From contig NZ_CP044230.1 in NCBI RefSeq assembly GCF_008727815.1, positions 604,001 through 668,000 of the forward strand: a stretch of DNA of 64,000 bases, in the 5' to 3' direction. This stretch comes from Streptococcus sp. LPB0220 (GTDB lineage: Bacteria; Bacillota; Bacilli; Lactobacillales; Streptococcaceae). Within the stretch, counting starts at the first letter, position 1. The number at the start of each line of letters is the position of its first letter. Of this stretch, positions 1-64,000 are shown piece after piece. A program made the translations under genes and the position numbers. The notes under the pieces are model-generated. The model did no database searches and was not told where the DNA came from. It saw only the letters and a list, made by a program, of their open reading frames with translations.

Positions 1-181
1 GACCTTTGAAGATGTAGCCTTCACAGTTGAACGTGCAGCTGGTGAAGTTTGTGACCGTTGCCGTCGCATCGATCCAACAACGGCTGAACGTCACTACCAT
101 GCAACCATCTGTGATCACTGTGCAAGCATCGTCGAAGAGAACTTTGCGGACGCAGTCGCAGAAGGATTTGAAGCTAAATAA
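1..181 (+). CDS. ileS: Isoleucyl-tRNA synthetase, C-terminal end (partial)
   Basis: Only the last 59 codons are present; the gene enters from the left edge (reading frame from base 2) and stops at 179-181. The peptide has a C-x2-C (CDRC) and a second C-x2-C (CDHC) about 20 residues later, which is the zinc-binding C-terminal domain that bacterial IleRS uses in aminoacylation of tRNA-Ile. The assignment rests on this zinc finger and on the usual streptococcal neighbourhood with the DUF1827 and NUDIX genes. The catalytic domain is outside the window. Confidence 0.8.
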
Positions 182-183
182 AA

Positions 184-228
184 GCCATTAAAAGAAGTTC
201 CATAAAGGAACTTCTTTTTTAATGGCTA
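184..228. terminator. Bidirectional terminator between ileS and DUF1827 gene
   Basis: A 12-bp stem (191-202 with 208-219, loop ATAAA) has A-run and T-run flanks, and a further 7-bp outer pairing AGCCATT/AATGGCT at 184-190 and 222-228. It lies directly after the ileS stop and before the convergent gene, so it can serve both strands. Confidence 0.75.
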
Positions 229-283
229 AAATGGTATAGAGGTTCATCCATTAAGGAAATAAAAAAAGCAAGGCAAATTGGCC

Positions 284-586
284 TTACTTTGTAATTGGAA
301 AGGAAATTTCAATTAGTTTATCGGAGTAGAGGGTTTTAATAGCGGATTGGTCAATGATTTGAAGATCAATCTTACGTTTTAAAAAGAACTCACGAATTTT
401 TTCTACTTCAGTTTCACGAATAGCACGGTGTTTGTTACTGATCAATAATTCATAGTGGGTTGGGGCTTGTGTAAAAACAACATCAGTATTGCCCGCGGAA
501 TAAACCTCGACAAGCAAGGCGTCAGTGCTGGCAAGTTGGCTCTTGACCAGTGCAGCATGACTATTGGTGGTATTAATGAGCTTCAT
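284..586 (-). CDS. DUF1827 family protein
   Basis: A 100-residue cytoplasmic protein with no signal peptide or membrane segment. It resembles the DUF1827 family of streptococci, which has no established function. The ATG at 584-586 is preceded on the minus strand by a strong AGGAGG ribosome site, which supports this start. It lies just downstream of the NUDIX gene on the same strand and may be cotranscribed with it; the gap is 67 bp. The family name is from recall of the sequence and the neighbourhood, not from a search. Confidence 0.6.
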   Translation of the reverse strand: MKLINTTNSHAALVKSQLASTDALLVEVYSAGNTDVVFTQAPTHYELLISNKHRAIRETEVEKIREFFLKRKIDLQIIDQSAIKTLYSDKLIEISFPITK

Positions 587-653
587 ATGAGTTCCTCCTG
601 ACCTCTATCTTCATTTATTATAGCACTTTTTTTTATTTTGTGAAAGAAGTCCT

Positions 654-1103
654 TTAGTTTTTATGGGCAATTTTCCACTGTTCAATGCCCCATTTATGGC
701 TGCCTCGTTTCAGTTTTTCAATCGCTTCCTCTACTGGGAACCAAGAGAGATTGTTAAAATCTTCCAGTGGTTTTTGAGTTTCTGTGTAGTCTACCACTTC
801 ATAAATATAGGCAGGATTGTAGTAGTAGGTATCCCGGTGGCTAGAATAAAAATACTCGTCTGCTTGGCCATAGTATTGCCCTAAAATAGCGGTAAAGCCT
901 AATTCTTCGATTAGTTCCCGTTTCAGAGCTTGCAAGTGATCTTCACCCGCCTCGATTTCTCCGCCGGGCAAGAACCAGGCTCCATTAGGAGCTTGAACGA
1001 GGATGATCTGATCCTTGTCCTTATTGGGAATAACGGCGTAGACACCATAGCGATTGACGTAGGTCACATCTTGTTTTTTTTCACCAAAACTTGGAATGGT
1101 CAT
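654..1103 (-). CDS. NUDIX hydrolase
   Basis: 149 residues. The Nudix box is visible in the middle of the protein: GGEIEAGE, then a spacer, then RELIEELG, matching G-x5-E-x7-REUxEExGU. These residues bind the metal and hydrolyse a nucleoside diphosphate linked to another moiety. The substrate cannot be told from sequence; MutT-like clean-up or nucleotide-sugar hydrolysis are both possible. It shares the minus strand with clpE upstream and the DUF1827 gene downstream, but a repeat element with a terminator hairpin separates it from clpE. An AGAAAAGAG ribosome site precedes the ATG. Confidence 0.8.
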   Translation of the reverse strand: MTIPSFGEKKQDVTYVNRYGVYAVIPNKDKDQIILVQAPNGAWFLPGGEIEAGEDHLQALKRELIEELGFTAILGQYYGQADEYFYSSHRDTYYYNPAYIYEVVDYTETQKPLEDFNNLSWFPVEEAIEKLKRGSHKWGIEQWKIAHKN

Positions 1104-1173
1104 GGTTTTCTCTTTTCTTATTTTTTCATCATTATATCATATTTTTTAGCAAAAATCTGGAGGGAAAAAAGAA

Positions 1174-1348
1174 AGAGGATGGGACAAAAGTCCTAGCCTC
1201 TCAATTATTTTTGGATTGTCGAGCAAGACGCAGTGGTTGAGTGGGCTCTACTACGCTGATTTCATCAGCTTTTACAGCCCTACTCAACTGTGCGGAGGTG
1301 GGACGACGAAATCGAATTCTAACGAATTACCGATTTCTGTCCCACTCT
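1174..1348 (-). repeat. 175-bp 3'-UTR repeat, copy A
   Basis: Full-length copy of a repeat also found at 32161-32336 and 36698-36872, with a short derivative at 44118-44169. On the minus strand it begins 20 bp after the clpE stop. It contains three hairpins: an outer one with arms like AGTGGGAC/GTCCCAC, a long central one with GTTGAGT/ACTCAAC arms, and a terminal one (AGAGGCTAGGAC-like arms) that ends the element. In this copy one base of the terminal stem has changed. Short ORFs that appear in all copies are by-products of the repeat. Confidence 0.85.
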
Positions 1349-1367
1349 CTGAATGTACATTTACTGA

Positions 1368-3626
1368 TTATGCTTCTGACTTCTTTTCAGCCGTCTTGTG
1401 AACAGCTTTGATACTAATATTCCCATTGCTGGTCATGACTGCTTTGAGTTGTTTCTCACTTGGATGTTCCAGGTAATAATCGGTAATGGCATCTTCGATA
1501 TGGTCTTGGATGGTACGACGGAGTGGGCGGGCCCCCATTTTTGGATCGTATCCCAGATCGACCAATTTTTCTTTGACCTTCTCTGTCACATCCAGATGAA
1601 TCTCATTTTGTGCGAGACGTTGATTGACTTCATCCAGCATGAGGGTAACGATTTGGAGAAGGTTTTCTTTTGATAGAGGTTGGAATTCAATGATGCCATC
1701 AAAGCGGTTCATGAATTCAGGGCTAAAGAAGTTACCGAGTTCTCCCAGTACAGAGTTGGTTCGACCTTCGCGAGCAGCTCCAAAACCAACATTGGCCTCA
1801 GCTTTGCCGGTTCCAGCATTAGAGGTCATGATGATAATGGTATCTTTAAAGCTGACGGTACGACCTTGACCATCTGTCAAACGGCCATCATCCAAGACTT
1901 GCAAGAACATGTGCATGACATCTGGATGGGCCTTTTCCACTTCATCCAACAACACGAGGGAGTATGGATTGCGACGGACCTTTTCAGTTAGTTGTCCGGC
2001 TTCATCGTAGCCAACATAGCCCGGAGGAGCTCCGACTAGTTTCGCTACGCTATGTTTTTCCATGTATTCGCTCATATCAAAGCGGATCATATTGTCTGCA
2101 GAGCCAAAGAGCTCGATCGCTAATTGTTTAGACAACTCGGTCTTTCCGACACCAGTTGGTCCGACAAAGAGGAAGCTTCCGATTGGACGGTTAGGCGATC
2201 CTAAGCCGACACGATTGCGTCGAATGGCTTTCGCGATTTTATCTACTGCATCATCTTGACCGATCACATGAGCTTTCAAATCAGAAGCCAGATTGATCAA
2301 TTGAGACTGTTCTTTTTCTTTCAAATCACCAACAGGAATATTGGTCTTTTGTTCAACGATGTGTTCAATCGTTTTTTCACTGATGACAGGAGTTTCCTGA
2401 TCGGTGACATGTTGACCCTGCATTTCCTTGTATTTCGCGATTTGGTCGCGGAAGTAGGCTGCTTTTTCAAAATCTTCTTCGCGCGTCGCTTGGGCTTTGA
2501 GGTTTTCTGCTTCAATCAAGCGCTGGTCGATCACTTTTGGATCCACAAAGTTTAGGGTCAGGTTCATCTTAGACCCCGCTTCATCCAACAAATCAATGGC
2601 CTTGTCTGGCAGGAAGCGATCTTGGATGTAGCGGTTTGAAAGAATAGCTGCCGCTTCGATGGCCCCGTCTGTATAGTGGACGTGGTGGTAGTCTTCGTAT
2701 TTTTTCTGGATGCCCTTGAGGATGGTGATGGTTTCTTCAACCGTTGGTTCATCGACCTTAACGGGCTGCATCCGACGTTCCAAGGCCGCATCTTTTTCAA
2801 TGATACGGTATTCATTGAGGGTAGTAGCCCCAACTAATTGGAGTTCTCCGCGCGCTAAGGCTGGTTTAAGGATATTTCCAGCATCCATATTGCCCTCACC
2901 AGCTGATCCTGCGCCAACAATTTCATGGATTTCGTCGATGAACAGAATAACATCTTCGCGTTGACGAATTTCATCCATTAATTTTTGCATGCGTTCTTCG
3001 AATTGACCACGAATGCCTGTGCCCTGAACGAGGCTCACGACATCTAGGCGGATGACTTCTTTTCCTTGCAATTTATGAGGAACGTCGCCATCGACGATTT
3101 TTTGAGCCAGGCCTTCCACAACAGCAGTTTTTCCGACCCCAGGCTCTCCAATCAGAACCGGATTGTTCTTGGTTCGACGGTTGAGAATTTCGATGACACG
3201 GATAATCTCCTCGTCACGGCCAATGACAGGGTCAATATCCCCTTTGCGGGCAATTTCTGTGACATTGATACCGAACTCTTCTAACAGTCCTTTTGGCTTC
3301 TGAGGGCGTGCTTGACGAGGGTCTTGACCGCCACCACGGTTATTGTTTTGGCCGTAGCCGCCACCTCCATAACTGCCTCCGGATTGAGTTGGAGGGGTTT
3401 GAGGTTCTTGCGGACTTTGGAAGTTTCCAAGGTTATTGAAGAAATCTTCAAAAGGATCTCCAGTGAGTTGGCTCCGTTGGGTCATGCCTTTCAAGAAGCT
3501 GTTATTTGGGTCTGTTTTCATAATTTTATAGCAATTTTGACAGAGGTCTACTTGCTGCTGACGTCCATTTACATTTGTATATAAATGGATGGTTGATTCA
3601 TTTATTTTACAATTTTGACAAAGCAT
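1368..3626 (-). CDS. clpE: Clp protease ATP-binding subunit ClpE
   Basis: 752 residues of the HSP100/Clp AAA+ family, an unfoldase that feeds ClpP. The N-terminus carries a zinc finger (CQNC near residue 3 and CQNC about 26 residues on), the hallmark of ClpE as opposed to ClpC. A Gly/Gln-rich linker follows, then AAA module 1 ([13 protein letters not shown]), a UVR-like middle region and AAA module 2 ([17 protein letters not shown]). Two ATG codons are in phase; the second (3626) is 6 bp from a GAGGT site while the first touches it, so I chose 3626. Expression is likely under CtsR: a heptad direct repeat lies just downstream of the -10 box. Confidence 0.95.
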
Positions 3627-3687
3627 ATACATACCTCACAGTAGGTTTTTGATGGTTTTCCATCAAGAGACGAGCCTATTTTCAAAA

Positions 3688-3745
3688 GGTCAAAAATAGT
3701 CAAAGATTTATAGTTTCATTATATCAGTATTCTAGAAGTTTGCAA
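3688..3745 (-). promoter_or_regulatory. clpE promoter with CtsR operator
   Basis: Read on the minus strand: -35 TTGCAA (3740-3745), 16-bp spacer, -10 TATAAT (3718-3723). Just downstream lies a heptad direct repeat, GGTCAAA-AAT-AGTCAAA on the plus strand (3688-3704). This equals the CtsR consensus RGTCAAA-N3-RGTCAAA known from Gram-positive heat-shock genes, so binding would block transcription start. Confidence 0.85.
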
Positions 3746-3873
3746 GAATTTGCTACGGAATGTCGCTAAGGATTGAAGAAAGAGCAAATCAATGGAAAAA
3801 TGTGAATTTTTATTGGAAGAGCTTTCTCTTTTATGATAAAATAGGAGAGTAGAAAGTAAAGAGGAGAAATAAA

Positions 3874-4104
3874 ATGGAATCACATTTAGTACGGATTATC
3901 AACCGTTTGGAGACAATGACAAAAGACGGTGGAAACTTGAAACGTAATTTTGAACGTGACGGTGTTGTTGTCGCTGAAGTAGCCTACAACCACAATGAAG
4001 AAGAAGGTTCAACCTTTACACTTCGTGATGTTGAAGCGCGTGAAACCTATACATTTGATAGCATTGATTTAATTGCAATGGAAATTTATGAATTGCTTTA
4101 CTAA
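3874..4104 (+). CDS. DUF1797 / YkuJ-like protein
   Basis: 76 residues, soluble and acidic, without signal or membrane segment. It resembles the DUF1797 family (Bacillus YkuJ), whose role is not established. A GAGGAGAAATAAA ribosome site precedes the ATG, and a TAAAAT -10 box lies at about 3836-3841 with a TTGGAA-like -35 upstream, so it appears to be a single-gene unit. It stands between clpE (divergent) and folD. Confidence 0.7.
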   Translation: MESHLVRIINRLETMTKDGGNLKRNFERDGVVVAEVAYNHNEEEGSTFTLRDVEARETYTFDSIDLIAMEIYELLY

Positions 4105-4221
4105 GCAGCTGTGTGGATGAGTTTGGGGTGGTCTCAAGCTCATTTTTTGTCCATCTGGCTATAGTTTTCGTCTATAAGAAATTCTAATTAGGAACAGTTA
4201 GGTTTGAGAGTTGAAATCTGC

Positions 4222-4227
4222 TATAAT
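4222..4227 (+). promoter_or_regulatory. folD extended -10 promoter
   Basis: TATAAT preceded by TG (TGCTATAAT), an extended -10 element 42 bp before the ATG at 4270. It lies inside the N-terminal extension that a start at 4204 would need, which argues against that start. Confidence 0.6.
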
Positions 4228-4269
4228 AGAGAGGACTATTTTCATTACTTGACTAGAAAGAGAATTGAT

Positions 4270-5124
4270 ATGACGACACTCATTGATGGGAAGGCGCTCG
4301 CTACAAAATTACAGGGTGAGATTGCAGAGAAAACAGCACGATTAAAAGAAGAGACAGGAGTTGTGCCTGGCCTCGTTGTCATCGTGGTAGGAGATAATCC
4401 AGCTAGCAAAATCTATGTAAGAAATAAAGAGCGTTCTGCTATTGCGGCAGGCTTTCGGAGTGAAGTGAGACGACTTCCTGAAAGCATCAGCCAAGCTGAA
4501 TTATTAGAAGTGATCGAACACTACAATCAGGATCCCCTTTGGCATGGGATTTTGGTGCAGTTGCCACTGCCTAAGCATATCGATGCGGATGCAGTCCTTT
4601 TAGCGATTGACCCGGCAAAAGATGTGGATGGCTTTCATCCATTGAATATGGGGCGCTTGTGGGCTGGAAATCCTATTATGGTGCCATCGACCCCCGCTGG
4701 CATCATGGAGATGTTCAAAGAGTACGGGATTGATCTAGAAGGGAAGCGAGCAGTCGTGATTGGTCGTTCCAATATCGTTGGAAAACCAATGGCGCAGTTG
4801 CTCCTCGCCAAAAATGCGACGGTAACCTTGACCCATTCCCGGACCCATCATCTGCCTAAAATTGCTAGAAGAGCAGATATCTTGGTTGTTGCGATCGGTC
4901 GTGCGAAATTTGTAACAGCAGACTTCGTGAAAGAAGGTGCCGTCGTTATTGACGTCGGAATGAATCGCGATGAGAATGGCAAATTGTGTGGGGATGTCGA
5001 TTTTGACTCCGTTGCCCCTTTGGCCAGTCATATTACTCCGGTACCAGGAGGGGTTGGGCCTATGACCGTCACAATGCTGATGGAGCAGACCTACGAAGCA
5101 GCTGTTCGTGCCTTAAAAAAATGA
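4270..5124 (+). CDS. folD: Methylenetetrahydrofolate dehydrogenase / cyclohydrolase
   Basis: 284 residues, bifunctional: it oxidises 5,10-methylene-THF with NADP and hydrolyses the methenyl product to 10-formyl-THF, supplying one-carbon units for purines and fMet. The family signature is visible: an [10 protein letters not shown] segment (catalytic Tyr and Lys), the PLP(L)PKH region, DVDGFHP, and the Rossmann motif [26 protein letters not shown] sits near the C-terminus. A TTG start at 4204 is possible in frame, but a promoter lies inside that extension and known FolD proteins begin near TLIDGKA. The downstream HAD gene starts 4 bp after the stop, so the two are cotranscribed. Confidence 0.95.
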
Positions 5125-5128
5125 AAGT

Positions 5129-5911
5129 GTGAACAAGATGAAGTTTGTATTTGATTTAGATGGAACCCTGTCATTCGATGGTGTCACAATCGATGATGAA
5201 ATCAAACAGGTCTTATTGAGAGCAGAAGAATTTGGTCATGAAGTTGCCTTTGCTTCTGCACGTTCTTACCGGGACTGCTTGGGCCTTTTAGGAGATCCAT
5301 TGAGTCAGCAACTCGTGATAGGCTTAAATGGTGGATTGGCCTATCGCCAGGGGCAATTGGTATATGAGGAACAATTGGACAAGGATGTGTATCGGGAAGT
5401 CCTTGGCTTTTGTCGCCATTACAATCTACCATTTTTTGTGGATGATACCTTTGATTATAGCGGACAGATTTTGGAAAAGATTCCTTTTGTTGCGAATGTA
5501 GATCCCCTCAAGAAAGCCCAGTATCGGTCTTTAGAGGAGCTGACAGATCCGATTAAGGTCGTGATCTATATGGGTGGCCATGAGGAGCTCGTGGATGAGA
5601 TCATCGAGCGGATTGAAAAGACAGACAAGGCCCATATCCGCTATCATGCGCATGAAAAATGCATCTATCTCAATCCAGCAGACACGCATAAAGCGACAAC
5701 CGTAGAAGAACTCTGTGGAGAGAATTTCGTGGCTTTTGGCAATGATCAAAATGATATCGAGCTCTTTGAAAAAGCTCTTTATGCAGTTCAGATTGGTGAT
5801 TTTCCAGCCCTTCAGCCTTATGCGGATGATCAATTGGTAGCCAAACAAAATCAACCACAAGCTGTGGCTGCTAAGATCTTGCAAGTCTTCGCAGAATTCA
5901 GAGGAAAATAA
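5129..5911 (+). CDS. Cof-type HAD-superfamily phosphatase
   Basis: 260 residues. Motif I is DLDGTL near the N-terminus (nucleophile and acid Asp), and the C-terminal motif IV is FGNDQNDIEL, typical of the Cof/IIB subfamily that dephosphorylates sugar phosphates or flavin/pyridoxal phosphates. The substrate cannot be deduced. The start is ambiguous: GTG at 5129 or ATG at 5138, both with weak ribosome sites; the gene probably relies on translation from folD, which ends 4 bp earlier. Confidence 0.85.
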   Translation: MNKMKFVFDLDGTLSFDGVTIDDEIKQVLLRAEEFGHEVAFASARSYRDCLGLLGDPLSQQLVIGLNGGLAYRQGQLVYEEQLDKDVYREVLGFCRHYNLPFFVDDTFDYSGQILEKIPFVANVDPLKKAQYRSLEELTDPIKVVIYMGGHEELVDEIIERIEKTDKAHIRYHAHEKCIYLNPADTHKATTVEELCGENFVAFGNDQNDIELFEKALYAVQIGDFPALQPYADDQLVAKQNQPQAVAAKILQVFAEFRGK

Positions 5912-5963
5912 AAGATGGAGGGGGAGTCGTGGCTTCTCCTTTTTCGCTAGAAATGAGGAAGGT

Positions 5964-6842
5964 ATGAAAACAGTTCAGAAAGAAGAGATCCAACGTGTCA
6001 TTGCAAAGCGAGAGGTGAATTCTTATAAGGGAGATTTTGGTCGCCTGCTCTTGATTGGGGGGACTTACCCCTATGGGGGAGCCATCATTATGGCGGCGCT
6101 TGCTGCGGTTCATAGTGGTGCGGGGCTGGTTACTGTAGCAACAGATCCTGATAATCTGACAGCCCTTCATAGCCATCTTCCTGAAGCTATGGGCTTTGAT
6201 TTGGCAGATCACGAACTCCTTTGTGAGCAGCTCCAAAAAGCTAGCGTGATTCTCGTAGGACCGGGCTTAAAGGAAGCAAGAGAAAACCAAGCAATCTTGC
6301 ACATGATTTTTGAACAAGTCTCTAGCCAGCAGGTCTTGATATTAGATGGAGGAGCTATCAGTCTTTTTACAGCCTCTCAGTTTGACCTGCCAGAAGCTCA
6401 GTTGGTCTTTACCCCTCATCAAAAAGAATGGGAAAAACTGTCAGGGATTGATCTTGCAAGCCAGACTAAAGACAAGAGTCGAAGAGCAGTACAGAACTTT
6501 CCTCAAGGGACTGTCATTGTAGAAAAAGGGCCTCACACCCGCATTTGGACAAGTGGGCAAGAAGAGGGCTATCAGCTAGATGTTGGTGGTCCCTATCAGG
6601 CAACAGGGGGGATGGGGGATACCTTGGCAGGGATGATCGCAGGGTTTGCGGGTCAATTTCCACAGGTCAGTCTCTATGAGCGCGTGGTGGTTGCGACCTA
6701 TCTACATTCAGCCATTGCAGAAGACTTGAGCAAGGAGGCCTATGTGGTTCTACCGACGACCATCAGCCAAGAAATCCCCAAATGGATGAAGAAGTGGAGT
6801 GACAATTCAAACGAAAATGTTGAAAATGAAACGTTTTCATGA
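5964..6842 (+). CDS. nnrD: ADP-dependent NAD(P)H-hydrate dehydratase
   Basis: 292 residues, YjeF C-terminal/ribokinase-like fold, repairing the damaged cofactor NAD(P)HX with ADP. Visible motifs are GDFGRLLLIGGT near the N-terminus and a glycine-rich GGPYQATGGMGDTLAGMIAGF stretch (first 20 residues matter), the phosphate-binding and catalytic-Asp loop of the family. It lacks the epimerase (YjeF-N) domain fused in many bacteria. Its last codons overlap an operator half-site for the next gene (6827-6839), so the coding end doubles as regulatory DNA. Confidence 0.9.
   Translation: MKTVQKEEIQRVIAKREVNSYKGDFGRLLLIGGTYPYGGAIIMAALAAVHSGAGLVTVATDPDNLTALHSHLPEAMGFDLADHELLCEQLQKASVILVGPGLKEARENQAILHMIFEQVSSQQVLILDGGAISLFTASQFDLPEAQLVFTPHQKEWEKLSGIDLASQTKDKSRRAVQNFPQGTVIVEKGPHTRIWTSGQEEGYQLDVGGPYQATGGMGDTLAGMIAGFAGQFPQVSLYERVVVATYLHSAIAEDLSKEAYVVLPTTISQEIPKWMKKWSDNSNENVENETFS
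6827..6839. promoter_or_regulatory. LacI-type operator O1 (regulator gene)
   Basis: TGAAACGTTTTCA, a 13-bp near-palindrome within the nnrD 3' end, 30 bp before the regulator ATG. It matches the two perfect TGAAACGTTTCA operators upstream of the lipoprotein gene except for one inserted T. Inferred role: autoregulation of the LacI-family gene at 6869. Confidence 0.7.
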
Positions 6843-6868
6843 TAGTATGGATGAAAGGAGGTGAGAAA

Positions 6869-7864
6869 ATGAATGAGCAAAAAAAATCGATTACGATGAA
6901 AGATGTTGCAGCAGAAGCTGGGGTTAGTGTTGGGACCGTTTCTCGTGTCATCAATAACGAAAAAGGCATTAAAGAGGTGACATTAAAAAAAGTTCAACAA
7001 GCGATTGAAAAACTTTCTTATGTGCCAGATGAATATGCGAGAGGATTAAAAACGAATCGTAGTAATATTATCGCTTTACTTATTCCAACCATTTGGCATC
7101 CATTCTTTTCTGAGTTTGCATATCATGTAGAAAAGGAATTGTTGAAAAATCAATGTAAATTATTGATTTGTAATGCCGATAAAGATGCTCAAAACGAGAT
7201 AGAGTACATAAAATTACTTGAAAAAAATAAGGTAGATGGGATCATTGGGATCACCTATTCAGATATCGATAAGTATATCTCCTCTAATTTACCTTTTGTT
7301 AGTATTGACCGTCATTTTTCTGAAAATGTCTATTACGTAACCTCTGAAAATTATCATGGTGGTCAACTGGCTTGCCGAGAGTTAGTCAAACGAGGTTGCC
7401 AAAATTTAGCATACATTAGTGGTGTGAACAAACATTTGAATGAAACAACGGAACGTGGAAGGGGGTTTAAAGATGAAGCTAAACAGCAAAATACAAAACT
7501 CTGTAGTCTTGAAATGCCAGAACCATTAGATCAAGCAGAAAGACAAATTAAGTCCTTTTTCGAAGCTCATCCTCAGATTGATGGGATTTTTACAGTAAAT
7601 GATTTTATGGCTCTACGTGTTATAAAGGTTTTGACTGAGATGGGAAAAACTCCCCTAGAAGACTATCAAATTATTGGTTTTGATGGATTAAGACCGGCTT
7701 TTGATCAACCGTACTTACTTTCGACCATTGTTCAAGAAATAGCTCAGATGGCCCAAGCGGCAGTAGAATTATTACTCAAATTGATTCGACAAGAAAAAAT
7801 AGAAAAGAATGTGATTAGTTTACCCGTACATTTCTTTGAAGGGGACACTACAAAAAAATTATAA
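6869..7864 (+). CDS. LacI-family transcriptional regulator of the sucrose/FOS operon
   Basis: 331 residues. The N-terminal helix-turn-helix and hinge read MKDVAAEAGVSVGTVSRVINN, the canonical LacI/GalR DNA-binding head, followed by a periplasmic-binding-protein-like effector domain. An in-frame ATG lies at 6839, but AAAGGAGGTGAG sits just before 6869 and the operator lies between them, so 6869 is the start. It is followed on the same strand by the sugar transporter and GH32 genes, and its likely operators are 6827-6839, 7913-7924 and 7969-7980. It corresponds in position to SusR of the pneumococcal sucrose locus; the exact effector is unknown. Confidence 0.9.
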   Translation: MNEQKKSITMKDVAAEAGVSVGTVSRVINNEKGIKEVTLKKVQQAIEKLSYVPDEYARGLKTNRSNIIALLIPTIWHPFFSEFAYHVEKELLKNQCKLLICNADKDAQNEIEYIKLLEKNKVDGIIGITYSDIDKYISSNLPFVSIDRHFSENVYYVTSENYHGGQLACRELVKRGCQNLAYISGVNKHLNETTERGRGFKDEAKQQNTKLCSLEMPEPLDQAERQIKSFFEAHPQIDGIFTVNDFMALRVIKVLTEMGKTPLEDYQIIGFDGLRPAFDQPYLLSTIVQEIAQMAQAAVELLLKLIRQEKIEKNVISLPVHFFEGDTTKKL

Positions 7865-7871
7865 AAAGTGC

Positions 7872-7980
7872 TTGACAAATTATGAAAGCGCTGTTATAAT
7901 TTAGCTATAAAATGAAACGTTTCAAAAAACTCAACTATTTTAGCTTGAGTTAAAAATATAACCAAAAATGAAACGTTTCA
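7872..7980 (+). promoter_or_regulatory. Sugar operon promoter with cre-like site and two operators
   Basis: -35 TTGACA (7872-7877), 17-bp spacer, -10 TATAAT (7895-7900), a near-perfect sigma-A promoter. Inside the spacer TGAAAGCGCT (7883-7892) begins a cre-like site with one mismatch to the consensus in its right part, pointing to CcpA repression. Downstream lie two identical palindromes TGAAACGTTTCA at 7913-7924 and 7969-7980, spaced 56 bp; the second nearly abuts the lipoprotein ribosome site. Confidence 0.85.
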
Positions 7981-7994
7981 AAAAGGAGGACGCT

Positions 7995-9308
7995 ATGCGT
8001 AAAGGTATTAAGTTATCTGTAGTTGCAGCACTATCATTAGGATTGCTTGCAGGATGTGGTGGGGGATCAAAATCCAAAACTGCAAGTTCTTCAAATGAGA
8101 TTAAAGTCTGGGTTCAGTTCTCAGATGAAACAGCTGAGGGAAAAGCTTGGCAACAAGTTGTTGATAATTTCAATAAATCAAAGAAAACGAAATATAAGGT
8201 TGTGACAGAATTTATTCCACGTAGCGGTAGTGGTGGTGGATATGAAGATAAGGTTAATGCCGCTGTTACGACAAATAGTTTACCAGATGTCATTACACTA
8301 GATGGTCCTAATACTGCAGCCTATGCAAAATCAAAAGTGATTGCTCCTTTGGATGATTATCTAAAAGACGATAATATGGATGATGTACTGGACAGTATTA
8401 AACAACAGGGAACTTATGATGGTAAATTTTATGCATTTGGTTATTCAGAATCCAATGTAGGTGTTTACTATAATAAGAAAATGTTTAAAGAAGCAGGGAT
8501 TGACGAAGCTAGTTTACCAACCCTAGAAAAACCATGGACATGGTCTGAGTTTAATGCCATTGCTAAGAAATTAAAAGATCATTTTAACAAACCAGCGATT
8601 GATTTCCGTTTGAATTCAAACGATGAGATGTTGCCATATGCTTACATGCCTCTTATTTGGTCAAATGGTGGATCTGTTGTGAATTCTAAAGGAACAAAAG
8701 CGGAAGGCTACTTCAATAGCAAGGAAAGTGTTGAAGCTGTTCAATTTATTCAAGATCTTGTGAAGGATGGATATACGACAGTTAGTCCTGTTGAAAAAGG
8801 TTTTGAAACCGGTGAATATCCTATGGTTCTGAGCGGTTCTTGGACGATTGCAGACCTACAAACAAATTACAAAGATATTGATTTTGGTATTCTTCCTTAT
8901 CCAGTTTCAGATAAAACGAAGAAATTGGTATCACCTTCAGGTAGTTGGCAATTAGCCGTTACAACAAAATCTGATAAAAAAGAAGCAGCCGCTGAATTTG
9001 TTAAGTTTGCTACAAATACTGAATCTAGTGAAATTCTAAGCTTAGGTAACAGTGTTCTTCCAATCAGAAAATCAACAATTAAAAATATTAAGGACAAAGT
9101 ATCTGAGCCAATGCGTTTCTTGATGGAACAAAATGCTAAAACGGCTCATGCTCGTCCAGTTGTAGTAGCTTATCCACAAGTTTCACGCGCTTTCCAACAA
9201 GCAATGCAAGATATCAGCTATTATAAAGATAATCCAGATGTACAAAAAGTATTAGATGCTCGTGCGAAAGAAATGCAAACAGCAATCGACCAATCTTTAA
9301 ATAAATAG
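7995..9308 (+). CDS. Sugar-binding lipoprotein of ABC transporter
   Basis: 437 residues. A type II signal peptide ends in the lipobox LLAGC, so the mature protein is anchored by its N-terminal cysteine outside the membrane. The rest resembles family 1 sugar-binding proteins (MalE/MsmE/SusX type). An ATG at 7968 is in frame but arises from the operator palindrome; GGAGGACGCT before 7995 decides the start. With the two permeases and the GH32 enzyme downstream the likely substrate is sucrose or short fructo-oligosaccharides. A strong stem-loop follows the gene and probably makes it the most abundant product of the operon. Confidence 0.9.
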   Translation: MRKGIKLSVVAALSLGLLAGCGGGSKSKTASSSNEIKVWVQFSDETAEGKAWQQVVDNFNKSKKTKYKVVTEFIPRSGSGGGYEDKVNAAVTTNSLPDVITLDGPNTAAYAKSKVIAPLDDYLKDDNMDDVLDSIKQQGTYDGKFYAFGYSESNVGVYYNKKMFKEAGIDEASLPTLEKPWTWSEFNAIAKKLKDHFNKPAIDFRLNSNDEMLPYAYMPLIWSNGGSVVNSKGTKAEGYFNSKESVEAVQFIQDLVKDGYTTVSPVEKGFETGEYPMVLSGSWTIADLQTNYKDIDFGILPYPVSDKTKKLVSPSGSWQLAVTTKSDKKEAAAEFVKFATNTESSEILSLGNSVLPIRKSTIKNIKDKVSEPMRFLMEQNAKTAHARPVVVAYPQVSRAFQQAMQDISYYKDNPDVQKVLDARAKEMQTAIDQSLNK

Positions 9309-9320
9309 TTGACATTCAAA

Positions 9321-9358
9321 AAGGTGGAAGGTAAGTTATGGAATGTACCTTCCACCTT
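9321..9358 (+). terminator. Intra-operon stem-loop after the binding protein gene
   Basis: A perfect 13-bp stem (9321-9333 with 9346-9358, 12-nt loop) followed by an AT-rich run. It lies between the lipoprotein gene and the first permease gene, which have no separate promoter that I can see. It can act as a partial terminator or as a 3' mRNA stabiliser. Confidence 0.7.
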
Positions 9359-9393
9359 ATTTTATTTAATAGTTTCATCTTAGGAGACGAACA

Positions 9394-10296
9394 ATGAGCG
9401 AAAAAAATAAAGTCGAAACAAAAAAGAAAGAACGCCTTAAAGAAAATATTATGGGCTATAGCTTTTTAGCTCCAGCTTTAATATTACTTTTCATCTTTTT
9501 AGTGATACCTGTTGGTATGGTGATCTATTATGCCTTTACAGATTATTACCTATTAACGCCTGAGGATAGAAAATTTGTAGGACTACAAAATTTTATGCGC
9601 TTAGCACAAGATCCAATCTTTATAAAAAGCTTCTTGAATACCTTGAAATTTGTAGTTTGGATTATTCCAGTGCAACTTGGTGCGGCTCTCGGGATGGCCT
9701 TAATTGTTAATAAGAAACGTAAAGGAAATATGTTCTTTAAGGTAGCATTTTTTGCTCCTGTTGTGATGTCTCTTGTCGTTATTTCTATCCTCTGGTTATA
9801 CTTATTAAATCCAAATAATGGTTTGCTCAATGCTCTACTGAATAAAATTGGTATTTCTTCACAACCATTCTTGACAAGTCCAAAACAAGCCATGTATGCT
9901 ATTGTATTTGTTTCTGCATGGCAGGGTGCAGGTTATCAAATGTTGTTATTCCTTGGAGGAATGCAAAATATTCCACAAGATATTTATGAGGCGGCAGAGT
10001 TGGATGGATTTTCAAAATGGGCTCAATTTAGATATATCACGATGCCTTTATTGAAACCAACTGCCTTGTTTGTACTCTTGACAACATTGATTTCAGCATT
10101 TAAATTGATTGTACAACCAATGGTTATGACTCAAGGTGGTCCATTGAACTCAACAATCACTATGGTATATTACATTTATCAACAAGGTTTCACTGACCGT
10201 CTTGTTGGTTACTCAAGTTCGATTGCCTTAGTATTTACAACATTGATTGGTATGATTAGTCTTGTACAACGGCGAGTTTTGAAGGAGGATGATTAG
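9394..10296 (+). CDS. ABC sugar transporter permease 1 (MsmF/SusT1-like)
   Basis: 300 residues, about six membrane helices after a charged N-terminus rich in Lys/Glu. The cytoplasmic EAA loop reads EAAELDGFSKWAQFRYITMPLL, the ATPase-docking motif of carbohydrate importers (the first part is diagnostic). It pairs with the next permease. The reading frame ends two bases before the second permease ATG. The operon has no ATPase gene, so energy must come from a shared MsmK-type ATPase encoded elsewhere. Confidence 0.9.
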   Translation: MSEKNKVETKKKERLKENIMGYSFLAPALILLFIFLVIPVGMVIYYAFTDYYLLTPEDRKFVGLQNFMRLAQDPIFIKSFLNTLKFVVWIIPVQLGAALGMALIVNKKRKGNMFFKVAFFAPVVMSLVVISILWLYLLNPNNGLLNALLNKIGISSQPFLTSPKQAMYAIVFVSAWQGAGYQMLLFLGGMQNIPQDIYEAAELDGFSKWAQFRYITMPLLKPTALFVLLTTLISAFKLIVQPMVMTQGGPLNSTITMVYYIYQQGFTDRLVGYSSSIALVFTTLIGMISLVQRRVLKEDD

Positions 10297-10297
10297 G

Positions 10298-11143
10298 ATG
10301 AAACGTTTAAAACCGACTACTATTTTAGAATATGTTTTATTAATTCTATTAGCAGGCCTCTTTCTATTTCCTATGATCTGGATGGTGGTTTCAGCAATGA
10401 AGCCAGAAGCAGATGTGTATAAGAATTTAACAAGTTGGAAAGCATTCTTACCTAGTTTTAATCCAGCTGATTGGTTTAAACCTTACCAAGAAGTTCTTGC
10501 CCGTTTTAGTATTCTAACATATCTAGGGAACAGTATTTTTTATGCAGGAACATTTGCACTTGGGTCTATTATAGTAAACGCCTTAGCGGGATTTGCATTT
10601 GCAAAAATTAATTTTACAGGTAAAAAAATTCTGTTTGGCTTTTTATTGGCATTGTTAATCATTCCGATGGAAACAGTGTTGATTCCTCAATTTACAATTA
10701 TTAATTCACTTGGCTTAGTCAATAATCGTTTAGCGGTTATTATCCCTGGATTAGCTAGTGTCTTTAATATTTATCTTTTCCGAAACTTCTTTATTGCCAT
10801 TCCAGAAGAAATTATCGAATCTGCAAAAATAGATGGTGCAAGTATCTTACGGATCTTTTTCAAGATTATGTTGCCTATGTCGAAACCGGCGGTTGCAACA
10901 GTTGGTGTTCTTTCCTTTATTTCTAGTTGGAATGATTATATCTGGCCGTTGATGGTTTTAACCGATTCGTCAAAATTTTCAATGCAGGTGGCGATTACAA
11001 CCATTAATACAACTCAACCAGTTTATATCAATCAAGTAATGGCTGTTTTGACAATTTCTACGATTCCACTTATTCTAGTATATATCGTAGCACAAAAATA
11101 TATTATTCAAGGTCTAGGTGGATCTGGTACAGGTATTAAGTAG
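10298..11143 (+). CDS. ABC sugar transporter permease 2 (MsmG/SusT2-like)
   Basis: 281 residues, about six membrane helices. The EAA motif is ESAKIDGASILRIFFKIMLP. Two ATGs are in phase (10289 and 10298); AAGGAGG touches the first and is 9 bp from the second, so 10298 is chosen. It forms the inner-membrane channel with permease 1. The GH32 gene begins 9 bp after the stop, with its ribosome site overlapping the stop region. Confidence 0.9.
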   Translation: MKRLKPTTILEYVLLILLAGLFLFPMIWMVVSAMKPEADVYKNLTSWKAFLPSFNPADWFKPYQEVLARFSILTYLGNSIFYAGTFALGSIIVNALAGFAFAKINFTGKKILFGFLLALLIIPMETVLIPQFTIINSLGLVNNRLAVIIPGLASVFNIYLFRNFFIAIPEEIIESAKIDGASILRIFFKIMLPMSKPAVATVGVLSFISSWNDYIWPLMVLTDSSKFSMQVAITTINTTQPVYINQVMAVLTISTIPLILVYIVAQKYIIQGLGGSGTGIK

Positions 11144-11152
11144 GTGATCAGT

Positions 11153-12607
11153 ATGAAGGAAAGCATTCGAAAAGCAAATCAGTATATCGATGAAAACAGG
11201 GTAAAGGTTAACCAGCAATATAGAGGAGCATTTCATTTGCTACCTCCAATCGGCTGGATGAACGATCCAAATGGCTTTGTTTATTTCCTTGGGGAATACC
11301 ATTTGTTTTACCAATTCTATCCCTATGATAGTGTTTGGGGTCCCATGCATTGGGGGCATGCCAAATCAAAAGATCTTCTCCATTGGGAAGAACTGCCAGT
11401 AGCTTTAGCGCCAAGTGAAAGCTATGATAAGGATGGCTGCTTCTCGGGTAGTGCTATTGTGAAAGATGACAAGCTCTATTTGCTGTATACGGGTCATGTA
11501 GACGATGAGGAAAAGCGAGAAGAGACGCAGTGTCTTGCGGTGTCGACAGATGGCATTACCTTTGAAAAAATCCCCACTAATCCAGTGATCCATGCTCAAC
11601 ATATTGAGGGGATCGCAGATATTGCAGATTTTCGTGATCCTAAAGTATTTGAATACCAAGGAAACTATTACGCTGTCGTTGCTTCTAAGACACCGGATGA
11701 CAGAGGTCAAATTCTCCTATTTGCCTCAAGTAATCTAGTAGATTGGACCTTTACATCAGTCCTTCTAGAAGGTGAAAAAGTGCAAGGGATTATGTGGGAG
11801 TGTCCTGATTTCTTCCCTTTAGATGGCAAATGGGTCTTGATCCTGTCTCCCATTGAAATGGAAAGGCAACAAGAAAAATACTGGAATTTAAATTCGACGG
11901 TTGCCTTTATCGGTGACATGAATTGGGAAACGGGGCGCTTTCATGTCGATTCCTATGATGAAATAGATGGTGGGTTGGATTTCTATGCTCCTCAAACTTG
12001 TCAAGGACCAAATGGCGAACGATACATGGTTGCCTGGATGCAAATGTGGCACCGTTCCATCCCTAGTCATGATTTAGCTCATAGGTGGGCAGGTAGTATG
12101 ACTCTTCCAAGAAAATTGTCCTTGAAAGACGGACGATTGGTTCAGGAGTTACCTGAGTCAGTGAAAGAACACTTTCTTGTAAAGCATTTTCCAGAAACCA
12201 TTGTTAAGGGAAATCAGATCACGATCCCAGCTAGAGAGAAACAAACCTTGTTTGAACTAGATGCCAAACCGGGTCGCTCCTTTATCCTTGGATATGGTGA
12301 TGAAACTGATCCTGATTGTGTCTTGCAATTGATTTACGACGCCTCTCAAAAACGCTTTAGCTTGAGTCGAGACCAATTTGGGCACCCCATTTCTGGAAAA
12401 GAAGATCCAGCATTTCAATCGAGATGGATTCAGTTGGATGCTGAAAAGGATCATCATTTTTCAATCATTCGCGATACCAACTCCATCGAAGTATTCGTGG
12501 ATGGTAAAACTCTCTCGATGACTTTTTATGAAACGAGTCAAAATCCCGTCTATACCCTCACGGCAGATGAAGGGGTTGATTGGGTCGTGAAAACCTATCA
12601 AAAATAG
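11153..12607 (+). CDS. GH32 fructosidase (sucrose-6-phosphate hydrolase/fructanase type)
   Basis: 484 residues with the three GH32 acidic motifs: WMNDPNG at about 35-41 (Asp38, nucleophile), FRDPK (Asp162, transition-state stabiliser) and WECPD (Glu216, acid/base). There is no signal peptide, so it acts in the cytoplasm on imported sucrose or fructo-oligosaccharides. A GTG at 11144 is in frame, but AGGTGATC just before the ATG at 11153 favours the latter. Because uptake is by ABC transport, the substrate enters unphosphorylated; this fits a SusH/beta-fructosidase role better than a PTS-linked ScrB role, though sequence cannot settle it. Confidence 0.9.
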   Translation: MKESIRKANQYIDENRVKVNQQYRGAFHLLPPIGWMNDPNGFVYFLGEYHLFYQFYPYDSVWGPMHWGHAKSKDLLHWEELPVALAPSESYDKDGCFSGSAIVKDDKLYLLYTGHVDDEEKREETQCLAVSTDGITFEKIPTNPVIHAQHIEGIADIADFRDPKVFEYQGNYYAVVASKTPDDRGQILLFASSNLVDWTFTSVLLEGEKVQGIMWECPDFFPLDGKWVLILSPIEMERQQEKYWNLNSTVAFIGDMNWETGRFHVDSYDEIDGGLDFYAPQTCQGPNGERYMVAWMQMWHRSIPSHDLAHRWAGSMTLPRKLSLKDGRLVQELPESVKEHFLVKHFPETIVKGNQITIPAREKQTLFELDAKPGRSFILGYGDETDPDCVLQLIYDASQKRFSLSRDQFGHPISGKEDPAFQSRWIQLDAEKDHHFSIIRDTNSIEVFVDGKTLSMTFYETSQNPVYTLTADEGVDWVVKTYQK

Positions 12608-12704
12608 GATACAAAAGCCTCCTAAAGAAAAAAAGACAAGTTCTATGTGAACTGCACCCCAAAAGTTAGACAGAAAAAAATCTAACTTTTGGGGTGTTTT
12701 TATT

Positions 12705-13223
12705 ATGAAATTAACTTATGAAGATAAAGTTCAGATCTATGAACATAAAAAACAAGGGCGAAGCTTCAAAGAGCTTTCAAATCAATTTGGGATAAACATT
12801 TCTAATCTTAAGTACATGATTAAATTGATTGATCGTTATGGAATAGAAATCGTCAAAAAAGGAAAGAATTGTTACTATTCTCCCGAACTAAAACAAGAAA
12901 TCATTGATAAAGTTCTGCTTGAAAGTCGTTCACAAATAAAGGTATCTCTAGATTATGCTCTTCCAAGTGTTGGAATGTTGCATAATTGGATAGCACAATA
13001 TAAGAAAAACGGGTATACTATTGTTGAGAAAACAAGAGGAAGGATACCTAAAATGGGACGTAAGCCAAAGAAGAAACCCGAAGAGATGACAGAACTAGAA
13101 CGTCTTCAAGCAGAAAATGAGTACTTGAGAGCGGAGAATGCGGTTCTAAAAAAGTTGAGAGAACTCCGATTGAGGGACGAAAAAGAGCAAGAAGAAAAAC
13201 GGAAATTGTCCGAGGATTGGTAA
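12705..13223 (+). CDS. IS3-family transposase OrfA
   Basis: 172 residues. It has two helix-turn-helix regions (IS150-like; [18 protein letters not shown] is the first) and a C-terminal leucine zipper ([20 protein letters not shown]) for multimerisation. Inside the zipper codons lies A-AAA-AAG at 13148-13154, the classic IS3 heptamer for -1 frameshifting, after which the orfB frame is open without a stop. Translation therefore gives OrfA alone or the OrfAB transposase. Confidence 0.93.
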
Positions 13224-14053
13224 CAGAGTTTGCTTTAGAGATTCTTCTAAAGATTATTAAGCTTGCCCGTTCAACTTATTATTATCATTTAAAACAGCTC
13301 GATCAAAGCGATAAGGATTATGATGTTAAAGTTGAAATTCAATCTATTTTTACTGAGCATAAAGGGAATTACGGCTATCGTCGAATGACTCTTGAATTGA
13401 GGAATCGTGGTTTTGTAGTGAATCATAAGAAGGTCCAACGTCTGATGAAGGTCCTTGGTTTAAGTGCTCGTATTCGTCGTAAACGGAAGTATTCTTCATA
13501 CCAAGGAGAGATTGGTAAGAAAGCAGATAATCTTATTCAACGCCAATTTGAAGCAACCAAGCCAATGGAAAAGTGCTACACAGATGTGACCGAGTTTGCC
13601 ATTCCAGCAAGCAATCAAAAACTTTATTTATCGCCAGTTTTAGATGGTTTTAATAGCGAAATTATCGCCTATAATCTTTCGACTTCACCGAATTTAGAAC
13701 AAGTGAAAGCTATGTTAGACCAGGCCTTTACTGAGAATCATTACACAAATACAATTCTTCATAGTGATCAAGGATGGCAGTATCAACACCAGTATTATCA
13801 TCGTTTTTTAGAGGATAAAGGAATTCAACCGTCCATGTCACGTAAAGGAAACAGCCCAGACAACGGCATGATGGAATCCTTCTTTGGCATTTTGAAATCG
13901 GAAATGTTTTATGGTTACGAGAATACATTTAAGTCACTTAACCAATTGGAACAAGCTATTGTAAACTATATTGACTATTACAACAACAAACGAATTAAGG
14001 TAAAACTAAAAGGACTTAGTCCTGTGCAATACAGGACTAAATCCTTAACTTAA
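13217..14053 (+). CDS. IS3-family transposase OrfB (DDE catalytic domain)
   Basis: 278 residues counted from the TTG at 13217, though the natural product is most likely the OrfAB fusion entered at 13148. The rve/integrase core has Asp123 (YTDVTEF), Asp184 (HSDQG) and Glu220 (NGMMESFFG), giving the DD(35)E spacing of the IS3 family. No frameshift or stop interrupts it. Confidence 0.93.
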
Positions 14054-14103
14054 ATTATTTGTCTAACTTTTTGGGGTCAGTACAATGACTTGTCTTTTTT
14101 TCT

Positions 14104-15378
14104 TTACGAGAGGACAGAAGCGAGGAGTCCTCCCAGAATGAGGATGATAGCCCCGCTCAGTCGGTTGGCCATTTGGGCGAAGGCGATCATTTCCATACGA
14201 TCAGATGCGGAGAGAACAGCGATATTTCCGGTTCCTCCCATCGAGTTATTGATCATACCAGATCCGATAGCAGTCTCCACTGGATACAATCCAACCAGTT
14301 TTCCGATCACAGCAGATGCAAGCCCCATAGCTAGAACAGATGTCAAGCTTAGGAGAATGAATTGCCAGGTCATCGCCTTAGCGAGAGTTGAAAGGTCAAT
14401 CAAGGAAAGACCGATCCCAGCTAGGACTGCATGGGTAAGGTTGGTCATAATGACTTGGTTGAACATGACCACACAGTTTTCCAAAGGTTTTGGGACAGCA
14501 TTGAAAGCTTTCAGGATAAAGACGATGATAATCATGAAGGCATAACTGTGGATTTTTGGAACAAAGGCATTGCAGATGACCCCGAGAAGAAAAATACTAA
14601 AGGCAAACATCATTCCAACTCCGATTTGGGTCGGATCAAGGGTGAGTTTTTCTTTTTTCAATTCATCTTTATTGACGGGAATTAAGACACCGTGACCATT
14701 GTAGGGACTATCTGCAAATACTTTGACGATCAAAACAGCACCAATAATGGCAAGGATATTACCAAGTGTAGTAGCGGGTGCCAATTGAGAGAAGATGGCT
14801 GCTTGGCTTCCGTGGAGATTGGCAGCGTAGATCTTTGAAAGAGGCAGGATTCCAGCTCCCATTCCTCCGACCATTTGTGGGAAGGAAACATAGAGAATCG
14901 AATGTCCAAATCCTTGTCCCAAAAGGCTTCCAACGATCCCAACCGAGAGAGCCCCAATGACCATGGTGACCAAGGAAACAGGAATAAAGCGAGCGGAAGC
15001 TTTTACCAAGAGATTTCGATTCATCCCTAGAATAGCCCCACAAATCAAGGCTGCGATATAAAAATCAAGAAAGCCAAAGGAATCTCCCAAAAAGCCCTTG
15101 GTGGCTGTGATAATGTTTGCTGGAATAACATGGAAGGTCGCTAGAAGAGTAGCTCCAAGTAGGGTGAAGACGGATCCCCCACCTAGGTAAGAATTCATGA
15201 TTGGAAGTTTTTCACCGATAAAGTAGAGAAAGTGCCCCATGACGACCAAAAGGAGGGTTAATCCAAGCATATTGAGTGGGAGTTTCCCCATAGCAATCGT
15301 CACCGCGAGAACGATGACGATGAATGCGTATAGAGGAAGACTGACACCGGAAATGTTGATTTCATTCAATTTTTTCAT
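14104..15378 (-). CDS. mleP: Malate permease, 2-hydroxycarboxylate transporter family
   Basis: 424 residues, about 11 membrane helices. The two reentrant-loop GGxG signatures of the 2HCT family (CitS/MleP/MaeP) are visible: GGMGAG in the first half and GGTGNI near the C-terminus. It follows mleS by 21 bp on the same strand, so it would exchange L-malate for L-lactate or take up malate for the enzyme. The minus-strand AAGGAG site is about 14 bp from the chosen ATG, longer than usual, so the true start could be slightly upstream at a non-ATG codon. Confidence 0.88.
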   Translation of the reverse strand: MKKLNEINISGVSLPLYAFIVIVLAVTIAMGKLPLNMLGLTLLLVVMGHFLYFIGEKLPIMNSYLGGGSVFTLLGATLLATFHVIPANIITATKGFLGDSFGFLDFYIAALICGAILGMNRNLLVKASARFIPVSLVTMVIGALSVGIVGSLLGQGFGHSILYVSFPQMVGGMGAGILPLSKIYAANLHGSQAAIFSQLAPATTLGNILAIIGAVLIVKVFADSPYNGHGVLIPVNKDELKKEKLTLDPTQIGVGMMFAFSIFLLGVICNAFVPKIHSYAFMIIIVFILKAFNAVPKPLENCVVMFNQVIMTNLTHAVLAGIGLSLIDLSTLAKAMTWQFILLSLTSVLAMGLASAVIGKLVGLYPVETAIGSGMINNSMGGTGNIAVLSASDRMEMIAFAQMANRLSGAIILILGGLLASVLS

Positions 15379-15399
15379 GGATGTTCAGTCAGCTCCTTA

Positions 15400-17022
15400 T
15401 TAGTATTTAGGATACCATTTAAGGTCACGTACAGCTTTGGCCATATCTGTTTCTTTAGCTTGTGCAAGCCCTTGTTCTTGAGCTTTCTTGGCAACAGCTT
15501 CAGCTACCTTGATAGATACGTCAGCTACATATTGGAATGGTGGAAGGACTGGCGCACCTGGTTGCCCTGAATTGACAATACCGGACAATGAGTGAGCAGC
15601 TGCCCCAATCATTTCATCTGTCAACAATTTGGCTTCAGAGGCCAACATACCAAGACCAAGACCTGGGTAGATCAAAGCGTTATTGGCTTGACCGATTTCA
15701 TAGTCCACACCTTTGTAGCTGATGGTTCCTGAAGGGACACCGGTAGCGACAAAGGCTTTACCGTCTGACCATTCAATGACTTGTTGGGCTGTTGCTTCCA
15801 ATTTCTTGGTTGGGTTAGAAATTGGGAAGATCACTGGGCGTTCAGTGTTTTCACACATGGCTTCAACCACTTCTTTAGTGAAGGCACCTGGGTTTGTAGC
15901 AGTTCCGACCAAGATTGTTGGTTTCACTGTTTTGATCACTTCAAGAAGATTGGTCATATCGCCTTTACCTTCGAAGTCAGCACGTTTTTTAGCAAATGGT
16001 TTTTGAGCTGGCGTCAAATCTTCCATATCGTCAAACAAAAGACCTTGTTTATCGATCATGAAGAAACGTTTGTAAGCTTCTTCTGGAGAAAGTCCTTCAG
16101 CAACCATTTCAGCGTGAACACGGTCTGCGATACCAGCACCAGCAGAACCACCACCATAGCAAAGGTAAACTTGGTCTGTCAATTTTTCACCAGTGATATC
16201 CATCGCTCCAAAGATACCACCCAAGACAACGATCCCAGTTCCTTGAATATCATCGTTGAAAGTTGGAATTTCTTTCTTGTAACGGTTCAAGATATCAGCC
16301 GCATTTGAACGACCAAAGTCTTCCCAGTGAAGGTACAATTTAGGGAAAAGTTTTCCAGCTGTTTGAACGAATTGATCGATAAAGGCATCGTATTTTTCAC
16401 CACGAACACGTTCATGACGGTTCCCCAGATACATTGGATTGTTTAACAATTCTTCACGGTTGGTACCAGCATCGATGACAAGAGGCATAACGCAAGCTGG
16501 ATCAATTCCGGCTGCAGCCGTGTAGACCATGAGTTTTCCGACAGAGATGTCAACCCCTTGGACACCCCAGTCACCAATACCGAGGATTCCTTCTGCGTCA
16601 GTTGCAACGATCAAGCGGATATCGCGATCGCCAGCCGCATTTTTCAACGTTTCTTCGATATTTTCTGGGTGGTTAATATCAAGGTAAGCGGCATATTGTG
16701 GGTCTACAAATAGTTCAGAATATTGTTCAATGGTGTCTGCGATCACTGGATCATAGACGATTGGGTTGAACTCAACGATGTGATGGTTAAAGAGGTAGTA
16801 GAAAAGAGTACGGTTTGTATTGAAAATTTCCATCAAGAAAAGACGTTTTTCAAGGTCTGATGGTTTGCGCAAGAAATGTTGATAAGCTTGTTCAGCTTGT
16901 TCTTCGATGCTTTGAACATAGGGAGGAAGAAGACCGATCAGGCCAAGTTCTTTACGTTCTTCCATTGTGAAAGCAGTTCCTTTATTTAAGAAAGGATTGT
17001 TTAAAATTTCATGTGATTTCAT
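15400..17022 (-). CDS. mleS: Malolactic enzyme (NAD-dependent malic enzyme family)
   Basis: 540 residues, the usual length of lactic-acid-bacterial malolactic enzyme, which decarboxylates L-malate to L-lactate and CO2 using bound NAD and Mn, raising pH and generating proton-motive force. Malic enzyme motifs visible include FNDDIQGTG (metal-binding), [10 protein letters not shown] (NAD-binding) and the malate-site segment around LGIGDWG. Distinction from malic enzyme is by overall similarity and by the adjacent permease and MleR-like regulator. A GAGGAG ribosome site lies 9 bp before the ATG. Confidence 0.9.
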
Positions 17023-17076
17023 TGCGAAATACTCCTCATAAATAATTTATCTGTAAGATTTTTTCTCACGCAAGCC

Positions 17077-17138
17077 ATTATAGTCTTCGGTAATTCTTAT
17101 AGTCAACTTCCCTTGTCCTTATAAAAAAATTTTATAAG
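17077..17138. promoter_or_regulatory. mleS promoter and putative MleR box
   Basis: On the minus strand: -35 TTGACT (17101-17106), 18-bp spacer, -10 TATAAT (17077-17082). Upstream of the -35 lies a perfect 9-bp inverted repeat with arms CTTATAAAA (17118-17126) and TTTTATAAG (17130-17138) and a 3-base centre. Its position, about 40-65 bp before the start point and between divergent genes, is where LysR activators bind. Assignment to MleR is inferred. Confidence 0.7.
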
Positions 17139-17194
17139 TAAGAGTTTTGTGTTAGAATGAAGGAAATGGAAATTGTAGAAATAGAGGGATAGAG

Positions 17195-18079
17195 ATGAAT
17201 ATCCGAGACTTGGAATATTTTTATCAACTGTCGAAATTAAAGTCTTATACAGATGTGGCGCATTATTTTCAAGTGAGTCAACCGACTGTGACTTATGCCA
17301 TCAAGCGTTTAGAGGATCACTATGCTTGCCAGTTGGTAGAAAAATCGTCTTCAAATCGTGTCTTGCACCTAACTCAGCCGGGGAAGGTTTTAGCCAATCA
17401 CGCGCGAGAAGTTTTAATCGAAATCGAAAAGACAGAAAAAGCTGTTGAACGCAGTAAAAAGAATCTGTTGCGCATTGGACTACCGCCATTGATCACTAGC
17501 GATATCATGAAAAAATTTGGGACACATGATGAAGAGCTTGAGATTTTTCGTCAATCGCAATTGGTGCAATTAGGTTCCAGGGATTTGATGCGATTGTTGG
17601 TGCGTGGTGATTTAGATTTTAGTCTATTGGGAAGCTTAGAGCCTATCTCGCACGCGCATTTGACCAGTCAGCTTCTGTATAAAAAAGAATTTTTTGTGAT
17701 TGTTTCAAAGGATCATCCACTAGCAAATCGCAAGGAAATTTCTTTTAAAGAGGTGTTAGAGGAGACCTTCATTCTGTTAGATGAGCATCATGTCCACATG
17801 ACGGCTTTTAAACGCTTAAATGCTCGCTTTGATGATTTGGCCCAGTCTACTGTTGTCTTGACCGATTCCAACTTGGTCTTGAGTTTCATCGAAGAAAATT
17901 TGGGAATTGGCCTCATGACCGATCTGACTCTCTTTCCAGAATATCCAAATCTTGTCAAAATTCCGCTGGTTGAAGAGGAAAAAACAGTCTTCTATATTAG
18001 TTATGCCTATCCAAATGAAGGGGAACCCCAAGCGCTTCTTAGCTCCTTTATTGAACGGTTGGAGAAGTGTGAAAAATAA
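17195..18079 (+). CDS. mleR: LysR-family regulator of malolactic genes
   Basis: 294 residues. The N-terminal winged helix-turn-helix reads LEYFYQLSKLKSYTDVAHYF then QVSQPTVTYAIKRLE, typical of LysR; the remainder is the inducer-binding domain. It is transcribed away from mleS, the standard arrangement for an activator that responds to malate, and the shared 172-bp gap has a strong palindrome. A GAGGGATAGAG site precedes the ATG. Confidence 0.88.
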   Translation: MNIRDLEYFYQLSKLKSYTDVAHYFQVSQPTVTYAIKRLEDHYACQLVEKSSSNRVLHLTQPGKVLANHAREVLIEIEKTEKAVERSKKNLLRIGLPPLITSDIMKKFGTHDEELEIFRQSQLVQLGSRDLMRLLVRGDLDFSLLGSLEPISHAHLTSQLLYKKEFFVIVSKDHPLANRKEISFKEVLEETFILLDEHHVHMTAFKRLNARFDDLAQSTVVLTDSNLVLSFIEENLGIGLMTDLTLFPEYPNLVKIPLVEEEKTVFYISYAYPNEGEPQALLSSFIERLEKCEK

Positions 18080-18231
18080 GGAAGCGGGTGTCAAACAGAC
18101 AAATAGAAAGTGTCTTGAATAAAATGAGGCTTGTAGAGAAAGGAAATTCATGATTTCGCTTTGTCTGCCAGCCTTTTTTGGTGTTTTTTGGTATAATTAA
18201 ACTTGATCATATTCTGCAGAAAGGAGTTCCT

Positions 18232-19572
18232 ATGTCCAACTATTTATCCGTATCAAGTTTGACCAAATATTTGAAATTAAAATTTGATAAGGATCCCTAT
18301 TTGGAAAGGGTTTATCTGACAGGGCAGGTCTCCAATTTCCGAAAACGTCCCAACCACCAGTATTTTTCATTAAAGGATGAAAAAGCGGTTATTCAGGCGA
18401 CGGTCTGGGCTGGGGTTTATCGAAGCTTTGGTTTTGAGCTAGAAGAAGGCATGAAGATCAACGTCATCGGTCGTATTCAGCTCTATGAGCCAAGTGGGAG
18501 TTATTCCATTGTCATTGAAAAGGCTGAACCAGATGGGGTAGGGGCCTTGGCCATCCAATTTGAGCAACTCAAGAAAAAGTTGACCGAAGAAGGTCTCTTT
18601 CAGGATCGGTGGAAGCAAGCTCTGCCACAATTTTCAAGAAAGATCGGGGTCATCACCAGTCAAAGTGGGGCCGTGATTCGCGATATTATCACAACGGTGA
18701 GCCGACGCTTCCCTGGTGTAGAGATTGTGCTCTACCCGACCAAGGTTCAGGGTGAAGGCGCATCTAGTGAGGTGGTTGCTAATATTCAAAGGGCCAACCA
18801 ACGGGATGATTTGGATGTCTTGATTATCGGTCGTGGGGGTGGTTCGATTGAAGACCTCTGGGCCTTTAATGAAGAAGCAGTGGTGCGAGCCATTTTTGAA
18901 TCGCGGATTCCGATTATCTCCAGTGTTGGACATGAGACAGATACGACTCTAGCCGATTTTGTAGCAGACCGACGAGCTGCTACTCCGACAGCCGCTGCTG
19001 AATTGGCCACTCCAGTAACCAAATTGGATCTCTTGTCTCATTTACAAAAGCAGGAGAACCGCATGGCAACAGCTATGTCCAATCGCTTGGCCTATAATCG
19101 TGAACGCTTGGCCAAATTAAGTCAATCGGTTATTTTTAGACAGCCTGAAAGACTCTATGATGGCTATCTGCAAAAGATTGACCAGTTGCAATTGCGCTTG
19201 AAACAAGGGATGCGTGATGCTTTTGGACAAGGGGCCAATCAACTGCAAGGTCTGCGTCATCGCCTAGAAGCCATGTCTCCTTTGCATCGCATCGAGCGCT
19301 ACCAAGACCGCCTGCTCCAAGATAAGAGAATCTTAACCAACCGAATGGAACAAGTCCTAAAAGAGCAAAAGAACAAGGTACAAGGCTTATCAGAAGCCCT
19401 CTTGATGCTCGATACTAGTAGGATTATTGCGCGTGGCTATGCCATGGTTAAGCAAGACGATCAGGTTCTAGACTCGGTTGCGAAAGTAAAAGAAGGGGAC
19501 CCGCTGTCACTCATCATGAGAGATGGCCAGTTAGAAGTAGAGGTAAAACATGTCGAAAGAAAAGAAATTTGA
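18232..19572 (+). CDS. xseA: Exodeoxyribonuclease VII large subunit
   Basis: 446 residues: N-terminal OB fold ([10 protein letters not shown]), central catalytic core with the conserved [27 protein letters not shown] and [10 protein letters not shown] segments, then a long coiled coil where small subunits bind. The enzyme degrades single-stranded DNA. A start at 18178 is in frame but AAGGAG lies right before the ATG at 18232. The 3' end overlaps xseB by 23 bp, so the two subunits are translationally coupled. Confidence 0.96.
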
Positions 19573-19762
19573 AGAAAACTTAGCAGATTTGGAAGCCATT
19601 GTCCAAAAATTGGAAAGTGGTGATGTGGCTTTAGAAGAAGCTATTACAGAATTCCAAAAAGGAATGAAGTTGTCAAAAGAATTGCAAGATACCTTGGATC
19701 AAGCAGAGAAAACCTTGGTCAAGGTCATGCAAGCAGATGGTACTGAAGCGGATCTAGCATGA
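19550..19762 (+). CDS. xseB: Exodeoxyribonuclease VII small subunit
   Basis: 70 residues, all helical, with the family motif [19 protein letters not shown]. It binds along the XseA coiled coil in several copies. It overlaps xseA (23 bp) and ispA (4 bp, ATGA), as in other streptococci. Confidence 0.95.
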
Positions 19763-20634
19763 GACAAGAAGAAAAACGAAATAGAGTAGAGCAAGCGGTT
19801 CGCTCTTTTTATGAGGAGAAAGCCGTTGCCCCCCATTTAGTGGAGTCGGTCCTGTATTCGATCCAGGCAGGTGGAAAACGCCTGCGCCCATTGCTCCTTC
19901 TAGAATTATTAGAGGCCTTTGGACAGGAATTGACGGAGGCTCACTTTCAAGTGGCAGGAGCTTTAGAGATGATCCATACAGGAAGCCTTATTCACGATGA
20001 TCTGCCAGCCATGGACAATGACGATTACCGTCGGGGACAATTGACCAATCATAAGAAATTCGGAGAAGACCTGGCGATTTTAGCAGGGGATGCGCTTTTT
20101 CTCGATCCCTTTGGGATGATAGCTGCGAGTGCCCTTCCTGATGCGGTCAAGGTCTCCTTGATTCTTGAATTGTCAGATGCTTCCGGTAGTCGTGGAATGG
20201 TAGCTGGCCAAGTCCTTGATATGGAAGGGGAGCACAAACAGCTCACGCTAGCAGAATTGCAGACTATCCATGCCAATAAGACAGGGCGCCTCCTTGCCTA
20301 TCCTTTCATTGCAGCAGCTTTGATTTTAGAGTTGCAAGCAGACATTGGTCAGCTCTTAGAAAAAATCGGGAAAAAATTAGGCCTGGCTTTTCAAGTGCGG
20401 GATGATATTTTGGATTTGGTAGCTGATTTTGAAGCTTTGGGGAAGACTCCTCAAAAGGACTTAGTAGCTGAAAAATCGACCTATCCAGCCCTGTTGGGAT
20501 TGGAAGAATCAAAAGCTTTGCTGACAAGTGAATTAGACGCTTGCGAGGACTTGTTGGATCAGATTACAAGTGCTTGTGACTTTGATCCGCGAGCGATCAA
20601 GAAATTAATAGAAGGATTACGAATAGATGGCTAA
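19759..20634 (+). CDS. ispA: Polyprenyl (farnesyl) diphosphate synthase
   Basis: 291 residues. The two aspartate-rich metal sites are present: FARM as DDLPAMDND and SARM as [13 protein letters not shown] near the N-terminus binds isopentenyl diphosphate. It condenses C5 units to farnesyl diphosphate for undecaprenyl phosphate. It overlaps xseB upstream and tlyA downstream. Confidence 0.93.
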
Positions 20635-21445
20635 GGAAAGAGTGGATGTATTAGCCTATAAACAAGGCCTATTTGATACCCGCGAACAAGCCAAAAGAGG
20701 GGTGATGGCAGGTCTTGTCGTTGCCGTCATCAATGGTGAGCGCTTCGATAAACCGGGTGAAAAAATTGATGAAGCAACCGAGTTGAAATTAAAGGGTGAA
20801 AAGCTCAAATATGTCAGCCGGGGCGGTCTTAAATTAGAAAAAGCACTGAACAAATTTGGTTTGTCTGTAGAGGGTAAAATTACGATTGATATTGGAGCTT
20901 CTACAGGTGGCTTTACAGATGTCATGCTGCAAAACGGAGCCAGCCAGGTCTTTTCGGTGGATGTCGGGACCAATCAGTTGGCCTGGAAATTGCGCAATGA
21001 TCCTCGGGTGGTCTCGATGGAGCAGTTCAATTTCCGCTATGCCGAGCCAGATGATTTTGAAGCGACACCGAGCTTTGCGAGTATCGATGTCAGCTTTATT
21101 TCCTTGGACTTGATTCTGCCAGCCCTTCACCGGATTTTGGCAGATAATGGACAAGTCGTGGCCTTGGTCAAACCTCAGTTTGAGGCAGGACGCGAACAGA
21201 TCGGGAAAAATGGGATCATTAAGGATCCTAAGATTCATTTAGCGGTCCTTGAAAAGGTCGCTGCTTTTGCAGGGACACATGGCTTTGCGGTAATGGGAGT
21301 GGATTATTCCCCTATCCAAGGAGGCCATGGCAACATCGAATTTTTGATGTATCTAGAAAAAAAAGAAGAGAAAACAAAGCCGACTACAGAGCAGCTGGAG
21401 GCTGTTGTGGAGCTGGCACACAAGGAATTTAAACATGAAGAGTAA
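20627..21445 (+). CDS. tlyA: TlyA-family rRNA 2'-O-methyltransferase
   Basis: 272 residues: an N-terminal S4 RNA-binding domain (to about residue 65) joined to an FtsJ/RrmJ-type SAM methyltransferase with the loop DIGASTGGFTDVML. Homologues in actinobacteria methylate 16S and 23S rRNA ribose groups; the streptococcal activity is inferred, and the old name haemolysin A is misleading. It overlaps ispA by 8 bp and argR by 11 bp. Confidence 0.88.
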   Translation: MAKERVDVLAYKQGLFDTREQAKRGVMAGLVVAVINGERFDKPGEKIDEATELKLKGEKLKYVSRGGLKLEKALNKFGLSVEGKITIDIGASTGGFTDVMLQNGASQVFSVDVGTNQLAWKLRNDPRVVSMEQFNFRYAEPDDFEATPSFASIDVSFISLDLILPALHRILADNGQVVALVKPQFEAGREQIGKNGIIKDPKIHLAVLEKVAAFAGTHGFAVMGVDYSPIQGGHGNIEFLMYLEKKEEKTKPTTEQLEAVVELAHKEFKHEE

Positions 21446-21869
21446 GAATATCAGATTAGAAAAAATTCGTCGCTTTATACGTGATCATGAGGTGGGGACC
21501 CAAGAAGAGATCGTCGAACATTTGAAAGAAGAAGGCATCTCAGCAACCCAAGCGACAGTATCACGGGATATCAAAGAATTGGGCATCGTAAAACGCCCTC
21601 TGAAAGACATGACCTATGTCTATGAATTGCCACGTAAGCATCACCAAGGGATTGGGATGATTGAAAGCAATATCTTGTCTCATCGTCGCATGGGAGAATA
21701 TGTCAATTTCACCATGGTTCCGGGGACAGCGCCTTTAGTTAAACGTCGCTTACGGGAGATTTATAAGGAGCATATCTTTAGTATTGTTGCAGATGATGAT
21801 ACGATCTTACTGATCGCCTATTCCGCACCAGAAGCAGAGAATATCCTCAAATCAATCTTTGGGTGGTAA
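21435..21869 (+). CDS. argR: ArgR/AhrC-family arginine repressor
   Basis: 144 residues: winged helix-turn-helix in the N-terminal half (EGISATQATVSRDIKELG) and a C-terminal oligomerisation/arginine domain (GTAPLVKRRLRE, ADDDTILLIA). A longer frame from 21405 exists, but it would lie inside tlyA and known ArgR proteins begin near this ATG. The gene position next to recN is conserved in Firmicutes. Confidence 0.93.
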   Translation: MKSKNIRLEKIRRFIRDHEVGTQEEIVEHLKEEGISATQATVSRDIKELGIVKRPLKDMTYVYELPRKHHQGIGMIESNILSHRRMGEYVNFTMVPGTAPLVKRRLREIYKEHIFSIVADDDTILLIAYSAPEAENILKSIFGW

Positions 21870-21875
21870 GAGCCT

Positions 21876-23534
21876 ATGCTATTAGAAATTTCGATTAAGA
21901 ACTTTGCCATTATCGAAGAGATTTCCTTAAATTTTGAAAAGGGAATGACGGTACTGACAGGGGAAACAGGTGCAGGGAAATCCATCATTATCGATGCCAT
22001 GAACATGATGCTAGGAAGCCGCGCAACGACGGATGTCATCCGACACGGAGCCCCAAAAGCGGAAATCGAAGGTCTCTTTACCGTTGAGAGCAATCGACAC
22101 CTGACAGCTCTTTTTGAAGAGCAAGGACTAGAGTGGACCGATGAATTGATCATTCGCCGAGAGATCTTGCAAAATGGACGAAGTGTCAGCCGGATCAATG
22201 GTCAAATGGTGAATTTATCTGTCTTAAAGGCAGTCGGTCAACATTTGGTGGATATCCATGGCCAGCATGATCAGGAAGAACTCATGCGGCCCCAATTGCA
22301 TATCGCTATGCTGGATGAATTTGGGGATGCAGCCTTTTTCCAAACCAAAGACGCTTATCGTCAGACATTTGAAGATTACAAACGCCTGCGCAAACAAGTA
22401 GTGGAACTTCAGCGCAACCAGCAGGAAAACAAGGCCCGTATTGAGATGTTGGAGTTTCAAATTGCAGAGATTGAGGCAGCTGCCTTGGAAGTGGATGAGG
22501 ACCTGCGTCTGGAGCAAGAACGCCAACTCCTGCTCAATCACAAGATGATTGCAGATACCTTAACCAATGCCTATACCATGCTGGATGCAGAAGAGTTTTC
22601 GAGTCTAGCCAATGTGCGCTCAGCCATGAATGATCTGGAAAGCATTGAAGAATATGATCCGACCTACAAAGAGCTCTCAAGCCAGTTATCGGAAACCTTC
22701 TATGCCCTTGAGGATATTACCAAGCGCTTAGAAGATGTGGTCGATGGTCTGGAGTTTGATGGCAATCGCCTCATGCAGGTGGAATCACGCCTGGATTTGA
22801 TCCACTCCATCACGCGCAAGTATGGTGGCCAAGTCAAGGACGTCTTGGAATACCTGGCGCAAATCACCAAAGAATATAGCCTCCTCACCGGTAGCGACCT
22901 CTCGTCTGAGGACATGGAAAAAGAACTCAAACGTCTAGAAAAGAGCTTGGTCACCTTGGCTCAAGATTTGAGTGATCAGCGGCATACTCTGGCCCAAGCT
23001 TTGGAAAATGAAATCCAGCAAGAATTGGCAGATCTCTATATGGACAAGGCGCGTTTCCAAGTGCGTTTTAGCAAGGCTAAGTTTAATCGGGAGGGAAATG
23101 AAGCTGTCGAATTTTACATTTCGACCAACCCAGGTGAGGACTTTAAACCTCTTGTCAAGGTAGCATCTGGCGGAGAATTGTCACGTTTGATGTTGGCCAT
23201 TAAGTCGGCTTTTTCTCGAAAAGAAGGAAAAACCAGTATCGTCTTTGACGAGGTGGATACAGGAGTCTCTGGGCGCGTGGCCCAAGCCATCGCAGCGAAA
23301 ATTCATAAGATTGGTCAAAATGGCCAGGTGCTTGCTATTTCTCACCTGCCTCAAGTCATCGCTGCAGCAGATTATCAATTCTATATTGAGAAAATCAGTG
23401 ATGAACACTCAACCGTATCTACAGTACGTTTGCTTAATAGAGAAGAACGAATCGAAGAAATTGCCAAGATGCTGGCAGGAGAGGATCTAACGGAAGCTGC
23501 CCGTCAACAAGCAGAGCAACTTCTCAAGCGTTAA
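21876..23534 (+). CDS. recN: DNA repair protein RecN
   Basis: 552 residues, an SMC-like ATPase. Walker A GETGAGKS lies near residue 30, a long coiled coil follows, and the C-terminal ATPase half has the signature VASGGELSRLMLAIK and Walker B SIVFDEVDTGVSG. It acts at double-strand breaks. It starts 6 bp after argR and closes the xseA-to-recN cluster. Confidence 0.96.
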   Translation: MLLEISIKNFAIIEEISLNFEKGMTVLTGETGAGKSIIIDAMNMMLGSRATTDVIRHGAPKAEIEGLFTVESNRHLTALFEEQGLEWTDELIIRREILQNGRSVSRINGQMVNLSVLKAVGQHLVDIHGQHDQEELMRPQLHIAMLDEFGDAAFFQTKDAYRQTFEDYKRLRKQVVELQRNQQENKARIEMLEFQIAEIEAAALEVDEDLRLEQERQLLLNHKMIADTLTNAYTMLDAEEFSSLANVRSAMNDLESIEEYDPTYKELSSQLSETFYALEDITKRLEDVVDGLEFDGNRLMQVESRLDLIHSITRKYGGQVKDVLEYLAQITKEYSLLTGSDLSSEDMEKELKRLEKSLVTLAQDLSDQRHTLAQALENEIQQELADLYMDKARFQVRFSKAKFNREGNEAVEFYISTNPGEDFKPLVKVASGGELSRLMLAIKSAFSRKEGKTSIVFDEVDTGVSGRVAQAIAAKIHKIGQNGQVLAISHLPQVIAAADYQFYIEKISDEHSTVSTVRLLNREERIEEIAKMLAGEDLTEAARQQAEQLLKR

Positions 23535-23554
23535 GAGAAAGAAGGTTTGAAACA

Positions 23555-24283
23555 ATGTCAACATACTTTGTAGTCGGAGATATTCACGGGAAAGCACAAA
23601 TGCTAGAAGAGCTCATGACAGAGTGGGATGGAAAAGCTCAATTGGTCTTTTTAGGGGATTTGATAGATCGAGGCGAAAACAGCAAACGATCAATTGAAAT
23701 CGTAAAGGACTACGTAGACCACCACGGAGCTGTTTGCCTTTCCGGGAATCACGAGTACATGTTTTTAGCCTGGTTGGACAATCCAGAAGAGCGTTATGAC
23801 CACTACCGAAGAAATGGTGGCGATACGACCATCAACTCTCTGTTAGGCCGGCCACTCGATGCTCCTGTAGATGGCATTGCGGATGCGCAAGCAGTAGAGA
23901 GTACCGTCCCTGACTTGGTAGCCTTTATCCGCAGTCTGCCCTTTGACTACGAGACAGAGACCTATTATTTTGTCCACGCTGGTGTGGATCTAACCCTTGA
24001 AAATTGGCGAGAAACCAGTGATTACCAAAAGGTCTGGATCCGAAAACCATTCCATGAAGCGGAGAATCATACAGGCAAATGGATCGTCTTTGGCCATACA
24101 CCAGTCTATGGACTGCTCCATGAGCCAGTCGGCACCGAAAATCTTTGGATTTCAGATCAGAAGATGGGTGTCGATGGGGGCGCTGTCTTTGGTGGAGTCC
24201 TCCATGGATTGCTCTTGGATGATCAAGGCATTGTCCATGACCATGTCCTTCATAATACAGGTTTTTCTGCCGCAGACGACTGA
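23555..24283 (+). CDS. PPP-type serine/threonine phosphatase-like metallophosphoesterase
   Basis: 242 residues with the calcineurin-like metal motifs GDIHG (near residue 9), GDLIDRG (about 34), GNHE (about 66), and later the VHAG and GHTPV segments. It could be a protein phosphatase or a diadenosine tetraphosphate hydrolase-like enzyme; the sequence does not decide. It starts 20 bp after recN and may belong to that transcript. Confidence 0.85.
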   Translation: MSTYFVVGDIHGKAQMLEELMTEWDGKAQLVFLGDLIDRGENSKRSIEIVKDYVDHHGAVCLSGNHEYMFLAWLDNPEERYDHYRRNGGDTTINSLLGRPLDAPVDGIADAQAVESTVPDLVAFIRSLPFDYETETYYFVHAGVDLTLENWRETSDYQKVWIRKPFHEAENHTGKWIVFGHTPVYGLLHEPVGTENLWISDQKMGVDGGAVFGGVLHGLLLDDQGIVHDHVLHNTGFSAADD

Positions 24284-24372
24284 GGAAGCAGGAATGGATA
24301 TCTTTCACTGCAAAACCCCGTGTTTTTTGATATAATGAAAGCAGAACATTCTTAGGAAGAGTATAGAAATAT

Positions 24373-25206
24373 ATGGCAAATATTAAAATAGTTACAGACT
24401 CATCTATTACAATTGAGCCTGAAGTGGTTGAAGAATATGGCATTACCATTGTGCCACTTTCTGTTATGGTGGATGGAGTCCTTTATTCCGACAGTGAGTT
24501 GGGCGAAGGGGACTTCTTGCGCTTAATGCAGTCTAGCAAAAATCTTCCAAAGACCAGCCAACCACCCGTTGGAGTCTTTGCGGAGGTGTATGAAAAGTTA
24601 GCAGCAGACGGAGCTCATATCGTTTCAATTCATATGTCTCATGCCTTGTCAGGAACCGTAGAGGCGGCTCGTCAAGGGGCAACCTTGTCAGGAGCAGATG
24701 TTACTGTGATTGATAGTGGCTTTACAGACCAAGCCATGAAGTTCCAGGTGGTTGAGGCAGCCAAGTTGGCCAAAGACGGAGCTGATTTAGACACTGTCTT
24801 GGCTCGCATCGAAGAAGTCAAAGAAAAGACAGAGTTGTATATCGGTGTTTCTACCTTGGAAAATCTGGTTAAAGGTGGGCGCATTGGCCGTGTTACCGGA
24901 CTTTTGAGCTCCCTTCTTAACATCCGTGTCGTGATGCAAATGAAGGACCATCAGTTGGAACCAATTGTCAAGGGCCGTGGAAACAAGACCTTTAAGAAGT
25001 GGTTGGATGAATTGGTAGAGAAACTTTCCCATAGTAAGGTGGCTGAGATCGGGATTTCTTACGCAGGGACACCAGAATGGGCCAATGAAATGAAGGCTCA
25101 GTTGCAATCTCTCGTTGAAAAAGCAATCCCTGTTCTCGAAACTGGATCGATTATTCAAACTCATACAGGTGAGAATGCATTTGCAGTTTTGGTGCGCTAC
25201 GAATAA
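24373..25206 (+). CDS. DegV family fatty-acid-binding protein
   Basis: 277 residues: [10 protein letters not shown] at the N-terminus and [13 protein letters not shown] in the middle are DegV signatures. Members (FakB in staphylococci) hold a fatty acid for phosphorylation by FakA; streptococci carry several. A TGATATAATG promoter -10 lies at about 24330 and a GGAAGAG ribosome site precedes the ATG, so it is a separate unit from the phosphatase gene. Confidence 0.9.
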
Positions 25207-25240
25207 GCTGAATAAATGTTTGAAAAAACAGGTTTAGTAC

Positions 25241-25269
25241 TTGACCTAAAGGCTTTTTTTAGATATTAT
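25241..25269 (+). promoter_or_regulatory. hup promoter
   Basis: -35 TTGACC (25241-25246), 17-bp spacer, -10 TATTAT (25264-25269), about 50 bp before the HU start codon. Near-consensus spacing and sequence fit a highly expressed gene. Confidence 0.75.
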
Positions 25270-25316
25270 AGTACTGTTAAGGCGTAAAGCCTAAAAAAAT
25301 TTGGAGGATTTGTTAA

Positions 25317-25592
25317 ATGGCTAACAAACAAGATTTGATCGCAAAAGTGGCAGAAGCTACAGAATTGACTAAAAAAGATTCAGCAGCAGCTGTTGACGCT
25401 GTATTCGCAGCAGTTTCAGAATACCTTTCAAAAGGTGAAAAAGTTCAATTGATCGGTTTCGGTAACTTCGAAGTTCGTGAACGTGCAGCTCGTAAAGGTC
25501 GCAACCCACAAACTGGTAAAGAAATCAAAATCGCAGCTTCTAAAGTTCCAGCATTCAAAGCTGGTAAAGCTCTTAAAGAAGCAGTTAAATAA
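25317..25592 (+). CDS. hup: DNA-binding protein HU
   Basis: 91 residues, the standard HU length. [20 protein letters not shown] begins it, and the DNA-binding arm has [20 protein letters not shown] (part of the family signature). A nucleoid protein and the only HU in most streptococci. Codon use is strongly biased to optimal codons, as expected for an abundant protein. GGAGG precedes the ATG. Confidence 0.97.
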
Positions 25593-25607
25593 TTGCATTT
25601 TGAAAAG

Positions 25608-25636
25608 CCATCCTAGATTTCTAGGATGGTTTTTTT
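25608..25636 (+). terminator. hup terminator
   Basis: CCATCCTAG (25608-25616), loop ATTT, CTAGGATGG (25621-25629), then seven T. A textbook Rho-independent terminator 16 bp after the hup stop. Confidence 0.93.
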
Positions 25637-25693
25637 GTTGGACAGCTCTATAGGATAAGGGTATAATAGGAAAAAAGAAAGAGAGAAAAGACC

Positions 25694-25849
25694 ATGCGAT
25701 TCATTTTAGGCCTCTTTGCCTTGTTGTTTATCCGACCTATTTTGTATCTACTGAAAGGGTTGTGGTTCGTACTGGAATTTTGCTTTATGATCCTCGTGGT
25801 CAAAATGCTCTTAGGAACCGTGCGCTGGATGACCAGTTGGATCGGTTGA
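25694..25849 (+). CDS. Small hydrophobic membrane protein (51 aa)
   Basis: An ORF below the usual length cut-off. It begins MRFILGLFALLFIRPILYLL and ends TSWIG; nearly all of it could span the membrane as one or two helices. Its own promoter is visible: TTGGAC (25638-25643), 18-bp spacer, TATAAT (25662-25667), and a GAGAAAAG ribosome site lies before the ATG. I do not recognise it. The presence of promoter, ribosome site and a hydrophobic reading frame together supports a real gene; the tandem repeat downstream ends in a terminator-like hairpin. Confidence 0.6.
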   Translation: MRFILGLFALLFIRPILYLLKGLWFVLEFCFMILVVKMLLGTVRWMTSWIG

Positions 25850-25867
25850 GAGTAGATGAATCTATTT

Positions 25868-26052
25868 CAGGCTCGTGAATCAATACCCATTGGACATAAC
25901 CTCGCTTTTCGGTTTTCAGGCTCGTGAATCAATGTCCCCTGGACATAACCTCGCTTTTCGGTTTTCAGGCTCGTGAAAAAAATGTCCACTGGACATAACC
26001 TCGCTTTTCCGTTTTCAAGCTCGTGAAAAAAATGTCCACTGGACATTTTTTT
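25868..26052 (+). repeat. Tandem 49-bp repeat, four units
   Basis: Units begin at 25868, 25917, 25966 and 26016 with CAGGCTCGTGAA (CAAGC in the last). Each contains TGTCC-N3-GGACA, a small palindrome, followed by TAACCTCGCTTTTC in the first three. The last two units have a longer A-run before the palindrome, and the last ends in eight T, making a terminator-like hairpin. The first unit has a decayed palindrome. The array fills the gap between the 51-aa ORF and perR. Confidence 0.85.
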
Positions 26053-26145
26053 TAATTAAAAGCATTCTAAATAGTGATTTATTTTGAAACATGCTATAAT
26101 AAGGGTAACGAATCGATTAAATCATATTGGAAAGGGGGGATCATA

Positions 26146-26592
26146 GTGAACGTATTGCATCGTCATGAAGAAGAGCGCGTGGAAGAAGTTTTGCAAAGTT
26201 TGCGTGCTAAGGGCATTCGAATTACCGATACCCGCAGAGCAGTTCTTTCCTATTTAGTGGCGAGTCATGAACATCCAAGCGCTGAGAAGATCTATCGCGA
26301 TTTATTGCCTCAGTTTCCAAGCATGAGTCTAGCAACTGTCTACAACAATATCAAGGTTTTAATTGATGAGGGGGTTGTTTCTGAGATCAAGGTTCGCAAT
26401 GATACCACGACCTATTTTGATTTCATGGGGCATGACCATTTGAATGTGGTGTGTGAAAAATGTGGCCGTATCGCAGATGTGGACATTGAAGTCCCAGATC
26501 TTCGCGAAGAAGCAGCGAGTCAAAGTGGCTACCAGATCACCAAGACCCAAATGACCGTCTATGGAATTTGCCCAGACTGTCAAAAACAATGA
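26146..26592 (+). CDS. perR: Fur-family regulator, PerR type
   Basis: 148 residues. A winged helix domain (SLATVYNNIKVLIDEGVV) is followed by a dimerisation domain with two zinc pairs, CEKC and CPDC. Streptococci usually have a single Fur-family protein of PerR type, which senses peroxide through metal-bound histidines; that is the reason for the name. The frame is open back to 26074, but AAAGGGGGGATCATA precedes the GTG at 26146. An extended -10 (TGCTATAAT, ending at 26100) serves as promoter. Confidence 0.85.
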   Translation: MNVLHRHEEERVEEVLQSLRAKGIRITDTRRAVLSYLVASHEHPSAEKIYRDLLPQFPSMSLATVYNNIKVLIDEGVVSEIKVRNDTTTYFDFMGHDHLNVVCEKCGRIADVDIEVPDLREEAASQSGYQITKTQMTVYGICPDCQKQ

Positions 26593-26604
26593 TAAAGATA
26601 TTCC

Positions 26605-26630
26605 AAGAGAGCCGTTAGGCTCTTTTTTGT
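26605..26630 (+). terminator. perR terminator
   Basis: AGAGCC (26608-26613), loop GTTA, GGCTCT (26618-26623) followed by a T-run, 13 bp after the perR stop. Confidence 0.85.
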
Positions 26631-26738
26631 GAGAAATTGCACTTTTCTATGGTCGCCACTAGATTTTTCACTGAAAATCTAGTAGAATAGAATAGATAAA
26701 CGGGGGGAACCTCGGAGAATAAAAAGGAGATCCATCTA

Positions 26739-27431
26739 ATGGTAAAATTGGTTTTTGCTCGCCACGGTGAGTCTGAATGGAACAAAGCTAACCTTTTCAC
26801 TGGTTGGGCTGATGTTGATTTGTCTGAAAAAGGTACACAACAAGCGATCGACGCTGGTAAATTGATCAAAGAAGCTGGTATCGAATTTGACCAAGCATAC
26901 ACTTCAGTATTGAAACGTGCGATCAAAACAACAAACCTTGCGCTTGAAGCTTCTGACCAATTGTGGGTTCCAGTTGAAAAATCATGGCGCTTGAACGAAC
27001 GTCACTACGGTGGTTTGACTGGTAAAAACAAAGCAGAAGCTGCTGAACAATTTGGTGATGAACAAGTTCACATCTGGCGTCGTTCATACGATGTATTGCC
27101 TCCTGCAATGGACCGTGATGATGAACACTCAGCACACACTGACCGTCGTTACGCTTCACTTGATGACTCAGTAATTCCAGATGCTGAAAACTTGAAAGTT
27201 ACTTTGGAACGTGCCCTTCCATTCTGGGAAGATAAAATCGCTCCAGCTCTTAAAGATGGTAAAAACGTATTCGTAGGAGCACACGGTAACTCAATCCGTG
27301 CTCTTGTTAAACACATCAAACAATTGTCAGACGACGAAATCATGGATGTGGAAATCCCTAACTTCCCACCATTGGTATTCGAATTTGACGAAAAATTGAA
27401 CGTTGTAAAAGAATACTATCTTGGAAAGTAA
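26739..27431 (+). CDS. gpmA: 2,3-bisphosphoglycerate-dependent phosphoglycerate mutase
   Basis: 230 residues. The phosphohistidine motif [10 protein letters not shown] lies at residues 6-15, and GAHGNSIRA carries the second catalytic His. It interconverts 3- and 2-phosphoglycerate in glycolysis. Codon use is highly optimised. A TAGAAT -10 lies at about 26684, and a 9-bp inverted repeat CTAGATTTT/AAAATCTAG (26659-26667, 26674-26682) occupies the -35 side; whether it binds a regulator is unknown. Confidence 0.96.
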
Positions 27432-27458
27432 GATAGCGTGATTCGTTATCAATCATAG

Positions 27459-27485
27459 AAAGCTGACTTCGGTCAGCTTTTTTGT
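27459..27485 (+). terminator. gpmA terminator
   Basis: AAAGCTGAC (27459-27467), TTCG tetraloop, GTCAGCTTT (27472-27480), then T-run. The UUCG loop makes it especially stable. Confidence 0.93.
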
Positions 27486-27587
27486 TCATCGCAAACCTAG
27501 CCGCTTTTGGGTTTTCAGCGCTCCCTAAAAGTGTTATAATAGAGTGTTACTAAATTGGGTTCCATTAGCCCTGAAAGGAAAAGAAAC

Positions 27588-29579
27588 ATGACAAAATCAT
27601 TCTACATCACAACCCCTATCTATTACCCATCTGGTAAATTGCATATTGGTTCAGCATACACAACGATCGCCTGTGACGTCTTGGCGCGTTACAAACGTAT
27701 GATGAACTACGATGTGTTCTACCTGACTGGTCTTGATGAGCACGGTCAAAAGATCCAGCAAAAAGCTGAAGAAGCTGGCATTACGCCGCAGGCTTATGTA
27801 GATGGGATGGCCGTTGGAGTGAAAGAACTCTGGCAATTACTCGATATCTCATATGATAAATTCATCCGTACGACAGACGATTACCATGAAAAAGTGGTGG
27901 CCCAGGTCTTTGAACGCTTGCTGGCGCAAGACGACATCTACCTTGGTGAATACTCTGGTTGGTACTCAGTATCTGATGAAGAGTTCTTTACAGAAAGCCA
28001 ATTGGCTGAGGTCTACCGTGATGAGAATGGCAAGGTCATCGGTGGGGTAGCCCCATCAGGCCACGAAGTAGAATGGGTTTCTGAAGAATCTTATTTCCTT
28101 CGTCTCAGCAAATACCAAGACCGCTTGGTTGAATTTTTCAAATCCCAACCTGATTTCATCACGCCAGATGGCCGTCTCAATGAAATGTTGAAAAACTTCA
28201 TCGAGCCAGGTTTGGAAGACTTGGCGGTATCTCGGACCACCTTTACCTGGGGTGTGCCAGTCCCATCTAATCCAAAACACGTGGTTTATGTATGGATCGA
28301 TGCCCTTCTCAACTATGTGACCGCTCTTGGTTACGGTCAAGAAGATCATGAAAACTTTGACAAATTCTGGAACGGAACCGTCTTCCACATGGTTGGAAAA
28401 GACATCCTTCGTTTCCACTCCATTTACTGGCCGATCCTTCTCATGATGCTCGATATCAAATTGCCAGAGCGCTTGATTGCCCATGGTTGGTTTGTCATGA
28501 AAGACGGTAAGATGTCTAAGTCTAAAGGAAATGTCATCTACCCAGAAATGTTGGTGGAACGCTTTGGCTTGGATCCACTTCGTTACTACCTCATGCGCAG
28601 TTTGCCAGTTGGTTCAGATGGGACCTTCACACCAGAAGACTACGTGGCTCGCATCAACTATGAATTGGCCAATGACCTTGGAAACCTCCTCAACCGGACG
28701 GTAGCCATGATCAATAAATACTTTGGTGGTCAAGTTCCAGCTTATGTCGAAAATGTCACAGTATTTGATGCCGATTTGGCTAAGGTAGTTGAAGAAAACA
28801 TCGCTGAATACCACAAGCAAATGAACGCGGTTGATTACCCACGCGCTTTGGAAGCCGTATGGAACATCATCTCTCGGACCAACAAGTACATCGATGAGAC
28901 AGCTCCTTGGGTCCTCGCTAAAGAAGATGGGGATAAGGAACAATTGGCAGCGGTCATGGCTCACTTGGCAGCGAGCCTCCGTGTTGTGGCTCACTTGATC
29001 CAACCATTCATGATGAACACCTCAAATGCCATCATGGAACAACTTGGCTTGGGCTTGGACTTCGATCTTGAAAACTTGACCCTAGCAGGCTTCCCTGAAA
29101 ATGTCACAGTGGTTGCCAAAGGAACTCCAATCTTCCCACGTCTCGACATGGAAGAAGAAATTGCCTACATCCAATCTCAAATGACTGCTGGCAAACCACA
29201 AGAAAAAGAATGGATTCCAGAAGAAGTAGAACTCAAGTCTGAAAAAGATGAGATCAAATTTGAAGACTTTGACAAGGTTGAAATCCGTGTAGCAGAAGTC
29301 AAAGAAGTGGAACGCGTCGAAGGATCAGACAAATTGCTTCGCTTCCGCCTAGATGCAGGAGATGGCGAAGACCGTCAAATCCTCTCTGGTATCGCGAAAT
29401 TCTATCCAAATGAACAAGAATTGGTCGGCAAAAAACTCCAAATCGTGGCCAACCTTAAACCACGTAAGATGATGAAGAAATATGTCAGCCAAGGCATGAT
29501 TCTTTCCGCAGAACACGGAGATCAATTAACAGTCTTAACAGTTGATCCATCTGTTCCAAATGGAAGCATCATTGGGTAA
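27588..29579 (+). CDS. metG: Methionyl-tRNA synthetase
   Basis: 663 residues. Class I signatures are present: the HIGH variant HIGS in [13 protein letters not shown] and KMSKSKG near residue 300. An anticodon-binding helical domain follows, and the C-terminus carries a Trbp111-like tRNA-binding domain (from VEIRVAEV to the end). A start at 27555 is in frame, but GAAAGGAAAAGAAAC precedes the ATG at 27588 and the protein family begins there. A -10 TATAAT lies near 27536. Confidence 0.96.
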
Positions 29580-29598
29580 ATGATAGAGAAAGAAAAAA

Positions 29599-29751
29599 TC
29601 ATCTAAAAAACTTTCCTTAGGTGAGTACGGACGTCAGCGAACTTCGAAGAAGTTCCATGACTTAGTTTTGGACCTAAGGTTCCAAAACTCCCGAGTGCTA
29701 GAAACACAATTGTTTCTAGCACTTTTCTCACGGCGGAAAGTTTCAGTAGAT
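29599..29751 (+). repeat. Structured 3' element, copy 1 (multi-stem, pseudoknot)
   Basis: Starts 20 bp after metG. Outer arms AATCATCTA/TAGATGATT and AACTTTCC (29609-29616)/GGAAAGTT (29736-29743) enclose GTGAG (29621-29625)/CTCAC (29727-29731), then three hairpins: GAACTT.../AAGTTC (about 29640-29655), AGTTTTGGA (29664-29672)/TCCAAAACT (29681-29689) with loop CCTAAGGT, and a 12-bp stem GTGCTAGAAACA (29695-29706)/TGTTTCTAGCAC (29711-29722). The loop CCTAAGG is the reverse complement of CCTTAGG at 29615-29621. A second copy with compensating changes is at 42948-43102. Confidence 0.8.
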
Positions 29752-29836
29752 GATTGAATAATTCTAACGAATAAATTTTTTGATTTTTATAAAATTAATT
29801 TGATTTGTAAGGAAGAACAAATTGTCTACGCTCTCA

Positions 29837-29860
29837 AGCACTCCCGCGGGAGTGCTTTTG
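29837..29860. terminator. Palindromic terminator
   Basis: AGCACTCCCGCGGGAGTGCT is a 20-bp perfect palindrome at 29837-29856, flanked by AA and TTTT. It sits between the metG 3' element and the convergent XRE gene, which ends at 29907, and may stop transcription from either side. Confidence 0.7.
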
Positions 29861-29906
29861 TTGTGTCGGTAAGGAAGGTCTCCCATTATATATTTAAATA
29901 CTTGTC

Positions 29907-30113
29907 CTATTCATCTGGCCGGTATTCTAGGATATCTCCTGGCTGGCAGTCGAGTTCTTTGCAGATGGCTTCTAGAGTGGTGAAGCGGATGGCTTTGGCC
30001 TTGCCGGTTTTGAGGATGGAGAGATTAGCAGTGGTGATGCCGATTTTGTCAGCCAGCTCATTGGATTTCATCTTTCGCTTGGCCAGCATGACATCTAGAT
30101 TGACGATAATCAT
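29907..30113 (-). CDS. Small XRE-family regulator (YozG-like)
   Basis: 68 residues, essentially only a Cro/CI helix-turn-helix: NELADKIGITTANLSILKTG is the recognition region. It follows the DUF2975 membrane gene by 10 bp on the same strand. Such pairs of a DUF2975 membrane protein and a small XRE regulator are common in Firmicutes and their signal is unknown. GGAGGGTGCC precedes the start on the minus strand. Confidence 0.85.
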   Translation of the reverse strand: MIIVNLDVMLAKRKMKSNELADKIGITTANLSILKTGKAKAIRFTTLEAICKELDCQPGDILEYRPDE

Positions 30114-30123
30114 GGCACCCTCC

Positions 30124-30645
30124 TTAAATGGTTAGCTCATTTTCTTCAGCAATCTCAATCCCTCTCTCTAAAATCTTGCCAAGGACCCAGACAATTGGAA
30201 CGGCAAGGAGAAGCCCTGTGTTAAAGGTAAATTGGAAAGTGAAGGGAAGGAGATAAGCATTTCCACTGGTTTCAAGTGTGCCAGACATAAAGGACAAGAC
30301 CAAGAGAATCTTCCAAGCTCGGTTGCAAAGATCAATGTTAGAGTGAGAAAAGATCTTTTCTTGGTAGAGATTTTGGAGGAAGCTACGAATGGTGATGAGA
30401 AGGTAAATATAGATAGCGCTTGAGGCTAGTGGGAAAATCAACTGCCAGATAGGTTGCGGATGTTTGGGGAAGAGCTGGATGCCATTCACATCAAAGGACA
30501 AGCGTCCAGTTTGAATGAGATCTTTAAACACTCCCATCCGTGAAAGCAGGTGGACGACCAGTGCAGCCACAGTCATAAAGCCACAGAAGTAAATGAAAGC
30601 CGTCAAGACTTCAATGACATTTTTTAAGGTTTTTGAGTTTTTCAT
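30124..30645 (-). CDS. DUF2975 family membrane protein
   Basis: 173 residues with four likely membrane helices. The frame is open to 30678 but AAGGAGGCTTGCG directly precedes the ATG at 30645, so that start is chosen. It forms a two-gene unit with the XRE regulator. Function unknown; by analogy with other membrane-protein/XRE pairs it may hold or release the regulator. Confidence 0.75.
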   Translation of the reverse strand: MKNSKTLKNVIEVLTAFIYFCGFMTVAALVVHLLSRMGVFKDLIQTGRLSFDVNGIQLFPKHPQPIWQLIFPLASSAIYIYLLITIRSFLQNLYQEKIFSHSNIDLCNRAWKILLVLSFMSGTLETSGNAYLLPFTFQFTFNTGLLLAVPIVWVLGKILERGIEIAEENELTI

Positions 30646-30894
30646 CGCAAGCCTCCTTGAAGTTTTTTTATTTTTCACTTATAGTATACTCCTTATAAAA
30701 AATTAGTCAATAAAAAAGTATCGAAAAACGATAAAAAAATAATGATAAACAAAATATTATTTTTGAGAAACAGGTATTTTCTACTAAAACTAGTCAGTTC
30801 AAACCCTGGAAAACCACTACATAGAGGGGAATTTTACTATACTTTCGATTTAGGGTATACTAGTGTAAAGATCTTATTCCATGGAGGTAGTAAA

Positions 30895-32157
30895 ATGAAT
30901 CTTAAGTGGAAGAAAAAATACCTGGGGCCGATTTTGGGGCTGGTCGGAGCAGCTGTTCTGATCGGAGGAGTCTATCTCTACTCTAGTTCCAACATCCAAC
31001 CAGACCATCAAAAGGAATTTAAGCAGACCAGCAAGAAGGTCACTAAGCCAAAGGAAAAAGCCATTGACTTGAGTGGTGACTATGTCTCTAATGAACGGGA
31101 TGAAGCCAAAATCGAGAAAAAGGGCAAGGCCTGGAAGATTGATTACCAAACGGCTGACGGCAAGGTATCCGCTGAATTTAGTACGGATTGGAAGGTCGAA
31201 GGGTCTAACATGGTTTCGACAGGCAAGATGAAAAAGTCCGATGGCAATACAGACTTTACAGTCACTGTTCGTGTCTTCAAATACAAAACAGATAAGAAGC
31301 CTTTGATCACGGTCACTATGTCTGATAAAAATCCCGACCACGAGATGGTCTTTGCCAATCGAGAGGATTTTTTCAAATCGACAGATCCAAATGATGTCGT
31401 CCTTGATGGCAATCTCTCACCGTTTGAAGGTGCTTATTCCAATGATACCTATGAAAAGGAAATTGCAGATTCCGGTTTTAAACTTTATGGCTATACTCCA
31501 GAAGAATATTACCAAAACAAGACCAATGCCTTTCCAAGTATTGTAAATGGGGAGACTGGCTGGACTTTCTGGAGTGGAGGCACTCGGGCAAGTTACTTGT
31601 TCAATAAAGAAAAAGAGCCCAAGAAGCGAAAAGGCTATTATGAAGTTTATTTCACTGGGGCCAATGCGACTGCGATCCAAGGGCAAGAGCAAACCTTGTA
31701 CTTAATCACAGCGGGTGTGACAGGTCCTGATGGAGTAGCTTCCCAAGAACGTCGGATTCTCTTTGGGGATGTGGCCTACCGTGATTACCATCTAGAGTGG
31801 TGGAAAGCTTACCCACAACCGAAAAAAGAGAAAGACTTGGATATTGCGGCCATTAACGGAGGCGATTTCTCAAGCTTAGCTGGAACCTGGCGCAATGGCA
31901 AGGGAGCTGAAATCGTCATCCAAGCAGACGGAAAAGTTAAGGGTCAAGGCAGCCTCAAGGCTGTTGCGGATTCGGATAAGAAGAGCAAGATCCCTTATGT
32001 TGAGATGAAGATGGGTGATACTGGTGCTGCGATTGGACTGCTGAAAATCGGTTTCCAAAATCCAGATGGAGACCAGTCTGATACCAGCAAGCCACGTCTA
32101 GTGGTCACTCAATCTGCAGGCAACTACCCAGCTGATCAATATTTCTACCGTCAATAA
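30895..32157 (+). CDS. Membrane-anchored surface protein of unknown function
   Basis: 420 residues. After a short basic start, a single hydrophobic segment (about residues 11-30) anchors the protein with its bulk outside; there is no lipobox or LPxTG. The segment from about residue 330 (GGDFSSLAGTWRNG onward) looks like the DUF6287-type module of streptococcal lipoproteins, a tentative recall. GGAGGTAGTAAA precedes the ATG at 30895, which rules out the longer frame from 30742. It is followed 3 bp after its stop by repeat copy B. Confidence 0.65.
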   Translation: MNLKWKKKYLGPILGLVGAAVLIGGVYLYSSSNIQPDHQKEFKQTSKKVTKPKEKAIDLSGDYVSNERDEAKIEKKGKAWKIDYQTADGKVSAEFSTDWKVEGSNMVSTGKMKKSDGNTDFTVTVRVFKYKTDKKPLITVTMSDKNPDHEMVFANREDFFKSTDPNDVVLDGNLSPFEGAYSNDTYEKEIADSGFKLYGYTPEEYYQNKTNAFPSIVNGETGWTFWSGGTRASYLFNKEKEPKKRKGYYEVYFTGANATAIQGQEQTLYLITAGVTGPDGVASQERRILFGDVAYRDYHLEWWKAYPQPKKEKDLDIAAINGGDFSSLAGTWRNGKGAEIVIQADGKVKGQGSLKAVADSDKKSKIPYVEMKMGDTGAAIGLLKIGFQNPDGDQSDTSKPRLVVTQSAGNYPADQYFYRQ

Positions 32158-32160
32158 AAG

Positions 32161-32336
32161 AGAGTGGGACAGAAATCGGTAATTCGTTAGAATTCGATTT
32201 CGTCGTCCCACCTCCGCACAGTTGAGTAGGGCTGTAAAAGCTGATGAAATCAGCGTAGTAGAGCCCACTCAACCACTGCGTCTTGCTCGACAATCCAAAA
32301 AACAATTGAGAGGCTAGGACTTTTGTCCCAGCCTCT
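32161..32336 (+). repeat. 175-bp 3'-UTR repeat, copy B
   Basis: Begins 3 bp after the stop of the upstream surface-protein gene, on that gene's strand. The terminal hairpin AGAGGCTAGGAC (32309-32320)/GTCCCAGCCTCT (32325-32336) is followed by eight or more T, so this copy is a good Rho-independent terminator. Nearly identical over its length to copies A and C. Confidence 0.9.
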
Positions 32337-32418
32337 TTTTTTTTACTGCATGGAAGGCTCGTGGTGTCTGGGCAATTGTTAGTCTCTAACATTAAAAGGA
32401 AAAAAATGTAAAAAAGGC

Positions 32419-32482
32419 TTGACAAAGCAAATGATTAGCAGTATTATTAACTAGTTAATTAACTGATTAATAAACTAGTTAA
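32419..32482 (+). promoter_or_regulatory. adcAII promoter with three abutting AdcR boxes
   Basis: -35 TTGACA (32419-32424), 17-bp spacer, -10 TATTAT (32442-32447). Starting on the last base of the -10 are three head-to-tail 12-mers: TTAACTAGTTAA (32447-32458), TTAACTGATTAA (32459-32470) and TAAACTAGTTAA (32471-32482). The first equals the known AdcR consensus TTAACYRGTTAA; the others differ by one or two bases. Zinc-bound AdcR would block initiation. Confidence 0.9.
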
Positions 32483-32505
32483 TAAAAATAAAAAAGAGGT
32501 GAAGG

Positions 32506-33441
32506 ATGAATAGGAGAAGAATGAAGGTTCTGGGACTCTTGTTTCTCGGTTTCTTTCTGCTTGCAGCTTGTGGAAGTCAAGGAAATGCAGGCAAGCCCCC
32601 TTCTAAAAAAGGTCTCAAAATTGTCACGAGTTTTTATCCTATCTATGCCCTGGTCAAGGAAATCTCTGGCGATCAAAATGACATCTGGATGGTTCAATCA
32701 GGTGCAGGGATCCATGATTATGAGCCCTCCACCAAGGAAGTGGCCCAGATCTATGATGCGGATGTATTTGTCTATCATTCTCAGACCCTGGAATCTTGGG
32801 CCGGTCGCTTAGATCCCAATCTTCAAGGTTCCAAGTTGCGAGTGATCGAAGGTAGCCAAGGAATGACCCTTGATAAGGTGGCTGGATTAGAGGATGTCGA
32901 GGCTGGTCAGGGAAAAGAAGCCAAGCACTTGTATGATCCGCATACTTGGTTGGATCCTGTAAAAATCGCAGAGGAAGGAAAGATCATCTCCCAGCGCTTG
33001 GGAGAGATCGATCCAAAGAACAAGGAGCGCTATCAGGCCAATGCTCAAAAGCTTGAAAAGCGCTGTGAGGAACTGGTAGCCCGCTACCAGCCTCTCTTTG
33101 ACAAGGCCAAGCAAAAGACTTTTGTGACCCAGCATACGGCCTTTTCTTATCTGGCCAAACGCTTTGGTCTCAAGCAGTTAGGGATTGCAGGGATTTCCCC
33201 AGAGCAAGAACCGACCGCTCGGCAATTGGCCGAGATCCAGCAGTTTGTCAAAGACTACAAAGTAAAAACGATCTTTGTGGAAAAGCACACGTCATCAAAA
33301 GTGGCAGATAGTATCGCCAAGGCAACAGGGGCGCGTGTCAAGGTCTTGGATCCACTGGAAGCTGATCCACAAAATGATAAGGATCTACTAGAAAATTTAG
33401 AAGAAAATATGGCGACTTTAGCCAAGGAATTAGAGGAGTAA
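32506..33441 (+). CDS. adcAII: Zinc-binding lipoprotein AdcAII/Lmb
   Basis: 311 residues. Type II signal peptide with lipobox LLAAC, then a cluster A-I metal-binding fold with His in GAGIHDYEPS, HTWLDP and TQHTAFSYL and a C-terminal acid (VLDPLEAD). It delivers zinc to the AdcBC transporter and in some streptococci binds laminin. The His-rich loop of AdcA is absent, as expected for AdcAII. GAGGTGAAGG precedes the ATG. The pht gene follows by 7 bp and the promoter carries AdcR boxes. Confidence 0.92.
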   Translation: MNRRRMKVLGLLFLGFFLLAACGSQGNAGKPPSKKGLKIVTSFYPIYALVKEISGDQNDIWMVQSGAGIHDYEPSTKEVAQIYDADVFVYHSQTLESWAGRLDPNLQGSKLRVIEGSQGMTLDKVAGLEDVEAGQGKEAKHLYDPHTWLDPVKIAEEGKIISQRLGEIDPKNKERYQANAQKLEKRCEELVARYQPLFDKAKQKTFVTQHTAFSYLAKRFGLKQLGIAGISPEQEPTARQLAEIQQFVKDYKVKTIFVEKHTSSKVADSIAKATGARVKVLDPLEADPQNDKDLLENLEENMATLAKELEE

Positions 33442-33448
33442 ATCAAGA

Positions 33449-36400
33449 ATGAAGAAAAAGGGAACGATTGGAATTGTAGCGACATTGGGGCTAGGACTCT
33501 GTGCCTATGCGCTCAGTCAGCAACCACAAGTCAAGGAAGAGAAAAAGAATCAGATTCAGTATTTGCAAGCGGACAAGAAATCGTCAGCGACTGCCTCAAG
33601 TAAAAAGGAAGACAGCATCGAAGCGGTCAATGCCAAGGAAAAGACCCAGGCAGAGCAGATTGTCATCAAGATTACAGATGAAGGCTTTGTCACTTCTCAT
33701 GGGGATCATTTTCATTACTACAGCGGCAAGGTTCCATTTGATGCCATCTTTAGTGAAGAGTTGATTTTGCGGGATCCAACTTATCAGCTGAAAGAAGCAG
33801 ATATCGTGAGCAAGGTCAAGGATGGCTATATCATCAAACGCGCTGGGAAATACTATCTCTACTTAAAGGATGCCCAACATACGGTTAATGTGCGCTCGAT
33901 CGAGGAGATCGCCCAACAACAAAAGGGAGGCACCAAAGAAGAAGGAGAGACGGGATCGGTGCAAGCGAGCTCCTCGCATAAGGCAGGCAAGACCCGTGAC
34001 TTCCGTCAACCTAGTCAAGCGCTGAAAGAAGGTAAGACTCTTGAGATGCTGACGGCTAAAAACCATACAGGTGGTGGCTACCGTACGGACGATGGTTATG
34101 TCTTTAGCCCTGGAGATGTCATTTCAGATACAGGGGACGGCTTTATTGTGCCCCATGGCGGCCATTTCCATTATATTCCAAAGAGTGCCTTATCTGCTGG
34201 AGAGTTAGCAGCAGCCCTCTCCGTCTTAGGTGGTCAAGCCGGCCATCAGGCTGGGAACTCACGCCTAGCTGAAGCAAGTACAGAACAAGGACAAGGAACT
34301 TCATATCAAGCCTCTCCAAGCCTTGGGAAGCAAGCGAGCAACCAGCCATCAGTCAGTCCAAGCAATACACAGACAACCCCAACGACTTCTAAACCGGCTG
34401 ACTCTAAACCGAGTCCAAGCCTGAGCAATCTGATTGAAGAATTGCAGAAAGCCCCGTTGTCTTCTCGTCATGTGGAGTCTGATGGTTCTGTCTTTGATCC
34501 AAGTAAGATTACCAAGTGGACCGATCAAGGGATTGTCTACCCTCATGGGGATCATTTCCACTTTATCCCATACAGCTCCCTATCTCCTTTAGAGCGTGAG
34601 CTGGCGCGGCAATTCCAACTGCTTCGTGCTCAAGGAACTGATAGTTCAACAGAAGAAAGTCCAAGCTTGCCTTCAAATCCAAGCACAAGACCAGTTGAAC
34701 ATGAGCATGATCATGAGCATGGCGACAGTCACGAGCACGAAGAGGAGCACGATCATGGTTTCCACGCAGACAAGGTCATCAGCAAGGACGAGGAAGGATA
34801 TATGGTCGCTCATGGCAACCATGCCCATTATTTCTATAAAAAGGACCTATCTCCTCAAGAGATTGCAGCAGCAGAGGCAACTCTAGCTGGTAAGAAAGAA
34901 GAGGACAAGGGTCAGCCCCTGACAGATGATGTTGCGACCTATTCTCGCGATGCCTCAGATGAGGAAAAGATCCAGTACATCAGTAAGACCTATGGTGTCC
35001 CTCGCGAGGCCATTAAGATTTCCAATGGTTTCTTTGTCTTTAACAATCCAGACCAAGAATACGATCCGACCCACATCCATCCTTATGCCGTTCGGAAGGA
35101 ACATGTCCGCATCCCACTTGAAACTGGCAATCCTGAACTAGACTTTATCAATGAACTCTATGCAACAGCGCTTCGTTCAGGGATTTCTCCTTATAGCCTC
35201 CAGATTGAAAATGGTCAGTTTGTCATTCCGCATGGCGATCACAACCACTACATCAAGGTGCGTTCAGCAGGACTAGCAGACTACTTAGCCCACCGTCTTC
35301 CAACCATTCAATCTCCTTATAAAAAAGGAGACTTGGACAAAAAAGCAGTAGAGGACAAGGTCAACCAGCTCTTAGCAGAAAGTCGCAGCCTCTATGCTTC
35401 TGATCCATTGCAGCAAAGACGGATTGAGCTGATCTTGGGCCACTTCTTGGAAAATGTCAAGAGTTTCCCAAGCAACTCGACGGAAGGCTACCTAGCCAGT
35501 CTCAAACAGGTTGATGAGCAGTACATTCATGCGACCCAAGCGGTCAAACCAAAAGAAGAGACAGCCTTGGATCGTCGTTACCAAGAATTGTTGGAACAAG
35601 TGCGCTTGCTAGATACAGAGGCCTTCCAATTGAAGAAGGAAGAGTTGGTCTCTCAACTGCAGGAAGCCTATGCTGCCAAGGACAGCAAGCGTCTAGAGCA
35701 GGAAGGAAAGCTATTAGAAGCTGTTCAAGAGATGCAAGATCGGACGGGTGTGACATCGGTCGATTACCTCAAGTATTTCTACCAAAGCTTGAGCGATGCG
35801 CGCTTGACACCAGAACTCCGCACTAAGGCAGCAGATCTAGCCTTGAAGCTCTACCGAGCTCAAGCCTTTGAAGAAGCTTGGGATTCCAAGTCTCACTTTA
35901 TGGAGCTCTACCAAACCAAGCAAGCTATTGACCAGCTCTTCTCCCAAGAAAAAGGCCAAACCTATCCTATTGAAAAAACAGTTTTGGATCAAAAAGGAAG
36001 TCAAGCCCCATCTTACAACGTAGAGGTTTATGATTTCCTCAAAGGCTTGTATGGAGAGTTGGATAAGGCAACAGAAGCCCGTCAACAGAACAAGATTTTG
36101 ACAGCCCTCTTAGAGCAAATCCAGTCGCTCTTGCCACAAGTCGAAGATCAAGGCAAACGAACTGCCTTTGAAACAAGCTTGGCTCAACTTGGAAAAGAAT
36201 CTGATCCAGACAAGGCTATTACAAGTGGGGAAGCACTTCTACGCGAAATCAGTGATACCATTGAAAAGCAAAAACAAAAGCAAACGGAAGAGCCTCAAAT
36301 TGGGGATGTCGCTCTTTATCAACAGCTCTATAACCAATTGATGGCCCTACACCAACAATTGCAGGACAAGGGAGCTAGTGATGCTGTATTTGATCGCTTA

Positions 36401-36685
36401 GAAGCTCTCTTTGACCAATTGTCTAATCCAAAGAGTGATAAAGCAGCCTTACTACAGGCCATCCAAGCCTTCCAGGCAGAATTGGCAGCTGCGCCATCTG
36501 CAAACGAAGCGGGCAAAGCAGCTACCACAGCTGAAACGCCTGTCCCTACAGAAACTCCGGTGGAAAAAGAAGCAGCAGCTTCAGAAGGAAGCAAGCCTGC
36601 CACAACTGAGATAGAAACAGAGCCTGCAAGCGCAGCTGTAACAGAAGCAAGCACGCCAGATACTCCATCTCCTCAGAACCAATAG
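33449..36685 (+). CDS. Polyhistidine triad surface protein (Pht family)
   Basis: 1078 residues. Five HxxHxH triads are visible at about residues 84 (HGDHFH), 236 (HGGHFH), 366 (HGDHFH), 455 (HGNHAH) and 595 (HGDHNH); they bind zinc. Between triads three and four is a His/Glu-rich stretch (about 412-435). The N-terminal signal has LGLC, like the LxxC motif of PhtD. The C-terminal 350 residues are helical and coiled-coil-like, ending in a Pro/Thr/Ala/Glu tail without LPxTG. It shares the AdcR-controlled transcript with adcAII and probably hands zinc to that lipoprotein. Confidence 0.93.
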   Translation: MKKKGTIGIVATLGLGLCAYALSQQPQVKEEKKNQIQYLQADKKSSATASSKKEDSIEAVNAKEKTQAEQIVIKITDEGFVTSHGDHFHYYSGKVPFDAIFSEELILRDPTYQLKEADIVSKVKDGYIIKRAGKYYLYLKDAQHTVNVRSIEEIAQQQKGGTKEEGETGSVQASSSHKAGKTRDFRQPSQALKEGKTLEMLTAKNHTGGGYRTDDGYVFSPGDVISDTGDGFIVPHGGHFHYIPKSALSAGELAAALSVLGGQAGHQAGNSRLAEASTEQGQGTSYQASPSLGKQASNQPSVSPSNTQTTPTTSKPADSKPSPSLSNLIEELQKAPLSSRHVESDGSVFDPSKITKWTDQGIVYPHGDHFHFIPYSSLSPLERELARQFQLLRAQGTDSSTEESPSLPSNPSTRPVEHEHDHEHGDSHEHEEEHDHGFHADKVISKDEEGYMVAHGNHAHYFYKKDLSPQEIAAAEATLAGKKEEDKGQPLTDDVATYSRDASDEEKIQYISKTYGVPREAIKISNGFFVFNNPDQEYDPTHIHPYAVRKEHVRIPLETGNPELDFINELYATALRSGISPYSLQIENGQFVIPHGDHNHYIKVRSAGLADYLAHRLPTIQSPYKKGDLDKKAVEDKVNQLLAESRSLYASDPLQQRRIELILGHFLENVKSFPSNSTEGYLASLKQVDEQYIHATQAVKPKEETALDRRYQELLEQVRLLDTEAFQLKKEELVSQLQEAYAAKDSKRLEQEGKLLEAVQEMQDRTGVTSVDYLKYFYQSLSDARLTPELRTKAADLALKLYRAQAFEEAWDSKSHFMELYQTKQAIDQLFSQEKGQTYPIEKTVLDQKGSQAPSYNVEVYDFLKGLYGELDKATEARQQNKILTALLEQIQSLLPQVEDQGKRTAFETSLAQLGKESDPDKAITSGEALLREISDTIEKQKQKQTEEPQIGDVALYQQLYNQLMALHQQLQDKGASDAVFDRLEALFDQLSNPKSDKAALLQAIQAFQAELAAAPSANEAGKAATTAETPVPTETPVEKEAAASEGSKPATTEIETEPASAAVTEASTPDTPSPQNQ

Positions 36686-36697
36686 AAAATAGAAAAG

Positions 36698-36872
36698 AGA
36701 GTGGGACAGAAATCGGTAATTCGTTAGAATTCGATTTCGTCGTCCCACCTCCGCACAGTTGAGTAGGGCTGTAAAAGCTGATGAAATCAGCGTAGTAGAG
36801 CCCACTCAACCACTGCGTCTTGCTTGACAATCCAAAAATAATTGAGAGGCTAGGACTTTTGTCCCAGCCTCT
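36698..36872 (+). repeat. 175-bp 3'-UTR repeat, copy C
   Basis: Begins 12 bp after the pht stop, same strand. Differs from copy B by only a few bases (for example TTGCTTGAC for TTGCTCGAC and one less A). Its terminal hairpin ends in a five-T run. Confidence 0.9.
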
Positions 36873-36924
36873 TTTTGCGTTTTAGTGAATAGAAGAAGTT
36901 GTCTCTTTTTTCAGTTGTTGAGTC

Positions 36925-38109
36925 TCATTCCTTGTGCTCGAGGAGCAGTGGCGAGGAAGACTCGACTGCTTTTTTCCGCTTGAAAAATGCGGCCATTTGA
37001 ACCAGGATGCGGGGGACCGTCTGCCATTTTTTCCAAGCTTGTACTCGGGTATCGATGAGTTGTTTAGCAAGACGTTCCAGCATTTCTCGCTCGGTTGGAT
37101 CCAAATCCTGGGCATTTTGAAGGATTTCCTTGGCCTTGGCTAGCTGTTTGAGATCGGTAAGGTCATTGATGGAAGTGATGCCGGCATCCAGAAAAATGCC
37201 AAAAAAGGTATCAAAGAACTTCTTGCGCTCGTCTGCCGATGTTTCGCGAACCCATTGTTTTAAGGTGAGATCCGTCTGCTGGCTATCGGGACTGGTTTCA
37301 GAAACGGTCACAAAGCTGTAGTCCTTGATTTCCCAAGTAAAAGCGTCATGCTGGACAAAGCCACCAAAAGCTCGGCTTTTGACAATCGTAGCAGGCTCAG
37401 GGACTTCTAGCATCATGCCGACGATGGATCCTTGGGGGACAAAGCGAAGAATATTTGGGGACGTCCGCTGGTAGCCTTCGGTCTCGATAATGGCCCTGTT
37501 GAGGCCAGGAGCATCGTAGCTGTATATGGCATCGACTCGTTCAAATAAGGAATCCGGCAGGTAAGTGCAGGCATAGGTTGCGAGATTGCCCCCTTTGGAG
37601 TGACCGGCTACTAAGAAGCGCCCTTTAGGAAATTCCTTCATGACGTTTTGTAGATAGCTGGCTGCGCGCCTCTGAGCTGGGACATGGTCCATATAGGTCA
37701 TGTGGAAGTCTTCCTTCCAGCCGATCAAGGTGTCATCCGTCCCTCTGAAGACAACTAAATAAACATCCATGGTAAGACGATAGGTCATAGCCGCAAACTG
37801 CTTCTGAACATCGGGGTCATATTCGTTGACATAGTTAAGGAGTTTGATGTTTTTAAAACGCTTTGAACTAGCTAAGTCATCGACTAATTGCAGGTGTTGG
37901 TCTGTCACGATGAAATCGGTGGTTCGATCGACTAGCTCTGCTGCATCAGATAAGCGGACTTCAATATTGGTCGTATCTCCTTGGGGTACGATCCGATCAA
38001 AAGGAAGATAGGTCAGCTCTGTCAGTGACAGGACATCCAGTTCCTTGAAAGGACGGTCGTATATGGAATCGTAGGTCACTTCTTTTAGGTAATCAAAAAT
38101 CGTCGACAT
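36925..38109 (-). CDS. Mbeg1-like alpha/beta hydrolase (DUF2974)
   Basis: 394 residues. A lipase-type nucleophile elbow, GHSKGGN, lies in the middle, followed by an Asp in YSYDAPGLN. It matches the DUF2974 family of presumed cytoplasmic hydrolases. The frame extends to 38148 but GGGAGGCACAG lies right before the ATG at 38109. Substrate unknown. It stands alone on the minus strand. Confidence 0.8.
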   Translation of the reverse strand: MSTIFDYLKEVTYDSIYDRPFKELDVLSLTELTYLPFDRIVPQGDTTNIEVRLSDAAELVDRTTDFIVTDQHLQLVDDLASSKRFKNIKLLNYVNEYDPDVQKQFAAMTYRLTMDVYLVVFRGTDDTLIGWKEDFHMTYMDHVPAQRRAASYLQNVMKEFPKGRFLVAGHSKGGNLATYACTYLPDSLFERVDAIYSYDAPGLNRAIIETEGYQRTSPNILRFVPQGSIVGMMLEVPEPATIVKSRAFGGFVQHDAFTWEIKDYSFVTVSETSPDSQQTDLTLKQWVRETSADERKKFFDTFFGIFLDAGITSINDLTDLKQLAKAKEILQNAQDLDPTEREMLERLAKQLIDTRVQAWKKWQTVPRILVQMAAFFKRKKAVESSSPLLLEHKE

Positions 38110-38277
38110 CTGTGCCTCCCGTGTCTTATTTCTTTCAGTATAGCACAAAAATGGATGGAGAAAAAGCGCCCTCCATCAAGACAGTAGGAATGAGATCTTC
38201 TTTCCCTCTGAAACAGTCTTTTTCTCTGCTTCTTAATCTGTTATAATAGGAAGAAGAAAAAAGAAGGAAAGAAAGCC

Positions 38278-38955
38278 ATGCATAAAATTCTCTTAGTCGA
38301 AGATGATAACATTATCCGCCAACAGGTCAAACAATTATTGGAACAATGGGGCTATGAAGTGGTCGCAGTAGAGGATTTTATGGATGTCCTTGGGATCTTT
38401 GTCGAAACCGACCCCCACTTGATCCTCATGGATATTGGCCTTCCACTCTACAATGGTTACCACTGGTGCCAGGAGATTCGCAAGGTTTCAAAGGTTCCGA
38501 TCATGTTTCTTTCTTCACGGGATCAAGCCATGGATATTGTCATGGCCATCAATATGGGTGGAGACGACTTCGTCACCAAGCCTTTTGATCAAAATGTGCT
38601 CCTTGCCAAGGTCCAAGGGCTCTTGCGCCGCTCTTACGAATTTGGCACGGATCAAAATCTGCTGGAGCACCGGGGTGCTATCCTTAATCTCAAGTCTACG
38701 GACTTGATGTATGAAGGGGAAGTCATCAAGCTGACCAAGAATGAATTTCAGATCCTGCGCGTCCTGTTTGAGCATGCAGGCAGTATCGTAGCACGCGATG
38801 ACATGATGAAGGAGCTCTGGAATAGCGACTTCTTTATTGATGACAATACCTTGTCTGTCAATGTAGCCCGCCTTCGTAAGAAACTAGAAGAGGCTGGCTT
38901 GTCAAACTTCATCGAAACCAAGAAAGGCATCGGTTACGGGTTGACCCATGAATAA
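38278..38955 (+). CDS. OmpR-family response regulator (BceR-like)
   Basis: 225 residues: receiver domain with the phospho-acceptor Asp in LILMDIGLP (about residue 51) and Lys in TKPFDQ, then a winged-helix output domain (LTKNEFQILRVL). It overlaps the kinase gene by 8 bp. Together with the kinase and the ABC transporter downstream it forms a Bce-type peptide-antibiotic detoxification module. Likely target: the inverted repeat at 39936-39949. Confidence 0.92.
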   Translation: MHKILLVEDDNIIRQQVKQLLEQWGYEVVAVEDFMDVLGIFVETDPHLILMDIGLPLYNGYHWCQEIRKVSKVPIMFLSSRDQAMDIVMAINMGGDDFVTKPFDQNVLLAKVQGLLRRSYEFGTDQNLLEHRGAILNLKSTDLMYEGEVIKLTKNEFQILRVLFEHAGSIVARDDMMKELWNSDFFIDDNTLSVNVARLRKKLEEAGLSNFIETKKGIGYGLTHE

Positions 38956-39922
38956 ATTTGGAACGATCTTCTGGCAGTATGTGGTATCCCGCAGGCGCCT
39001 ACTCTATCTATTGGTCATCTTTTTGATCATTGATTTGGTCTTTGCCTATCTCTTTCCAGAGACGGGGACGGTTTTCCTCTATGCGACCCTAGTGCTAAGC
39101 TTTTTTGCCTTCTGTGTCTTGATCTGGGATTTCGCCATGACCTTTCGGGACTACCGCAAAGCCGCACTATATGAGGAAGTTGAGGTTGCCTCACCACTGG
39201 AACACCTCCTTTATGAAAAATACACGGAAGAACAGCAGGCGCGCTTGGAGGAAGGGAAGACAGCCCAGGCCAAGTTCAATGACCTGATGGATTACTATAC
39301 CCTCTGGGTTCACCAGATTAAGACGCCCATTGCGGCTAGTCAGCTCTTGGTGCAAGATGTCGAGACGCCCATTGTCAAGCAGCAGATGGAACAGGAGCTC
39401 TTTAAGATTGACTCCTATGCCAATCTGGTTTTGCAGTACCTGCGACTGGAGAGTTTTCATGATGATCTGGTCTTAAAGCGCGTGTCGCTAGAGGATTTGG
39501 TCAAAGAAGTGGTCCGCAAATACGCCCTCTTTTTTATCCAAAAGAACTTGACAGTGAACCTACATGATTTGGATGTCGCCGTCATTACCGATCGCAAGTG
39601 GCTTTTGGTCATCATCGAGCAACTCTTGTCCAATAGCCTCAAGTATACCAGTACAGGTGGAATTGAGATCTATTTCAAAGACCAGACCCTCTATATAAAA
39701 GACAGCGGGATTGGAATCAAAAATAGCGATGTCCTCCGCGTGTTTGAGCGGGGCTTCTCCGGTTACAATGGCCACATGACCCAGCAATCCTCAGGTCTGG
39801 GGCTCTATCTGTCTAAGAAAATTGCAGAGCAATTGGGCCACAAGATTAGCCTCCACTCAGAGGTTGGCCAAGGCACAACCGTTGCTATTGGCTTTGAAGA
39901 GAAGAAGTTGGTCATGGATTAG
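38948..39922 (+). CDS. Intramembrane-sensing histidine kinase (BceS-like)
   Basis: 324 residues. Two membrane helices (about 15-60) are joined by only a few extracellular residues, so it cannot sense peptide itself and must take its signal from the ABC transporter, as known for BceS kinases. The phospho-acceptor His lies in LWVHQIKTPIAA; ATP-binding boxes are QLLSNSLKYTS (N box), DSGIGI and SSGLGLYLSKKIAEQLG. Confidence 0.92.
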   Translation: MNKFGTIFWQYVVSRRRLLYLLVIFLIIDLVFAYLFPETGTVFLYATLVLSFFAFCVLIWDFAMTFRDYRKAALYEEVEVASPLEHLLYEKYTEEQQARLEEGKTAQAKFNDLMDYYTLWVHQIKTPIAASQLLVQDVETPIVKQQMEQELFKIDSYANLVLQYLRLESFHDDLVLKRVSLEDLVKEVVRKYALFFIQKNLTVNLHDLDVAVITDRKWLLVIIEQLLSNSLKYTSTGGIEIYFKDQTLYIKDSGIGIKNSDVLRVFERGFSGYNGHMTQQSSGLGLYLSKKIAEQLGHKISLHSEVGQGTTVAIGFEEKKLVMD

Positions 39923-39935
39923 TTTTTTTTCCATC

Positions 39936-39949
39936 TTACAAAAATGTAA
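39936..39949 (+). promoter_or_regulatory. BceR-type binding site
   Basis: TTACA-AAAA-TGTAA (39936-39949) matches the TnACA-N4-TGTnA inverted repeat reported for BceR-like regulators. It sits 14 bp after the kinase stop and about 90 bp before the 42-aa ORF, where it would drive induced expression of the small ORF and the transporter. Confidence 0.75.
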
Positions 39950-40038
39950 GAAATAAACGCTAAAATGAAAGGTTAGGTTATGGTAGCCGCCTTTTATTTT
40001 TTATACAATAGTCTCATCAAATGAAGGAGGTCAAGAAA

Positions 40039-40167
40039 ATGAAACTCTTGAAATGGATGAAAGAACTCAAAAAAACTAATAAACCGTATGACCAAACCGA
40101 TTTAGAAAAGGCGGAATTTGGTCGCCAAGTCCTGCACCAAACCCAAGAATTTTTCTTGATCCACTAG
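40039..40167 (+). CDS. Small ORF between kinase and transporter (42 aa)
   Basis: A 42-codon frame, MKLLKWMKELKKTNK followed by a mixed, acidic-to-neutral part ending FFLIH. It has an AAGGAGG ribosome site 8 bp before the ATG and ends 15 bp before the ATPase gene, which has its own AAAGGAG. It lies downstream of the BceR-like box, so it would be the first gene of the induced transcript. I do not recognise the peptide; it has a basic amphipathic N-terminus and no clear membrane span. It may be a leader or an accessory peptide. Confidence 0.55.
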   Translation: MKLLKWMKELKKTNKPYDQTDLEKAEFGRQVLHQTQEFFLIH

Positions 40168-40182
40168 TAAAAGGAGAAAAGT

Positions 40183-40941
40183 ATGTCATTGTTAGACGTT
40201 CAACACATCAAAAAGATCTACAAAACCCGCTTTCAAGGGACGCAAGTCGAAGCCTTAAAGGATATTCACTTCACCGTGGAAAAAGGAGAATACGTCGCCA
40301 TCATGGGGGAATCAGGATCCGGGAAATCGACCCTCCTCAATATCCTAGCCATGCTGGACCAGCCGACGGAAGGACGGGTCTACCTCAACGGCACCGATAC
40401 TTCAACCATCAAGAACAAGGATGCATCCAGCTTCCGCCGGGAAAAACTAGGCTTTGTCTTTCAAGACTTTAACCTGCTCGACACCTTGTCCGTCAAGGAC
40501 AATATCCTCTTACCTTTGGTCCTCTCTCGCAAACCGGTCAAGGAAATGATGAGCAAGGTGGATAGCGTGAGCCGGGAATTGGGCATTCACCAGCTCTTAG
40601 AAAAATACCCTTACGAAATCTCTGGTGGGCAAAAACAACGGGTGGCTGTAGCACGGGCCATCATCACCTCACCTGAAATCCTTCTTGCTGATGAGCCAAC
40701 AGGGGCGCTAGATTCCAAGTCTTCGGCGGCTCTTCTAGATGTCTTTGAAGATATCAATACTATGGGCCAAACCATCCTCATGGTGACCCACTCAACCGCA
40801 GCGGCAGCTCGGGCCAAGCGCGTGCTCTTTATCAAGGACGGGATCCTTTACAACCAGATCTTCCGTGGGGAAAAAACAGAGCGTCAGATGTTCCAAGAAA
40901 TCTCAGATACTCTGACGGTTATGGCAAGTGAGGTGGAGTAG
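40183..40941 (+). CDS. ABC transporter ATPase (BceA-like)
   Basis: 252 residues: Walker A GESGSGKST, signature SGGQKQR and Walker B ILLADEPTGALD, with the H-loop in MVTHST. It energises the FtsX-type permease encoded directly after it (no gap). The family frees lipid II-cycle intermediates from peptide antibiotics such as bacitracin. Confidence 0.94.
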   Translation: MSLLDVQHIKKIYKTRFQGTQVEALKDIHFTVEKGEYVAIMGESGSGKSTLLNILAMLDQPTEGRVYLNGTDTSTIKNKDASSFRREKLGFVFQDFNLLDTLSVKDNILLPLVLSRKPVKEMMSKVDSVSRELGIHQLLEKYPYEISGGQKQRVAVARAIITSPEILLADEPTGALDSKSSAALLDVFEDINTMGQTILMVTHSTAAAARAKRVLFIKDGILYNQIFRGEKTERQMFQEISDTLTVMASEVE

Positions 40942-42927
40942 ATGTTTCGATTAACCACTAAATTAGCTTGCTCCAATCTCATCAAGAACCGCAAGCTCTA
41001 TTATCCCTTTGCGATTGCAGTCATTCTCGCAGTGACCATCGCCTACCTCTTTGACTCCCTGACCTTTAATCCCCACATTTCTCAGCTTCGAGGAGGATCT
41101 TCTATAGTGTTCACTCTCAGCTTGGGATTCTTCGTGGTCAATGCTGCTGGAGCCATCATTGTGCTCTATGCCAATAGCTTTGTCATGAAAAATCGCTCCA
41201 AGGAGCTGGGAATCTATAGCATGCTAGGCCTTGAAAAACGCCATCTCATCAGCATGATTTTCAAAGAACTCTTGATTTTTGGCTTTCTAACCATCTCAGC
41301 CGGTGTCTTGATCGGAGCTCTCTTTGACAAGCTGATCTTTGCCTTTCTCTTGAAACTCATGAAGATGAAGGTCCAGCTGGTATCCACCTTCCAACCTGGG
41401 ATTGTGGTTTTGGTCTTTGTCACCTTTGGCCTCATCTTTGCCCTTTTGGTCCTTCTCAACGTTTGGCGGATTCTTCGTTTGAATGCTCTGCAGTTAACGC
41501 GTGAGAAGACTAGTGGTGAAAAGAAAGCCCGCTTCTTGTGGCCCCAAACCATCTTGGGTATAGCCTCTCTTGGTTTTGGCTACTACCTGGCTTTGTCTGT
41601 CAAAGACCCCATCATTGCGGTTGTAACCTTCTTTCTAGCGGTTATTTTGGTCATGATCGGGACCTACCTGCTCTTTAATGCAGGGATCACCGTCTTCTTG
41701 AACCTGCTTAAGAAAAAGAAGAGCTACTATTACCAGCCCAACAATATGATTTCGGTCTCTAACCTCATCTATCGCATGAAGAAGAATGCAGTGGGGCTTG
41801 CGACTATTGCCATCCTCTCGACCATGGTATTGGTGACCATCTCTGCAGCCACCAACATCTATATCGGTGGTGAAACGATCAAGAAAATCATGGCGCCTCA
41901 TGATTTCTCTGTCCAAGGAAAAGGGGTCGATCTGGAGCAGATCAATCAGAAATTTGATGAATTTGCCTCTGAGCATCATCTCGAGATCAAGAATCGTGAC
42001 CTGATGACCTATGCCAACTTTGGGGTTAAATCACAAAAGGGCACAGACTTCACCGTCTATCCAGCTGATGAACGCAGCGTCACTCCTAAAACCGTCTTTA
42101 TGGTTTTTGATGTAGCTAGTTATGAACATATGACAGGCGAACACGTCGATCTGACTGGCAACCAAGTCATCCTCTTTGCCCATAACGAGGCTCTTAAGGG
42201 GCAAAAGCAGTTCACTATCAATGGGCAAGACTTCCAAGTCAAGGAAGAAGTGACCAAGGATTTTATCACCGATCACGTGCCAAATCAGTTTAATATGCTG
42301 ACGGAGGATTTCAACTACCTGATCGTGCCTGACCTCTCAGCCTTTGTCGCTCAGTTTCCAAATCTGGCCATCAATACCAATATCTACGGTGGCTTCAATG
42401 TCAATGTCGATGAAGACCAGCAACTCAAGCTAGCAGCCAGCTATGACAAGATGATCGATGAATTGAGCAGCCAACAGGGCCAAGGAACATTTATCTATGG
42501 AGGTAACCGAGCCAATGATGTGGCAGAGTTGAATAGCCTCTTTGGTGGCATCTTCTTTATCGGAATTTTCTTGTCACTGATCTTTATGGTCGGAACGGTC
42601 ATCGTCATCTACTACAAGCAAATCTCAGAAGGCTATGAAGACCGTGACCGCTTCGTCATCCTCCAACAGGTGGGGCTCGATGAACACGAGGTCAAACGGA
42701 CCATCAACCGTCAAGTGCGGACTGTCTTTTTCCTCCCTCTCATCTTTGCCTTTATCCATCTGGCCTTTGCCTACCATATGATCCGCCTCATTCTCAAAGT
42801 CCTCGGTGTCATCAATAGTGGCCAAGTCCTCGTCGTGACCCTCAGCGTCTGCGCAGTCTTTCTCATCACCTACCTGATCGTCTTTTGGATCACCTCTCGG
42901 AGCTATCGTAAGATTGTGCAGATATAA
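40942..42927 (+). CDS. ABC transporter permease, FtsX type (BceB-like)
   Basis: 661 residues, about ten membrane helices. A large extracellular domain of roughly 200 residues lies between helices 7 and 8 (about residues 305-525), the hallmark of BceB permeases, which bind the antibiotic complex and signal to the BceS kinase. Start is immediately after the bceA stop. The final helices match FtsX C-terminal topology. Confidence 0.92.
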   Translation: MFRLTTKLACSNLIKNRKLYYPFAIAVILAVTIAYLFDSLTFNPHISQLRGGSSIVFTLSLGFFVVNAAGAIIVLYANSFVMKNRSKELGIYSMLGLEKRHLISMIFKELLIFGFLTISAGVLIGALFDKLIFAFLLKLMKMKVQLVSTFQPGIVVLVFVTFGLIFALLVLLNVWRILRLNALQLTREKTSGEKKARFLWPQTILGIASLGFGYYLALSVKDPIIAVVTFFLAVILVMIGTYLLFNAGITVFLNLLKKKKSYYYQPNNMISVSNLIYRMKKNAVGLATIAILSTMVLVTISAATNIYIGGETIKKIMAPHDFSVQGKGVDLEQINQKFDEFASEHHLEIKNRDLMTYANFGVKSQKGTDFTVYPADERSVTPKTVFMVFDVASYEHMTGEHVDLTGNQVILFAHNEALKGQKQFTINGQDFQVKEEVTKDFITDHVPNQFNMLTEDFNYLIVPDLSAFVAQFPNLAINTNIYGGFNVNVDEDQQLKLAASYDKMIDELSSQQGQGTFIYGGNRANDVAELNSLFGGIFFIGIFLSLIFMVGTVIVIYYKQISEGYEDRDRFVILQQVGLDEHEVKRTINRQVRTVFFLPLIFAFIHLAFAYHMIRLILKVLGVINSGQVLVVTLSVCAVFLITYLIVFWITSRSYRKIVQI

Positions 42928-42947
42928 GAAAAAGAAGCTTGAATCAA

Positions 42948-43102
42948 ATTAGAAACTTTCCTTAGGTGAGTACGGACGTCATGGAACTTCTATGAAGTTC
43001 CATGACTAATTATTGAGCCTAAGGTCTCAATAATTCCGAGTGCCTGAAACATAATTGTTTCAGGCACTTTTCTCACAGCGGAAAGTTTCAATATACTCTA
43101 AT
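42948..43102 (+). repeat. Structured 3' element, copy 2
   Basis: Starts 20 bp after the permease stop, same strand. Arms: ATTAG (42948-42952)/CTAAT (43098-43102); AAACTTTCC (42953-42961)/GGAAAGTTT (43080-43088); GTGAG/CTCAC; hairpin CATGGAACTTC/GAAGTTCCATG; hairpin AATTATTGAG/CTCAATAATT around loop CCTAAGGT; hairpin GTGCCTGAAACA/TGTTTCAGGCAC. CCTTAGG near the 5' end is complementary to the loop. Compared with copy 1 the loops and single strands are conserved while stem bases change on both sides. Confidence 0.8.
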
Positions 43103-43254
43103 AATAATCAGATATTATTTGGATATTTTTGCACAATAATCCAGCATAGGTTATTCAAAGAAAAGAATTGTCAATTTTTTTAGCTTACTCATAGCGGGCT
43201 TTTTTGTACGAAAACCGACTGCGATTGTTTTTGTTTTTCAAAGGGATACACAAA

Positions 43255-43283
43255 AAAGACTGAACCCGTAGAGTTCAGTCTTT
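43255..43283 (-). terminator. Terminator of minus-strand SemiSWEET gene
   Basis: AAAGACTGAAC (43255-43265) and GTTCAGTCTTT (43273-43283) form an 11-bp stem; on the minus strand it ends in TTTTTTG. It lies 12 bp after the gene's stop. Confidence 0.88.
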
Positions 43284-43295
43284 GTTCACTTTCTA

Positions 43296-43559
43296 TTAAA
43301 GTGATGTAAGGAAAGTCAATCCCCCTAGGATGACACCTGCCGAATTCGGAATGATCAAAATCCAGTCTTTTTTAGGTTCCTTTGTCCAACCATAAATGAC
43401 CCAGATCAAGCAAGAAATAGCAGCTGACAAGGGTTGGAAAGGTTGGGCCTTATTTCCCTGTAAATTAGCAATAATTTGTGGGATGTAGGCAATGAAAACG
43501 ATAATCCCAATAAAGGCACCGATCGAGCCAACGATTTGGTTGATTTTTTGTTTGTTCAT
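43296..43559 (-). CDS. SemiSWEET-family sugar transporter
   Basis: 87 residues with three membrane helices, one half of a SWEET. The PQ motif lies in IAYIPQIIANL, and the second helix has a conserved CLIWVIYGW. SemiSWEETs dimerise to form a facilitated sugar pore. An AGAGGTAAAATTTT site precedes the ATG. A homologue is divergently encoded at 43848, 288 bp away. Confidence 0.88.
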   Translation of the reverse strand: MNKQKINQIVGSIGAFIGIIVFIAYIPQIIANLQGNKAQPFQPLSAAISCLIWVIYGWTKEPKKDWILIIPNSAGVILGGLTFLTSL

Positions 43560-43847
43560 AAAATTTTACCTCTGTGTATCAAAATAGCATAAGTAGGAAG
43601 AAAATGCAATTAATTTGCATGCTATGCAAGATGAAAATGATTACATTCGCACAAAATTAGACAATGTGTCAAAAAAATGGCAACTAGAGAGAAGACTCTC
43701 TCGAAAAGAAATCCATCTTCCTGCAAAATCACAAGATTGTGACACTTTACAGTTCGGTAACATTTGAAAAAAAGACTTGAATTTGTAAAGGACAAAAGGT
43801 AGAATAGTGCATACTTTAAAAAAAGAAAAGGAAATGGTAGTTTCAAA
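43560..43847. other. Intergenic region between divergent SemiSWEET genes
   Basis: It holds an inverted repeat ATGCAATTAATTTGCAT (about 43603-43619) close to the start of the minus-strand gene, and a TTGAAT...TAGAAT promoter-like pair about 50 bp before the plus-strand gene. No RNA gene or ORF is supported here. Confidence 0.4.
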
Positions 43848-44105
43848 ATGAATGAAAAACAAATGAAAATTCTTGGTTGGGTTGCGACCTTTATGTCTGT
43901 TATGATGTATGTGTCTTACTTCCCACAAATCATGGATAACCTCGCAGGTCACAAAGGGAACTTTGTTCAACCCCTTGTCGCAGCCATCAACTGTAGCCTT
44001 TGGGTTTACTACGGACTCTTCAAAAAAGAACGCGATATTCCACTTGCTGCAGCCAATGCACCAGGGATCATCTTTGGTTTGATCACAGCCATCACAGCCT
44101 TGTAA
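43848..44105 (+). CDS. SemiSWEET-family sugar transporter (second copy)
   Basis: 85 residues, three membrane helices, PQ motif in VSYFPQIMDNL and CSLWVYYGLF in the second helix. It is related to the minus-strand neighbour along its length but clearly diverged, so the pair is not a recent duplication. The two could form homodimers or a heterodimer. A short hairpin element follows the stop. Confidence 0.88.
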   Translation: MNEKQMKILGWVATFMSVMMYVSYFPQIMDNLAGHKGNFVQPLVAAINCSLWVYYGLFKKERDIPLAAANAPGIIFGLITAITAL

Positions 44106-44117
44106 TCAACGTAAGAG

Positions 44118-44169
44118 AGAGTGGGACAGAAATCGAATTCTAACGAATTACTGATTTCTGTCCCACTCT
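44118..44169 (+). terminator. Short derivative of the 175-bp repeat (copy D), terminator
   Basis: Perfect 17-bp stem, AGAGTGGGACAGAAATC (44118-44134) and its complement at 44153-44169, 18-base loop, then T-run. Loop and arms equal the first hairpin of copies A-C, but the central and last hairpins are missing and the right arm is now fully complementary. It follows the SemiSWEET stop by 12 bp. Confidence 0.85.
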
Positions 44170-44243
44170 TTTTTTGATGGAATGAATCCTTTCCATGGTA
44201 TAATGAGAGGACTATTCATAGAGAAGATCAAAAGGAGACAAGA

Positions 44244-44621
44244 GTGGATCAAAAACATCACTGTCAAGTCCTATGGGCGAAAAATAAATACCTGGTGCTG
44301 AGTCGTTCCAGTAATATCTACAAGGAAATCCGAGAATACCTCAAGCAAGACCAGGTGGAGGTCAGCCACGTCGAGGACCTGATCCAGCAAGCGCTGGCCT
44401 TACCGGAAAATCGTGGCCAGGTCTCCAATGCCTTCCAGCATATCTGGGGCTATTTTAAAAAGCAGGCCACTGCAGAGGAAAAGGCGGACTTCATGTTGCT
44501 ACTTGAGAAGTACCAGCATGGGCAAGCGAGCCAAGAGGATCTGATCAAGGGGATCCAGACGCTCCTTGAGCGCTACCCGAATCGCTACTTGCAAGATTCG
44601 ACGCTACTAGGAGGGCAATAG
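44244..44621 (+). CDS. YbgA family protein (DUF1722)
   Basis: 125 residues, soluble, helical; LWAKNKYLVLSRS near the start and the later NAFQHIWGYFKK match the DUF1722/YbgA family. Function is not established; in some genomes it is fused to DUF523 or sits near photolyase, consistent with a DNA-repair context. It starts with GTG after GGAGACAAGA and abuts the next gene, a pyrimidine-dimer glycosylase-like protein. Confidence 0.75.
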   Translation: MDQKHHCQVLWAKNKYLVLSRSSNIYKEIREYLKQDQVEVSHVEDLIQQALALPENRGQVSNAFQHIWGYFKKQATAEEKADFMLLLEKYQHGQASQEDLIKGIQTLLERYPNRYLQDSTLLGGQ

Positions 44622-44987
44622 ATGAGACTGTGGCACCAAGACTTGATTCCCAAACTCCCTCGTCCCCAGCTCCTGGGCCAACACCGGGAATGCTGCGCCC
44701 TAAGGGGCAATGGCTGGGGCAAGAAGCACGCGACGGTCAACTATGTCTTTGACTACTCGCCCTATCGCCTCTATGCCTATCACCGCCTGATCATGAAGGA
44801 GATGACGGCTCGTGGCTACAAGGTCAGCCCAGAGTGGTGGGAGCCGACCTACCGAGGCAAGACCTGCCCAGCCTATCCAGAGCTGGAAGAGGAAGCCTTG
44901 AACACCCCCATCTATCCCGAGCACAGGGATACTTACCTTCAAGAATGCCTGGACAATCTAGCAGAAAAAGGGATCCATTTAGACTAA
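44622..44987 (+). CDS. Pyrimidine dimer DNA glycosylase-like protein (TIGR02328)
   Basis: 121 residues. The N-terminus MRLWHQDLIPKLPRPQLLGQ and RECCALRG resemble the T4 endonuclease V-like family found in streptococci (TIGR02328). Such enzymes excise UV-damaged bases using the N-terminal amine. It begins directly after the YbgA stop, so the pair is one transcript with a likely shared repair role. Name and role are from family resemblance. Confidence 0.7.
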   Translation: MRLWHQDLIPKLPRPQLLGQHRECCALRGNGWGKKHATVNYVFDYSPYRLYAYHRLIMKEMTARGYKVSPEWWEPTYRGKTCPAYPELEEEALNTPIYPEHRDTYLQECLDNLAEKGIHLD

Positions 44988-44988
44988 G

Positions 44989-45019
44989 AAAAAACGAACC
45001 AGACCAGGTTCGTTTTTTT
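44989..45019 (+). terminator. Terminator after the glycosylase gene
   Basis: AAAACGAACC (44991-45000), loop AGACCA, GGTTCG (45007-45012), then seven T. It separates the repair pair from hsdR. Confidence 0.9.
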
Positions 45020-45113
45020 GCGCCAAATCCCAACAAAATGCTTTGAAAGCGTTAATTTCTTTCCCAAACATGCTATAATAATAGGAGATTATGCACAGGA
45101 AAAGGATAGACGG

Positions 45114-48107
45114 ATGAAGGCAGTAGCAACTCCAGAACTTGAGATTGAAAGACAGTTGATCCAGCAGTTGACATCAGGAGAGAGTCAGTGGACTTATCGC
45201 GAGGATCTCAAGAACGAAGACCAGTTATGGGACAATTTCTTTGACAAGCTCGCGCAAAATAATGTCGCCGTGCTGGCGGACCATCCCTTGACCGACCAAG
45301 AAAAGCGCCAGATCAAGAACCAGCTCAACTTTGTCAGCTATTATGAAGCGGCCAAGTGGCTTGCTGGTGAAAATGGAATCGCCAAAGTAGAGGTCCAGCG
45401 AGAAGATGCCAGTCTAGGGACCATCCGTTTAGCGGTCATCTGGCGAGACAATATCGCAGCTGGTAAGTCGAGCTATGAAGTGGTTAACCAAGTCGAACGC
45501 GACAAGGCCTATCCGCTAGACCAGGATCGACGGCTCGATACGACCCTTCTGATCAATGGCCTGCCCCTCATCCATATCGAACTCAAGAGTCCCCGAGTGG
45601 CCTTTCTAGATGCCTTTCATCAGATCAAAAAGTACGACCGTGAAGGCAAGTTTCGGGGCATATACTCCAGCTTGCAGATGTTTGTCGTGACCAATAAAAT
45701 CGACACTCGCTACATCGCTGCAGCCCGTGAAAGCAAGCTAAACAAGCAATTCCTGACCAAGTGGGTGGACAAGGACAACCAACCCATGATCGATCTCAAT
45801 AGCTTTGCTCATGAGGTCCTCTCCATCCCCCGGGCCCACCAGATGGTCATGCAGTACTCGGTCATCGACGACAGTAAGAAGGCCCTCATCCTCCTGCGTC
45901 CCTACCAGATCCATGCCATCGAGGCTGTGCAGGAAGCCTCTCGTCGTCAAGAGTCGGGCTATATCTGGCACACGACCGGATCAGGCAAGACCCTGACCTC
46001 TTACAAGGTAGCTCGCAATCTCTTGCAGATCCCAGCCATTCAAAAGACCATCTTTGTCGTCGACCGCAGAGACCTGGACCAGCAGACGACTTCGTCCTTC
46101 CTCTCTTATGCGGCCAATGATGTCATCGACATCGACGAGACGGACAATACCCATGAGCTGGTCAAGCGCCTAGGGGGCAATGACAAGCGCGTGGTGGTCA
46201 CGACCATCCAGAAAATCACCACCATGATGCGCAAGTTTGAAGAAGGGAAGTACCAGCGGGATGCTGGGAAGATAAAGGACCTGCGCGTGGCCTTTGTCGT
46301 GGATGAGTGCCATCGGGCGGTTACGCCACAGACGCAAAAGGAGATCAAGGCCTACTTCAAGAACTCTCTCTGGTACGGCTTTACAGGAACTCCGATCTTT
46401 AAGGAAAACAAACGCAAACAAGTGGGAGACCTGGCTCAGACCACCCACCAACAGTATGGCGATCGCCTACATGAATACACTGTCAAGGAAGCCATCCATG
46501 ATGGAGCGGTTCTGGGCTTTAAGGTAGACTACCGCAATACCATCATCTCAGATCTGCTAGAAGAAGAAATTCCAGACCAGGCCTATGAGGACAAGGAGCA
46601 CATGCTAGAGGTCCTAGATGCCATCCTCAATAAGAGCCGGCAACAGCTCAATATCCCAAAAGGGGTCGGAAAGAGCTATGAGGCTATCTTGACGGTCAAG
46701 TCCATCCCACTAGCACAGGCCTATTACAATCTGCTTAAGAGCATTCTCGCTGGCAAGGAACGGGTCAAAGTTTCCAAGCGGGTTAAACGCCATTTACCAG
46801 ATTTTCCAAAATTTACCATCACCTACTCAGTATCTGAAAATGAGGAAGAGTCCATCGGCTACCAAGACCACATGAAGCGGGTCATGGAGGACTACAACCA
46901 AGAGTTTAGTACGCATTTTAGCCTAGCGGATCTGCGGGGCTTTAATAGCGATGTCAACAATCGCCTAGCCAGAAAGCAGGACAAGTACCTCTACCGCAAT
47001 GAGCAGTTGGATCTGGTCATCGTGGTCGACCGTCTCTTGACAGGCTTTGATGCACCTTGTCTTTCTACGCTTTTTATCGATCGCAAGCCCATGCGCCCAC
47101 AGGACTTGATCCAGGCCTTCAGCCGGACCAATCGGATCTTTGATGACAAGAAGCACTTCGGCCATATCATCACCTTCCAGCGCCCTCAAGCCTTTAAGGA
47201 AGCCGTCGACAATGCCCTCAAGCTCTACTCCAATGGAGGAGAAAATGAGGTCTTAGCACCAAGCTGGGAAGAAGAGAAGCGCAACTTCCTAAAAGCCTGG
47301 GCAGAGTTTAAAGGGCAAGTCACAGACTTGGAAGAAGAGGGAGTCGTCCTCGAGCAGGCCCCAACAGCGCAGCTCCGTAAGGTCGCCAAAGCCTATCAGG
47401 TCTTTGACAAGTACCAAGCCTCGATCCGCGTCTACTCAGAGTATGATAAGGAAGAGATCTACCGCGAAACAGGCCTTAGCGACAGCCAGCTCGAAGCCTA
47501 TCTAGGCCTCTATCAAAATATCCTGGCGGAGATCAAGAGCAGGGATCCAGAAGTGGACAGCGAAGACGAGCTAGATATCCATTATGAGCTGGAGTCTGTC
47601 CAAGTCGATGAGATCAACTATGCCTATATCCTCATGCTGATCCAGAGTATGATCCAGCAGGAGGAGAATGACGAGCAGACCCTGAGTGACAAGGATATCG
47701 CAACTGTAGATAGCTATATCGAGAGCTTGAACCGAACTAATCCAAGCCTAGCGGAGATCATCCAAAACCTCTGGACCCAAGTCCAAGAAGAACCCGAACG
47801 CTACCGAGGACAATCCATCACCGGAGTTTTGGACCAGATGATCGAATCCATCATCGATAGCCATATCGTAAGCTTCGCCAAAAAGTGGTATATCGGAGCC
47901 GACGAACTGCGCTACTATATCCAACACTACCGCAAAGGTGCCAAAAAACAAGCCGGCGAAAGCCAGCTAACCAAGAGCCAACGCTACAAAGACTACAAGG
48001 TAGAAGTAGCAGATGCCCTCAACCCACTCAGCTACAAAAAACAAATCAAAGAAGCCTATACCCAACTGATAGAAGAGGTGATTGAACCGCTGAGAGTGGG
48101 GAGGTAG
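45114..48107 (+). CDS. hsdR: Type I restriction enzyme R subunit
   Basis: 997 residues. The N-terminal nuclease domain has the D...ExK pattern ([10 protein letters not shown] then HIELKSP). Superfamily 2 motor motifs follow: HTTGSGKT at about 286-293, DECH in [13 protein letters not shown], and a helicase C domain ([17 protein letters not shown]). It translocates and cuts unmodified DNA together with HsdS and HsdM. A TATAAT with extended TG (45071-45079) is the likely promoter, and AAAGGATAGACGG precedes the ATG. Composition is clearly richer in GC than the following three genes. Confidence 0.95.
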
Positions 48108-48126
48108 GAGAAAGGAGAGATGAATA

Positions 48127-49197
48127 GTGCAGGAATTTAATGTTGAACAATTTAAAAGAAATGTTCTTACTAAAAATTTGAATATTTTAATTGGTTCTGG
48201 AGTATCATATCCAGCAATTCCTTTAATGAGCTACTTTACTAAAGATGAGAATGGTATAAGTGTCTCTAAAGATATAGCGAATAAAAATTTAGAAAAACAT
48301 ATATTGGATGTTAGTTCTTTTTTACCTTTTAATCATAATGATAGAATCAAGTATTTTGTTGAAAAAATGGATAAACAGATTTTGTATTCTGCGAAATATT
48401 TTATTAAACTAAAGAATTATACTGCTTTTGAAATTAGTATTGATTTTGTATTAGAACGATATGTAAGGTTCTTAGAAAAAGTAATTACATTGCTTTACAT
48501 TTCAAATTCCCGAACGGTTTCGAAGAGTGTTAATATTTTTACCACAAATTATGATTTATTTATTGAAAGAGCCTTGGATTTATTAATGAAAAACGATAAC
48601 TTCATATTTAATGATGGTTCCAATGGTTATTTCTATAAAGTGTTAGATAGTTCTAATTATAATAAAAGTGTGGCGTATAGAGGATTAAATGAAAATTATT
48701 TAAATGAGCTTCCTTCAATTTCTTTAATTAAGCCTCACGGGTCTATGAATTGGGAAAAAGGAGAAAATAATCAGATTTTAATAAGACCGTATACTGTCGA
48801 TCAACCAGTAGTTGTTAGGCCTACTGGACTTGAAGGACAGGAAACATATCTTAACAATCATTTTCATGATATGTTAAGAGTATTTCAACTAGAGTTAGAT
48901 AAACCTCAATCAGTATTAATTGTTGTAGGATTCTCGTTTCAAGATGATCATATTGCAAAGATGGTAAGAAGGTCCTTAAAGAATCCAGAATTAATGACTT
49001 ATATATTTTGTTATTCAGATAGCGATTATGAGGTTATTAAGAAGAATTTATCTCTTGATAATATTCCTAGGAATCTTCAGATAGTGATACCATCTGCTTT
49101 AGAATCTGAAAATAAGAACATTTTGAATATAAGTGGAAATTTTGACATTAGTAGTTTGACAGAGTTATTTATCATCGAGGATGAAGAAGTAAAATGA
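48127..49197 (+). CDS. SIR2-domain defence protein
   Basis: 356 residues. SIR2 motifs are in order: GSGVS at about 23-27, TTNYD at 139-143, the PHGS His at 204 and GFSFQDDH at 268-275. In defence systems this domain hydrolyses NAD to stop phage growth. It starts with GTG after AAGGAGAGATGAATA, 19 bp after hsdR. Its stop overlaps the herA ATG (ATGA). The gene is far more AT-rich than hsdR and uses different codons, suggesting separate acquisition. Confidence 0.85.
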   Translation: MQEFNVEQFKRNVLTKNLNILIGSGVSYPAIPLMSYFTKDENGISVSKDIANKNLEKHILDVSSFLPFNHNDRIKYFVEKMDKQILYSAKYFIKLKNYTAFEISIDFVLERYVRFLEKVITLLYISNSRTVSKSVNIFTTNYDLFIERALDLLMKNDNFIFNDGSNGYFYKVLDSSNYNKSVAYRGLNENYLNELPSISLIKPHGSMNWEKGENNQILIRPYTVDQPVVVRPTGLEGQETYLNNHFHDMLRVFQLELDKPQSVLIVVGFSFQDDHIAKMVRRSLKNPELMTYIFCYSDSDYEVIKKNLSLDNIPRNLQIVIPSALESENKNILNISGNFDISSLTELFIIEDEEVK

Positions 49198-51038
49198 ATC
49201 GTGATGTGAAAAAATTAGGTGTAATCGTAGGGGTTGACGGTGATATTTCTCAAGTTGGAATGTATCAACTATCTAATGATGCGGAGTATTTATGGTATGG
49301 TGATGTGTTACAAGGAGCAAAAATCGGAGCATATTTGACAATTTTACAAAATAATGTAAAAATTATTGCTTCTGTTGTTACTGAAAAAGTTGCTGATCAA
49401 CAAAATACAATTAGAAGTACAGAATTTGATAATCGTTTTTCAAAGAATTCAATAAATCGAATTGTTCATTTAAAAACAAAAGGTGTTATTGAAAATGGTG
49501 AATTCAAAGTAACAAGTCAATATGTACCTATGATTGGTAATGAGGTTTGTATTACTTCAAAGCAAGACTTAGAATTAATATATGGGATTAATGAATTTGA
49601 GCCAACAATTTCTATAGGGAAAACAATCTTAGAAGGTCAAGTTGTTCCATTATCAATTAATAAAATTTTTGCTTCTCATATTGGTGTTTTTGGAAATACT
49701 GGTAGTGGTAAGTCTAATACATTACATAAATTATTTTTAGAATTATTTCGGTCAGACTATCGAGAAAAAATTTTAGAGCATTCAAAATTCTATGTTATTG
49801 ATTTTAATGGTGAATATACAAAAGATAATAGCTTTGGTGTAACCAATCAAAAAAGAGTATTTGAAATTAATACTAAAAATCAAACAACAACCAAACTCCC
49901 GATAACCTCAGAATATTTATTTGATCCAGATATTTTGTCAATTCTATTCGGAGCAACTTCGGCCACACAAGTTCCTTTTTTAAGAAAATCTCTTAAAATT
50001 TGGAATGAAAGACAGTTTAATGGTGAGAGTATTGCACGTTTTGTAGTAGGAACCTTGAAAAGGATTTTAACTACTGGGAATTCTGCAAGTCTAGATTCTA
50101 AAGATAATTGGATATCTATTTCAGAGAAGTACATTGATAATGATTTATTTAATGTCTTAAAAAGTAATTTGTATTATAACTACAATAGAGAATCTTATTA
50201 TACAGTAGTTAATGGTGTCAATAAATATATTATTAATCCTAATACGCCAATTCCTGATTATGAATTAAAGTATCTTAAAATTGATGAAATAGAGGAAGCT
50301 TTAAAAGAGAAATTTAACCAATTATCAGATTTTGAGAAATTAAAATTTCATTTTGATTTTCAGAAAGTACACCAATCAGCTTGGAAGTCAACAAACATTG
50401 AACATATTAATCCTTTGTTTCACAGGATTGATACAGCCTTAAACAGTTTGAAAAAAGTTGTTGAAGTTAAAGAGAGTATAGAAGATGATTTTTCTAGTCT
50501 AAATATCATTAACCTCGTACATGCTAATCAAGAGATTACTAGATTGATTCCTATGCTTATATCTAAGATGATCTATGATCAACAGAAAACGAAGATAGCT
50601 GGAAACGATGTTACATGCACTAGTCATTTAATTATTGATGAAGCTCATAATATTTTGAACGCCCAAAATCATTCTTTAGGAGATACTTGGCAAGACTACA
50701 GATTGAATGTTTTTGAAGAAATAATTAAGGAAGGACGAAAATTTGGTTTCTACTTAACTTTATCTAGTCAACGACCAGCAGATATTTCACCTACTATTCT
50801 TTCGCAAGTACATAATTATTTCATCCACAGATTGGTTAATGATAATGATTTACGAATGTTGGTAAATACTATGCCTACGTTAGATAAAACTTCATTTAAT
50901 AAAATTCCTAGTTTAGGTAAAGGAGAAGTTATAATTACTGGTAATGCTATTCAAGTTCCAGTATTTGTAAAGGTAGAGAAAGAAAAAATAATTAGACCGA
51001 ATAGTGATGATGTTATTTTGACAGAATTGTGGAGCTAA
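49194..51038 (+). CDS. herA: HerA-type hexameric ATPase/translocase
   Basis: 614 residues. An N-terminal beta-rich region (HAS-barrel-like, to about 130) precedes the ATPase core: Walker A GNTGSGKS at 167-174, Walker B LIIDEAHNIL around 483, and the late SSQRPADISPTILSQ segment typical of HerA/FtsK-like motors. SIR2 and HerA are known to form a joint anti-phage assembly. Coupled to sir2 by a 4-bp overlap; the nuclease gene starts 3 bp after its stop. Confidence 0.88.
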   Translation: MNRDVKKLGVIVGVDGDISQVGMYQLSNDAEYLWYGDVLQGAKIGAYLTILQNNVKIIASVVTEKVADQQNTIRSTEFDNRFSKNSINRIVHLKTKGVIENGEFKVTSQYVPMIGNEVCITSKQDLELIYGINEFEPTISIGKTILEGQVVPLSINKIFASHIGVFGNTGSGKSNTLHKLFLELFRSDYREKILEHSKFYVIDFNGEYTKDNSFGVTNQKRVFEINTKNQTTTKLPITSEYLFDPDILSILFGATSATQVPFLRKSLKIWNERQFNGESIARFVVGTLKRILTTGNSASLDSKDNWISISEKYIDNDLFNVLKSNLYYNYNRESYYTVVNGVNKYIINPNTPIPDYELKYLKIDEIEEALKEKFNQLSDFEKLKFHFDFQKVHQSAWKSTNIEHINPLFHRIDTALNSLKKVVEVKESIEDDFSSLNIINLVHANQEITRLIPMLISKMIYDQQKTKIAGNDVTCTSHLIIDEAHNILNAQNHSLGDTWQDYRLNVFEEIIKEGRKFGFYLTLSSQRPADISPTILSQVHNYFIHRLVNDNDLRMLVNTMPTLDKTSFNKIPSLGKGEVIITGNAIQVPVFVKVEKEKIIRPNSDDVILTELWS

Positions 51039-51041
51039 ACT

Positions 51042-51752
51042 ATGGAAAAAGAAGAAATATTCAGATTACTAGGGGTATCAGATGAAACTGAATTGAAAAG
51101 TTTGTTAAATTGTAAATCAGTTGAATATGCTGATGAAATCTCTGAAGAAAACTATTTTATAATTAATCGTGAATCATCTGAGTATGGAATTCCATTGATT
51201 AATTGTAGTGGATTTGAAAATAAAAAACATGAGTTGCTTGAATTACCAACAGATTTCAATGAACGTCCTTATATTTGTGAAGCATTTCTAACTAGAAAAA
51301 GTTTAGATACTTTAGGAAGTAAGAAGAGAAAGAAATTAAAGGACCCTATTAATTGGGAATGTATTACTTCAGATTTATCTGTTAAAAAATATTTCCATAG
51401 AGGACATATAATTGGTCATTCATTATCTAACGAACTTGTTAAAGGAATAAAAAATAAAAATAAAAGAATCTTATTTGTCCAGACGGCATGGAGTAACATG
51501 AATTCTCAAGGTCTTAATACTAAAAGCCAGTTCTATTTTGAAAGTAAACTTGAAGATACTTTAAGAAATGGAACGAATATTTTGTATAAATCAGAATTAA
51601 TTTATAGAATGCCAACTGATAAAATACCTATTGGTATTCAAATTCAAGCTATTTCTACTGATGGAGAACTGTCTATTAATGTTTTTATTCCAAATGTTTC
51701 TCCAGAAATATCAATTGATTATACAGAAGGTAAGATAACGAGGTTAGAATGA
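51042..51752 (+). CDS. DNA/RNA non-specific endonuclease (NUC family), cytoplasmic
   Basis: 236 residues. HRGHIIGH at 119-126 matches the (D/N)RGH core of beta-beta-alpha-metal nucleases, with His122 as general base; QTAWSNMNSQG and YFE (about 147-167) match the metal-binding Asn and Glu region of streptococcal DNA-entry nucleases and streptodornases. Unlike those enzymes there is no signal peptide or membrane anchor, so it acts inside the cell. Base composition matches sir2 and herA. Its stop overlaps the hsdS ATG. Confidence 0.75.
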   Translation: MEKEEIFRLLGVSDETELKSLLNCKSVEYADEISEENYFIINRESSEYGIPLINCSGFENKKHELLELPTDFNERPYICEAFLTRKSLDTLGSKKRKKLKDPINWECITSDLSVKKYFHRGHIIGHSLSNELVKGIKNKNKRILFVQTAWSNMNSQGLNTKSQFYFESKLEDTLRNGTNILYKSELIYRMPTDKIPIGIQIQAISTDGELSINVFIPNVSPEISIDYTEGKITRLE

Positions 51753-52975
51753 AAAAACAAATAAATGTTCCGAGTATTATTTTTTCAAGATTCAATGAAG
51801 ATTCGTCATGGAAATCAAAAAAATTCAAAGAATTATTAGATCCAACGGAGGGAATTAGACGTGGTCCATTTGGTAGTGCTTTAAAAAAAGAATTATTTGT
51901 TCAAAATAGCGAGTATGTAGTCTATGAACAGCAAAATGCGATTTATGATCACTTTAATACTAGATATAGAATCTCAGAAGAAAAGTATCATGAACTAAAG
52001 AAATTTATATTGTTACCTGGTGACTTTATTATGAGTGGTGCTGGTACTATTGGAAAAATTTCACTAGTACCTGAGGGAATTGAGAAAGGTGTGTTTAATC
52101 AAGCTCTAATCAGATTAAGAGTTAATAAAAACACTGATAAGGAATTCTTTTTACAATGGATGAGATCACCAGAAATGCAAAACAAGCTGACAAAAGCTAA
52201 CCCAGCATCAGCAATGGTAAATTTGGTACCGATGTCTGAGGTGAAAGAATGGGATGTTATTGTTCCATCTCTAGATGAACAATTCGCCATCGGCTCCCTT
52301 TTCCGCACTCTCGATGACCTTCTGGCTAGCTACAAGGACAATCTCGCTAACTACCAATCTCTCAAGGCAACCATGCTCTCTAAAATGTTTCCCAAAGCTG
52401 GACAGTCTGTTCCTGAGATTCGTTTGGATGGATTTGAAGGTGAGTGGGAAGAAAAGGAATTTAGTAAACTTGTAAAAAGAGTTACTCAAAGTTCTGACTC
52501 TGATTCATTGCCAAAGGTTGAGTTTGAAGATATTATTTCTGGCCAAGGTCGACTGAATAAAGATATCAGTAATAAATTTGATAATCGTAAAGGTATACAC
52601 TTTAAACCTGGATACACATTATATGGGAAATTACGTCCGTATTTGAATAATTGGCTTTTGCCGAAATTTGAGGGAGTAGCTTTAGGAGATTTTTGGGTAT
52701 TTGATCCAAATGGAAATGATTCAAATTTCATTTATTATTTAGTTCAATCAAATCGCTATCAAAAGGTTGCTAATGATACATCTGGTACAAAAATGCCACG
52801 ATCTGATTGGAAGTCGGTTTCATCTACTATTTTTGCAATTCCACAAAAAGTTGCTGAACAACAAGACATCGGAGCCTATTTCTCTAACCTCGATAACCTC
52901 ATCGCTGCACACCAAGAAAAAATTTCACAGCTAGAAACTCTCAAAAAGAAACTCTTACAAGATATGTTTATCTAA
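51749..52975 (+). CDS. hsdS: Type I restriction enzyme specificity subunit
   Basis: 408 residues: two target-recognition domains (about 20-170 and 235-365) separated by a central helical repeat (LDEQFAIGSLFRTLDDLLAS...) and closed by a matching C-terminal repeat (QQDIGAYFSNLDNLIAA). It sets the DNA sequence recognised by HsdM and HsdR. Both recognition domains are AT-rich while the repeats are GC-richer, the mosaic pattern of domain swapping. The 4-bp overlap with the nuclease gene couples its translation to the upstream module. Confidence 0.93.
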   Translation: MKKQINVPSIIFSRFNEDSSWKSKKFKELLDPTEGIRRGPFGSALKKELFVQNSEYVVYEQQNAIYDHFNTRYRISEEKYHELKKFILLPGDFIMSGAGTIGKISLVPEGIEKGVFNQALIRLRVNKNTDKEFFLQWMRSPEMQNKLTKANPASAMVNLVPMSEVKEWDVIVPSLDEQFAIGSLFRTLDDLLASYKDNLANYQSLKATMLSKMFPKAGQSVPEIRLDGFEGEWEEKEFSKLVKRVTQSSDSDSLPKVEFEDIISGQGRLNKDISNKFDNRKGIHFKPGYTLYGKLRPYLNNWLLPKFEGVALGDFWVFDPNGNDSNFIYYLVQSNRYQKVANDTSGTKMPRSDWKSVSSTIFAIPQKVAEQQDIGAYFSNLDNLIAAHQEKISQLETLKKKLLQDMFI

Positions 52976-53072
52976 ACTTCAAAAATGATCCTTATCTGCA
53001 TCCATGTGCCCATCATTTTTCGAATAGTATAAGTGAGCCCTTTTGATCTTTTCAAAGGGCGCTCCTTAATAT

Positions 53073-53118
53073 TTAATAACTTAAAAGTATTTACTTTTAA
53101 TAACTTTAGAGTTATAAT
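53073..53118 (+). promoter_or_regulatory. Promoter and operator of the toxin-antitoxin pair
   Basis: -10 TATAAT at 53113-53118, -35-like TTTACT at 53090-53095, 17-bp spacer. A 9-bp inverted repeat, TTAAAAGTA (53081-53089) and TACTTTTAA (53092-53100), covers the -35, and TTAATAACTT is repeated directly at 53073-53082 and 53097-53106. This fits autorepression by the antitoxin. Confidence 0.7.
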
Positions 53119-53140
53119 AAATTCGAAAAGAGGTTGCTTT

Positions 53141-53506
53141 GTGCACGCTATTTATTTTTATAAGGACAAACAGGGGAATCAACCGGTCCTGGACTACATG
53201 AGGGAGCTAGCTCGTCGCGATAATAAGGACAGCCGGATCAAACTCAACAAGCTCAACGACTACATCGAACTTTTGAGCCAGCAGGGAACACGTGCTGGCC
53301 AACCCTACATCAAGCATCTAGATGCGGAGATCTGGGAGTTGAGACCCTTGCGGGATCGGATTTTATTCGTGGCTTGGCTGGATGGGAGCTTTGTCTTACT
53401 GCATCATTTTGTCAAAAAGACGCAAAAGACACCTAGACGAGAGATCGAGAAAGCCAAGCGGGAGTTGCAAGATTTGAAGGAAAGAGGGCTAAGAGATGAA
53501 GAATAG
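53141..53506 (+). CDS. HigB/Gp49-like toxin (RelE superfamily)
   Basis: 121 residues. It resembles phage-derived Gp49-like/HigB toxins: [16 protein letters not shown] at the N-terminus and [27 protein letters not shown] in the core (only the pattern matters). Family members are ribosome-dependent mRNA nucleases. The frame is open back to 53033, but AAGAGG precedes the GTG at 53141 and the promoter lies upstream of it. It overlaps the antitoxin gene by 11 bp, toxin first as in higBA. Confidence 0.82.
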
Positions 53507-53789
53507 TGCCATCGGCAGCAATTGGAAAGATGTGAGAGCAGAGCTCTTCACCAAGGAAGAAATCCTGGAAAGTGATCTGCGGGTCGCGATTATGACAGAG
53601 CTGATCGAGGCTCGGCATGAAAAAGGCATTAGCCAAAAGAAACTAGAAGAACTCAGTGGGGTCAGTCAACCGGTCATCGCTCGGATGGAGACAGGCAAGA
53701 CCAGTCCACAATTGGACACGGTCTTGAAAGTCTTAGCTAGTCTGGGCAAGACCCTCGCCGTCGTCCCACTGGAACAAGAAAAGGTCTAA
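53496..53789 (+). CDS. HigA-like antitoxin, XRE family
   Basis: 97 residues. A helix-turn-helix ([21 protein letters not shown]) fills residues 40-75. It would neutralise the toxin and repress the promoter at 53073-53118. It ends 21 bp before hsdM, with no terminator between, so hsdM can be read from the toxin-antitoxin promoter. Confidence 0.87.
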
Positions 53790-53810
53790 AAGAAATCAGA
53801 AAGAATTACT

Positions 53811-55412
53811 ATGGAAACAACACAAACCTCCCAGTCGCTCTACCAAGCCCTGTGGAACTCAGCGGATGTGCTCCGCTCTAAGATGGATGCCAATGACTAC
53901 AAGTCTTACCTTTTGGGGATGATCTTTTACAAGTATCTCTCCGATAAGTTGCTCTTCTTCGTGGCGGAGACCATGGAGGAGGAGACAGAGAGTCTGGATG
54001 AAGCCTTGGCGCTTTACCGATCCTACTATGAGGATCCAGACTCTCAAGAGGACTTGATCTCCGTCATCACTGATGAGCTCAACTATGTCATCAAGCCAGA
54101 CTTGACCTTTACAGCCTTGGTGGATCGGGTCAATGAAGGAACCTTCCAGCTGGAAGATCTGGCTCAGGGCTTCCGAGACATCGAGCAAAGTGACGACCTC
54201 TATGAAAATCTATTTGAGGATATTGATCTCTACTCCAAGAAGCTAGGGGCGACACCTCAAAAGCAAAACCAGCTAGTGGCTGCAGTCATGAAAGAGCTAG
54301 CAGTGCTGGATGTGGCAGGTCATGCGGGTGATATGCTTGGGGATGCTTACGAGTACTTGATTGGTCAGTTTGCGACCGACTCGGGTAAGAAGGCAGGAGA
54401 GTTCTATACGCCTCAACCTGTAGCCAAGCTCATGACCCAGATTGCCTTTTTAGGGCGTGAAGACGAGCAGGGCTTTACCCTCTACGATGCCACCATGGGA
54501 TCGGGCTCCCTCTTGCTCAATGCCAAGAAGTATTCTCACCAGCCTCAAACCGTCCAGTACTTTGGTCAGGAGCTCAATACCTCTACCTATAACCTGGCTC
54601 GGATGAACATGATCCTACACGGGGTTCCGGTGGAAAACCAGTTCTTGCACAATGCCGATACGCTGGACGAAGACTGGCCGACCCAAGAGCCGACCAACTT
54701 TGATGGGGTCCTCATGAACCCACCTTACTCAGCCAAGTGGTCTGCAAGCTCGGGCTTCCTCCAAGATCCTCGTTTCTCCCCATTTGGCAAGCTCGCGCCT
54801 CAATCCAAGGCAGACTTCGCCTTTCTCTTGCACGGTTATTACCACCTCAAGCAGGACAAGGGGGTCATGGCCATCGTCCTTCCTCACGGGGTCCTTTTCC
54901 GAGGTAATGCTGAAGGAACCATTCGCAAGGCCTTGCTGGAAGAAGGGGCTATTGATACCGTGATCGGTCTTCCTGCCAATATCTTCTTCAATACTAGCAT
55001 CCCAACGACAGTCATCATTCTCAAGAAGAACCGCACCAATCGGGACGTTTACTTTATCGATGCTTCTAAGGAATTTGACAAGGGCAAAAACCAGAATATC
55101 ATGACGGATGCCCATATCGAGAAGATCCTCCAGGCCTATAAGAGCAGAGAGGATATGGATAAGTTTGCCCATCTGGCTAGCTTTGAGGAGATCGTCGAGA
55201 ATGACTACAACCTCAATATCCCACGCTATGTGAACACCTTTGAGGAAGAAGAAGTAGAGCCACTGACAGAGATCGTGGCTAAGATTAACCAAACCAATGC
55301 GACGATTGAAACCCAGACAGCTTCTCTTCTAGACATGCTCAGCCAGCTTCATGGAACGACTCCAGAAGCAGATGCCGAACTCAAGAAATTTGTCCAAGAG
55401 TTTAAGGGCTAG
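53811..55412 (+). CDS. hsdM: Type I restriction enzyme M subunit
   Basis: 533 residues: N-terminal HsdM helical domain, then the N6-adenine methyltransferase core. The SAM-binding motif I appears as ATMGSGSLLL and catalytic motif IV as NPPY (GVLMNPPYSAKW). GEFYTPQPVAKLM is the usual lead-in. It methylates the HsdS-defined site to protect host DNA. It is separated from hsdS by the toxin-antitoxin pair and shares the GC-richer composition of hsdR. Confidence 0.95.
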   Translation: METTQTSQSLYQALWNSADVLRSKMDANDYKSYLLGMIFYKYLSDKLLFFVAETMEEETESLDEALALYRSYYEDPDSQEDLISVITDELNYVIKPDLTFTALVDRVNEGTFQLEDLAQGFRDIEQSDDLYENLFEDIDLYSKKLGATPQKQNQLVAAVMKELAVLDVAGHAGDMLGDAYEYLIGQFATDSGKKAGEFYTPQPVAKLMTQIAFLGREDEQGFTLYDATMGSGSLLLNAKKYSHQPQTVQYFGQELNTSTYNLARMNMILHGVPVENQFLHNADTLDEDWPTQEPTNFDGVLMNPPYSAKWSASSGFLQDPRFSPFGKLAPQSKADFAFLLHGYYHLKQDKGVMAIVLPHGVLFRGNAEGTIRKALLEEGAIDTVIGLPANIFFNTSIPTTVIILKKNRTNRDVYFIDASKEFDKGKNQNIMTDAHIEKILQAYKSREDMDKFAHLASFEEIVENDYNLNIPRYVNTFEEEEVEPLTEIVAKINQTNATIETQTASLLDMLSQLHGTTPEADAELKKFVQEFKG

Positions 55413-55485
55413 GGTGTGAGAAGATAGGGATTAGGTAAAGGGTACTTTATTCGCTATTTCCCAAATTTTTTTCGAATTATAGAAG

Positions 55486-55510
55486 TAGAGGGACCTTCCC
55501 TCTATTTTTT
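55486..55510 (+). terminator. hsdM terminator
   Basis: TAGAGGGA (55486-55493), loop CCT, TCCCTCTA (55497-55504), six T. It closes the restriction-modification locus. Confidence 0.9.
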
Positions 55511-55527
55511 ATCGAAAAGGAGCAGGG

Positions 55528-56439
55528 ATGCAAAAGAGACACGCGCATGTATCGCCGACCTTGGACATCATGGCCAAGAAGATTTTTAGTTTACCGGAGG
55601 TGACGGCAGCATTTATTCGAGATATTTTGGAGCTAGATGTGGCAGATGCTCAGATTGTGGAAGGAGGCCAGCCCCACAGCATGGCCTATGAGGAGGATGA
55701 CTTGTTCTCCACTGCGGTGGATGTGAGAGCCAAGCTCCATGACGGGACCGAGGTGATCATCGAGATCCAGATTCGCAAGCAGCAGTATTTCTTGAATCGG
55801 TTCCATTACTATTTGGCCAATCAACTGGTGGAAAATGTGCAAAAATTGCGCCAGCAAGGTCAGACACATAAGATGTACGAGCAGATGGAGCCCGTCTACG
55901 GGATTGCGATTTTGGAGAAGTCGCTCTTACTGGACGAAGAGGCCGCCATCAATAAATACTGGCTGACTAATAGCAGGTCCGGCAAGCAACTCAAGGCTTA
56001 TTATAAGAATGGCAAGCATCAAAATCTTTTGCAGGTTGCCTTTTTAGAGCTAGACAAGTATAATAAAGATGAGAACCTGACAGATGCAGGCAGACAGTGG
56101 CTGGAGTTTTTTGGGAATCTTCCCTTCACAAAAGCTCCCAGTCAGGTCGTCGCCCACGCAGATTCATTACTGGATTCATCTAGCTGGACCAAGGAGGAGA
56201 AGACCATGATAGACGAGCGTATTCGTATTCAAGAAAATTATGATATGACCCTGGAGACGGCTATAGACGAAGCGCGTGAAGAAGGCCTAGTACAAGGTCT
56301 GGAACAAGGTTTAGAAAAAGGCTTGGAACAAGGTCGTAAACAGTTGGTATGCGAGATGGTCTCACGAGGAATGACGCCTGATCTTATATCGGAGATGACG
56401 GGTTTGTCGCTGGAAGAGATTGAGACTCTTCTTTCTTGA
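55528..56439 (+). CDS. Rpn family recombination-promoting nuclease
   Basis: 303 residues, PD-(D/E)xK fold: DLFSTAVDVRAKL, then EVIIEIQIRKQ supplies Asp and E-x-Q residues of the core. The C-terminus carries the imperfect repeat GLEQGLEKGLEQG common in this family. Rpn proteins promote RecA-independent recombination, and some act in phage defence. AAGGAGCAGG precedes the ATG. It lies between the restriction locus and the prophage integrase. Confidence 0.85.
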   Translation: MQKRHAHVSPTLDIMAKKIFSLPEVTAAFIRDILELDVADAQIVEGGQPHSMAYEEDDLFSTAVDVRAKLHDGTEVIIEIQIRKQQYFLNRFHYYLANQLVENVQKLRQQGQTHKMYEQMEPVYGIAILEKSLLLDEEAAINKYWLTNSRSGKQLKAYYKNGKHQNLLQVAFLELDKYNKDENLTDAGRQWLEFFGNLPFTKAPSQVVAHADSLLDSSSWTKEEKTMIDERIRIQENYDMTLETAIDEAREEGLVQGLEQGLEKGLEQGRKQLVCEMVSRGMTPDLISEMTGLSLEEIETLLS

Positions 56440-56445
56440 GTAGTT

Positions 56446-56472
56446 AAAAGAGGCACTGCCTCTTTTCTTTTT
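56446..56472 (+). terminator. rpn terminator
   Basis: AAAAGAGGC (56446-56454), loop ACT, GCCTCTTTT (56458-56466), followed by CTTTTT. Confidence 0.88.
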
Positions 56473-56613
56473 GAAAAAACTTGAAAATTTTCCCATTTTT
56501 TCAATCCGCCTTTCTAGAATTGTGGTAGAATAACGTCAGACCCCTCCAAAGCCCTTGATACCAGCGTATTTCTGGGGTCTATCCGACGAGTGAATACGAT
56601 ATCGAATACGAGG

Positions 56614-57759
56614 CTATACGATCATGTATTCAATAAGTTTATCGATCGCGTCCGTTCGTTGTTCGTCTGCTATATGTGTATAGAGATCAAGCGTGATCTT
56701 TACTGAGCTATGGCCCAAGCGATCAGAAATACTTTTCGGGTCAACTTTTGCTGCAAACAAAAGGCTTGCGTGAGTATGTCGGAGCCCGTGAGGCGTGATT
56801 GCCTTCAGACCGTGATCTTGTATGAACCTTTTAAAATAACGGGTGAAGTTTTGAGTTTGCACCCAATCAGCTGATTCGTTTGTAAAAACGAAATTATCGT
56901 CGCCTTCAAAATGTTTCCCGTTTTTAAAGTAAATCTTAATTTGATCTTTTTTCCACTTCTTCAAAATGGACAGAGTCATGTTATCGATTAAGACTGTCCG
57001 AATACTCGTTTTAGTTTTGGGCGATTGTATAATCTGTTTCCCGTGAATTCGCGCAACGGTTTTCGCGATTGAGATTCGTTTATTTTCAAGATCAATATCC
57101 GACCACTTGAGCGCGAGCGCTTCGCCTTCCCTTAGTCCAGTGTAACTCAATAGATGGACCAACGGCCAAAAGTAAGTCAAAGACGCGTTTTTAGCGAGTT
57201 CAAGAAAATCATTCAATTCTTCCTTGGACAGATAATTGTCACGTTTTGAAACAGGTTTGCTTTTAGGTCTGATAACCTTATCAAAAGGATTTGCCGGGAC
57301 AATATCGATCAAGACAGCGTACTTAAAAATACGCTCAATAACTGACAAATAGTGAGTGTATAGGATATATTTTTCGCTCAATGCTATAACAACTTTTTGA
57401 CAATATGGGACAGAGATCTTTTTGATCTTCATTCCTTCGAAATGGTCCTTGATTAGTTGTTTTAATTTGTTTTCAGTCAGACCAAAAGTGCTTGCTTTGA
57501 CCGTCGTTTTATAACTTTCTAACCATAGATAAGCTATTTCTTCAAACGTTGGATTTTGGAATCCGTCCGATTGATTCGATGGAAGCCCGTTCTCTTCCAC
57601 GTCAAGAAGCAAATTTCTTTCGGCTTGTTTAGCTTCTTTCATGGTCTTAAAGCCCCGGCGCGTGGTTCGCCGTTCTTTTCCAGTTGTGGGATCAATTCCC
57701 AGATAGGTCTGAAATAAGTAACGGATCTCTCCGTGTTTGGTTGTATATTTTTTTATCAT
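56614..57759 (-). CDS. int: Phage tyrosine integrase
   Basis: 381 residues: an N-terminal arm-binding domain (IDPTTGKERRTTRRGFKT), a SAM-like core-binding domain, and the catalytic domain with Arg in TGLREGEALAL, HGLRHTH (His-x2-Arg), LGHSS and the Tyr nucleophile in DLYTHI at the C-terminus. It catalyses integration and excision. The gene is at the edge of the element and points outward to the chromosome. Confidence 0.95.
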   Translation of the reverse strand: MIKKYTTKHGEIRYLFQTYLGIDPTTGKERRTTRRGFKTMKEAKQAERNLLLDVEENGLPSNQSDGFQNPTFEEIAYLWLESYKTTVKASTFGLTENKLKQLIKDHFEGMKIKKISVPYCQKVVIALSEKYILYTHYLSVIERIFKYAVLIDIVPANPFDKVIRPKSKPVSKRDNYLSKEELNDFLELAKNASLTYFWPLVHLLSYTGLREGEALALKWSDIDLENKRISIAKTVARIHGKQIIQSPKTKTSIRTVLIDNMTLSILKKWKKDQIKIYFKNGKHFEGDDNFVFTNESADWVQTQNFTRYFKRFIQDHGLKAITPHGLRHTHASLLFAAKVDPKSISDRLGHSSVKITLDLYTHIADEQRTDAIDKLIEYMIV

Positions 57760-57790
57760 GTCTTTCCTCCGTTTTGGCTTGCCCGCACAA

Positions 57791-57864
57791 TTGAAAGAAC
57801 GAAATGATTTTGCTATACTTAACTTATATCATGTTTTCCCCGTGGCTTGCCTCGGGGCTTTTTT
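57791..57864 (+). ncRNA. Possible short transcript between int and next gene
   Basis: On the plus strand a promoter-like pair, TTGAAA (57791-57796), 17 bp, TATACT (57814-57819), is followed 18 bp later by a hairpin CCCCG...CGGGG (57838-57857) with six T. Together they would make a ~40-base transcript antisense to the integrase leader. The same 27-base upstream sequence recurs at 59624, so this may instead be a decayed gene start. Weakly supported. Confidence 0.25.
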
Positions 57865-57866
57865 GT

Positions 57867-58388
57867 TTATTCGAAAAACAGTTTAATATTATCTGCTTGC
57901 GCATTGGTGATCTTGGCTTTAATTGTCTTGACTTCGTTTGTCTCGATATTCCGCAAGTACAATTTAGCAAGTCCGGGCTTTTCTTCTTGAGTGGTGATAG
58001 TGTCCGTGCTCACTTTGCCTTTTCGTTTTCCAGACGCACCGATCACGCCACCTACAATTGTACCGACTGGTCCAAACGCCGAACCGATTCCAGCGCCTAA
58101 AAGGGCGCTCCCTTTTTTCCCTTTCTGTTTGGTTGTCCCGGTCGTTTTTGTGCGCTCTATAATCGTAGAGCCTTCAAATTGAAAATTTTCGAACTCAAAC
58201 AGCTCCGGAGTGTCTGAATAGAATCCAATATAATATAGGCCGTCGATCGTTTTCCGAATTGTTGTCGTTCCGATTGAAATTTTTGTTTCTTGAGCAGCAT
58301 TTTTCCTCATTTCGTTTATCGAAGAAATTCCGTCTACTGTTTTTTCAGTCGCTTTTTTTGCGAAATTCTTAAATTTGTCAAAGTCCAT
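57867..58388 (-). CDS. Phage protein with glycine-zipper segment, unknown
   Basis: 173 residues. A hydrophobic glycine-rich stretch (ALLGAGIGSAFGPVGTIVGGV, about residues 95-115) resembles a glycine zipper that could insert in membranes; the flanks are polar. I do not recognise the family. AAAGGAGAAACGTT precedes the ATG. It is encoded with the ImmA and repressor genes, the usual place for lysogenic conversion or superinfection-exclusion genes; that role is only a guess. Confidence 0.6.
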   Translation of the reverse strand: MDFDKFKNFAKKATEKTVDGISSINEMRKNAAQETKISIGTTTIRKTIDGLYYIGFYSDTPELFEFENFQFEGSTIIERTKTTGTTKQKGKKGSALLGAGIGSAFGPVGTIVGGVIGASGKRKGKVSTDTITTQEEKPGLAKLYLRNIETNEVKTIKAKITNAQADNIKLFFE

Positions 58389-58404
58389 AACGTTTCTCCT
58401 TTTA

Positions 58405-58782
58405 CTATCCCACTAATCGATAGTATTCATCTATTACCATTAATTCATCGGCCGTCGTTTTGAGCTTGTGGCGCTCCATGAAATGTACATAATTAAACTC
58501 GCTCGCGTCCCCGGCTTCTAGCTCTTCCTTTAATAAGGCGTGTATCATGGCCCTATTGGCCTCATTCTCGCACTTGATCGGGTTTATGGTATATTCGGCC
58601 GTCGTGTGCTCTAAATGGCCCAGCTCGTGCAATATGACCCGTTTCTGGGCCTCAATAGTTAGTGATTTATTAACGAAAATGATCTTCATATCAGATAAGA
58701 TCATTCCGGGCCGTGGCCACAGTTCATTGTCAAAGTAAGCGAGCGTGACGCCCGCTTCGTGACAAATATCTTCTAGTCTCAT
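58405..58782 (-). CDS. ImmA/IrrE family metallopeptidase
   Basis: 125 residues with the zinc protease motif HELGHLEH. In ICEBs1 and many phages, ImmA cleaves the neighbouring repressor to induce the element. It overlaps the repressor gene by 4 bp (ATGA on the minus strand), so the two are coupled. Confidence 0.9.
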   Translation of the reverse strand: MRLEDICHEAGVTLAYFDNELWPRPGMILSDMKIIFVNKSLTIEAQKRVILHELGHLEHTTAEYTINPIKCENEANRAMIHALLKEELEAGDASEFNYVHFMERHKLKTTADELMVIDEYYRLVG

Positions 58783-59132
58783 AGTCTTCCTTTTAGATAT
58801 CCTTCAATAATATTTTGTATAGCGACGATATCTTCTTCATTGAGTGGTTTTCCGTCGAAAGTCTTCGCATTTTCGGCCATTTTTCGGAGATCCAAGTCAG
58901 AAAAATCCGGCTCTTTCTTTACGGATTTAACTCCGAGCAAAAATTCCGGGGTTACTCCGAGAGCCGTCGCGAAAGCGTCCGCCCGATTTAATGGAAAAGT
59001 ACGCGTCTTATTAAAATAGCGAGAGATCCCCGACTTTGCCATATTCGTTTTTCTTGCAAGTTCACTCAAAGAAATATTCTTTTCGGCGCTCAATTCCTTT
59101 ATTAATTCTATTATTTCGTCGTTTGTCCTCAT
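58779..59132 (-). CDS. CI-like repressor, XRE family
   Basis: 117 residues: helix-turn-helix in the first 60 residues (ISLSELARKTNMAKSGISRYF). It lacks a peptidase S24 autocleavage domain, consistent with removal by the ImmA protease instead of RecA-driven self-cleavage. Its promoter has an operator between -35 and -10. Confidence 0.9.
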   Translation of the reverse strand: MRTNDEIIELIKELSAEKNISLSELARKTNMAKSGISRYFNKTRTFPLNRADAFATALGVTPEFLLGVKSVKKEPDFSDLDLRKMAENAKTFDGKPLNEEDIVAIQNIIEGYLKGRL

Positions 59133-59163
59133 GGTTTATTCACTCCTTTTTATTCACGTTTCT

Positions 59164-59288
59164 ATTATATCACCGTTCCCGAAAAAGTACAAATAATACT
59201 AAAAAAATAAAAAATGTATTTTTTTTTGAAAAAAGTGTTGACAAAAGAGAACGGTTAGTTTATACTAAGATTGTTCCCGAAAGAGAAC
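59164..59288. promoter_or_regulatory. Lysogeny switch: divergent promoters and three operators
   Basis: Repressor promoter (minus): TTGTAC (59187-59192), 17 bp, TATAAT (59164-59169). Cro promoter (plus): TTGACA (59238-59243), 17 bp, TATACT (59261-59266). Three related 16-mers: GTTCCCGAAAAAGTAC (59175-59190, in the repressor promoter spacer), GTTGACAAAAGAGAAC (59237-59252, over the cro -35) and GTTCCCGAAAGAGAAC (59273-59288, at the cro start point). Confidence 0.85.
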
Positions 59289-59319
59289 GAATAAAAATGA
59301 ACGGAAGGAGGTCCATTAT

Positions 59320-59538
59320 ATGACCGTAAATCATTTACGAATCAAAGCGGAGCGAGTCGCGAAAGGACTCACACAAGACGACATGGCCAAGGCCCTTGGT
59401 TGGTCTGATCGCGCTCGATACGCTAAACGTGAAAATGGACTAGTATCATTCGACGCTGACGAATTGATAAAAGTCGCGACAATCCTCGGATTCTCAAAAG
59501 ATGAGATCGGTATTTTTTTTACCGAGAGCGTTCACTAA
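59320..59538 (+). CDS. Cro-like regulator, XRE family
   Basis: 72 residues, a helix-turn-helix protein (LTQDDMAKALGWSDRARYAKRE). It is divergent from the repressor and is the first gene of the rightward early transcript. GGAAGGAGGTCC precedes the ATG. A fourth operator-like 16-mer overlaps its stop codon. Confidence 0.87.
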   Translation: MTVNHLRIKAERVAKGLTQDDMAKALGWSDRARYAKRENGLVSFDADELIKVATILGFSKDEIGIFFTESVH

Positions 59539-59653
59539 AGAGAACAAGAGGACACGAAAAAGCACCCGAGCGAGAACGTTCGAGCGCTTGAAAAAAATAT
59601 CTACCTTAATTATATCAGAAAGTGCTTGCCCGCACAATTGGAGGAACGAAGAA

Positions 59654-59935
59654 ATGGAGGAGCTATACTTGCCACCCTTGATCTCAGACGAGATCGCGAA
59701 AGTCTATCTCAGATCGATCGTGGATATCGTGAGAGACGAGGTAAAGAAAGAAATAGAAGAAAAACAAATGCCACTCGATCAAAAAGCCTTAATGAAGAAA
59801 TTTGGCTTCGATCATGGCTATATTAAAAAGCTAGAACGTCGAGGACTTGCATTTCGTAAACAAGGAAAAAAGAAAATGTATGATGTCGCAGACGTTTACG
59901 AAATTTTAGAAAAAGAAAAGGAGTATTTAAAATGA
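59654..59935 (+). CDS. Early phage protein, putative DNA-binding (MerR-like helix)
   Basis: 93 residues. The C-terminal half (ALMKKFGFDHGYIKKLERRG) looks like an excisionase/MerR-type winged helix that reads the direction or regulates early genes; the match is weak. The frame is open from 59501 but GGAGGAACGAAGAA precedes the ATG at 59654. The next gene overlaps it by 4 bp. Confidence 0.65.
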   Translation: MEELYLPPLISDEIAKVYLRSIVDIVRDEVKKEIEEKQMPLDQKALMKKFGFDHGYIKKLERRGLAFRKQGKKKMYDVADVYEILEKEKEYLK

Positions 59936-60195
59936 ATCAAATTATTATTTCTGGGCAAGTTGCCGGAACAGTTGCAATCGGGGGCGTGTGCTTTATCGCT
60001 GGCCTTATCGTATCGTGGAAAGACCACAAGAAACGAATGAAGATCGCAAAAACCGAAACACTCAAAGCTATCGAAGAAGGGCTTCCAGAGCACAATGCAC
60101 AAGTCATCGAGCAATACGAAGACGAACTCGCAAGCCGTCGAAAAGCTATGAAGCTATACACTGAATCGCCGGAGGTTCCGTTCCATGTTTGGTAA
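59932..60195 (+). CDS. Small phage membrane protein, unknown
   Basis: 87 residues. One membrane helix near the N-terminus (VAGTVAIGGVCFIAGLIVSW), then a charged helical tail. Overlaps the neighbours on both sides, so it is part of the early operon. Not recognised. Confidence 0.6.
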   Translation: MNQIIISGQVAGTVAIGGVCFIAGLIVSWKDHKKRMKIAKTETLKAIEEGLPEHNAQVIEQYEDELASRRKAMKLYTESPEVPFHVW

Positions 60196-60358
60196 GAAAG
60201 CCCGAAAAATTGAGCAACAATCAAAAGCGCTCAATCGCTTGTGGTTTATCAATCTGCAGCAAACCGAAATTTTGAAAGCCACGCTTGAGCGGGAAGAACG
60301 GCTGCTCGACGAGCTCGCTCGTCTGAAAGGAGAGTTAAGAAATGGTAACAATCAATAA
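60185..60358 (+). CDS. Small phage coiled-coil protein (57 aa)
   Basis: 57 residues, MFGKKARKIEQQ to GNNQ, below the usual length cut-off. It is helical and charged, with heptad-like leucines (LNRLWFINLQQTEIL). It overlaps the preceding gene by 11 bp and the next by 17 bp, and a GGAGG site lies 9 bp before its ATG. Not recognised. Confidence 0.55.
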   Translation: MFGKKARKIEQQSKALNRLWFINLQQTEILKATLEREERLLDELARLKGELRNGNNQ

Positions 60359-61622
60359 GCTCGAGATCGAAAACGTGAAACGCGTTAAAGCGGTCAAGAT
60401 CGAGCCGTCAGCGAAAGGACTGACAATAGTCGGGGGAAACAATAACCAAGGCAAAACAAGCGTATTAGACGCGATAGCTTGGGCCTTGGGTGGCAATAAG
60501 TACAAGCCTTCGCAACCACAGCGCGAGGGGTCAACAATTCCCCCAAGTCTTAAAATCACGCTGTCAAATGGCCTTGTTGTCGAACGTAAGGGCAAAAATA
60601 GCGATCTGAAAGTTATTGATCCAAGTGGGAACAAGGCCGGCCAGAAATTGCTTGATAGCTTCGTCGAAGAGCTCGCTCTTGATCTTCCAAAGTTTATGGA
60701 GATGACGAACAAGGAGAAGGCTACAACGCTCTTGCAGATTATCGGGGTCGGAGATCAGCTCGTCCAGCTTGAAATGGAAGAGAAGACTAAGTACCAAGAA
60801 CGACACGCGATCGGCGTCGTAGCAGACCAGAAAGAAAAGTTTGCCAAGGAACAGCCGTATTATCCGGACGCGCCGAAAGAGCTTGTTTCAATCGCTGAAT
60901 TGATCCAACAACAACAAGAGATCCTTGGACGGAATGGCGAAAATGCTCGCAAACGTCAGAATCTCGCGAAAATCGAAAGCGATTATAATTTCGCCCTTGC
61001 AAACGTACAGCGTTTGGAAAAAGAGCTAGAAGAAGCTCGAGAGAAAGAGCAAGGACTAGCGCAAGACTTGGATATTGCTCGCAAGGATACGCAAGATCTT
61101 ATCGACGAATCAACGCAAGAGATCGAAGACAGTATCGCGAATATTGAGCAGATCAACTTAAAAGTCCGAGCAAATCTTGACAAAGACAAGGCCGAAGAAG
61201 ACGCGAAAGTTTACCGCGAACAATACCGCGAATTGGATCTTGTGATCGATGGTATTCGTAAGCAAAAAACGGACTTGCTCACTAATGCAGACTTACCGCT
61301 CCCCGGCTTATCGGTGGACGATGGCGAACTATTATACCTCGGTCAACGCTGGGACAATATGTCTGGAAGTCAACAATTACAAGTCGCGACGGCTATCGTT
61401 CGCAAGCTCAAGCCAGATTGTGGCTTCGTCCTAATTGACAAACTCGAGCAGATGGACCAGATCACCCTTGCGGAATTTGGGGCATGGCTCGAACAAGAAG
61501 GCTTGCAAGCTATCGCGACGCGTGTTTCCACAGGCGGAGAGTGCTCCGTCATCATAGAAGACGGGTACAGTATCGCACCGGAAACATATCAAACACCTAC
61601 AGCATGGCAAGGTGGCTTTTAA
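60342..61622 (+). CDS. Phage SMC/RecF-like ATPase
   Basis: 426 residues. Walker A GGNNNQGKTS lies at about residues 31-40, a coiled coil occupies the middle (about 200-310), and a Walker B-like FVLIDKLEQMD lies near 365. The LSG signature is weak. Such half-SMC proteins accompany single-strand annealing and DNA-binding proteins in streptococcal phages and probably aid recombination or replication. An AAGGAGAG site precedes the ATG. Confidence 0.75.
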   Translation: MVTINKLEIENVKRVKAVKIEPSAKGLTIVGGNNNQGKTSVLDAIAWALGGNKYKPSQPQREGSTIPPSLKITLSNGLVVERKGKNSDLKVIDPSGNKAGQKLLDSFVEELALDLPKFMEMTNKEKATTLLQIIGVGDQLVQLEMEEKTKYQERHAIGVVADQKEKFAKEQPYYPDAPKELVSIAELIQQQQEILGRNGENARKRQNLAKIESDYNFALANVQRLEKELEEAREKEQGLAQDLDIARKDTQDLIDESTQEIEDSIANIEQINLKVRANLDKDKAEEDAKVYREQYRELDLVIDGIRKQKTDLLTNADLPLPGLSVDDGELLYLGQRWDNMSGSQQLQVATAIVRKLKPDCGFVLIDKLEQMDQITLAEFGAWLEQEGLQAIATRVSTGGECSVIIEDGYSIAPETYQTPTAWQGGF

Positions 61623-61640
61623 AAGAAAGAAGGAAAAATC

Positions 61641-61988
61641 ATGAAAAAAACAGAAAAATTTATCGTTATTCGTAACAAAGAAAATGGACATTTCTTACAG
61701 GAGTATGAAAACAATAATCGAGCTTTGGCCTATAGTTCAAAGTGGACCGATGACTTGCGAGACGCTGCAAACAATAGCGTAGAATCTATTGAAAAGCAGG
61801 GTGATCGTATGTATAAAGTCGCCGAAGCGTTCGAAGGCGAACTGCTCGAAGTTACCGCAACGTATGAACTCAAAACGCTCGACGGTAAAGAGCCCGAAGA
61901 TCTGACCGAAAAGATTGAAGAAGCAAAACGCAAACACTTTGAGAACTTTCTTCGTGGCCTTTTAGCAGATAACGACGAGGAGGACTAA
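61641..61988 (+). CDS. Phage hypothetical protein
   Basis: 115 residues, acidic and soluble, in the recombination operon 18 bp after the SMC-like gene and 3 bp before the Sak4-like gene. No motif is recognised; its place suggests a helper of these proteins. GAAAGAAGGAAA precedes the ATG. Confidence 0.6.
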   Translation: MKKTEKFIVIRNKENGHFLQEYENNNRALAYSSKWTDDLRDAANNSVESIEKQGDRMYKVAEAFEGELLEVTATYELKTLDGKEPEDLTEKIEEAKRKHFENFLRGLLADNDEED

Positions 61989-61991
61989 AAA

Positions 61992-63053
61992 ATGCAAATT
62001 ACAAGAGGAAGGAAGGCACGGGCGCAGAAAGTCGTGATTTATGGCCCGGAAGGGATCGGAAAGTCCAGCTTTGCGAGTCAATTCCCGGATCCGGTTTTTA
62101 TCGATACAGAAGGATCAACGGACAATATGGACGTGGCCCGTATGGATAAGCCCACAAGCTGGGCAATGCTCAAGAATGAGATCGCGTTTATTAAAGCGAA
62201 TCCAGACGCTTGCAAAACGCTAGTCATTGATACAATCGACTGGGCCGAACAACTCGCGGTCGATTATGTATGCTCACAGCACCAAAAGAATGGGATTGAA
62301 GATTTCGGCTGGGGCAAGGGCTATACATATGTTCAAGAAGAGATCGGGCGCCTATTAAATAGCTTGAGTGAGCTTGTGGACAACGGGATCAATGTCATTT
62401 TGACAGCTCACGCACAAATCAAAAAATTCGAGCAACCGGACGAAATGGGATCATACGATCGCTATGAATTGAAGCTCGGACAAAAGACCAGCTCAAAGAC
62501 GGCCCCACTGGTCAAAGAATGGGCTGATATGGTTCTTTTTGCGAATTATAAGACAATCGTCATGACCACCGACACGGGCAAAAAGAAAGCCCAAGGGGGC
62601 GAACGTGTCATGTACACGAACCACCGCCCCGCGTGGGACGCGAAAAACCGTCACGGCTTACCAGATCAGCTACCGTTTACGTTTGAAAGCGTGGCCCATA
62701 TCTTCAACGCACCACAACCAGAGCCCCAACCGGCACCAGAGCCACAAAAACAAAACATTAACGAGCAATTGCAAGAGGCCGCCCAAGAGGTGGCTCAAGA
62801 AATGGGACGAGCTCCACAAGCTGGACTCTTACCTCAAACATTGATCGACTTAATGACACCGCACAACGTGACAGAAAGCGAATTGCAAGACGTGGCATAT
62901 ATCCGCGGACACTTCCCGATGGGAACGCCGATCGAGAACTTTCCGAACAATTATTGGGATATGATCGTGGCGAATTGGGACGCTACACTGGACGTCATTC
63001 AAAACCAAGTACGGAAAGATCCAGACTTACCATTTAACACTAACAATTTATAA
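61992..63053 (+). CDS. Sak4-like phage nucleotide-binding protein
   Basis: 353 residues. Walker A GPEGIGKSS at about 18-26 and FIDTEGSTDN, then Walker B-like TLVIDTIDW, define a RecA-like core of the Sak4 type, a single-strand annealing recombinase of phages. The C-terminal third is Gln/Pro-rich followed by a small helical domain. It precedes a DUF669 protein, a pairing known in phages of Firmicutes. Confidence 0.82.
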   Translation: MQITRGRKARAQKVVIYGPEGIGKSSFASQFPDPVFIDTEGSTDNMDVARMDKPTSWAMLKNEIAFIKANPDACKTLVIDTIDWAEQLAVDYVCSQHQKNGIEDFGWGKGYTYVQEEIGRLLNSLSELVDNGINVILTAHAQIKKFEQPDEMGSYDRYELKLGQKTSSKTAPLVKEWADMVLFANYKTIVMTTDTGKKKAQGGERVMYTNHRPAWDAKNRHGLPDQLPFTFESVAHIFNAPQPEPQPAPEPQKQNINEQLQEAAQEVAQEMGRAPQAGLLPQTLIDLMTPHNVTESELQDVAYIRGHFPMGTPIENFPNNYWDMIVANWDATLDVIQNQVRKDPDLPFNTNNL

Positions 63054-63074
63054 GAATAAAGGAGAAATTTCATC

Positions 63075-63638
63075 ATGACACAACAACAATTTAACAACAA
63101 CTTTGATCGCGAATTCGGCTGGGACGACACAATTCAAAAGGATTCAGAATTCGTATTTCTACCAGATGGCCTATACTGGTTCACGGTTAAGGAATACGAG
63201 CGCGGACGTCACACACCGAACCCGCAAAATCCCGGTAAGCTCCCAGCTTGTCCGAAAGCGACAGTACACCTTACTATCGTAGCGAATGAAGGCGAAACAG
63301 AACTCCGTCACAATCTCTTCTTACATAGTTCAACCGAGGGAATGTTATCCGCGTTCTTTGGAGCTATTGGGCAAAAACGTAAAGGCGAACCGCTTCGTAT
63401 GGATTGGAACGCGATCATCGGAAAAGTAGGAGTGTGTAAGGTTGGATCTCGCGAATACAACGGGAACAAGTACAACGAAGTAAAAGGCATGATCTATGCC
63501 GAAGACGTGGACTATACAAAAGTATTAAACGCACAACCGGGACAACAAGCCCCAGCGTACCAACAACCAGCGCCACAATACCAACAACCACAACAACCAG
63601 CGCAAACACAGGGAGGCTTCACAGGAGGGCCGTTCTAA
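63075..63638 (+). CDS. DUF669 family phage protein (probable ssDNA-binding)
   Basis: 187 residues. The body matches DUF669, a family next to Sak4-like recombinases and thought to bind single-stranded DNA. The C-terminus has a Gln/Pro repeat and ends in GGFTGGPF, an aromatic glycine tail similar in style to SSB tails. GGAGAAATTTCATC precedes the ATG. Confidence 0.8.
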   Translation: MTQQQFNNNFDREFGWDDTIQKDSEFVFLPDGLYWFTVKEYERGRHTPNPQNPGKLPACPKATVHLTIVANEGETELRHNLFLHSSTEGMLSAFFGAIGQKRKGEPLRMDWNAIIGKVGVCKVGSREYNGNKYNEVKGMIYAEDVDYTKVLNAQPGQQAPAYQQPAPQYQQPQQPAQTQGGFTGGPF

Positions 63639-63655
63639 TTAGGAGGTTCTAAAGT

Positions 63656-64000
63656 ATGGAGTTAAGACCCTATCAGCAAGAGGCACGGGAAGCCGTTCAG
63701 CGTGAGTGGCTAGAAGGTCGGAAACGTACTCTTCTAGTCCTCCCGACTGGAACGGGGAAAACGGTCGTCTTTTCAAAGATCATTGAAGATCAAGTTAGAG
63801 AAGGGAAGCGCGTGTTAGTGCTCGCTCACAGATCCGAATTGTTGGATCAAGCAAGCGACAAGCTCAAGACCGCAACAGGCCTCGGTACGGCACTAGAAAA
63901 GGCTGAAAGCACGTCAATAGGCTCTTGGTATCGGGTCGTTGTTGGATCTGTCCAGACCATGCAACGGGAAAAGCGTTTAAGTCAATTCCCGCCCGATTGG
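63656..64000 (+). CDS. Phage DEAD-box helicase, N-terminal part (partial)
   Basis: The gene runs off the right edge; 115 codons are visible. MELRPYQQEAREAV is the Q-motif-like start, LPTGTGKTVVFSKI is Walker A, and VLAHRSELLDQA is motif Ia of superfamily 2. An AGGAGG site lies 10 bp before the ATG. It likely acts in phage replication. Confidence 0.88.
   Translation, partial: MELRPYQQEAREAVQREWLEGRKRTLLVLPTGTGKTVVFSKIIEDQVREGKRVLVLAHRSELLDQASDKLKTATGLGTALEKAESTSIGSWYRVVVGSVQTMQREKRLSQFPPDW

Follow-up and report, generated by a model that had tools for sequence, protein, structure and literature searches.

The SIR2, HerA and nuclease genes of the 64,000-nt stretch of Streptococcus sp. LPB0220 DNA analysed here (the window) are probably the current slot A cargo of an operon built as hsdR-[slot A]-hsdS-[slot B]-hsdM, the blocks of which are exchangeable. 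As judged from sequence comparison, the Streptococcus genomes that have this operon nearly all hold different same-strand genes in the slots, largely of predicted defence type, and the trio looks like one of many interchangeable inserts, with no fixed partnership with the restriction enzyme. The features of the locus, in the order hsdR, sir2, herA, nuc, hsdS, RelE/HigA-type pair, hsdM and all on the + strand, are as follows:

45018..48107, +: hsdR, type I restriction subunit, left border of slot A (Pfam HSDR_N, SWI2_SNF2 and EcoR124_C; PADLOC REase_I, E 1.8e-161)
48127..49197, +: sir2, NADase-type SIR2, GTG start (PADLOC PDLC04089, E 1.5e-147; Pfam SIR2_2)
49194..51038, +: herA, HerA ATPase (PADLOC PDLC04097, E 1.7e-294)
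51042..51752, +: nuc, EndA-family relative with an HRGH motif, interchangeable third gene
51749..52975, +: hsdS (Pfam Methylase_S; PADLOC Specificity_I), with TRD1 at ~51749-52250, the central conserved region at ~52262-52470 and TRD2 at ~52480-52850 (limits drawn from the conservation profile and the breakpoints)
53033..53506, +: RelE/Gp49-type toxin-like gene, slot B cargo (Pfam Gp49, E 1.7e-18)
53496..53789, +: HigA-type HTH antitoxin-like gene, slot B cargo (Pfam HTH_3, E 7e-13)
53811..55412, +: hsdM, type I methyltransferase, right border of slot B (Pfam N6_Mtase and HsdM_N; NCBIfam hsdM above its cut-off)

The sequence-only reading had placed SIR2, HerA and nuclease genes between hsdR and hsdS, and all three are indeed open + strand frames there. 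It had also described them as all overlapping or within 3 bp. This holds inside the trio and up to hsdS (4-bp sir2-herA overlap, 3-bp herA-nuc gap, and a 4-bp nuc-hsdS overlap which does read ATGA), but not for hsdR and sir2, which are 19 bp apart. The RelE/Gp49 and HigA-type pair (53033-53789) between hsdS and hsdM had gone unmentioned. Promoter-like sites number 37 versus 26.6 expected (sd 5.2); + strand ones occur within sir2 and herA, so that internal promoters are possible. The same scan gave 9 terminator-like sites versus 10.3 expected.

Of 284 Streptococcus genomes, 82 have a related hsdM (E<=1e-250), and each of these 82 loci was inspected. This hsd family does not fit the expectation of contiguous type I subunit genes: same-strand cargo separates hsdR from hsdS in 70 of the 72 complete loci, i.e. 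those where hsdR, hsdS and hsdM were all detected, some being broken or cut. Detailed comparison started from 68 loci and retained 59, nine being left out: L044, without hsdM, and eight without an upstream hsdR match. For the latter, hsdR was lost at contig ends in L046, L138 (also without hsdS), L141, L149, L168 and L193, and was not found upstream in L165 and L172. Slot A holds same-strand ORFs in 57 of the 59 loci and slot B holds ORFs in 54; among 15 more distant loci, a slot A ORF is present in all 13 with hsdR in view. One locus, L187, has an 816-bp slot A gap without an ORF. Slot ORFs of at least 100 aa are co-directional with hsdM in 229 cases out of 232 (59 loci), versus 318 out of 437 for ORFs that lie beyond the hsd core in these loci; this arrangement exceeds chance.

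The variety of the cargo is large: the 59 loci display 44 distinct strings in slot A, 23 in slot B and 55 distinct A+B pairs. Clustering of mechanically called ORFs (30% identity over 60% of the shorter protein) gave 87 clusters, 70 found in slot A only, 16 in slot B only and one in both; 47 are singletons and 39 of the 40 others are confined to one slot, an exclusivity that could come from common descent. Thirty cluster representatives (larger clusters first, the last 10 hand-picked) were compared with PADLOC models: 20 matched at E<=1e-3 (2 weakly) and 10 had no match, the cargo names being HMM matches on representatives, i.e. predicted functions. The range is very broad, including RT, Abi, Hachiman, Gabija, Tmn and IetA-type genes, and this breadth speaks for an alternative whose chances are only a little short of even: the slots would be safe, transcribed landing sites, and the cargo would be swept along with hsdS alleles with no other working tie to restriction. 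That the Campylobacter jejuni rlo and mlo ORFs occupy the same two positions, according to an excerpt of PMC5183652, goes in the same direction. Cargo families seldom cross slots and AriAB is concentrated in one slot, which weighs against passive landing sites, although flank exchange could also yield both patterns. This alternative is compatible with the exchange part of our preferred explanation.

For the five near-backbone loci with other cargo that were chosen, the homology breaks off at 48107-48116 and is regained at 52262-52277 in every case. The left breakpoint is the hsdR stop codon and the right one lies in the hsdS central conserved region; the divergent segment therefore includes TRD1. 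Genetic linkage between cargo and TRD1 was found as well: TRD1 is at least 60% identical in 10 of the 26 pairs with the same slot A cargo (permutation mean 0.71; none of 5000 permutations reached 10). For TRD2 the value was 2 of 26, attained in 748 of 5000 permutations. The test bears on 56 of the 59 loci (L150, L153 and L154 were dropped for HsdS length), with relatedness controlled by two hsdM groups only and with non-independent pairs. The tie to hsdS proposed from the sequence alone is thus retained in one form, the linkage of slot A cargo to the adjacent TRD1, while TRD2 shows no clear linkage. The link applies to slot A cargo in general and not to SIR2-HerA in particular, and as a genetic link it carries no information on expression. 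It is also partial, since cargo differs in 30 out of 40 pairs whose TRD1 is similar. No significant linkage to TRD2 was detected either for the slot B cargo string (3 of 84 pairs, 2058 of 5000 permutations) or for the hsdS-proximal slot B gene (7 of 157 pairs, 686 of 5000 permutations). Homologous recombination between hsdR and the conserved region of hsdS would exchange the blocks, so that a defence module and half of the restriction specificity could be replaced in a single event, and the operon would express whichever cargo it carries. If this reading holds, the cargo-TRD1 linkage predicts that bacteria could update their specificity and their backup defence at once.

In SIR2-HerA homologues, assembly of HerA with SIR2 and depletion of NAD+ on infection are established. 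The pair in the window resembles these Gao19/Nezha systems: sir2 adjoins herA, both match PADLOC defence models, and the NADase Asn and His and the Walker-type motifs are present. SIR2 N141 (TTNYD) and H204 (KPHGS) are invariant among 8 aligned sequences and align with the Asn and His of the solved SIR2 chains 8yhx and 8w9l (for the importance of these active-site residues, see PMC11559045); in 9 HerA sequences GNTGSGKS is invariant and IIDEAH nearly so. Of 80 related loci, 78 have a SIR2 gene immediately 5' of herA. Streptococcus thermophilus homologues, located between or downstream of R/M genes, are phage-protective, as stated in the extract of PMC11514479. By homology, the pair is most likely a Nezha/Gao19-type abortive system, in which HerA would assemble with SIR2 and SIR2 would deplete NAD+ upon phage infection. 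It departs from the known systems in two respects: a third gene, varying among relatives, follows herA, and the middle of HerA recombines. Codons ~200-400 of herA form a divergent segment with a mosaic pattern; there L045, a nuc-containing set, is 98-100% identical at the DNA level to L046 and L047, which have a second SIR2 gene instead. The alignments indicate that HerA is a recombination mosaic common to different third-gene variants.

That third gene had been taken as making a dedicated three-component system, a claim that did not survive comparison of similar SIR2-HerA sets, among which the third gene is swapped. A close HerA is present in 9 of the 284 Streptococcus genomes (the HerA search, at E<=1e-40, misses the distant slot A HerA of L150, L159, L169 and L177). 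The gene after herA is nuc in three of these sets, a ThsA-like SIR2 (SIR2b) in four, a Schlafen-domain gene in one and unreadable in one; all eight readable ones look effector-like. Across bacteria, 17 of 80 SIR2-HerA loci have, within 60 bp after herA, an ORF of 100 aa or more on the same strand, with no family common to more than two of these closely following genes. Since the third gene varies both in the close sets and across bacteria, the dedicated triad was rejected. A single complex or pathway of SIR2, HerA and Nuc in which Nuc is required is improbable, despite the overlaps and tight spacing of the genes, the location of nuc directly 3' of herA in all 3 close loci that have it, and purifying selection on nuc. 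Besides its presence in only 3 of the 9 close sets, nuc adjoins herA in just 1 of the 80 loci across bacteria (L057, the same locus as L045), the nuc and SIR2b sets have HerA alleles in common, and nuc relatives are found with other partners, namely behind a different gene pair in a type I locus of another, contiguous kind (L053 and L054, and broken in L056). A functional link between nuc and SIR2-HerA is possible, because in the close loci nuc always follows herA (3/3) and appears to be under selection.

No Pfam, PADLOC or NCBIfam model matched Nuc at E<=0.01. A profile of 10 Nuc sequences did match solved DNA-entry nucleases (4qgo, E 7e-28; 3owv, E 2e-26), which makes Nuc a relative of the EndA family. 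About 200 residues, covering the nuclease domain, align with the EndA/NucA DRGH nucleases of streptococci, and Nuc keeps their general-base His (H122), metal-binding Asn (N152) and Glu (E167). It differs from them in having HRGH in place of DRGH (9 of 10 aligned rows; HKGH in P0020), in having no Asn at the NucA Asn190 position, in being encoded in a defence operon and, as judged by eye, in having no obvious N-terminal membrane segment. The DRGH position is NRGH in Spd1. These substitutions at the DRGH and Asn190 positions make a loss of function possible. The dN/dS of nuc is 0.31 versus L049 and 0.05 versus L045 (about 6 changes only for the latter), values that indicate maintenance by selection. 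An AlphaFold model built from the 10-row alignment (mean pLDDT 46.8) was too poor for use. Within the modular operon, Nuc would most likely be an optional second effector, a cytoplasmic EndA-type nuclease that degrades nucleic acid once the system is triggered; in other strains its place is taken by a Schlafen-type protein or a second SIR2.

The modules might in addition stand guard over restriction. Guard models already exist in PrrC with EcoprrI and PARIS with Ocr. Matches to AriAB (PARIS) at E<=1e-60 occur in 19 genomes, and in 15 of these they lie no more than 1 kb 5' of this hsdM; of the 10 genomes with an AAA_13 match (PrrC-type, PrrC being presumably a member of Pfam AAA_13), 5 carry it inside the operon. 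Because these guard-type proteins occupy the same slots, the proposal that the trio acts as backup when restriction fails is plausible by analogy: restriction would act first, with one or two further systems, suicidal or backup, in reserve. The stricter version, in which slot cargo, including SIR2-HerA-Nuc, is kept in check by the type I enzyme, or senses it, and becomes active upon inhibition of that enzyme by a phage, is compatible with the modular operon and is in line with the classing of PrrC and PARIS as RM guardians in the review PMC12707154; we nevertheless regard it as unlikely. Of 80 SIR2-HerA loci, only 16 had a type I gene detected nearby, and searches of solved structures with the AAA_13 and AriAB representatives gave no match at E<=0.01. 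Moreover, sir2/herA of S. thermophilus conferred protection on lactococcal and streptococcal hosts when carried on a plasmid (extract of PMC11514479), and the embedded TgvAB of Vibrio cholerae is independent of HsdR restriction activity (excerpt of PMC11411939). More doubtful still is a combined version, a modular platform in which one event would replace TRD1 and the suicide module, the modules (SIR2-HerA-Nuc included) being Hsd-held or Hsd-triggered guards set off by phage anti-restriction proteins and the HerA middle a TRD-like swappable recognition part. If the modular reading of the operon is correct, the swapped HerA middle indicates where SIR2-HerA may read its trigger, and slots A and B provide a ready list of candidate restriction backups, each cargo being a candidate anti-phage gene, unnamed families included (the 10 of 30 representatives without a PADLOC match).

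ORFs in both the hsdR-hsdS and hsdS-hsdM intervals give the operon the rlo/mlo type of type I layout, for which Miller 2005 is reportedly the primary paper in C. jejuni. There, the hypervariable region reads hsdR-[rlo]-hsdS-[mlo]-hsdM (PMC5183652, in part). Type I operons with embedded anti-phage genes are likewise known: PrrC in EcoprrI, TgvAB in V. cholerae and DarTG2 in EPEC (excerpts of PMC3874165, PMC11411939 and PMC12255303). Whereas these three are named cargoes of single loci, here many alternatives occupy two slots of one operon family; and, beyond C. jejuni, cargo families, slot exclusivity, breakpoints and TRD1 linkage are measured genus-wide. Relative to the PMC literature searched, three points look new: exchange at two slots across the genus, linkage of cargo to TRD1, and a third gene that is interchangeable. 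Outside chromosomal loci, the SIR2-HerA search gave two phage records with partial HerA matches, one annotated as terminase, and Nuc matched 29 plasmid records, all below 60% identity; among the plasmid matches listed, 9 of 10 are annotated as DNA/RNA non-specific endonuclease.

The window, positions 604001-668000 of a single-contig genome of 2,133,380 bp, carries sir2, herA and nuc between hsdR and hsdS, which confirms the gene order proposed in the sequence-only reading; as listed below, all the genes are on the + strand.

45018-48107, + strand, hsdR, type I restriction subunit
48127-49197, + strand, sir2
49194-51038, + strand, herA
51042-51752, + strand, nuc (236-aa product)
51749-52975, + strand, hsdS
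53033-53506, + strand, relE-like gene
53496-53789, + strand, higA-like gene
53811-55412, + strand, hsdM

From hsdR to hsdM, the successive intergenic gaps are of 19, -4, 3, -4, 57, -11 and 21 bp. The hsdR-hsdS and hsdS-hsdM spaces are hereafter called slots A and B, and the genes they hold the cargo. On the 3' side of hsdM (55528-59132), an Rpn-type PDDEXK gene comes first, then a convergent phage-type integrase gene and, after it, genes of Peptidase_M78 and HTH repressor-like type; the operon seems to have an integrated element as its neighbour there.

The three genes had also been proposed to form a dedicated system tied to hsdS. HerA was found at E<=1e-40 in 11 of 284 Streptococcus genomes, 9 of them at 72-100% identity. 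Six of the nine close SIR2-HerA sets lie between hsdR and hsdS. The gene 3' of herA is nuc in only three (the window and loci L045 and L049), so that a dedicated triad is not supported. In four sets (L043, L044, L046 and L047) it is a 457-aa SIR2-domain gene with ThsA as top PADLOC match (SIR2b), in one (L048) a Schlafen AlbA_2/PDC-S50 gene located 135 bp past herA, and in the last (L050) it is unreadable, with only an hsdS remnant retained next to it. At L046, hsdS and hsdM are present and the start is cut by the contig end; at L044, no hsd gene was detected at the SIR2-HerA set. Across bacteria, in the best 80 of 169 confirmed HerA loci, sir2 is directly upstream of herA in 78 and nuc adjoins herA only in the S. 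parasanguinis S32 contig (L057, the same locus as L045), which carries the same genes. Of these 80, 17 have an ORF of 100 aa or more on the same strand within 60 bp past herA, 16 have type I matches somewhere in the fetched stretch, and at least four (L057, L076, L111 and L132) have type I genes on both sides of SIR2-HerA.

The third genes or their relatives are found apart from SIR2-HerA as well. Without SIR2-HerA, SIR2b adjoins hsdS at L137 and a Schlafen-type gene does so at L140 and L168; at L053 and L054, relatives of Nuc (32-35%) come after another gene pair, 3' of a contiguous hsdR-hsdM-hsdS. The third gene is therefore exchangeable: the earlier interpretation is supported in part, the triad itself being one shuffle of exchangeable genes and the operon that holds it a good find.

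A few side observations concern nuc. Its relatives at L053 (8975-9700), L054 (9233-9967) and L056 (10089-10430, a broken copy) all lie 3' of a contiguous hsdR-hsdM-hsdS locus different from that of the window, and are preceded by two genes, one of 355 aa and unnamed, the other of 462 aa and showing hydrophobic stretches as judged by eye. In two other genomes (L055:8033-8743 and L212:9542-10291), Nuc-like genes adjoin an 882-aa gene; neither SIR2-HerA nor a type I gene was detected in these stretches. At L049 (12367-13878), homology to the window extends beyond nuc and reaches the first part of hsdS (window 51945), after which come a 345-aa gene with no Pfam or PADLOC match and a full-length hsdS, possibly a trace of stacked cargo.

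At E<=1e-250, hsdM was found in 82 of the 284 genomes, and all 82 loci (67 nearer and 15 more distant) were inspected. The main set comprised 68 loci (the 67 plus L044), with hsdR, hsdS and hsdM all seen in 59. In those, the slots have median lengths of 3,483 bp (A) and 1,867 bp (B); slot A contains same-strand ORFs in 57 loci and slot B contains ORFs in 54. Both are nearly empty in L196 (14 and 54 bp), and slot A of L187 is 816 bp without an ORF. Among the distant loci, hsdR is in view in 13, and all of these carry an ORF in slot A (one with an opposite-strand gene in addition); slot B is frequently empty in the distant group. Among ORFs of 100 aa or more, 143 of 146 in slot A and 86 of 86 in slot B run in the same direction as hsdM, versus 318 of the 437 that lie outside the core (Fisher p 4e-21, related loci not being independent). 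The 59 loci display 44 distinct slot-A strings, 23 slot-B strings and 55 distinct A-B pairs. The 230 cargo proteins that reach 120 aa fall into 87 clusters (47 singletons), of which 70 are found in slot A only, 16 in slot B only and 1 in both.

Breakpoints were located by comparing the window with 10 loci. For five with a closely related backbone and other cargo (L137, L139, L140, L142 and L143), homology ends at 48107-48116, where hsdR has its stop codon, and restarts at 52262-52277, in the central conserved region of hsdS. Mean identity is 67-85% in that region (HsdS residues 181-240) and 10-17% over most of TRD1 and TRD2, the specificity regions on either side of it. Among the 26 pairs of loci sharing a slot-A string, TRD1 was at least 60% identical in 10, a number reached in none of 5000 label shufflings within two hsdM groups (mean 0.71 pairs); for TRD2, the count was 2 of 26, reached in 748 of 5000. 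The slot-A cargo-TRD1 linkage is only partial, because another 30 pairs have TRD1 in common and different cargo. Label shuffling gave no significant linkage of slot B cargo to either TRD.

Exchange also affects herA. In 300-bp bins from 45000, the window and L045, which has the same cargo, are 91-100% identical save for two stretches, the middle of HerA (49800-50700, 75-85%) and the surroundings of TRD2 (52200-53100, 50-85%). Over codons 200-400, the L045 sequence is 98-100% identical in DNA to those of L046 and L047, which carry SIR2b and not nuc; HerA thus has its own swapped segment. The divergent middle of herA (about codons 200-400), set between conserved ends, is traded among loci much like a TRD.

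Cargo labels come from cluster representatives: 20 of 30 had a PADLOC match at E<=1e-3 (two of them weak), and Pfam was run on 20. Slot A families include SIR2-HerA sets, GmrSD_C, AAA_13/PDC-S06, AbiH, Tmn, reverse transcriptases (AbiP2-type and Drt2), IetA with subtilase, Hachiman HamB, Gabija GajA and DUF4297-HerA. PrrC is a member of Pfam AAA_13. The AAA_13 protein was found in 10 of 284 genomes, inside the operon in 5. Slot B holds PDC-S61 (17/59 loci), PDC-S34 (12/59), fused AriAB (PARIS; 11/59), KAP NTPase (11/59), RelE (6/59) and KwaA-like genes (5/59). AriAB is matched at E<=1e-60 in 19 of the 284 genomes, in a few cases as pieces; in 15 of the 19, it lies at most 1 kb upstream of the operon's hsdM. 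At least one cargo is of a defence-type family in 50 of 59 loci, on a broad list of our own labelling that takes in GmrSD_C, KAP, DUF4062 and RelE. Fourteen of the 59 loci have a DUF6261 gene in slot A (e.g. L156:11219-12028), always as the first gene of at least 120 aa there; in these loci 298-408 bp separate hsdR from the next ORF. In slot A of L150, L169 and L177, a GmrSD_C nuclease-domain gene precedes a second, distant type of SIR2-HerA; GmrSD_C is also found in slot A without it.

ORFs embedded in hsd loci are already known. Examples are the C. jejuni rlo and mlo ORFs (PMC5183652), PrrC (PMC3874165), TgvAB (PMC11411939) and DarTG2, whose authors suggest that the hsdS-hsdR site may be a hotspot of recombination (PMC12255303). 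PARIS, also treated in PMC9122126, and PrrC are termed RM guardians in PMC12707154. A literature search of PMC, which includes few subscription papers, turned up no description of a two-slot hsd operon spread through the genus Streptococcus, nor any of slot exclusivity or a link between cargo and TRD1.

As to mechanism, phage protection by SIR2-HerA homologues is described as requiring the NADase site and the presence of both proteins (PMC11559045). Plasmid-borne sir2/herA from S. thermophilus, where such systems are located between or downstream of R/M genes, made lactococcal and streptococcal hosts resistant to phage (PMC11514479). The window proteins retain the catalytic Asn and His of SIR2 and the HerA ATPase motifs. 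Nuc would be an added nuclease effector, and the operon may bear its cargo as a backup to restriction, as the sequence-only reading had suggested.

Searches of Nuc against Pfam, PADLOC and NCBIfam gave nothing at E<=0.01. It matched the DNA-entry nucleases 3owv and 4qgo, both as a single sequence (E 4e-16 and 4e-14) and as a 10-sequence profile (2e-26 and 7e-28). By alignments, with residue roles from a paper on S. agalactiae NucA (PMC4220975) and our own mapping from NucA to Nuc via EndA, Nuc retains H122 as general-base His, N152 as metal-binding Asn and the Glu E167, whereas His replaces the Asp of DRGH and the NucA Asn190 position has no Asn. The dN/dS of nuc is 0.31 versus L049 and 0.05 versus L045, the latter from only about 6 changes. 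The AlphaFold model (mean pLDDT 46.8) was too poor for use. Locus G054 is 98% identical to the window in hsdM and 99.6% in Nuc, and a Nuc homologue named from S. salivarius exists.
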